The notes under the pieces are model-generated. The model saw only the letters and a list, made by a program, of their open reading frames with translations, did not search any database and was not told the origin of the DNA. Below are positions 1-34,083 of a stretch of DNA of 34,083 nucleotides, in pieces. Positions within the stretch are counted from its first letter, which is position 1, and every line of letters begins with the position of its first letter. The position numbers and the translations under genes were made by a program. The DNA is from Verrucomicrobiaceae bacterium. GTDB lineage: Bacteria; Verrucomicrobiota; Verrucomicrobiia; Verrucomicrobiales; DEV007. The stretch spans positions 1 to 34,083 of the forward strand of contig JAACDM010000405.1 of assembly GCA_009936795.1 (NCBI GenBank). The letters run 5' to 3'.

Positions 1-138
1 ACCAACTCAACCAACTCTCTCGCTCGGAGGATTTCCCTGCAGCCCACGCTCACCCCTATTGGTGTCACCGTTAACCTTAAGATCTTATTTCATCGACCAA
101 ATATCCGCACTCGCCTCTCTCAGAATGGCTTATTACTA

Positions 139-541
139 TCATTGATTTAATTCTTTGCCAGTCGGGTGAAGGCAGCTCTGCCGGAAGGCGCAGTGATCCA
201 TGGTAACATCAGAGTTCCCAGCCATTTCTAACATACACCCATATCGCTACTCACCACCTTTAAACGTACAATAGCTCAGGCGGCTCCCAGGCAAGTCGTT
301 CCCTTCGCCCTGACCATTGGCCCGCCATGGACTCGCAAGACCGACACCAGATGCGGACGTGAAGAAAATCGGAGCCTCCGCTGTCCCTCCAGTAATGAAG
401 TTTCCCTGCACTGTTAGTGTCGCGAAGTCTGCAAAGGCATCCTGCAAGGCGGTGTGCCTGCCATTCAGTTTCAACGAACGGCAAATGCCATGGACAGGGA
501 CCCAACAGCGGAAGACACGGACCTGCGCAACTGGACAGCCG
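139..541 (-). pseudogene. Remnant of a right-handed beta-helix secreted protein, interrupted by TAG
   Basis: On the minus strand the frame reads beta-helix sequence: 'LTVQGNFITGGTAEAPIFFT', then a Trp-containing turn, then 'SRLSYCTFKGGE'. This pattern (hydrophobic strand, GTxxxPIxFTS, SxLxYCxF) is typical of parallel beta-helix proteins of the pectate-lyase/right-handed helix type. A TAG at 247-249 interrupts it. Beyond the stop the same frame continues with 'GCMLEMAGNSDVTMDHCAF', another plausible helix rung, until TGA at 139-141. No ATG start is visible; the longest piece has only a TTG at 474. The 5' part cannot be followed past about 541. I infer a nonfunctional fragment of a larger exported protein. 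No specific substrate can be assigned. Confidence 0.5.
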
Positions 542-818
542 TTTTCTCTACTAAATTGGCTTCAACGCCTCAGCGATCCGGAAACAGAGACCAAGACGAT
601 CTTGCTAAGTTCTAATGAGATCTTAGAGCACATCAACCACCTCTTCCTGAGAGTCGACTTCACCCAGATTAGTCCTTAGCAGGAGCAGCAGCAGGCCACA
701 GTCCCTTTCGGCCAAAGGTGCAAGACGTCTTCTGCTGGTCAGTCCAGGCAAAGATCCGTTGCGCTTGTCCAATTAAAGTGTAGATCCTCAGTTCCCGCAG
801 CGCTAGTTTCCATGATAC

Positions 819-906
819 GGAGGGGTGGCAGAGCGGTTGAATGCACCGGTCTTGAAAACCGGCATACCGAAAGGTATCGTGGGTTCGAATCCCACCCCCT
901 CTACCA
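819..906 (+). tRNA. tRNA-Ser (anticodon UGA)
   Basis: The cloverleaf can be drawn directly. Acceptor arm GGAGGGG (819-825) pairs with CCCCTCT (896-902), with one G-U at the end. The anticodon stem CCGGT/ACCGG encloses loop CTTGAAA, giving anticodon TGA, which reads UCA serine codons. The class II long variable arm is the ATACC/GGTAT hairpin. The T arm is GTGGG-TTCGAAT-CCCAC. The discriminator is A and CCA (904-906) is encoded. The length of 88 nt and the long variable arm both fit tRNA-Ser. The discriminator A rather than the usual G of bacterial tRNA-Ser is slightly unusual. Confidence 0.95.
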
Positions 907-1001
907 CCTCCATTTGGTCTAGCACAAACCGTTGCAGATGATCGCAACTACGGGCGACAAGTTCTGCTTGAGTTTCCTCTTAGCATCGAAATGATGCGGG
1001 G

Positions 1002-2318
1002 ATGTCATCTGAATTCTTTCCAGACGTGCCGGTGATTCCTCTCGAGGGGTCTGATTCCAAGAATCCCCTCGCTTTCAAGCACTACGACGCTTCGGCGAAG
1101 GTCGGTGACAAGACAATGGAGGAGCATTTGCGGTTCTCCATGGCCTACTGGCACACGCTTCGGAATGGCCTTTCTGATCCATTCGGTGTTCCAACGGCGA
1201 TCCGCCCATGGGAAGGGGCCAACGATGATGTGGAGAATGCGAAAAACCGCGTGCGCGTGGCCTTCGAATTCATGGAAAAGACGGGTATCAAGTATTACTG
1301 TTTCCACGACCGCGATGTGGCTCCTGAAGGAGCGACCTTGACGGAGTCGAATTCCAATCTGGATGCCGTCGCCGATGTGCTTCTAGAAGAGCAGCAGCGC
1401 ACTGGTGTAAAATTGCTCTGGGGCACGGCGTGTCTCTTTGTGCACCCTCGCTACAATCAGGGCGCAGCGACAAGTCCCTATGCCGATGTGTTTGCCTATG
1501 GCGCGGCACAGGTTAAGAAGGCGATGGAAGTGACTAAACGTCTCGGCGGCGAAGGCTACACGTTCTGGGGCGGTCGCGAGGGTTACCAAACTTTGCTCAA
1601 CACGAACATCGGTCGCGAACTTGATCACTTGGGGCGCTTTCTTCACATGGCCGTGGACTACGCCAAGGAGATTGGCTTTGATGGTCAGTTCTACATCGAG
1701 CCCAAACCAAAGGAGCCGACGAAGCACCAGTACGACTCGGATGCGGCGGCTTGTTTGAATTTCCTCCGTCAGTATGACTTGATGGATCACCTGAAGCTTA
1801 ACATTGAGACGAACCACGCCACCTTGGCTGGGCATTCTGTGGAGCACGAGCTTGAAGTGGCTGCGGCTGCCGGTGCGCTAGGATCGATCGATGCTAATAC
1901 TGGTGATGAAATGTTAGGCTGGGACACAGATCAGTTTCCGACCAACATTTACATGACGACGCAGATCATGCTCTCGCTCTTGAAGATGGGCGGTTTTACC
2001 ACGGGCGGCCTAAACTTCGACGCCAAGGTGCGACGCGAGAGCTTTGAGCCAGTCGATCTCTTTCACGCACACGTTGGTGGGATGGACGCGTTTGCTCGCG
2101 GCTTGAAAGTGGCTCACGCGATCATCGAGGATGGTCGTTTGGACAAGTTTGTGTCAGAGCGCTATGCGAGTTATGATAGCGGTCTTGGTAAGCAGATCGA
2201 GAATGGTGAAGTCGGCTTCAAAGAGTTGGAAGCGCACGTTCTCTCCAACGGCGAGCCTGGCGTGACACCAAGTGGCCGCCAAGAGATGCTAGAGAATCTC
2301 GTGAACGAGTTCCTCTAA
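1002..2318 (+). CDS. xylA: Xylose isomerase
   Basis: This 438-aa cytoplasmic enzyme interconverts D-xylose and D-xylulose (and glucose/fructose in vitro) with two divalent metals in a TIM barrel. Visible signatures are the catalytic FHDRD (His102, Asp105), '[20 protein letters not shown]' near residue 140, FWGGREGY near 188, metal-ligand YIEPKPKEP (Glu233, Lys235), '[14 protein letters not shown]', and [14 protein letters not shown]. The length matches class II xylose isomerases. The start at 1002 is preceded directly by GGGG and by a small GCATC/GATGC hairpin, with no well-spaced Shine-Dalgarno. No xylulokinase or xylose transporter is adjacent, so the pathway must be completed elsewhere. 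Downstream, 122 bp separate it from the ACT-domain gene. Confidence 0.97.
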
Positions 2319-2440
2319 GCAGATACCAAGGAGCGGCGCGTTCCTAACGCTGGATATGCATGAGGCGCATGGAAAGCGCCTGTCCTTGGGTAGTCGTTTC
2401 GAGTGGACGCCTTGCCACGGCTCTTTAGGCTCGGCCCTCT

Positions 2441-2962
2441 ATGGACACCGAATCCGTCATTCTTACCGTGATCGGCGCCGACAAGCCGGGGCTTGTGGAA
2501 CGCTTGGCCACCATCGTGGCGGACCATCATGGGAACTGGTTGGAGAGCCGGATGGCGCGGTTGGCTGGGCAATTTGCTGGGATCTTGCAGGTAGAGGTCG
2601 CTTCAGCACATCGCGAAGCGCTTGTGCAGGCGCTGAATCGCGTGCACGACGGCAGCTTGCAGGTGACCGCGAGTCGGCTCGGTGCGAGCAGGGCTGAGAC
2701 GACCGTAACCCAGCGAGTGCGGCTCGAACTCGTGGGCACGGATCGGCCGGGCATTGTGCAGCAAATTTCGCGAGTCATCGCGGCATGCGGGGTGAATGTA
2801 GAAGAGATTGAGACAACGGCAGAAAGCGCGCCGATGTCTGGCGAGACGCTCTTTAAGGCCACCGCAAGTCTGCAGGTGCCCAGCGGAGTCGCCCTAGCGA
2901 AGCTCCAGGAAGATCTGGAGGAAGTGAGCCAGGATCTCATGGTGGACATCGCCTTGAGCTAA
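2441..2962 (+). CDS. Two-ACT-domain regulator, GcvR-like
   Basis: This 173-aa protein consists of two ACT domains. The first has 'LTVIGADKPGLVERLATIVA' at about residues 8-27. The second has 'LELVGTDRPGIVQQISRVIA' at about 93-112. Both share the G-x-D-(K/R)-P-G-(L/I)-V ligand-binding turn. The tandem arrangement and length match the glycine cleavage system repressor GcvR family, where small amino acids are thought to be sensed. No DNA-binding domain is present, so it would act through a partner protein. The partner and the gcv genes are not in this window, so the regulatory target is inference. It sits 42 bp upstream of pgi on the same strand and may be co-transcribed with it. Confidence 0.85.
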   Translation: MDTESVILTVIGADKPGLVERLATIVADHHGNWLESRMARLAGQFAGILQVEVASAHREALVQALNRVHDGSLQVTASRLGASRAETTVTQRVRLELVGTDRPGIVQQISRVIAACGVNVEEIETTAESAPMSGETLFKATASLQVPSGVALAKLQEDLEEVSQDLMVDIALS

Positions 2963-3004
2963 GGGGCGTTTGCTCTTGTCCCTAGCCTCTGCTACGAACA
3001 GCGC

Positions 3005-4582
3005 ATGGAATCCTCCTGGCAACGCTATTCTCAACATCTCGTTCGTTATACCGATCTTGGCGTGTCTCTCGACATCAGCCAAATGCATTTCCCAAAGGGT
3101 CATATAGAAGATCAGTCCACAGCCTGTATTAGGGCCTACACGTACATGCGCGATCTCGAAGCAGGAGCCGTGGCCAATGTGGATGAGGACCGCATGGTCG
3201 GTCACTACTGGCTACGCGATGCCTCGCTCGCCCCAGAGAAAGACAACCTAGGTGAAGAGATCCGTAGCTACATTGGTTCGTGTAATCAATCAATCCTCGA
3301 GTTTGCCAAAGAAACGCATGCTTCTGGCAAGTTCACCCATTTGTTAGTCATCGGCATTGGGGGCTCCGCCCTTGGCCCACAGCTCATCGCGGATGCGTTA
3401 GGGAGTGATGCCGACGCCATGCTCGTTGAGTTTCTAGACAACACCGACCCGGATGGCTACGCACGTGTGTTAGGTAATCTCTCCCTGGACAGGACCTTGT
3501 CTCTCGTCATCTCTAAATCCGGTGGCACGAAGGAAACCGCCAACGGCATGGAAGCAGCGCAGGCTGCCTATACAGCTGCCGGTCTGAAATTTGCAGAACA
3601 CGCCGCCGCCGTCACGGGCGTGGGCAGCAAGCTCGACAAAATCGCCAAAGAAGCCGGATGGCTCAAGCGCTTCGCCATGACGGGTTGGGTTGGCGGGCGC
3701 ACCTCCGTGACAAGCGTGGTTGGCCTCTTGCCGATGGCATTGCAGGGTTTGGATATCAACGCCTTTCTTGAGGGCGCCCGCCTCATGGATGCGCATACCC
3801 GCAGTGACGACACCGCCGACAATGCCGCCATGTTGATGGCTCTGATGTGGCACTTTGCTGGCAATGGCGTGGGTAAGAAAGACATGGTCATTCTGCCGTA
3901 CAAGGATCGCCTCAGTCTGATGGCGAAATACCTTCAGCAGCTCATCATGGAATCGCTCGGCAAGGAGCATGACCTCGACGGCAAGATCGTGGAGCAAGGG
4001 ATCGCCGTTTATGGAAACAAAGGCTCGACCGATCAGCATGCCTACGTGCAACAGCTGCGCGACGGGGTGAACAACTTCTTTGTCACGTTCATCGAGGTGC
4101 GAGAGAGTTTCACCGATGGCAGACGTGAGTCGAGTAGAGCAGGAGATTATCTTCAAGGGTTCCTGCGTGGCACGCGACGTGCTCTTTCCGATAAAAAACG
4201 CCCTTCGATGACTCTCAGCCTCTCCAATGTCGACGCTCGTAGCGTAGGCGCGCTCATTGCCTTATTTGAACGCGCCGTCGGTTACTATGCTGTACTTGTG
4301 AATGTCAATGCCTACCATCAGCCAGGTGTGGAAGCTGGCAAAGTCGCCGCCGAAGCCTTCATTGCTTTCCTTCAACAGACACGGGCGCACCTGCAAGCCT
4401 CGCCAGGCAAGGCCTTCGCCGCTGACGACATTCTCCCTCATCTTGAGCCCACCGAATCCGGCGAGACCGCCACGGCGGAGGAAGTCTATCATAGCCTTAT
4501 ACACATTGCGCACAACGATCCCGACGTGACCTTAGCACAAGGCGACACACCTCAGGAAGACACCTTCACTTACCAAGGCTAA
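3005..4582 (+). CDS. pgi: Glucose-6-phosphate isomerase
   Basis: This 525-aa cytoplasmic enzyme interconverts glucose-6-phosphate and fructose-6-phosphate in glycolysis and gluconeogenesis. Evidence includes the sugar-phosphate-binding VIGIGGSALGP (about residues 115-125), the SIS-type loop SKSGGTKET (170-178), the 'GIAVYGNKGSTDQHAYVQQL' signature containing the catalytic-region Gln/His, and NAYHQPGVEAGK carrying the C-terminal Lys region. The length fits the 520-550-aa PGI group found in chlamydiae and cyanobacteria. The start ATG at 3005 has no obvious Shine-Dalgarno. Only 13 bp separate its stop from the GlnD-like gene, so the two probably share a transcript. Confidence 0.96.
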   Translation: MESSWQRYSQHLVRYTDLGVSLDISQMHFPKGHIEDQSTACIRAYTYMRDLEAGAVANVDEDRMVGHYWLRDASLAPEKDNLGEEIRSYIGSCNQSILEFAKETHASGKFTHLLVIGIGGSALGPQLIADALGSDADAMLVEFLDNTDPDGYARVLGNLSLDRTLSLVISKSGGTKETANGMEAAQAAYTAAGLKFAEHAAAVTGVGSKLDKIAKEAGWLKRFAMTGWVGGRTSVTSVVGLLPMALQGLDINAFLEGARLMDAHTRSDDTADNAAMLMALMWHFAGNGVGKKDMVILPYKDRLSLMAKYLQQLIMESLGKEHDLDGKIVEQGIAVYGNKGSTDQHAYVQQLRDGVNNFFVTFIEVRESFTDGRRESSRAGDYLQGFLRGTRRALSDKKRPSMTLSLSNVDARSVGALIALFERAVGYYAVLVNVNAYHQPGVEAGKVAAEAFIAFLQQTRAHLQASPGKAFAADDILPHLEPTESGETATAEEVYHSLIHIAHNDPDVTLAQGDTPQEDTFTYQG

Positions 4583-4595
4583 CAATACTGGTTCC

Positions 4596-7361
4596 ATGGC
4601 CGAGCTCGATGACGCAAAGGAAGAAGCTCGGCAACGGTTAGTTGACGCTGCCGGCCTAGAGGCGAAGAGCCGGGAAGATCTGCTCGCTCTCTACAAGCAA
4701 TTTCTTCGCCTCGAGAATGAGCGCATTCATTTGCGTCATCACGCCGGAGCTACCGGCCTTGAAGTCGCGAGGAGACGCTCGAATCTCTTGGACGTAGTGT
4801 TAGAAAGCCTTTTTCAGCAGGCTCTGATCAAGAACTTGGGGGAGGCCATGGGGGAGGCGACTGCTCCTGTCACAATGGTGGCCACTGGCGGATATGGGCG
4901 CCAGCTACTCAATCCCAGCTCTGACATTGATATTCAGTTTCTCTATCCTTCGAAACGCGAGCCCAGTCCCGAAGCCCACGAGATCATCGAACAGATTCTC
5001 TACATGCTGTGGGACGTGGGATTCAAAGTCGGGCATGCAGTACGCTCGGTCAAAGATACCATCATTCAAGCCAATGCCGACGTGCGCACCAAGTCTTCGC
5101 TGATTGAAGCACGCATGATCGCTGGTGATAAGGATCTCTTCGAACGCGTGCAGCGGGAGTTCAAACAGCATTGCATCACGGGAAAGGAACACGACTACCT
5201 CACGACGCGGCGGCGCGACATGCGTGAGCGGCGGGATCAGTATGACACAGTCTTCGTACAAGAGCCTAATGTGAAGAACGGATGTGGCGGCCTGAGAGAC
5301 TATCACAACCTAATTTGGATCAGCTTTGTTCACTGTGGTTCTACGAGCCTCGACATCCTCGTCAAAAAACGGGTACTTACGAAGGAGGAGTTAGAAGAAA
5401 TCGAACGCGCCTATGATTTCCTCCATCGAGTGCGCAATGAACTTCATTACCAGGCAGGAAGAAACAACGACATCCTGACACTACAGCAGCAAGGGGTCGT
5501 TGCAACCAACTTTAAGTATCCAAGTCGCAACATCCTCCGAAGAATCGAGACCTTCATGCGCGAGTATTATCACGCGACGCGGAGCTTATACCGCTGCACA
5601 TGGAAATTGCTGGAGAAGCTTCACCTCGCCCACGAAGAGGAGGGTGAGAGCGGCGTCATCAGCCTTCTTGCACGACGGCGCAAAAAACGGGAGTTTTTTG
5701 GCAATTTCTACAGCTGGAATCAACGAATCTATCCAGCAAGTGACGATATCTTTGAGGAGGAACCCTATCGACTCATGCGGGTGTTCCAGCATCTTCAGCA
5801 GCGTCACCTTCGATTGAGCCCCGAAATTATGGAGCGCATCAGCGCGAGTGACCACCTTCTCAATCGTGAGTTTCGATACAACAAGAAAGTCCGTACCATC
5901 TTCGAAGCGATTCTTTCTCGGCGGGGAAATGTTGCCCGCGTGCTCAAAGACATGCATCGCGTGGGGATGCTAGGCAAGTATCTGCCGGAATTTGGTGCAT
6001 TGGATTGCCTGGTGCAGCACGAGTTCTTCCATCGCTACACCGCTGACCACCACACCCTGCAATGCATCCGTCAGCTAGATAAACTAGCTGACACGCAAGA
6101 GCCTAAAGTTGCTTTCTTCCGCGATCTCTTCCGCAAGGTCGAAGATCCCTACATCCTTTACCTCGCCTTTATTCTTCATGACACCGGGCGCGCGGAGAAT
6201 GTCCGCTTTCACAGTGATGCCAGCACGACGATGGCTGAGCGTGTCTGCAGACGATTGCAGGTGAAAGGTCACCGTCGTGATCTCATGCTCTTTCTGGTCG
6301 ATCACCATCTGACGTTCTGGAAAACAGCTACCACCATGCCGATCGATGATCCTGACACTGTGATCGCCTTTGCCACGCAGATGCGTGACAAGCGACACCT
6401 GGATCTTCTCCTACTCTGCACCTACGCTGATTCGAAGGGCACCAATGAAGAGGGTTGGACTGATTGGAAAGAGATGCTCATGAAGCAACTCTATCATGCA
6501 ACGCTTGCTTACTGGAGTGATCAAGGTGCTCTGGAAGGCTCTACTCCGGATTTCAAAGCGGAAGTGCTCAAGCACCTGAAAGAGGGCTATGAAGACGAAG
6601 TAGAGACCCATTTCGATGGGATGCCAAAGCGCTATTTCTTCTTTCGCAGCGCCCAAAGTACGAGCCGGGACATTCGTCTGATCCGCAAGTTCTATCAAAC
6701 CGACAGGAAAGATCCCACCGTAAAACTAGATCGGCCAGTCTTCCGCTGGATAGATCATCCCGAGGCCAACTACAGCCAATTCATCGTCTGTTCCTATGAT
6801 TGTGAGCAACTGCTGGCTTGCATCGCCGGCGTGTTGTCAGCAAAAGAGTTGAATATTCTCAGTGCTGATTTCTTCCGCCGCAAGGATGGCATTGTTCTAG
6901 ACATCTTTCGCGTGTGCACCCTCAACCTAGAAGCCGTGACGAACACAAGTGTGCGCAAGAGTGTGAAGACGCTCATGGAAACGGCGATGGCCAAGAAACA
7001 CTACGATTTCAGTGATCTCATCGAGAAAACGCGCCTCGAGAACCCGATCGACCATGAGGCTGCCGCCGTCTTTCCCCAGCGCGTCTTTATCAATAATCGG
7101 GCTGCAGCCGATGAGACTGTCATCGAAATCCAAGCACTGGACCGATTGGGTCTCCTCTACGACTGCTTCATGGTGATCGCCGATCACGGCCTCCAGATCA
7201 CCCACTCCCGGATCATCACGGAGAAAGGTGCAGCCATCGACAGTATCTTCGTCACGAATGCCGCTGGCGAGAAGATCGAGGACGAAGAGAAACTAGCCGC
7301 CCTCAAGCGGGACCTGCAGAGAGTCCTTGAACTGCCCGTTCCAGCCGAGAAAGCTTCTTAA
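4596..7361 (+). CDS. glnD: GlnD-like [protein-PII] uridylyltransferase / uridylyl-removing enzyme
   Basis: This 921-aa protein has the full GlnD domain order. A nucleotidyltransferase core carries GGYGR (about residue 98) and the metal-binding SSDIDI (about 108). A helical segment contains 'NGCGGLRDYHNLIW'. An HD phosphohydrolase domain carries HRYTADHHTL and LHDTGR (about 528) with a following FHSD. Two C-terminal ACT domains begin near residue 726 (YSQFIVCSYD) and 842 (VIEIQALDRLGLLYD). GlnD uridylylates and deuridylylates PII proteins in response to glutamine. No PII or glutamine synthetase gene is in the window. The HD motif reads HDTGR rather than the common HDIAKG, a mild deviation. The start at 4596 has no clear Shine-Dalgarno. 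Confidence 0.9.
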   Translation: MAELDDAKEEARQRLVDAAGLEAKSREDLLALYKQFLRLENERIHLRHHAGATGLEVARRRSNLLDVVLESLFQQALIKNLGEAMGEATAPVTMVATGGYGRQLLNPSSDIDIQFLYPSKREPSPEAHEIIEQILYMLWDVGFKVGHAVRSVKDTIIQANADVRTKSSLIEARMIAGDKDLFERVQREFKQHCITGKEHDYLTTRRRDMRERRDQYDTVFVQEPNVKNGCGGLRDYHNLIWISFVHCGSTSLDILVKKRVLTKEELEEIERAYDFLHRVRNELHYQAGRNNDILTLQQQGVVATNFKYPSRNILRRIETFMREYYHATRSLYRCTWKLLEKLHLAHEEEGESGVISLLARRRKKREFFGNFYSWNQRIYPASDDIFEEEPYRLMRVFQHLQQRHLRLSPEIMERISASDHLLNREFRYNKKVRTIFEAILSRRGNVARVLKDMHRVGMLGKYLPEFGALDCLVQHEFFHRYTADHHTLQCIRQLDKLADTQEPKVAFFRDLFRKVEDPYILYLAFILHDTGRAENVRFHSDASTTMAERVCRRLQVKGHRRDLMLFLVDHHLTFWKTATTMPIDDPDTVIAFATQMRDKRHLDLLLLCTYADSKGTNEEGWTDWKEMLMKQLYHATLAYWSDQGALEGSTPDFKAEVLKHLKEGYEDEVETHFDGMPKRYFFFRSAQSTSRDIRLIRKFYQTDRKDPTVKLDRPVFRWIDHPEANYSQFIVCSYDCEQLLACIAGVLSAKELNILSADFFRRKDGIVLDIFRVCTLNLEAVTNTSVRKSVKTLMETAMAKKHYDFSDLIEKTRLENPIDHEAAAVFPQRVFINNRAAADETVIEIQALDRLGLLYDCFMVIADHGLQITHSRIITEKGAAIDSIFVTNAAGEKIEDEEKLAALKRDLQRVLELPVPAEKAS

Positions 7362-7385
7362 ACGTCCCCCTGGCCCCGCTTCCCA

Positions 7386-7416
7386 TTGACACCCCCTGCG
7401 CACCCTCTACGATAAT
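7386..7416 (+). promoter_or_regulatory. Sigma70-type promoter for thiC
   Basis: A perfect -35 TTGACA lies at 7386-7391. TACGAT at 7408-7413 (16-bp spacer) overlaps GATAAT at 7411-7416 (19-bp spacer), giving a usable -10. It sits just upstream of the TPP riboswitch and downstream of the GlnD-like stop, the expected position for a riboswitch-controlled thiC promoter. Confidence 0.6.
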
Positions 7417-7422
7417 ACCACC

Positions 7423-7518
7423 AAGACGGGGGAGCTGGAGCGATTCGGCTGAGATCTTCGCTGATCGGCGAGGAAACCCTTAGAACCTGATGCGGTTAGA
7501 CCCGCCGAAGGAAGTCTG
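7423..7518 (+). promoter_or_regulatory. TPP riboswitch (THI box) upstream of thiC
   Basis: The conserved TPP aptamer elements are present in order: GGGGAGCT (7428-7435 region), GGCTGAGAT (7447-7455), CCCTTAGAACCTGATG (7477-7492), and GCCGAAGGAAG (7504-7514). A P1 helix pairs AGAC (7424-7427) with GTCT (7514-7517). The P3 arm carries a 7-bp helix, TCTTCGC (7455-7461) with GCGAGGA (7468-7474). The element ends about 68 nt before the thiC start, so thiamine pyrophosphate binding would repress thiC expression. The mechanism, transcriptional or translational, is not evident from the platform. Confidence 0.93.
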
Positions 7519-7535
7519 AGCGTTCTGCTTGCCTG

Positions 7536-9514
<1,979 letters not shown>

Positions 9515-9544
9515 CGGAAAAGCTCCGCAGGACCTAATTTTAGC

Positions 9545-9582
9545 GGGGCCAATGTTCACAAAGTGAGCATTGGCCCCTTCTT
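9545..9582. terminator. Strong intrinsic terminator, probably bidirectional
   Basis: GGGGCCAATG (9545-9554) pairs with CATTGGCCCC (9568-9577). The inner TTCAC/GTGAG pairing extends this to about 15 bp around an AAA loop. TTCTT follows on the plus strand. It lies 30 bp after thiC and 48 bp beyond the stop of the converging minus-strand gene, so it probably serves both. Confidence 0.85.
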
Positions 9583-9625
9583 ATGGTCAAATTGGAGTGT
9601 CTAACCATGGCCGACCATTTTTAGA

Positions 9626-10159
9626 TCAATCCAAGGCTTCTAACAAAGCTGCCATCTCATTCTTTCGTGCTAGTAATCCAGTCGCTCTGGCACGGTTCCG
9701 GTCTTGGCCATCTTCCATCTCTTGTAGCTTTCTGACAGAAAGGGCGCCCCGTTCAATCTCCTCTTTCAAAGCCAACATTTCGGCAATCAACGCCTGCAAC
9801 TCGGCGTCAACATCCCCCAACGCTTGCGCAAGACGCTCTCGTTTCTCCAGCTCCCCTAACGTCTCCTGATCAAACCATTTCTCCGCCTCAGCATGGTCGG
9901 TTGGCTTGGTAGGCAGAGCTGATCCGAACAGCTTTGTGTGGATCGCGTTCACTTCATTTCGTTTCGCACTTTCCACCGCGACTTCCACGCTAGACTCAGT
10001 GCCAAAACTCCCCAAGCTACTCCGGCTCCCAGAACCATCATCAAACGCGGCTTCAAAATCGATCTCAGCTTTCTCCAACGCATTGAAAAGCCGCTTCGCC
10101 TCATTGATCTGGTAGCGGCCAAGATACTCGAATGCCTCTGCACTTCCCTCTTCTTCCAT
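9626..10159 (-). CDS. Hypothetical protein with C-terminal coiled coil
   Basis: This 177-aa acidic protein is not recognised. The N-terminal 35 residues (EYLGRYQINEAKRLFNALEK) look like a small alpha/beta segment reminiscent of DUF2007-type putative signalling domains, but this is a weak impression. A low-complexity DDGSGSRSSLGSFGT linker follows. From about residue 95 to the end the sequence is heptad-rich (ETLGELEKRERLAQALGDVD onward) and predicts a long coiled coil. There is no signal peptide or membrane segment, so it should be cytoplasmic. It lies 84 bp downstream of the CAP-domain gene on the same strand and is probably co-transcribed with it. AAAGG directly abuts the ATG. Confidence 0.7.
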   Translation of the reverse strand: MEEEGSAEAFEYLGRYQINEAKRLFNALEKAEIDFEAAFDDGSGSRSSLGSFGTESSVEVAVESAKRNEVNAIHTKLFGSALPTKPTDHAEAEKWFDQETLGELEKRERLAQALGDVDAELQALIAEMLALKEEIERGALSVRKLQEMEDGQDRNRARATGLLARKNEMAALLEALD

Positions 10160-10243
10160 CCTTTCATTGCCTCACAAAACATGAGAAAAGCGAGGACTCT
10201 TCTCAGCGGTTTCATCATCATACGACAGCGATCCACTAACCCA

Positions 10244-11266
10244 CTATCGGCCGAACATTTGCGTCCAGAATCCACCGTGGTGTCCGAGACCAACTCGCTT
10301 GTTCGCAGGATCGAGCATGATCACATGGTGGGCAGGACTACGCCACCATCCCTCGTTTGCAGATTGAGGCGTCCGTCTGCCAGCCGCAATGTTCTCGCTT
10401 GAAGCGGTCGTCCCGGCCTTCGCAGCCCGCTTCTTCATCGTCTCTTTGCCACTTACCGGCGATTGGTGGGCGAAAAACCCATAGGTCTCCATGTCTTTGG
10501 AATGCCCCGCACAGGCCAAACAAAGCTTGGGATCGACTAAAAGTATTCTTAGGCCTAACAAGGAACGTAGCTCATTTAGATCTCGAATCCCCTCCAAGGC
10601 TTCTGCCGGCACTCCTCCCACATGTTTTGCGTTCTGCCGATTCACTCGTCGCAACTCGTTCCCACTGGGCAGCGCCTCTGCCGCCGAAGCCCTCTCGAAG
10701 CCTTCGATCGTCTGCTTCACGTCAAATGTTGTTTCATCAATGAGCCCGAGTTCATCAATGCACATGTTGTACTCTTCAGCGAGTTGGTGAATCTTCCCAC
10801 GCAAATCAGAGAGGCCGAACGAAGACTTCATCACCTCTTCAAAATCAACACGATTTAATCTCCGAAGTTCCTTCAACGCAGGATCACCCCTCGTTCTGAT
10901 CGATTCTTTCGTCGGTTGCCCCCGCCCAGACAAGGCGCGTATCTGCTTCACGAGTTGCTTTGCTCGCCGACGACTGCCTGCGCTATTTTTCGCCTTCCTA
11001 AGAGCCTGGCTTGCGGCGGCAAACTGCTTCTGATACTCCGACCAGGCTGTCTTCCACTCGACTGAAACACGTTTCCACATCACATCGCCAATGGCAGAAT
11101 CAAGCTCAAGAAGCTCTCTAAGAAGATCCAAACGCTTCGCCGAATCTTCCTCGGCAGTGTAGCTCGCCAATAAGGCTCTCCCCTCGGCTCGCTGCTCTTC
11201 AGTCAGAGCAAGCGCATTTCCCAGAACCAGGATCGAGGTGAGACACATAAGGAAGCGAAGCGTCAT
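10244..11266 (-). CDS. Secreted CAP (SCP/PR-1-like) domain protein
   Basis: This 340-aa protein begins with a signal peptide (MTLRFLMCLTSILVLGNALA). Residues 25-220 are helical and charged, probably a coiled stalk. The last 115 residues form a CAP domain: LNELRSLLGLRILLVDPKL, CAGHSKDMETYGFFAHQSP with the conserved His, SSENIAAG with the conserved Glu, and WWRSPAHHVIMLDP with the second His. CAP proteins are exported; in bacteria their biochemical role is mostly unknown. GAGG precedes the ATG by about 4 nt, one of the few good ribosome sites in the window. It lies upstream of the coiled-coil hypothetical, likely as a two-gene unit. Confidence 0.85.
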   Translation of the reverse strand: MTLRFLMCLTSILVLGNALALTEEQRAEGRALLASYTAEEDSAKRLDLLRELLELDSAIGDVMWKRVSVEWKTAWSEYQKQFAAASQALRKAKNSAGSRRRAKQLVKQIRALSGRGQPTKESIRTRGDPALKELRRLNRVDFEEVMKSSFGLSDLRGKIHQLAEEYNMCIDELGLIDETTFDVKQTIEGFERASAAEALPSGNELRRVNRQNAKHVGGVPAEALEGIRDLNELRSLLGLRILLVDPKLCLACAGHSKDMETYGFFAHQSPVSGKETMKKRAAKAGTTASSENIAAGRRTPQSANEGWWRSPAHHVIMLDPANKRVGLGHHGGFWTQMFGR

Positions 11267-11457
11267 CCATCCTCACTTTACAGCTATTTCTTTGGCTGCA
11301 ACAGGCGTGATCATTCACCAGCCAGCGAAGCCCTGTGGAGAAGTTGGCGACCTCGAGGCCCTTCGCTCGCAAGGCAAGATCTCGTAGTCGCTTCAATCAG
11401 AGTGGCCCAACAATTCTGCTCTAGATCCTTATTCAATCACTTAGGCTGTCCTTGGTC

Positions 11458-11931
11458 TCATTTCGCTTGCGAACGAAGTCCTTGGTAGAAACTGAGAGCC
11501 TCCTGGTATTCTGCCATTGCCGGCGCGTCGAAGACACCCCGCGTTAAAAGGATCTGGCCATCCTCCGCCAGATCCATGATGCGCGCACAAAGGTTGATCG
11601 CCATGCCCACCGCCCGCGTGTCGCCGGTAATCTGTTCTTCCATCTCGGACACTTCCCCTATGTGCAACCCAATACGCAGCACCATGAGCTCACCCTCACA
11701 AACCTCCTCACGAAGGAGACATTGCAATCGCAAAGCCGTCTCCACAGCGTCACTCGCCGTGCCGAACTTCACGAAAAAGCCATCACCCGTCTCGTTCAGG
11801 ATGCTCGCCCCCTGCAGATAGCTCAGACAGTGCTTAAAGATGCTATCGTGCCCCGCGATTTACCGCGTTTAGGCCTCCGTGCCGACGATGTCGGTAAAGA
11901 GGAGGACTGCTAGCTATTTCTCGGAGGCCAT
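11458..11931 (-). pseudogene. Class III adenylate/guanylate cyclase domain, broken by three stops
   Basis: Starting at ATG 11931 the frame reads MASEK, TAG (11914-11916), LAVLLFTDIVGTEA, TAA (11869-11871), TR, TAA (11860-11862), then IAGHDSIFKHCL, ETGDGFFVKFGTASDAV, LRIGLHIGEV and GMAINLCARIMDLAEDGQIL. These are class III cyclase landmarks: FTDIV metal site, TGDG metal site, and the ARIxxLAxxGQIL dimer-region motif. No frameshift is needed, only the three stops. The segment between FTDIV and TGDG also looks somewhat short. Position 16 bp downstream of the FG-GAP gene on the same strand suggests a former operon. The open 104-aa piece from GTG 11772 lacks both metal-binding motifs and should be inactive. 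Confidence 0.8.
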
Positions 11932-11947
11932 GATCGAAATGTGGCAA

Positions 11948-13153
11948 CTACAGACCGTCGTTCCACAAGACGCTTGTACCCGACTTACCAGCCACAATGA
12001 CGTCTTTCCAACCATTGCCGTCGAGATCGGCAACTCGGATCTGCAATCCAGTTCCTGGACCTTCGTTTGGCTTGCCCTTGGAAATCATCTTCTTGGCAAA
12101 CGTCTGATTGGTAAAATTGATGTCGTAGTAGTGAACCGTGATAGGATCTTTGGCACCGGGATCACGGCCAGAGTGAGCGAAGTAGCGTTTGCCCGTGATG
12201 AGTTCGGGTGCACCATCATTGTCGATATCGTCCCAAGCCAGCGCGTGGCCTTGAGCGAAGGACTTGTCGATCACGTGCTGTTTCCAATTGGTGCTCCCGT
12301 CTTTGTTCGGGTCGCGCTGCTCTTCCCAGTAAAGTCCGTAATTGTGCCCGTCAGCCCAGATGAGGTCGTTGCGCCCGTCCGCATTGATATCGAGAACGAA
12401 GATTGGACAACTGGCATGGGGCAGCACAAAGTCAGCGTGATAATACCAAGGGCCTGAAAACGGTCCGTCGTTGGGACACTCATACCAGCCATGTTTGAAA
12501 ACGATATCCTGTTTGCCGTCACCATTGATGTCTCCGAAGCCCATGCCGTGACCGTTGCCACGTTCACTTACAATGTGTTTGGTTAGGCTGGTTTTTCCGG
12601 AGCCGTCTTTCGTAAAACGCCAGATGAGGAGTGGATTCTTATCATTCCAGCTGTTCTCTATATACTCCGCGTTGCCATCACCATCAATGTCGTGGAGGAA
12701 AGTCATTTCGTTCTGATTCGTTTGAGTGTCCACGAATGGATGGATTTCCCAGAGCGCGGACTTGGTTAATCCAGCTTCGCCGGGGTTCTCATACCAGAAG
12801 ACTTGGGTCGTAGTGAACTCGCCCGCCACGACATCGAGCCAACCATCACCATTGACGTCATATACGTGGTCGCCGTGGTTCTGGGGATAGTCTTTGCCAA
12901 AGGGAAGGAGTTTGCGCAGACGCCGTTTCTCGGTGAATTCAGGCCCGGCATACCAGTTCTCACCAGCAACAATGTCAGTCTTGCCGTCGTTGTTGAGATC
13001 ACCGACGGCGCAGCCTTCGTTGTTGTCTTTGTGTAAGGCCTGAACACGGAAAGACAAGCTAGGTTTGTTATCAGCAGCAATGGCTGTCCAACCCAGGAAG
13101 CCGAGAGGCACCAGAAGCGGCGTGAGGAATAGAGGGAGAGTCACCTTGTTCAT
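11948..13153 (-). CDS. Secreted FG-GAP/VCBS-repeat beta-propeller protein
   Basis: This 401-aa protein has a signal peptide (MNKVTLPLFLTPLLVPLGFL then AIAA). It contains a full ring of FG-GAP/VCBS repeats with calcium-binding loops: DLNNDGKTD, DVNGDGWLD, DIDGDGNAE, DINGDGKQD, DINADGRND, DIDNDGAPE and DLDGNGWKD. Seven such loops fit a seven-bladed integrin-alpha-like propeller. Recurring W-Y-A-G/WYE motifs (ENWYAGPEF, HGWYECPNDG) are typical of environmental propeller proteins of this class. It is likely periplasmic or surface-exposed and binds Ca2+. The ligand is unknown. The broken cyclase gene follows 16 bp downstream on the same strand. Confidence 0.87.
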   Translation of the reverse strand: MNKVTLPLFLTPLLVPLGFLGWTAIAADNKPSLSFRVQALHKDNNEGCAVGDLNNDGKTDIVAGENWYAGPEFTEKRRLRKLLPFGKDYPQNHGDHVYDVNGDGWLDVVAGEFTTTQVFWYENPGEAGLTKSALWEIHPFVDTQTNQNEMTFLHDIDGDGNAEYIENSWNDKNPLLIWRFTKDGSGKTSLTKHIVSERGNGHGMGFGDINGDGKQDIVFKHGWYECPNDGPFSGPWYYHADFVLPHASCPIFVLDINADGRNDLIWADGHNYGLYWEEQRDPNKDGSTNWKQHVIDKSFAQGHALAWDDIDNDGAPELITGKRYFAHSGRDPGAKDPITVHYYDINFTNQTFAKKMISKGKPNEGPGTGLQIRVADLDGNGWKDVIVAGKSGTSVLWNDGL

Positions 13154-13203
13154 GCGGGAAGTGTAGGTGCAGGCGCAACCGCCTGTCGAGGCTCAGAAAC
13201 GAA

Positions 13204-13235
13204 AGAAGCCGAGGCGGATGACCACCTCGGCTTCT
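13204..13235 (-). terminator. Intrinsic terminator of the pseudopilin gene
   Basis: An 11-bp perfect stem, AGAAGCCGAGG (13204-13214) with CCTCGGCTTCT (13225-13235), has a 10-nt loop. Read on the minus strand it is followed by a T-rich run (TTCGTTTCTG). It lies 37 bp after the pseudopilin stop and separates that gene from the FG-GAP gene. Confidence 0.8.
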
Positions 13236-13271
13236 CGTGAATGATAGTCTTACCGACTAAATAGAGTAGGA

Positions 13272-13949
13272 CTACTCGTCAGAAGTGGCCGCGCGGCGGC
13301 GCTTCAGAGGGTTGAGAACTTCGATGTTCTCGTCTTCAACGATGTCATCAATCTTGAAGATGTTGGGATCCCCATTGGGTGCAGGAATGGTGCCATCCCT
13401 GGTGAGCTTGATCGCGCTGGCAGAGCCGTCGAGGAAACCAACGATAGCTTTGTTCAACTTCGTCCAAACGTGGCTCTTGTCCTCATATTGACCGATCTCA
13501 CCGGTGGTGAAGCCGTCAGCAAGCACAGGAGTCGCACCTTTGTTAGAATCAGTCAAACCACTGACGTAGGCCCAGTGATTCTCACCAGCTTCGAGAGCGT
13601 TGTCGCCATCTTCAAACTCCTCATCGGGAGCTTGTTTAGGATTACAGAACATCCGATCACTCTGCAGGTAGAAGATCTTCTCGACGTCACAAGTGTCGGG
13701 GAAGAGTTCGCGGAGAGCTTCGTTCGAGCTGCCCGTGCCTTCTGGATAGAGCCCACCGTAATCACCCGAATAGAGGGCCATGTAAGTGAGAATACTTTGG
13801 ACGTTCTTGGTGGCAGGAATCACGCGTGCGGTGAGACGTGCTTTGCCGATCATTGGTGTCGCGACCGTCGCGAGAATCGCGATAATCGTGATCACCACCA
13901 ACAGTTCGATCAAGGCGAAGCCTCGATCCTTTCTGAGTCTGGTTATCAT
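13272..13949 (-). CDS. Prepilin-type (type II secretion pseudopilin-like) protein
   Basis: This 225-aa protein starts MITRLRKDRG, then FALIELLVVITIIAILATVA. That is a prepilin-peptidase site (cleavage after Gly10, Phe at +1, Glu at +5) and the long N-terminal hydrophobic helix. The usual T in GFTLIELLVV is A here, which is tolerated. The C-terminal part (WAYVSGLTDSNKGATPVLAD, VGFLDGSA) resembles the many secreted pseudopilin-like proteins of Planctomycetota/Verrucomicrobiota with a xxP.lAD and DGS.. pattern. It is exported and methylated by a prepilin peptidase, then inserted in the inner membrane or a pseudopilus. No other secretion genes are adjacent. The tail is basic/acidic (RRRAATSDE). 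Confidence 0.85.
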   Translation of the reverse strand: MITRLRKDRGFALIELLVVITIIAILATVATPMIGKARLTARVIPATKNVQSILTYMALYSGDYGGLYPEGTGSSNEALRELFPDTCDVEKIFYLQSDRMFCNPKQAPDEEFEDGDNALEAGENHWAYVSGLTDSNKGATPVLADGFTTGEIGQYEDKSHVWTKLNKAIVGFLDGSASAIKLTRDGTIPAPNGDPNIFKIDDIVEDENIEVLNPLKRRRAATSDE

Positions 13950-13984
13950 GCTTTTGTGTTTTAGGTATTTATTGCGGTTTATAG

Positions 13985-14000
13985 TGCCTCTTGAGAGGCA
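13985..14000. promoter_or_regulatory. Inverted repeat upstream of the pseudopilin gene
   Basis: TGCCTCT-TG-AGAGGCA is a perfect repeat of 7-bp arms with a 2-bp centre, 35 bp upstream of the pseudopilin ATG. The 2-nt centre makes an RNA hairpin unlikely, so a protein-binding site is the better reading. No regulator is known. Confidence 0.3.
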
Positions 14001-14167
14001 GGTATGATGGGACAGAAGGATAACTTATGGTATCCACATATCCAACATGACTATCACCTGTGGTAGAAAGCCACGGCAAGGACATTTCTCGGCTAAACCA
14101 GTGTTTTTCTCAGATGTTTCATAGCGAAATTGCAGAGATTTCTTATCTGTTTGTTTGAATCATGATG

Positions 14168-14181
14168 GTTTCCATGGAAAC
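14168..14181. promoter_or_regulatory. Perfect 14-bp palindrome upstream of the zinc-ribbon gene
   Basis: GTTTCCATGGAAAC is a perfect palindrome 48 bp before the ATG at 14230, in an otherwise featureless divergent intergenic region (13950-14229). Position and symmetry suggest an operator for a dimeric regulator. This is inferred from symmetry only. Confidence 0.3.
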
Positions 14182-14229
14182 ACTAAGAAACTTATCAATT
14201 CTTGATATTGAATGGGAGCCAACCTTTCG

Positions 14230-16005
14230 ATGAGCCACTCTGATCAGCCCCCTGGGGCCGCGCCTGTCTTCCCAGACGTTCTTCGGTTTGGCTGCCCCGC
14301 TTGTCAGCAGGAATTGAGCATCCCTGGGACTCTCGCAGGTGTTGAGGGCCCGTGTCTTCACTGCCATGTTGGCATCGCTGCACCTATTCCAGCGAGCCAG
14401 CTTCCTGCCCGGGTGCTCCAGGCCCAGCCACCTTCTCCACCATCGCCGCCTCCTCCCCCGGTTGCGCCTCGGCTCCCGGTTGCGCCTGCTCCCGCACGGG
14501 ACGCTATCTCAGGGCTACCAGTCGCGGCGCCCGCACCTTCTCCCCCTCAGCCCGTCTTGGCATCGGAACCCCGCCATGTGCTCTGTCAGGCCTGCGGTTG
14601 CGAACTTGCCATTGATCCCAGCATGGCCCATCTGCCCGGTGGTCCCTGCCCGCGCTGCCAGCCCTGGATCGATCTCTCGGGCAATCAGTCGCCACCCGTA
14701 GCGCCACCACCTCAAACTCCTGCACCAGCCCCGACTCGCGAAATAGCCGCAGAAACTTCGGCACCTCCGTCTCGTCGACGGCCTCCAAGCCCATCGGCCA
14801 CCGGGCCGGAATCTCCTTCGGTATCGAGCAGACCAGTCTCCGAACTAAACAAGACTACGGAGAGTTTTGAGCCTGAGATGAATTTCCCGAAGCTGGATAA
14901 TCTTGAAGAGCCGAACCTCGACCAGCCCCCTCCCCAAAGCGAACGCCGACGCGTCAAAAGGCGTAAGCGCAAACGCCAGCTCCCTCCCGAGTTTTACGTA
15001 GGTCATGCCGCTGGCGAACTTGACGCACGTGGCCAGGAATCAGCTGGCAAAATGCGACGTAGCCAATTTCCGAACGAGAAAGGTGGCTCCCGTCAGCGAA
15101 AAACGACTTCAGCATTTCCGTCTGAGGAAGGTGAATCTGGGCTCTTCCGTTGGCTTCCCGTCATGTTTGGAATCCTCATCCCACTCCTGGCTGGATTCTT
15201 TGTAGCACTCCACTTTGACATCGTGCGTGCAGAGGATCTTCGTTTCAGGGAAGCGAAATCTTCCTCAACTAACACTGGAAACGACACCCTTGCTGACAGC
15301 GTAGAACGAACAGAAGTAGAATTAAGCGGCAAGGCTAAGGACGCCTACACTGCCATCGATACGACATTTCGGGCCTTCTTTGAATCCGACACATGGGAAG
15401 AGGCGGTAGTCCATCTTGCTCTCGATCACCTGCCCGAGAATAGCGAGGCTCTATCATTCTTAAAATTGTTCCCCCGTGAAGAATACCAAGAAGCAGCGAT
15501 CAAGCTGATCGACTTTGCACGCATTCCAAAAACAGAACGTTTCATCTTCACCACGCATGTTTCGCGCGGCATCGATAACTTTGGCGACCCACGCATCACA
15601 TTCCTCATCGGCGAAGAACAAGAACAAGGCCCTCCCAAGATCCATGCCCTCCAGCTCTATCAAAGCTGGAAAGCTACACTGACGGAGTTCTTAGAAACAC
15701 CTGAAGCCACCAGAAATCGATTCTATGCGGAAGTTCGGCTATCAGATTTCGAAAATACCTTCGCGCTCCCTGATGATGGTGACTATGTGAAGTTGGAGGT
15801 TCGTGATCTCTTGGCCAAACATATCAGGACCAAGGCAGCCTATGTGCGGAAAGATTCCTGGGCCGGCATACGGCTACTCAACACCTTGAACCAAGATTAC
15901 TCCAAAGCGGTCGTCGATCTAGAATGGCTCAAAGGCCCCACTGGAGACGCCTTCGTCCACATCGATGGCATCCATGCCTCGAACTGGGGCGACTTTCCAA
16001 AGTGA
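14230..16005 (+). CDS. Membrane protein with two N-terminal zinc ribbons and proline-rich linker
   Basis: This 591-aa protein is not recognised as a named family. Two zinc-ribbon-like segments begin near the N-terminus: FGCPACQQEL...CLHC and VLCQACGCEL...CPRC, each with two CxxC pairs. Between and after them is a long Pro/Ala/Ser-rich stretch. A basic cluster RRRVKRRKRKR follows. A single membrane helix, WLPVMFGILIPLLAGFFVAL, lies near residue 320, and the C-terminal 250 residues are predicted periplasmic. A zinc-ribbon cytoplasmic head with one TM helix and periplasmic tail recurs in Verrucomicrobiota/Planctomycetota proteins of unknown role. I chose ATG 14230 because GGGAG lies upstream. 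ATG 14212 is in frame and possible. Nothing supports a specific function. Confidence 0.75.
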   Translation: MSHSDQPPGAAPVFPDVLRFGCPACQQELSIPGTLAGVEGPCLHCHVGIAAPIPASQLPARVLQAQPPSPPSPPPPPVAPRLPVAPAPARDAISGLPVAAPAPSPPQPVLASEPRHVLCQACGCELAIDPSMAHLPGGPCPRCQPWIDLSGNQSPPVAPPPQTPAPAPTREIAAETSAPPSRRRPPSPSATGPESPSVSSRPVSELNKTTESFEPEMNFPKLDNLEEPNLDQPPPQSERRRVKRRKRKRQLPPEFYVGHAAGELDARGQESAGKMRRSQFPNEKGGSRQRKTTSAFPSEEGESGLFRWLPVMFGILIPLLAGFFVALHFDIVRAEDLRFREAKSSSTNTGNDTLADSVERTEVELSGKAKDAYTAIDTTFRAFFESDTWEEAVVHLALDHLPENSEALSFLKLFPREEYQEAAIKLIDFARIPKTERFIFTTHVSRGIDNFGDPRITFLIGEEQEQGPPKIHALQLYQSWKATLTEFLETPEATRNRFYAEVRLSDFENTFALPDDGDYVKLEVRDLLAKHIRTKAAYVRKDSWAGIRLLNTLNQDYSKAVVDLEWLKGPTGDAFVHIDGIHASNWGDFPK

Positions 16006-16010
16006 TCTCC

Positions 16011-16151
16011 TTAGCGGCGCCTACCGTAGGCCAAGCCATCGAGGATGGGTTTCATGACGCGATCCCATTCCGCATACCTCGGGATCTCGCCCTTTAAGAC
16101 TAACAATAGCAATTGCAGACAAGGCGAGAATGATTGAAGCAGGCTTTCCAT
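16011..16151 (-). other. Short ORF, possibly the 3' remnant of a decayed gene
   Basis: This minus-strand frame encodes 46 aa ending GEIPRYAEWDRVMKPILDG plus a basic tail. That tail looks like genuine protein C-terminus, while the first 20 residues are Leu-rich and unconvincing. A second frame over the same bases gives a 42-aa peptide with a signal-like start, so the reading is ambiguous. It converges on the zinc-ribbon gene with 5 bp between stops. The rest of 16006-16267 holds nothing I recognise. Confidence 0.25.
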
Positions 16152-16267
16152 GTATTCTCATGAACCGTCGTTCTCCCGCGCAAAGTTCTGTTTACAAATA
16201 CTAAACAGGCTTTCACCCACGACTTGTTTGCATTGTCAATCAGGCCAAACCCAGGCAGCCTCGCCGT

Positions 16268-16990
16268 ATGATTGCACGCACCTACCTCATCACAGGAGCC
16301 AGTAAAGGAATCGGCTACGCCACCGCGCGTCGTTTGGGCGATGCGGGGCACACGGTTATTGGCATGGCTCGGACAGAACCTGCAGGCCCCTTTCCAGGCC
16401 CATTCGTCACCGCTGATCTCGCTGATCGAAACGCCACAGCAGAGGCTCTACGTGGAATCACACAATCGCACGGCATTGATGGCATTCTCAACAACGTCGG
16501 GCTCGTCAACCCCGCTCCACTTGAAGAGATCACGTTAGAGCAACTCGACCAGGTGCTCGATCTCAATCTCCGCGTTGCCCTGCAAACAACTCAAGCAGCG
16601 CTCCCTCATATGAAACAACAACGATGGGGTCGCATCGTACAGACGTCCAGCCTCGTAACCGTGGGTGTGCCCTTCCGCACTAGCTATGCGGCAGCGAAGT
16701 CCGGGCTTATCAGTTTCACCAGAAGTTGGTCGTTAGAACTTGCACCCCACGCGATCACTGTCAATGCCGTTGCTCCTGGCCCAGTTGAGACAGAACTCTT
16801 CAACACCAACAACCCGCCCGGAAGTGAGAGTCGTCAGCGCTACATTGATAACATTCCCCTAAAAAGAACCGGCACCCCAGACGAGCTTGCCGCGATCAAT
16901 GCTTTTTTGTTAGGCGAAGACTCTGGGTTTATCACCGGCCAAACAATTTACGTCGACGGTGGTTCCAGCACCGGTCACGCGCCATTCTAA
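16268..16990 (+). CDS. Short-chain dehydrogenase/reductase (SDR family)
   Basis: This 240-aa cytoplasmic classical SDR has the cofactor motif TGASKGIG (residues 9-16), NNVG (75-78) in place of NNAG, the catalytic Ser at 128 (TSS), and YxxxK at Tyr140/Lys144. The C-terminal GFITGQTIYVDGGSS is characteristic of the FabG-like branch. It is an NAD(P)-dependent oxidoreductase; 3-oxoacyl-ACP reductase or a sugar/alcohol dehydrogenase are both possible, and the substrate cannot be read from sequence. No fatty-acid genes are adjacent. No Shine-Dalgarno is visible before ATG 16268. It stands alone between a featureless 260-bp gap and the decayed secretin-like locus. Confidence 0.92.
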   Translation: MIARTYLITGASKGIGYATARRLGDAGHTVIGMARTEPAGPFPGPFVTADLADRNATAEALRGITQSHGIDGILNNVGLVNPAPLEEITLEQLDQVLDLNLRVALQTTQAALPHMKQQRWGRIVQTSSLVTVGVPFRTSYAAAKSGLISFTRSWSLELAPHAITVNAVAPGPVETELFNTNNPPGSESRQRYIDNIPLKRTGTPDELAAINAFLLGEDSGFITGQTIYVDGGSSTGHAPF

Positions 16991-17053
16991 GTTGGCTTAA
17001 AGGATATCTTTTTCATTAATAATATAGCTGCAAAAGTAGCGCTTATGTAGCGG

Positions 17054-18535
17054 GTGATGCGCAGCTTATTACCGCTAGTCTATCAACTGACTTTGGCACA
17101 CGACCAAGATCCCTTTGCCAATAACGCCCAAGAGGTAAGAGCACCAAGAGATGCAGCGATCGATAATTCTATCGCAAAGAACATCGCGATTGTCGTAGAA
17201 TCCATTGCAGTCGATCACACCGACCTCCTGCGCGCATAGCGCAAGGAGGGCAAAGACACTCGACTTCGGGAAGACGTTGGCAAACTTGTACAGGCGGGCG
17301 CAGCAGAGCTCGTCGAAATCACCCAGTTGGTCACACGCAGCGGACAGCCGACTGCCGACGCTGTCCGAGTCAATGGTTGAGGTCATCTATCCGACGGAAT
17401 ATGATCTACCGGGGTTGCCTCAGAAAGTTCACGGAACAATCGAAGCCCCCTCTAAGATTATCACTCCCGCGACCCCAACCGCTTTTAAGACTCGGAGCAT
17501 TGGCTTTATTGTGAAGGCCGCGCCACAGCTTGGCCCAGGTGGTGAGATCATCAATATAGAGTTGGTTTCCGAGATGACTACACATGAACGGGACGCCGTG
17601 AGCGGCCAGCGAGAGGTGCAAATTACTTACCCTCTCTTTCACACCATGAAAGTGACGACAAACCTTCCAGCCCGCGCGGGGGAATACATGCTTGCTAGAG
17701 TCTATACGCCACCGGAGGAATCCCATGCGTTGAAGGAAGGGAAATCTCTAGACGACGAGAAGCGCATCATGGTCTTCGTCCGAGGACTCTTCTTACCATC
17801 GCCGACACCCGCTCGGTTAAGAACTCTTTGACAGAACAAGAACACTCCATCGAAACCATGGAACTCTCTTCTCTCGCAATTCCCGTTTGCACTACATGGC
17901 TCGGCTCAGCAGGGCTTTGTCACTGACAAGATGGCATAGGTCACATCGCCATTAAGCTAGAAGTCATTCAGGTGGATCGAAACCAAGCTGCCCAACTGTT
18001 GAGCCAACCGCGAAACGCCACCAACGCAACAGCCTTGCGCTATCAACTAGAGCCATTGATTGAGGCATCAAAAGCCAAAGTCATCAAAACCACGTAGGTC
18101 GTCACAAGATCGGGGCAGCGCGCAAAGACCGAGTCCATCCTCGAGAAAATTTATCGCGGCGAGTTTGATCCTGCGGAACTGCCACAACAAGTGACCGGAC
18201 CACTCACGGCTAATAATGTGATTTCCGCACCGGCCCATGGAACGACGTATGAAATGCGCCCAGAAAGCACCACTCTTCGAGTGGATCTCCAGATCGGCCT
18301 CGATGGCAATTCGATCGATCTAAGTCTGGATTCAGAGATCGCACATCAACTTAGGAACAGCACCGATGGCCAGGACGAAGCTCTAGTTAACCTGCCGGTA
18401 TTCAGAACGCAGCGAGGTCGGGCCAACATCCCGGTCATCAGTGGCGACTCCGCCTTGTTAGGCGTTCATTCCGTTCGTAATAAAACGGCACCAACATCGG
18501 TCTTTACAACTTGGTCTGCGTCACGGCTACGGTGA
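17054..18535 (+). pseudogene. Secretin-like protein with two homologous halves, heavily decayed
   Basis: Conceptual translation across frames gives two related modules. Module A reads ELVEITQLVTRSGQP, then after a +1 shift near 17375, EVIYPTEYDLPGLPQ, ITPATPTAFKTRSIGF and IMVFVRG. Module B reads KVIKTT-stop-VVTRSGQRAKTES, EKIYRGEFDPAELPQQV and TTYEMRPESTTLRVDLQIG. The pattern VxRSGQ.....IYPTEYxPPELP...TPTAFxTR is known from secretin-domain proteins of Verrucomicrobiota. Lesions are TAG at 17237, shifts near 17375 and 17805, TGA at 17924 and TAG at 18095. The C-terminal LGG-type secretin signature is not visible. No functional product is expected. Open 208-aa and 114-aa pieces here are fragments of it. 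Confidence 0.7.
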
Positions 18536-18627
18536 AGACCAACAGTAAGAAGTAGGACTCCCGTCTGACTTGCCACTAACCGGCGGGTCTTACCGGATTG
18601 CGACTGGTGTTCTTCCGGCATCTGTTC

Positions 18628-20391
18628 ATGGTTGCGGGGATGAGAGCCTCCGTATCCGAGAATCGTAGCTACCGACTTCTTCGTCTTTGGCCCGCGTGGT
18701 TGTTAGTAGCCTGCATTCTGATCGCCCGGTTCGGGACTGGCTCTGTCGACGATGGCCCAGCGACGCTCTGGATGATTCCTGCCTTTGGACCCTTTCTTTG
18801 CAGTTTCCTCATCCTCCTGCTCTGGCTCTTTGCCAGTCGGGCAACCGGTCGAGAACGCCTGGTTGGCTTCTTTGGCATGATTGTCGCTATCGTCATGACG
18901 GTAGTGCTGGCGCACCCAACAATGCGAGGACCAGCAACAACGATGCTCATCGTGCCAATGGCAGTCGTTGGTTTCGTTATCGGCGCTACCATTGGGAATT
19001 CTTGGTTGTCGCCTAGGAGAACCTTACTCGCCCTCTTGTTAGGTACTATCGGGGCCAGCTACTCGCTCACGCTCAGAAGTGAAGGAATGTGGGGAGACGA
19101 TCTTTCGAACGAGTATGCCTGGCGCTGGAAGAAGACGACAGAACAGCAACTCGTCGAATCTACCAGCAGCGTCCTATCAACTCGTAAATCCTCTATGGAC
19201 CCGGCGCTCTTTGCCGGTCTTGCGCAACCGGAGTGGCCAGGATTTCGTGGTCCAGATCGCTCTGGGATTCAACGGGGAACCAAACTCGCAACGACTTGGG
19301 AGACCCAACCTCCGAAGGAACTCTGGCGGATCAATGTAGGGCCCGCTTGGTCGTCCTTTGTCGTGGCTGGCAAACTACTCTTCACTCAAGAGCAGCGAGG
19401 CGATCAGGAAGCCGTGCTTTGCTATCATGGAGACACGGGTGAGGAAGTCTGGAAACATTCCGTCGAAGAGCGATTCGACGAACCGTTAGGAGGTCCTGGT
19501 CCTAGAGCAACGCCAACACTTAACGAGGGCGCACTTTACGTGATGGGAGCCAGTGGTTGGCTTCAACGGCTCGACGCCCGTAGCGGGAATCTCACATGGA
19601 AACAGGATCTCCGGCAAGTAGCCAATCGAAAGCCCCCGATGTGGGGTTTTGCCTCCTCGCCATTGATTGTTAATGGGCTTGTAATAGTCTATGCCGGTGG
19701 CGAGGTTGACAAAGGCACGGTCGCCTTTGATTGCGCTAGTGGAAAACTTAGGTGGTCGGCTCCAGCCGGAAACGACTCTTATGCCTCGCCGCACCTTTGT
19801 TATTTAGGCGGTAAATCCTATGTCACAATGCCAACCAATCTCGGGTTCGACCTCCTTGATCCGACAACCGGCCAGGTAGCCCTCGCTTACGATTGGAGCC
19901 ACAAAGGCTACCGCTCGATGCAACCGATCGTCGTCGCTGGAGATTCCTTGGTCATCCCTAGCGGCATGGGCTCCGGTACCCGGCGCATCCGCATCACGCC
20001 GAACGAAAGTGGCATAGACACCAGAGATCTGTGGACCTCGCGAAGACTGAAACCCGATTTCAACGACTGCGTGTCCTTTGAGGGCAATCTCTATGGATTC
20101 GACAATTCCATCTTCACCTGCGTCAGTCTTGAGGACGGAGAGCGAAAGTGGAAAGGCGGACGTTATGGTAAAGGGCAGGTGCTATTGCTAGAAGATTCTC
20201 GCTTGCTACTCGTCGCATCAGAACGCGGTGACATCGTTCTCCTTCGAGCAGATCCGGCGTCTCATCAGGAAGTGGCCCGCTTTCAAGTCTTCGACAGCAA
20301 GACGTGGAATCCCCCCGTCGTCATCGGTGATCGACTTTACCATCGCAATGCCGAACAAGCCGTGTGCTACCAGCTGCCTCTGGCAGACTGA
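18628..20391 (+). CDS. Membrane-anchored PQQ-type beta-propeller protein
   Basis: This protein of about 587 aa (597 if TTG 18598 is used) begins with five predicted membrane helices: WPAWLLVACILIARFG, WMIPAFGPFLCSFLILLLWL, GFFGMIVAIVMTVVLA, MLIVPMAVVGFVIGATIG and TLLALLLGTIGASYSLTL. A propeller follows, opening with PEWPGFRGPDRSG, the hallmark of PQQ-like repeat proteins related to BamB. Blade motifs include LLCYHGDTGEEVWKHSV-type, LDARSGNLTWKQDL, FDCASGKLRWSAP and LLDPTTGQV. It probably sits in the inner membrane with the propeller in the periplasm. PQQ binding is not shown, since no dehydrogenase residues are recognised. The frame is intact, unlike its neighbours. Start is uncertain among TTG 18598, ATG 18628 and ATG 18640. 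Confidence 0.85.
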   Translation: MVAGMRASVSENRSYRLLRLWPAWLLVACILIARFGTGSVDDGPATLWMIPAFGPFLCSFLILLLWLFASRATGRERLVGFFGMIVAIVMTVVLAHPTMRGPATTMLIVPMAVVGFVIGATIGNSWLSPRRTLLALLLGTIGASYSLTLRSEGMWGDDLSNEYAWRWKKTTEQQLVESTSSVLSTRKSSMDPALFAGLAQPEWPGFRGPDRSGIQRGTKLATTWETQPPKELWRINVGPAWSSFVVAGKLLFTQEQRGDQEAVLCYHGDTGEEVWKHSVEERFDEPLGGPGPRATPTLNEGALYVMGASGWLQRLDARSGNLTWKQDLRQVANRKPPMWGFASSPLIVNGLVIVYAGGEVDKGTVAFDCASGKLRWSAPAGNDSYASPHLCYLGGKSYVTMPTNLGFDLLDPTTGQVALAYDWSHKGYRSMQPIVVAGDSLVIPSGMGSGTRRIRITPNESGIDTRDLWTSRRLKPDFNDCVSFEGNLYGFDNSIFTCVSLEDGERKWKGGRYGKGQVLLLEDSRLLLVASERGDIVLLRADPASHQEVARFQVFDSKTWNPPVVIGDRLYHRNAEQAVCYQLPLAD

Positions 20392-20639
20392 TTATACTGC
20401 GCGAGAGCGCACTCGAACCAAGCTGACCTCTCGGCGTAAGTCTCGCGATCGCGCTGTTGTTGTTAGGGCTGGTGGTCAGTTCTGCCACGATTGAACACAG
20501 GTCGCTTGGTCGACCCTGGGCCATCGGTTTCGTGAAGGCGGAATCGGCCCAGCCGGACCCAACTTACACGGGCTGGAGATGATCTTTGCATCCATTACTT
20601 TGCAAAACAACTACAACTTTGTGCCACAAAGCAGAACTG
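20392..20639 (+). other. Decayed coding sequence, identity uncertain
   Basis: No intact gene is present. One frame from about 20435 reads SLAIALLLLGLVVSSATIEH, like a membrane helix or signal peptide, and runs to TGA just after TYTGWR. The overlapping frame reads a short CH motif (GGQFCHD), TGA, then GGIGPAGPNLHGLE, which recalls the distal part of a small cytochrome c. Neither has a start codon. The reading as a remnant is inference. Confidence 0.25.
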
Positions 20640-21446
20640 ATGATTACCAATACTCATCTAACTCAACAGGAAATCGCCGAAGACGACTCTCGGATAACTT
20701 CAGTATTACCAGCCTCACCTCCAGCCGGAAAAGGCCCTTTGGAGAGCTTGGGCGGACTACTTTGACAACAATCTGGAGGAACCAGCTCTACCGTGGACAA
20801 GCCCCCAGCGCCTCGCCGAAGCCATGCGCGCTCCGTTGGCGGATTCACTCGCCATCTTTCAGTTGGGAGAATCCGGTGAAGGCAGCACGCAGCGCCGCTT
20901 TGCCCAACGGGTTGCCGACGATCCTCGTCTCGAAGGCTACCACGAGGATTTGTCCACGTTCCTTGAGGAAGAGAATCGCCACGCCAGTATACTAAAAGGC
21001 CTGGTAGAACGTCTCGACGGAAGTCTGTTAGAACAGCAATGGGCCCACGGAGTATTCAGGAAACTGCGCCGACTGATCAACTTAGAATTTGAGCTGCAAA
21101 TCCTCATGACAGCCGAATTCATCGCGGAGGCCTACTATGCTATCCTACGTGATCGCGCAGAGGATCCTGTCATTTCACAAGCCTATGAGCGCATCCTGCG
21201 AGATGCGGTGAAACATTTGCGCTTTCACGGCGATTTCTTTGCCACGCGCCAGCAGACCTGGCACCCGCTAACGCGGCTTCTCTGGGGTTGTCAGTGTCAG
21301 CCTATCTTCATGACCACAGCGTACGTCGTGTGGTTCGATCACCGCCCCTTTTCCAGGCACTAGGCGCCTCCTACGGAGAATCCAGCGGCCCGGGCAAGCA
21401 GTCCATCCGTGCCTTCAGGCGACGTATCACACGCCATCTTAACTAG
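20640..21446 (+). pseudogene. Ferritin-like helical-bundle protein with two frameshifts
   Basis: From ATG 20640 the frame begins MITNTHLTQQEIAEDDSR. After a one-base shift near 20693 it continues LQYYQPHLQPEKALWRAWAD and stays open through ESTQRR-type helices, FLEEENRHASILKGL, LEFELQILMTAEFIAEAYY and AVKHLRFHGDFFATR. A second one-base shift in the C4T4 run near 21345 restores LFQALGASYGESSG and RRRITRHLN to TAG 21444. The ExxRH and late HxxFH residues in long helices resemble the diiron ligands of ferritin-like or AurF-like four-helix bundles. Substrate and role are unknown. The central 179-aa piece (20824-21363) could be translated but lacks both native termini. Confidence 0.65.
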
Positions 21447-21571
21447 AGTCATTGTCCCGCGAAGAGGACACGGACGCGCCAGCGATTTCTCAATGTCCGG
21501 CGAGTTTCCGCACGCCATCCAGCTATCAGACCGTCCGCCAAGAGATCAGTCGCCATGCTTTGGCGGCCTAA
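21443..21571 (+). other. Short open tract resembling a protein C-terminus
   Basis: Overlapping the ferritin-like stop in another frame, a 42-codon tract ends SFRTPSSYQTVRQEISRHAL and AA, then TAA. It has no start codon and reads like a genuine C-terminal tail, perhaps of a former downstream gene. The remaining bases to 21714 hold nothing recognisable. Confidence 0.2.
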
Positions 21572-21744
21572 TGATAGAGCAGCATCGACATCGGTGCGTC
21601 CATCTTGCTTTCCGTTCTTTCTTAGTTTTAGGGCTGGCCAGATTACTCACCATTTTCCATCAGCAATTGACCGTCTCCGGTGTTAGATCGATGCTGAACC
21701 ACGCCTTTATTGCTATGAAACTTTAGACTACTCTCTTCTCCCTC

Positions 21745-23004
21745 ATGGGGCTCGCGCTCTTGACTCCACAAGTTCACGCCGATGAGTGGCCGAGCTGGCG
21801 AGGCCCGAATGACAACAACACCCTCGCAGAAACCAATTTCCCAATCACCTGGGACGCCAAGACGAATGTCCGATGGCGAACGCCGCTTCCCGAAATGGGG
21901 AACTCCTCCGCCATCGTTTGGGGAAATGTTGTCTTTCTAACTCAGGCCGAGGAAGCCGCAGGTAAACGTTCCTTAATCTGCTTCGACCGCGTGACCGGCA
22001 AGCCTCTGTGGACCCAAAGCACCGTGTTCAAGCAGGAGGAACCAAAGCACAACACGAACACCTACTGCGCCTCCACGCCAGTCACTGACGGCAAGCATGT
22101 TTACGCCTACCACGCCTCCGCGGGTATCTTCTGTTACGACCTTGAGGGCAAAGAAATCTGGAAACGCGATCTCGGACCGCAGATCCACACTTTTGGTGGC
22201 GGCTCCTCGCCTGTCCTCTTCGGCGAGCATCTCTACGTCTACCATGGCCCTGGCAAAGACGCACGGCTCGTTGCTATGATCAAGACAACCGGCGAGATAG
22301 TGTGGGAGTTCCGCGAGCCCGCACCCAAGGCAACCGCCAAACGCGAGGATGGTTTCAAAGGTTCTGATGAAGGGCGCATCGCGAGTTATAGCACTCCGAC
22401 CGTGGTCAAGCATGGCGAACGCGAGGAGTTGATCATGTGCTTTCCAGAGTTGGTCATCAGCTTGGATCCTAGCAAAGGAAAGGAACTCTGGCGCTGTGGC
22501 GGTTTGAACCCACTCGTCTACACCTCTCCCATCATCCATGAGGGGAAGGTCATCGCCATGGGCGGTTATCAGGGTCCTGCCATCTCAGTTAAGTTAGGTG
22601 GCAAAGGAGATGTCACGGATACACATCGCCTTTGGAAGACAGGCATGGGCTCTGCACGCCTCTCAACCGGAGTCATCAACGACGACAAACTCTATCTCAT
22701 TAACATGACCGGCATTGGCGAGTGCCTCGACCTGAAGACGGGAGTACAAGTGAGTAAAGCTAGGATCCGCCAAGGGACACATGGTAAACCTGTTTGGGGT
22801 GCCTGCGTACTCGTCGGGGACAAGATCTACGCCGTGGATAAGGAAGGCGTGACTTTCGTCATGAAAGCCGATCCTACCTTCGAGATCATCGCCGCCAACC
22901 CTCTCGGTGAGGCTAGCAATTGCACTCCCGCGTTCTCCAACGGCGAGATCTTCATCCGCACAGAGAACGCCCTCTGGTGCATCGCCGTGGCGAAGGACGC
23001 TTAG
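21745..23004 (+). CDS. Secreted PQQ-type beta-propeller protein, start compromised by an amber codon
   Basis: The 419-aa open frame contains DEWPSWRGPNDN, the typical entry strand of exported PQQ-like propellers, and blade motifs CFDRVTGKPLWTQ, CYDLEGKEIWKRDL, MIKTTGEIVWEF, SLDPSKGKELW and CLDLKTGVQ. It should be a periplasmic propeller of unknown ligand. In frame upstream, ATG 21715 begins MKL, then TAG at 21724-21726, then TTLFSLMGLALLTPQVHA. Together these make an ordinary signal peptide with one stop at codon 4. The downstream ATG at 21745 leaves only MGLALLTPQVHA before the mature sequence, too short for normal export. The gene is therefore possibly inactive or a recent loss. The body is otherwise undamaged. 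Confidence 0.72.
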   Translation: MGLALLTPQVHADEWPSWRGPNDNNTLAETNFPITWDAKTNVRWRTPLPEMGNSSAIVWGNVVFLTQAEEAAGKRSLICFDRVTGKPLWTQSTVFKQEEPKHNTNTYCASTPVTDGKHVYAYHASAGIFCYDLEGKEIWKRDLGPQIHTFGGGSSPVLFGEHLYVYHGPGKDARLVAMIKTTGEIVWEFREPAPKATAKREDGFKGSDEGRIASYSTPTVVKHGEREELIMCFPELVISLDPSKGKELWRCGGLNPLVYTSPIIHEGKVIAMGGYQGPAISVKLGGKGDVTDTHRLWKTGMGSARLSTGVINDDKLYLINMTGIGECLDLKTGVQVSKARIRQGTHGKPVWGACVLVGDKIYAVDKEGVTFVMKADPTFEIIAANPLGEASNCTPAFSNGEIFIRTENALWCIAVAKDA

Positions 23005-23007
23005 CCC

Positions 23008-23364
23008 ATTCGGGCAATCATTGAAGTTGTCCTATCTCTGCTGAACGGCCATCTCAACATCAGCTTCAGTGTGCTCGGCGTCTTGAGCGGGCCTGGACTA
23101 CTACGTCATCGCCTAGGCTGGCACACTTGCGCCTTGGTGTTCCGATGAATTGGCCTCATTCTCCTCCCGCTGATCATGGTCAACGTCGCTGGCCCACTGG
23201 ATTTCACCGTGTTCAGGCAGAAGCGCAGCTATGCTTCGAAAGAGTTCGCGCTTGGGACAGGAATTCTGTTGTTCTTCCTAGCCTTCTGGCAATACCGAGT
23301 GCTCACGCGTCCCAATGTAAGGAGCCTGTTCATTGAGCAACCAGCGTCGAAGACCACCCGTTAG
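23008..23364 (+). pseudogene. Small integral-membrane protein split by TGA
   Basis: Directly after the propeller stop the frame reads SLLNGHLNISFSVLGVL, GPGLLRHRLGWHTCALVF and R, then TGA at 23146-23148. It continues IGLILLPLIMVNVAGPLDF, a polar turn, and GTGILLFFLAFWQYRVL to TAG 23362. This looks like one small membrane protein with about three helices. The stop falls inside a hydrophobic helix where Trp would be natural (TGG to TGA). No convincing start codon precedes it. The open 62-aa piece from ATG 23176 is its C-terminal half. Function is not recognised. Confidence 0.55.
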
Positions 23365-23387
23365 GCGAGTCGAGCTGTGGTCGGCCA

Positions 23388-24959
23388 CTAATCCCTAGCA
23401 GCGGCTTCCATTTGTTCTAACAAAGCCTTAATCGTCCTATCCATTTCCTTACCACGAGCATTCTTGGATCGAATCACACCTTTGGCATCGAGAATGTGCA
23501 CCGTGGGCCAACCGCTGACGTTCCACTTGGTCGGAATGGGTCCACTGGTATCACCACCGTCCCACCACGAGCGCCAGGAAAGGTTCTCGTCTTTAATTGC
23601 CTTCTTCACCACATCCTTGGGATCACTGTTGATACCGAGGAGTGCGAAAGGCTTGTTTTCTAAGCGCTTAACGAGCGACCGCTCGTGCGCGTACATGGCG
23701 CGGCAAGGGCCTCACCAATGCCCCCAGAAATCTAACATGACCACCTTTCCTCGATAGTCCGAGAGCTTAAAGACGACGCCGTCGATGTCTTCACCTTCAA
23801 TCTCTGGTGCCATCTGACCGATATTCAAATTACGCATCTCGAAGAGCTCGCCCACAATCATGGGCTTGATCGAACGATCGTTGAATGCATAGTCACCGAT
23901 CTTGGCTTCCGCTTCTTCAAGCAGGACCTCCTTCTTCTTCGACTCCTTGACACCGTTGGACAGACTGAAAGCGGCGAGAGCCTGAAATGTCTTGTTAGGA
24001 TGATTCGCTCGCACCTTCTCAAGCAAAGACGCCATACTTGGATCTGGTCGATAGCGATTGTAAATCATTAACATCGCTAAACTATTAGCCTCTGAAGCGT
24101 GATGATATTTCAAAAGCGCATCAGAGACAGCATCCGTGAACCCCTGATACTGAGACAGCCATGAGGCCGCATCAACCACACCAGGATGCTCTGGACTTTC
24201 CAAGATTAACTCAAAAAGGGCATTGTTAGTATCTATTGAACTCGGGTAAGTGAGGGCTGCCCGCGCTACTTCGTCTGCTGCGGCTCAGTACGCAGTGGTA
24301 AACTTCATCATTTTATCCTCGTAGCCCGCCATGAGATCTCGCATCCGACGCTCAAAGAGCGCCTCCGCGAGTTCATTCGCACTCATCCCGCCCAAAGCCA
24401 GGTCAAGAAACAGGCCGCTGCTGGCTGGTTCCGCCTGGTGAAGACTCACCGCGATTACGTTTTTTCCATCAACAAGTGTGTCTGAAGGAACTTCCATCAG
24501 GTGATCTGCCACATCAGCACTTCCGTTCTTCCCAGCGGCAAATGTCGTTTCTGTGATCGCCCCCTTCCCCATGCGTAGGCGCCCAATCTCTTTGCCATTA
24601 AGATACACAACGGCACCGTCATCTGCGGCGATCTTCACGGCTGCCTCTTTAATCAGGGCAAGATCGGCTATGTCGAAGCTCTTTCGGAAGTAGGTAACCG
24701 CGCGTTTCCTCTCCGCATCATCGCCAAATGATACCGTCGTCTTTAGCTCGGGCCCATCATCGGTCTCATAGCCAAGTGGGGCAATCCCAGTCTTCCAAGC
24801 ACTATCATCAAACTCGGTGCTCGTCCATTCCCCATCGGGAGACGTGCCTTGATCAAAGTATCTCCAATCAGAGGAGCCTTTGGAGATCAGAGGCACTTCA
24901 GCAAAGGCATTGAAAATAGAGACCCATCCCACGAGTAGGATGGCAGCGAGAGTTTTCAT
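23388..24959 (-). pseudogene. TlpA-like thioredoxin protein interrupted by two in-frame UGA codons (pseudogene or selenoprotein)
   Basis: From ATG 24959 one frame of 523 codons is open except for UGA at 24285-24287 and 23712-23714. It begins with a signal peptide (MKTLAAILLVGWVSIFNAFA). A beta-sandwich domain follows, with WRYFDQGTSPDGEW, FDDSAWKTG, LGYETDDG, AVVYLNGKEIGR and NVIAVSLHQAEPASSG. A helical middle leads to a C-terminal thioredoxin fold: APEIEGEDIDG, GKVVMLDFWGHW-UGA-GPCR, LLGINSD, WRSWWDGG and VSGWPTVHILDAKGVIR. Known relatives have Cys at the UGA of W-C-G-P-C. There are no frameshifts and no UAA/UAG. Either UGA at CxxC encodes selenocysteine, or the gene is recently dead. The first UGA (after KFTTAY) has no known Cys counterpart and favours decay. 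Confidence 0.8.
23664..23690 (-). promoter_or_regulatory. SECIS-like hairpin downstream of the CxxC UGA
   Basis: On the minus-strand RNA, ACGAGC (23686-23681) pairs perfectly with GCUCGU (23676-23671) around loop GGUC (23680-23677). Outer GCGC/GCGC pairing adds a lower stem with a UAA bulge. The loop begins 32 nt after the UGA, within the 16-37 nt range described for bacterial SECIS elements, and has G at its first loop positions. The stem overlaps codons for HERSLV, a motif usual in Cys relatives, so chance is a real alternative. Confidence 0.3.
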
Positions 24960-25074
24960 GTGGCAGAGAGTATAGGCTGATGCAAACGGTGACAACCATA
25001 CCCTCTGCATGTCCACGCAGCTTCGCAGGTCGGCCAACGCCCCGCCCGAATCGAAAAGAAGAGACTGTGCCAAC

Positions 25075-28000
25075 CTAACGCTCGAAGCCGAACCGGAAGC
25101 GGTAGAGACTTTGAATGGCATCTCCTTGAATAGGAATCCTCCACCAAAGTTTGTCCCCTACTTCTTCTGAAGTGGCCGAGTTATCGCTCCACATGACCCC
25201 ATCAAGACTTGTTTGGAGAACCTGGGAAACACCAGGGAGTGAAGGCAGAACGATCTCAAGCCATTGATCAATCTTACGAATGATAGCGATGTGATCCTGC
25301 CGATCAGGTAGTGGAAATGCAGGGATATTCAAAGAGAACTGCTGGGACGCAACCCGACCAGTGTTATCTTGAGCAGCGAGCGTAATCTCATAACTACCTT
25401 CAGGAATACCTTTAAAACCAATGGTGAGTGTTTCCGATTCACAGTCAATTGTTAACACGAGATCCGGATTCTCAGAAGACACCTGGAGCAATAGGTCTGT
25501 ATTGGGATCAGCATCCGTAAAAGCGCCAATGAGGGAGACTGTTGTTGGAGAAGCCTCACGGCTAACAGTGACATCAGAAAGTGTACGATTCACCTGTGGG
25601 GCGTCGGGTAGAGGAAGCACGCTGACCTCAAACAATAGTTCTGTTGTCAGATTGGTGTTGTCGGTAGCCAGGATCGCAAACGTGCCATTTCCTGACTGGT
25701 CGGGCTTGGGACTTAACGTAAAGGAGTCATCTCGGCTATCTCTTGAAAGTCTAAAGGGCGCATTGGAAGCGTCCGAGGATTGAATCGCGTAGCTCAAAGA
25801 GTCGATACTCGAATCAACATCAGTGAACAGGTCGACTAGGCGCAGAGTGACCGGCTGGTCGTCTTCATTCAATACAGCAACATTTAGGCCAGTAGCACGC
25901 GGTGCGTCTGGAACATCGGTAATCGTAAAGGCAAGAGAACTACTGATCGAACGGGCATCCGTATCCGTCGCTGTGACTGTCAGAGTGCCTTGGCCGAAGG
26001 CATCAGCGAATGGTGTGAGTGATAAGATTCCAGTAGCTTCATCGATCTCAGCCTTTAGGAGCGCTTGCTCGGGATACTGGAAAGACACCCCATAAACTAA
26101 CTCGCTCGATGGACTGTCAATATCCATGAAGCGGTCCCACAACGAATAGGTGATGGCCGGAGCGTCTTCTGCCAATACCAATGGTTCGCCAAAGCCAATT
26201 GCCGTTGGCGGATCAGGAGATGGCAGCACGGTGACGCTCACAGTGGATTCGGCCGTCAGACCTTCGGAATCCTTCACCAGAATGAGCAGAAATCCGCTTC
26301 CAAACCCGTCAGGTAAAAGCGTCAGGGAAAGCACCTGAGTTTCTGGGTCGACAGAAGGCGTGAGAATCTCTCCGAGCGAGGCATCTGAAGATACAGAAAT
26401 CGACAGCTCCTCTACACCGTCTTCAAGATCATCGACAAAGTCCGACAATCTGAGGAAGGGTGTGGGGCCATCCTCTGAAACGACGATCGGTTCAAGAGAC
26501 TGGATGGTCGGCGGATCATTCATAGGCTCAATGACGATCTCTTGAGTGGCAGAGACCATCATGCCATCCCGATCTGTAGCCGTAATCGTTACGATTCCAT
26601 TTCCGAACTGGTCGGGCTCTGGAAAGAGTGTCAGTAGGTCTGAAGGGGCATCAATTGAGACGCCGACAACCCCCTGTAACCCGTCATCGAAGCTAGCACT
26701 GTAACTCAGACCGCGCGCCGTATCTTCGGGATCAGAGAAATGATCACTTAGCTTCACAGTTAGCCCAGAATCGTCCTCCAATAACGTGAGAGGAGCGAAT
26801 CCCGACGTCGTAGGCGCATCCGGAACCGGAATCACCGTCACATCCAAATCAAGTCTAGTCGGCACGCCAGCCGAGCTATTCTCGTCGAGCAGGAGAGAGA
26901 CTGTGGTTCTGCCATGAGCATTGGGCGTGAAGTGAATTAGCACGAGTTGAGGTTCGGAAATCTCCCGCGTCGATAGCGTGGCAAGGCCGTCAATGAAGGG
27001 GTCTCGACGCACCGAATAGCCAATAAAGTCCTGCCCAACTGCCTCACTGAAGAGACCAGCAAGCTCGATTCGCAGAGGTCCGGAGTCCTCCATCACCTCG
27101 AAAGGATAGCGGACGACACGCTCGGGCACCTCCAGTTCGGGATCAACGACGACCAGCACCCTAAGCTCCTGCCGAAAGTTGTCCGGGCCCGTGGCCACGA
27201 CATCAAGAGTGCCGCTCCCGGCTTTGATTCCCTGAAGACTAATCGTTCCCACTTGGCCTGGCACTGGCAAGACAACCAAGAGTTGATCGCTTGGATTCGG
27301 TAGATCAATAGCATATGAAAGGAGGTCCAAATCCCAACCCGAGGCAACAAAGAATCGCCCAAGATCGATCACGAGCGGTTCTCCAGATTCCCTAACATAA
27401 AGATAAGACCGAGGTCGCAGAGGCAGAAACGGCTGCTCAACCGTTACGGTAACATGGCTATCGATAAACGCGCCATCAGGAAGGCTCAGGCGATAAGTCA
27501 CATCGAAGTTTCCTTCGATGTCTTCCAAAGCCCTAATTTGCGTATCGCTTGATCCGCCGTCAAAAGAAACGATCACACCTGCCTCATGGCCATCCAACAA
27601 AGAAATCTGATCTCGTCTAATGGGATCGTCAGGATCATAGAACAGATTAAGAAGATAGAGCCGTCTGGTTTCTCCTTGCTTTAGCGTAACGGAAACATCC
27701 TCACCCTTAGGCTGATCATTCACTGGCAGGACATGGACTTGAATAGTCGCAATCGCCTCCGCCCCATTGGAGTCCCTAAAAGCTAGCTGAAAACTCGTTT
27801 CACCGTAGGCATCTCGTAGATAATCGACCTGGAATGTGGTCCCCGTAATTGAAGGCGCTTCCCTAACCGTAATCAATCTCGAAGCATCCTCGCTCAGCGG
27901 CAAGACAGACACATTACTCGCACGAATAGTATCTTCTTCATCAATGAATATTTCCTCTAAGTCGAGCACCGTCGGCTCAGAGTCTTCGTTAACGACAATA

Positions 28001-31000
28001 GGATCAATCGGCCTGACTTCGGGCCCATCGTCTACAGGACTTACCGTAAGAGCGAAGCTATAGAAAGCGGTCTTACCCTCCTCATTTGACGCCTCAACAC
28101 CAATGATAGTGCCACTAGAACTCGTATCCTTCGGCGTTCCAGACAGCGTAGCCATACCGTTCCCTTGATCTTCCAAGATAAGCCAATCGGGTCCTTGCAC
28201 CAGAGTAACCACCAGGTCCTTGCCATCGAGATCAACAAAACTTATGGTTGATTCATAAAAGGCGTCTTCTCCCGCCAGTAGGCTGGGTAATGTTCCCGTG
28301 ACCTCAATGCTCGAAGGCACCCGTTCGCCGCTGGGTAGGAGGCCTAAATCGGACAATGCCAGGGCATTCACTCGAAACCCATGAGGTTCGTTCCAATCTT
28401 CAAAGAACGCATAGACAAGGCCCTTAACACTGCTGGCAAGAAGCGAGGGAGACTCGCCAAACACGTAGTCGGCGACAGGCAGCAGTTCGTTATCGTAGAT
28501 CACCAAGACGTCCCCTCGAAGCAAGATGGGTGCCGCCCCTTGGAAAACGAGTCGTTCAAAGGGCCCACCTAGATCCCGGCTCCATGACTTCAGGCTCGTG
28601 CCGTCCCATTGGTAATTTTGACCGCTATTCGAAACGACGCTGGTCGCGTCTGGTGACAGAAATAGCTGAGAACCGGTGTCAGCGTTCACCGTCGACGATG
28701 CCGTGATCTGACCAGTGGAGTCGAGCAAAACCAATTGGATGGCGGGATCTACTCGGCGCCCCACAATGATGCCTTTATCCGCGTTCCCCGCGAACGAGTG
28801 CGTGAGCGGAGCCACGGATGAGGTCCAGGTGAATGCCCCAGTACTCCGACTGACACTAAGCAGCCCGTTCCTGGCAATAGTTAGCACATCGTTAACCGTA
28901 CTTAGAAGAAGGCCCGGCTGATGATCGAGCCGCGTTACGGTTTGGCGGGTGCCATCGATGCTCCATCTAAGCACAGTGTTATCGCTCATGAGCAGGTCGA
29001 GCCCAGTATCGTCTGCACGCAACGTCACCACGGAAGCTCCTGTGGCCACCTCAATAGGCTCTAACCACCGCCCTAAATCAGCATCGAACCGAGCAATTCT
29101 GCCACCTGGCTGGCCCACATACACTGCATTACCAGACTGGGCAAAGGGTCTTGTTGTCTCCTGGGAAACGTGTGGTGTCGTGACTTCGGCGATGAGACGA
29201 CCCTCTTCATCGTCCAAAACCGAGAGTGTGTAGCGGTAGGACGCACCCGAAATCACCGAGGTGTCCGAGAAGTATTGTGAGTTGAAGGGAAGCAGGTGGA
29301 CCTCAACGTCTTCTTCGTTGCTAATATCAAGGCGTGTCCTCAAGAGCTTGTAGCCAGGCTCGTTGATAGCGTGATCTACCCACTGAAGATCGACTCGCCT
29401 AGCAGACCTCCAAGAAACCCGGAAATCACTCGGAAGCAACACAGCAAGGTCTTCCAATATGGTGAAATGGATCTCCGGAGAACCAGGCCCCTTGAGATCC
29501 GAGAGCCGAGCGCGAAGCTGCAGGAAATATGTGTTACCGGGTGTGAGCCCCGTGATGGTGGCTTCGGTGACGTTGCTAGAAGATGAGGTAATCACCGTGT
29601 CGCCGTCCATGACAATTTCCCAGCCCGTCTCAAACATCTCGGGGTCACGCCAGGTGAACGTGGCAGTCGTGAGCGAATGGTGGGCCAGCTTGAAGTCGTA
29701 TCCTCGGCCTACCAACGTGTTTTCAGGAACCACAAATACTGAACTCGAAGTGGCAACGGTTTCTCCAATAGACGAGACAACACGAAACTCTTGGTAGGTC
29801 GGCGAGGGCGTGGAGAACGTAGCAGAAGCGGAGCTGCCATCAACGAATGCAATCGCGGTCCAGCTATCGTCAGGACTTTCGCGCGCCTCCACCTGATGCC
29901 TGTGTGCTGTACCATGACTCGGATCTTGCCAGGTCAAGGTTCGAGTCGTCGCATCAGTCGCGCTATCGAGGCTAACATCAGTCACCGGACGAAGCCCCTG
30001 CGGGTAACTTGCCGCCCGAGGAAGACCGTCCTCATCAAACTCGATCAATTGGCCACTGGGCCAGAGCACATAACGCCCATCGGACGCAGGCACTACTTTC
30101 TCTGCCTCGCCCTGAAACTGTAATCTGCCTACGTGTGCCAAGGTCGCTGCATCCCAGACATCCATCTGCGTCTGACCTGCAACCGTCTTCGTTGTTAGAA
30201 AGCTTGATGGACCACCCACCAAATGCTCATAAGTCTCGTGAAATGAGATTCCTTCGATGACCTCTAGACTAACGGCGTCAAGCACTCGGCCAGATCCTAC
30301 CAACAAATAGCCTCCATCAAGCGTTACCGTAAGAGGAACGTCACGACTTGAGACAACGGAATCTGAAGTATTCCTTTCCCGTAGATTCTGACCGTTCATC
30401 GTCCGATAGATCACGCGGGCTGGTGATTCCGCCGTGTAGAAATAGGTCCGCTGTGTCTCCGTACAATATACCACTTCAGTTGGATCCAGACGGACCGCAA
30501 GGAGAGCCGAGAAGAGCGCATCGTTCTCCAACAACACAATGCGCAGCTCATCATTACCTCTGCTCGCGTCGCCGTCACTAGCGATGCCAAGCATGACACT
30601 TTGCTCAGTGGCCGTGAGCCCTGCGATCACCGGCGCCCTCTGATTCGGATTGAGTGGAGAAGGGGGTGCCACGGATGGGGGAAGAAACTCGACCTCAGTT
30701 TCACCAATCTTTGCATAGTCACTTCGAACCGCGTGAATGAGTGCATTGTCAGGATGCTTAGCCACAAACGCCACGCCATGATCTATGGGCAAGCGCTCTG
30801 ATGATACGGCTGCACCATAGGTAAAACGCGTGAGTTGACCTCGCGGGCGCGAGACCAAATGGAAACTGCCTTGCCCAGCAAAGACATACTCCGACTGATT
30901 GAAAGCCTCGTCTTGCGATAAGTTAGGAAGAAAGCCCTCGGTCGCTTCCTCCAGTTCAGATAACTTCGAGTTTTCCACCGCGAAGCCCTGAGGAGCCGAG

Positions 31001-31872
31001 GGAGAGATGCGAATAAGCGCCAGCCGCTCGTTGTCAACGACCTCGATCGCATCTACGGGCTCTTCAAGTATCTTAAAGTGCGTTAAGCTGAATTCGGCGT
31101 CGTAAAGTGAGAGCTGATGGTCGTGCAACACAACTGCACTTCCGTCGCTGAGAAAAACGAGGTCCCGAAAGCCTTCAGATAGCCCTTTGACAAATGATAG
31201 AGACTCCGCATCGTAAGCAACGCCTTGGCTATCGATAAATCGCCGGGACGCGGCATCATGGTAGAGTCGCTTCGCCGGAAAGGATCTTGGACCATTACGT
31301 TGTCGCTCAAACTCTTGCGGCCCAGAAAGGATGACTTCTGAAAGACCTCCATTCTTTTGAAGCCCATAGACCCTTCCCTCTGGCGTGGCCGTGAGGGCAT
31401 GCAATAGCCGAAATCCGAGCGCTGCCTCATCATCGTAGACCCCACGATTACCTAAGCCGTCACCAGTAACCGAAAGCTCCGTGCTGGTTGTCACGACCAA
31501 TCCGTTGGCGACCACGACGCCGCTAACGACCTCCGAAGAGAATCTTTCAAGCAGGCGAAATCCATTAGAGACATTAACCACAGTGTCCGACTGCCACCCA
31601 TAAACGGCTTCGTCGTCGCTAACGACAAAGCCATCAAACGGTTCACCTGAATCGTTGATGTACCCTTCCAACCATACTCCGTGCGCGAGATCGTAGCGCT
31701 GTAGAGCGCCGCTACCAGAGGCCAGGTAGACGATCCCCTCGCTCGTCACCTTGTAGAGATCAGGTTGCCCCGTAACCTGACCATTCGCCGTGGACCCACA
31801 CGCTATCAGCAAAGCTAACAGAGCAACCACATGCAATCCCTGGAACGAGCACATACGGAAGACTAGCCCCAC
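25075..31872 (-). CDS. Giant modular surface protein with propellers, FN3 and cadherin-like repeats
   Basis: This is a 2265-aa protein from GTG 31872; ATG 31854 (residue 7) is a better start by codon. The N-terminus HVVALLALLIAC ends in a lipobox-like LIAC, so it is probably an exported lipoprotein. Order: a propeller-like region (about 30-620); three fibronectin type III-like domains near 625, 727 and 812 (TFTWRDPEMFETGWEI, VDLQWVDHAINEPGYKLLR); a second propeller-like region (about 905-1190); an Ig-like segment (PDWLILEDQGNG, LSGTPKD); and about seven cadherin-like repeats, each opening with DxP.......(V/L)xEDxxP and FxDxDxxxxxLxY. A C-terminal module is LQTSLDGVMWSDN. Such proteins act in adhesion or matrix contacts. 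The frame is fully open over 6.8 kb, so it is under selection. Confidence 0.88.
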   Translation of the reverse strand: MGLVFRMCSFQGLHVVALLALLIACGSTANGQVTGQPDLYKVTSEGIVYLASGSGALQRYDLAHGVWLEGYINDSGEPFDGFVVSDDEAVYGWQSDTVVNVSNGFRLLERFSSEVVSGVVVANGLVVTTSTELSVTGDGLGNRGVYDDEAALGFRLLHALTATPEGRVYGLQKNGGLSEVILSGPQEFERQRNGPRSFPAKRLYHDAASRRFIDSQGVAYDAESLSFVKGLSEGFRDLVFLSDGSAVVLHDHQLSLYDAEFSLTHFKILEEPVDAIEVVDNERLALIRISPSAPQGFAVENSKLSELEEATEGFLPNLSQDEAFNQSEYVFAGQGSFHLVSRPRGQLTRFTYGAAVSSERLPIDHGVAFVAKHPDNALIHAVRSDYAKIGETEVEFLPPSVAPPSPLNPNQRAPVIAGLTATEQSVMLGIASDGDASRGNDELRIVLLENDALFSALLAVRLDPTEVVYCTETQRTYFYTAESPARVIYRTMNGQNLRERNTSDSVVSSRDVPLTVTLDGGYLLVGSGRVLDAVSLEVIEGISFHETYEHLVGGPSSFLTTKTVAGQTQMDVWDAATLAHVGRLQFQGEAEKVVPASDGRYVLWPSGQLIEFDEDGLPRAASYPQGLRPVTDVSLDSATDATTRTLTWQDPSHGTAHRHQVEARESPDDSWTAIAFVDGSSASATFSTPSPTYQEFRVVSSIGETVATSSSVFVVPENTLVGRGYDFKLAHHSLTTATFTWRDPEMFETGWEIVMDGDTVITSSSSNVTEATITGLTPGNTYFLQLRARLSDLKGPGSPEIHFTILEDLAVLLPSDFRVSWRSARRVDLQWVDHAINEPGYKLLRTRLDISNEEDVEVHLLPFNSQYFSDTSVISGASYRYTLSVLDDEEGRLIAEVTTPHVSQETTRPFAQSGNAVYVGQPGGRIARFDADLGRWLEPIEVATGASVVTLRADDTGLDLLMSDNTVLRWSIDGTRQTVTRLDHQPGLLLSTVNDVLTIARNGLLSVSRSTGAFTWTSSVAPLTHSFAGNADKGIIVGRRVDPAIQLVLLDSTGQITASSTVNADTGSQLFLSPDATSVVSNSGQNYQWDGTSLKSWSRDLGGPFERLVFQGAAPILLRGDVLVIYDNELLPVADYVFGESPSLLASSVKGLVYAFFEDWNEPHGFRVNALALSDLGLLPSGERVPSSIEVTGTLPSLLAGEDAFYESTISFVDLDGKDLVVTLVQGPDWLILEDQGNGMATLSGTPKDTSSSGTIIGVEASNEEGKTAFYSFALTVSPVDDGPEVRPIDPIVVNEDSEPTVLDLEEIFIDEEDTIRASNVSVLPLSEDASRLITVREAPSITGTTFQVDYLRDAYGETSFQLAFRDSNGAEAIATIQVHVLPVNDQPKGEDVSVTLKQGETRRLYLLNLFYDPDDPIRRDQISLLDGHEAGVIVSFDGGSSDTQIRALEDIEGNFDVTYRLSLPDGAFIDSHVTVTVEQPFLPLRPRSYLYVRESGEPLVIDLGRFFVASGWDLDLLSYAIDLPNPSDQLLVVLPVPGQVGTISLQGIKAGSGTLDVVATGPDNFRQELRVLVVVDPELEVPERVVRYPFEVMEDSGPLRIELAGLFSEAVGQDFIGYSVRRDPFIDGLATLSTREISEPQLVLIHFTPNAHGRTTVSLLLDENSSAGVPTRLDLDVTVIPVPDAPTTSGFAPLTLLEDDSGLTVKLSDHFSDPEDTARGLSYSASFDDGLQGVVGVSIDAPSDLLTLFPEPDQFGNGIVTITATDRDGMMVSATQEIVIEPMNDPPTIQSLEPIVVSEDGPTPFLRLSDFVDDLEDGVEELSISVSSDASLGEILTPSVDPETQVLSLTLLPDGFGSGFLLILVKDSEGLTAESTVSVTVLPSPDPPTAIGFGEPLVLAEDAPAITYSLWDRFMDIDSPSSELVYGVSFQYPEQALLKAEIDEATGILSLTPFADAFGQGTLTVTATDTDARSISSSLAFTITDVPDAPRATGLNVAVLNEDDQPVTLRLVDLFTDVDSSIDSLSYAIQSSDASNAPFRLSRDSRDDSFTLSPKPDQSGNGTFAILATDNTNLTTELLFEVSVLPLPDAPQVNRTLSDVTVSREASPTTVSLIGAFTDADPNTDLLLQVSSENPDLVLTIDCESETLTIGFKGIPEGSYEITLAAQDNTGRVASQQFSLNIPAFPLPDRQDHIAIIRKIDQWLEIVLPSLPGVSQVLQTSLDGVMWSDNSATSEEVGDKLWWRIPIQGDAIQSLYRFRFGFER

Positions 31873-31907
31873 GGCGGATCAGCGTCAATGCTTTGCCACG
31901 AACTCTA

Positions 31908-33755
31908 TCAATACCGTATTCGAGCAATATTTTTATCATTCTCTTTACGGGCGAGTTTCAACCGGGAGGCCACCTCTGGGGCCCACGCAGCGGTCTCCCA
32001 ATGGGAAACCTTGCCTGCCTTAATCGCACTGATAACGCTTCCATCGATCACAGCTCCTCGCATGTCTGCCGACTGCAGACTCAGATTATCGAATGTACAG
32101 CCCTCGAAACGTGCTCCAGCCAAACTGGCCTGATCAAAGCGTGATTGCTTGAACGTGACTCGATCGAATTTCGCCCCCCGAAGAAACGCACCCTTAAAGC
32201 TACAATCCTCGATCGTCGACTTGCCGAACTGCGCAGCGCCAAGATTCGCATCAGCGAAGAGCGTATGATGTAATTGGCAGTCCTCAAAATGGACCCCCTT
32301 AAACGAAGACTCCGCGAAAGTGGCATGGGCAAATGATGTCCCCGCAAAGTGGGCTGCTTCGAGATCTGATAAGGTCGCCTTTGCTCCTTGAAAACTTCCC
32401 CCTTCGAAGTGAGCGCGTGGGGCAAACCATGAAGTCAAGATGGCTTGATCAAAGGAAGCGCTGAGCATGGCACTGTCCGAGTAGTCGGCAAATTCTAACA
32501 GGCACCTAGAGAAATCTGGACTCCGCAGATGAACACGATGAAACGAAACATTCGATAGATCGAGTGCTCTCCACGCACTGGCAGCATTGTCACGGTGAAT
32601 AAGAAGGTCAATAACAAGACTACCACTTGGAAGACGCTGTTTGCCTGATGGATACACCCCCTTGATCAGCCCTAGCGCGACAAAATATTCCTGAAAACTA
32701 ATGTGCGTGAAGCGAAACTCCTTACCGGCGATCATTCGGAGTAAGGAGCGCCCTTGACATTCTAGCGAAGTAATAATCTTTAATCCATCAACCTTCGCCG
32801 TGCGATGCCGTGATGGTTCCATCTGCATCCGTTGGGCAAGGTTGATACAATCATTGCGCATGGCGTCTTTCGAAACCTTGCTAGTTTTCGATTCACGTTC
32901 CAGCCAGGCTTCGGTGATCGTCTCCAGAGCATTGAAAGCGTGATCTTGCTTACCTGATGACTGGATAAAGTCATCGGCGTGATTGAGGAGTATTGGGCGA
33001 TCTCGAAACGCTCCGACGTTATGGATCGCTTGTGACACCCGGGAGCGATTCCCGTCTTTCATGCGACCAAAGCGACGCTTGAGATACTTTTCCTTCAAAC
33101 CATCGTGGAAAGGAGCCAGATAGAGCGTTGAACACCGGTAAGCTCCGGAGACAAACGCGCCAATGGCATGGGCAGGATCACGTCGGTCGCAGAAGTAACT
33201 CGTTCTGCTCGCGATGATGACCCGGTGAAAGTGCCGAGTCGCCTCAAGCAACGCATTCACAGAGCCAATCAGATCTCCAGCTGCCTTTGGATCTTCATTC
33301 AATCCGTCGAGCAGCAGAATCGTGCGTCTCGGCGACTTGATCGCCCCAAGGTCCTCAAACCTCGTTTCACTGAGTCTTCGCAGTTCACACCGGCAATCAC
33401 TCGAAGACAAGCCTGTCACGTGCGCAGCTTTCAGCAAGAGGAGGAGCGACGTCTTCCCAACGCCGGTATCCCCTAAAAGAAAGAGGCAATGTCGATGCTG
33501 GTGCCGCAACTCCAGGTCAATCGGCTTCCCCAAAAACCGGTTCAGCGTCGCAAAGACCGGACGCGTATCGCCGTCACGATCAGCCATCGGCTTCTTCAAC
33601 TGGCCATGCGGTTGCACGTAGTGCTTCGTTAGAAAAACAGCGTCCCCAAAGTCACGCTGCCATTCAGCAAGCCCTTTCTTGGCAGCCCCGGAAGCCAAGA
33701 CCTTCTCAAGTCGCGGTAAGAAATTGTCTGGGAGAAAGTTGGACTCAGGCATCAT
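31908..33755 (-). CDS. NACHT-like STAND NTPase with C-terminal pentapeptide repeats
   Basis: This 615-aa protein carries a P-loop LLGDTGVGKTS (Lys101), a Walker B/NACHT-type ILLLDGLNED (146-155), and IASRTSYF (181-188), the sensor-like motif after the next strand. A helical regulatory region follows, including FRFTHISFQEYFVA (the HxxFQE(Y/F) winged-helix motif typical of NACHT proteins). From about residue 398 to 585 it has a pentapeptide-repeat beta-helix of A(D/N)LxxA-type quintets such as AQFGKS, SFKGAFLRGAKFDR and SLAGARFEGCTF. Proteins of this architecture belong to the STAND class, which includes bacterial NLR-like anti-phage proteins. No effector domain is visible at the N-terminus (about 90 residues). 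A defence role is therefore inference. It ends 35 bp before the giant surface gene. Confidence 0.87.
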   Translation of the reverse strand: MMPESNFLPDNFLPRLEKVLASGAAKKGLAEWQRDFGDAVFLTKHYVQPHGQLKKPMADRDGDTRPVFATLNRFLGKPIDLELRHQHRHCLFLLGDTGVGKTSLLLLLKAAHVTGLSSSDCRCELRRLSETRFEDLGAIKSPRRTILLLDGLNEDPKAAGDLIGSVNALLEATRHFHRVIIASRTSYFCDRRDPAHAIGAFVSGAYRCSTLYLAPFHDGLKEKYLKRRFGRMKDGNRSRVSQAIHNVGAFRDRPILLNHADDFIQSSGKQDHAFNALETITEAWLERESKTSKVSKDAMRNDCINLAQRMQMEPSRHRTAKVDGLKIITSLECQGRSLLRMIAGKEFRFTHISFQEYFVALGLIKGVYPSGKQRLPSGSLVIDLLIHRDNAASAWRALDLSNVSFHRVHLRSPDFSRCLLEFADYSDSAMLSASFDQAILTSWFAPRAHFEGGSFQGAKATLSDLEAAHFAGTSFAHATFAESSFKGVHFEDCQLHHTLFADANLGAAQFGKSTIEDCSFKGAFLRGAKFDRVTFKQSRFDQASLAGARFEGCTFDNLSLQSADMRGAVIDGSVISAIKAGKVSHWETAAWAPEVASRLKLARKENDKNIARIRY

Positions 33756-33765
33756 TCGGTCGCGA

Positions 33766-33794
33766 AGCCTACGAACTTACGGAGTTGGCGTCAA
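33766..33794 (-). promoter_or_regulatory. Possible promoter of the NACHT gene
   Basis: Read on the minus strand, TTGACG (33794-33789) and TAGGCT (33771-33766) are separated by 17 bp. The ATG lies 10 nt beyond the -10, which would give a nearly leaderless mRNA. The -10 is a poor match, so confidence is low. Confidence 0.25.
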
Positions 33795-33987
33795 TGATTG
33801 CGAACAAAGAGCATTTATTAATTTCCAGGAACAGGTTCGTTCGCTAGCTTGACTTTCAGAACTCACACCCAAACAAAGAATAGAATGCTGCGGCTAACAT
33901 CTCTGTCGGTCGTCTTTCCGGAGCGATAGAGTCAGTGGCACCACTAATCCTCGAAACGGGGCCGCTATCTTCAATACACTGACCGTT

Positions 33988-34068
33988 ATGCCAACAGCGA
34001 AACAAATGTTCACCCTTGCTGTCGGAAGCCTAGCGATCGTCAGCTACACGGCAATTCGTTTCATCTAA
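33988..34068 (+). CDS. 26-aa hydrophobic mini-ORF
   Basis: ATG 33988 to TAA encodes MPTAKQMFTLAVGSLAIVSY then TAIRFI, a possible single membrane helix. No ribosome site is seen and no relative is recognised. It could be a real small membrane protein or chance. The rest of 33756-34083 shows only the weak promoter for the NACHT gene. Confidence 0.2.
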   Translation: MPTAKQMFTLAVGSLAIVSYTAIRFI

Positions 34069-34083
34069 ACTTGAGGCGCAGAC

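Follow-up and report, generated by a model that had tools for sequence, protein, structure and literature searches.

A TlpA/ResA-like gene of a Verrucomicrobiaceae bacterium with a predicted selenocysteine codon, a conserved SECIS hairpin and a second in-frame UGA of a different kind

The stretch of DNA analysed here (the window, 34,083 nt from a Verrucomicrobiaceae genome) carries on its minus strand a 523-codon frame, 24959-23388, with an ATG start at 24959 and a terminal TAG at 23390-23388. Re-reading of this frame bore out the description given by an earlier, sequence-only reading: there are two internal stops, each of them TGA, and no TAA, TAG or frameshift. Translated with TGA as a residue, the gene (23388..24959, minus strand) encodes an apparent signal peptide, an N-terminal domain, a helical region and a TlpA/ResA-like thioredoxin-fold domain, with Pfam matches to AhpC-TSA, Redoxin and Thioredoxin over cut-off. 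The first UGA is codon 225 (24285..24287, minus strand) and the second is codon 416 (23712..23714, minus strand), which occupies position 1 of W-x-G-P-C and so lies, as had been claimed, where relatives have the first Cys of W-C-G-P-C. The two UGAs of the gene need different explanations.

The thioredoxin-fold domain (AhpC/TSA, TlpA/ResA-like; residues 380-498, 23466..23822, minus strand) is matched over cut-off by PF00578 (AhpC-TSA, 8.9e-18), PF08534 (Redoxin) and PF13905 (Thioredoxin_8), and its nearest solved structures, 2lrn, 3gl3, 1jfu (TlpA) and 4nmu (ResA), are of the TlpA/ResA/DsbE type. The curated models for ResA (65.1 of 170 bits), TlpA (51.4 of 230) and DsbE (40.8 of 123) stayed below their cut-offs. 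These matches identify the protein as a thiol-disulfide oxidoreductase of the TlpA/ResA-like kind, a relative of ResA, TlpA and DsbE whose orthology to any of the three is unsupported by the cut-offs. Its N-terminus, MKTLAAILLVGWVSIFNAFAEV, looks by eye like a signal peptide (residues 1-22), and the oxidoreductase family is probably extracytoplasmic. The N-terminal domain that follows (about residues 22-200, 24360..24896, minus strand) has no Pfam match; a search of the host's own genome found it in many large proteins, the best paralogues being 43-45% identical and several lying within ORFs of more than 1000 aa. The window protein thus shares with TlpA, ResA and DsbE (CcmG) the thioredoxin fold, the W-C-x-x-C site and an apparent signal peptide, but differs from them in the predicted Sec in place of the first Cys, in an N-terminal helical region and in the further N-terminal domain, which it has in common with its same-genus orthologue L018.

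Prx-like thiol:disulfide oxidoreductases of PF00578 with UxxC or UxxU motifs are a listed class of predicted selenoproteins (PMC13188914, PMC9312934), exemplified by WP_010940744.1, and the gene is placed in this class by its domain and motif definition (PMC13188914). It resembles the class in its PF00578 domain, in a Sec at the first position of UxxC and in the existence of UxxU variants, whereas its lineage has a fixed SECIS of its own, encoded in the codons for a HERSLV motif, and long N-terminal extensions. Two Sec-aware redoxin models of NCBIfam, NF041054 (WAxxUGC_long) and NF053656 (redoxin_TUGYCR), likewise describe thioredoxin-fold selenoproteins but match weakly (scores 30.8 of 300 and 19.8 of 100) and have a different Sec motif; none of the NCBIfam models reached its cut-off for the window protein.

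Homologues of the gene were gathered by protein queries. Thirty-two of them, the window gene included, have UGA at the exact position of codon 416 (28 UxxC and 4 UxxU), a number that falls to 23 when sequences more than 80% identical in nucleotides are collapsed. They represent many genera and come from the genus, family, order and class of the host and from metagenome-assembled genomes of Planctomycetota; these sequences are related to each other, and the counts therefore overstate the number of independent observations. L018, a full-length orthologue from the same genus, shares the domain arrangement of the window gene. WCPPC and other Cys forms align against WUGPC to give a Cys/Sec pair at codon 416, and a tree built without the trait columns implies about six changes between Sec and Cys, of which no fewer than two to three fall on branches with good support. 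The nearest orthologue is about 45% identical, a distance at which synonymous sites would be saturated for dN/dS, and no shared synteny was found with the four nearest orthologues of the relatives set.

Downstream of UGA-416 lies a candidate bacterial SECIS element (23671..23714, minus strand, counted from the UGA), in which a 25-nt spacer is followed by the stem ACGAGC, the loop GGUC and the stem GCUCGU. The 6-bp stem and the loop are real and spaced as the sequence-only reading had them, with 31 nt between UGA and loop and the first loop base at nt 32. The published model allows stems of 4-16 bp, loops of 3-9 nt and spacings of 16-37 nt (PMC13188914), and also requires a G within the first two loop bases (PMC13188914); the hairpin fits this model with its 6-bp stem, GGUC loop and 31 nt. 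Seen in a single sequence, this proves little, because about 12% of the gene's codon positions are followed by hairpins equally strong and the folding energy is unremarkable against shuffles (z -0.53). An Rfam scan of the gene region returned nothing relevant and no family matching the hairpin.

What raises the hairpin above chance is its conservation across the 32 UGA homologues. It is encoded by the HERSLV codons CAC GAG CGG TCG CTC GTT (23670..23687, minus strand), which are nearly invariant in nucleotides among the UGA forms. The loop and inner stem are fixed, with CGG, TCG and CTC each found in 32/32, although the same genes use CGG for 29% of Arg, TCG for 16% of Ser and CTC for 41% of Leu. 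The five SECIS codons have a normalised synonymous entropy of 0-0.21, against a mean of 0.73 for 31 conserved codons outside the SECIS (Mann-Whitney p 2e-4), and the complete 17-mer CACGAGCGGTCGCTCGT is retained in 29/32. The element does vary in a few members: L161 has a compensatory change from C-G to U-A that alters both sides of the stem and turns V into M in the protein, and in L098 a stem pair A-U has become G-U. Since the change from V to M keeps a base pair, the RNA appears to dictate the protein sequence here. In the first copy of L159 (G269:C70), also a UGA form, the codons read TCG CAG CGG TCG CTC GCG, so that the outer stem is broken with the loop and three inner pairs intact. The overlap with a conserved HERSL motif had been counted against a SECIS; this objection does not hold, as HERSL is lost in most Cys forms and the conservation in UGA forms is at the nucleotide level. 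HERSLV is thus conserved in nucleotides in the UGA forms because the RNA hairpin is conserved. Within the host genome a 16-mer of the hairpin occurs exactly only in this gene, near matches being no more frequent than in the reversed control, and a search for TGN followed by 25 nt and the 17-mer across 388 genomes from the phylum, a sample that apparently lacks the other UGA-form genomes, returned the window locus only and zero chance matches.

The host has the machinery that such an element would need. Its assembly (6.6 Mb, 739 contigs, 95% complete) contains selC, a tRNA-Sec of 68.5 bits above the Rfam cut-off that ARAGORN calls tRNA-SeC(tca), together with SelA (489 bits, cut-off 268), SelB (285 bits, cut-off 242) and SelD (267 bits, cut-off 125). 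A genome without selB or selC had been named as the finding that would overturn a selenoprotein, and all four genes are present above cut-off. Contamination is an unlikely source of SelB, since it is also over cut-off in three of three same-genus relatives. Across 142 related genomes SelB exceeds the cut-off in 49, among them all five that carry a UGA form (G000, G003, G009, G011, G012); for five genomes drawn at random, the chance that every one is among the 49 is about 0.004, a figure that ignores relatedness. The host's SelD is encoded inside a 793-aa ORF (L139:1393-3774, minus strand; G000:C453) with an N-terminal half resembling a flavoprotein of the NADH-dehydrogenase type, in the manner of a SelD fusion. 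Separately, positions 819-902 of the window (plus strand) match the tRNA-Sec model below threshold (40.2 bits, gathering score 47), which is probably another long-arm tRNA.

Because 31 other members of the family have UGA at this place and a near-unvarying RNA hairpin after it, we read UGA-416 (WUGPC) as Sec rather than stop, and hold it almost certain that this codon genuinely specifies selenocysteine. The relatives aligned at this codon include forms with UGA rather than Cys in which the SECIS is conserved in nucleotides, and the Sec once put at one in three is now strongly supported by the sel genes, the family-wide UGA and the conserved SECIS. We envision a scenario in which the GGUC-loop hairpin 31 nt downstream would bind SelB carrying GTP and Sec-tRNA(UCA), and the ribosome would insert Sec at UGA-416, making it the attacking residue of the active site W-U-G-P-C. 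The Sec and the Cys of U-G-P-C could then form a selenenylsulfide-type redox centre, and the oxidoreductase would be exported.

Codon 225 presents a different picture. In 18 aligned homologues the position holds R (9), I (3), K (2), Q (2), A (1) or G (1), with C or U in 0/18, and Arg is found in most close relatives; this upholds the earlier remark that no Cys position accounts for the second UGA, which could be CGA to TGA. The Arg codons of eight checked relatives are CGA, CGC, CGG or CGT (CGC in L018), and since CGN codons stand at 225 in these eight, a single transition, CGA to TGA, would produce the stop. No hairpin of the bSECIS model was found downstream of UGA-225, and the strand after it folds worse than its shuffles. 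UGA-225 is best read as a CGA-to-TGA nonsense mutation with recent loss of function, a strain variant or a consensus error, and not as Sec. As a nonsense codon it should stop the assembled allele at residue 224, and the allele as assembled probably yields no full-length protein, which may make it a dead copy. Taking both codons together, we are highly confident, from the comparative evidence, that the gene is a genuine selenoprotein of the TlpA/ResA-like family with Sec at 416, its UGA-225 being nonsense and not Sec.

Three other accounts of the two UGAs were weighed. The UGA form could be real while the gene is now expressed in two pieces, one N-terminal and the other a Sec-Trx fragment whose translation re-initiates past codon 225, for which in-frame starts are available downstream (TTG at 24203, ATG at 24074 and others). 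However, the break would fall inside a helical region that stays linked to the Trx domain in relatives, the re-initiated fragment would be without a signal peptide, and the candidate starts have, by eye, no evident Shine-Dalgarno sequence, which makes this account very unlikely. We assign a slighter probability still to a protein in which both UGAs encode Sec, or UGA-225 is otherwise read through: both stops are UGA with no UAA or UAG, the machinery is present and UxxU members show that the lineage can carry two UGAs, but homologues have Arg and others and never Cys at 225, Arg is encoded there by CGC in L018, the orthologue from the same genus, and the hairpin and folding results just given for UGA-225 speak against it. 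Least probable, to the point of being scarcely credible, is a decaying Cys-type TlpA-like gene in which both UGAs are ordinary nonsense, an idea favoured by the Arg codon at the second UGA, by a neighbourhood made up in part of what look like gene remnants and by a lone in-frame UGA found at a Leu position elsewhere in the genome, but countered by the full Sec machinery, by the recurrence of the codon-416 UGA in 31 other loci with frames otherwise intact and a SECIS conserved in nucleotides, and by the fact that decay cannot yield the same codon in many lineages; for codon 416 it is ruled out by the family-wide conservation.

The elsewhere-located UGA lies in frame 1 of L059 (G000:C316), a large surface-type protein of the host genome, where it is the only interruption in a frame of about 1170 codons. 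Around the gene itself, the description of a neighbourhood full of pseudogenes is right for two remnant-like stretches and wrong for the ORFs of PGI, GlnD, ThiC, SDR, PQQ and large surface proteins, which are intact. One stretch, 16990-18600, has a broken frame at 17199-18535 and secretin-like text; the other, 20500-21730, has a broken frame at 20579-21363 and ferritin-like text. These two remnants (17199-18535 and 20579-21363) were likely the basis of that description. An Amuc_1102-family pilus-like protein is also among the profile matches.

The Cys forms and the UxxU members add a history to the selenoprotein reading. The hairpin is absent from most Cys homologues, and the close planctomycete WCPPC group has a GHEQ-type sequence instead. 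Three Cys forms retain a relic of the SECIS, matching it at 17/17 (L094), 15/17 (L101) and 14/17 (L119) bases, the GGUC loop having become GCAA in L119; in sequence terms these relics are pointing to switches from Sec to Cys. The four UxxU paralogues, L097 (G011:C259), L098 (G003:C639), L099 (G009:C325) and L128 (G250:C37), have two UGAs three codons (9 nt) apart at the CxxC, followed by one hairpin whose loop lies 31 and 22 nt downstream of the two. They form a sister clade with support of 100/100 and one Cys form (L101) inside. L097 is a fusion protein: a long N-terminal part, PQQ beta-propeller-like in its sequence, precedes the domain. We favor, with some reservation, a model in which a lineage spanning the host's class and Planctomycetota has a near-immutable HERSLV-coded SECIS, the RNA dictating the protein, and in which a sister UxxU branch uses one SECIS to recode two UGAs.

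At least 32 genes of the family, this one included, have UGA in the active site. Standard annotation would label such a gene as split or a pseudogene, and the host belongs to a group of genomes in which selenoproteins are little described. In the open-access literature we found selenoproteins reported in a planctomycete genome and nothing dedicated to this gene family; nor did we find there a description of a lineage with a fixed HERSLV-coded SECIS, of Sec/Cys switches with relics or of a UxxU sister clade. The family offers a clean natural experiment: the synonymous sites of its SECIS are fixed, Sec/Cys switches have left relics, and on the UxxU branch a single hairpin may serve two UGAs. Because of this natural variation, the UxxU branch included, the tolerance of SelB to the spacing between UGA and SECIS can be tested by reporter. 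The host genome contains a further UGA-containing thioredoxin-like protein, L100 from base 538 (G000:C557), with the motif NWGINUGPC and a different, model-compatible hairpin, CATCTG-GTT-CAGATG, whose loop lies 30 nt downstream.
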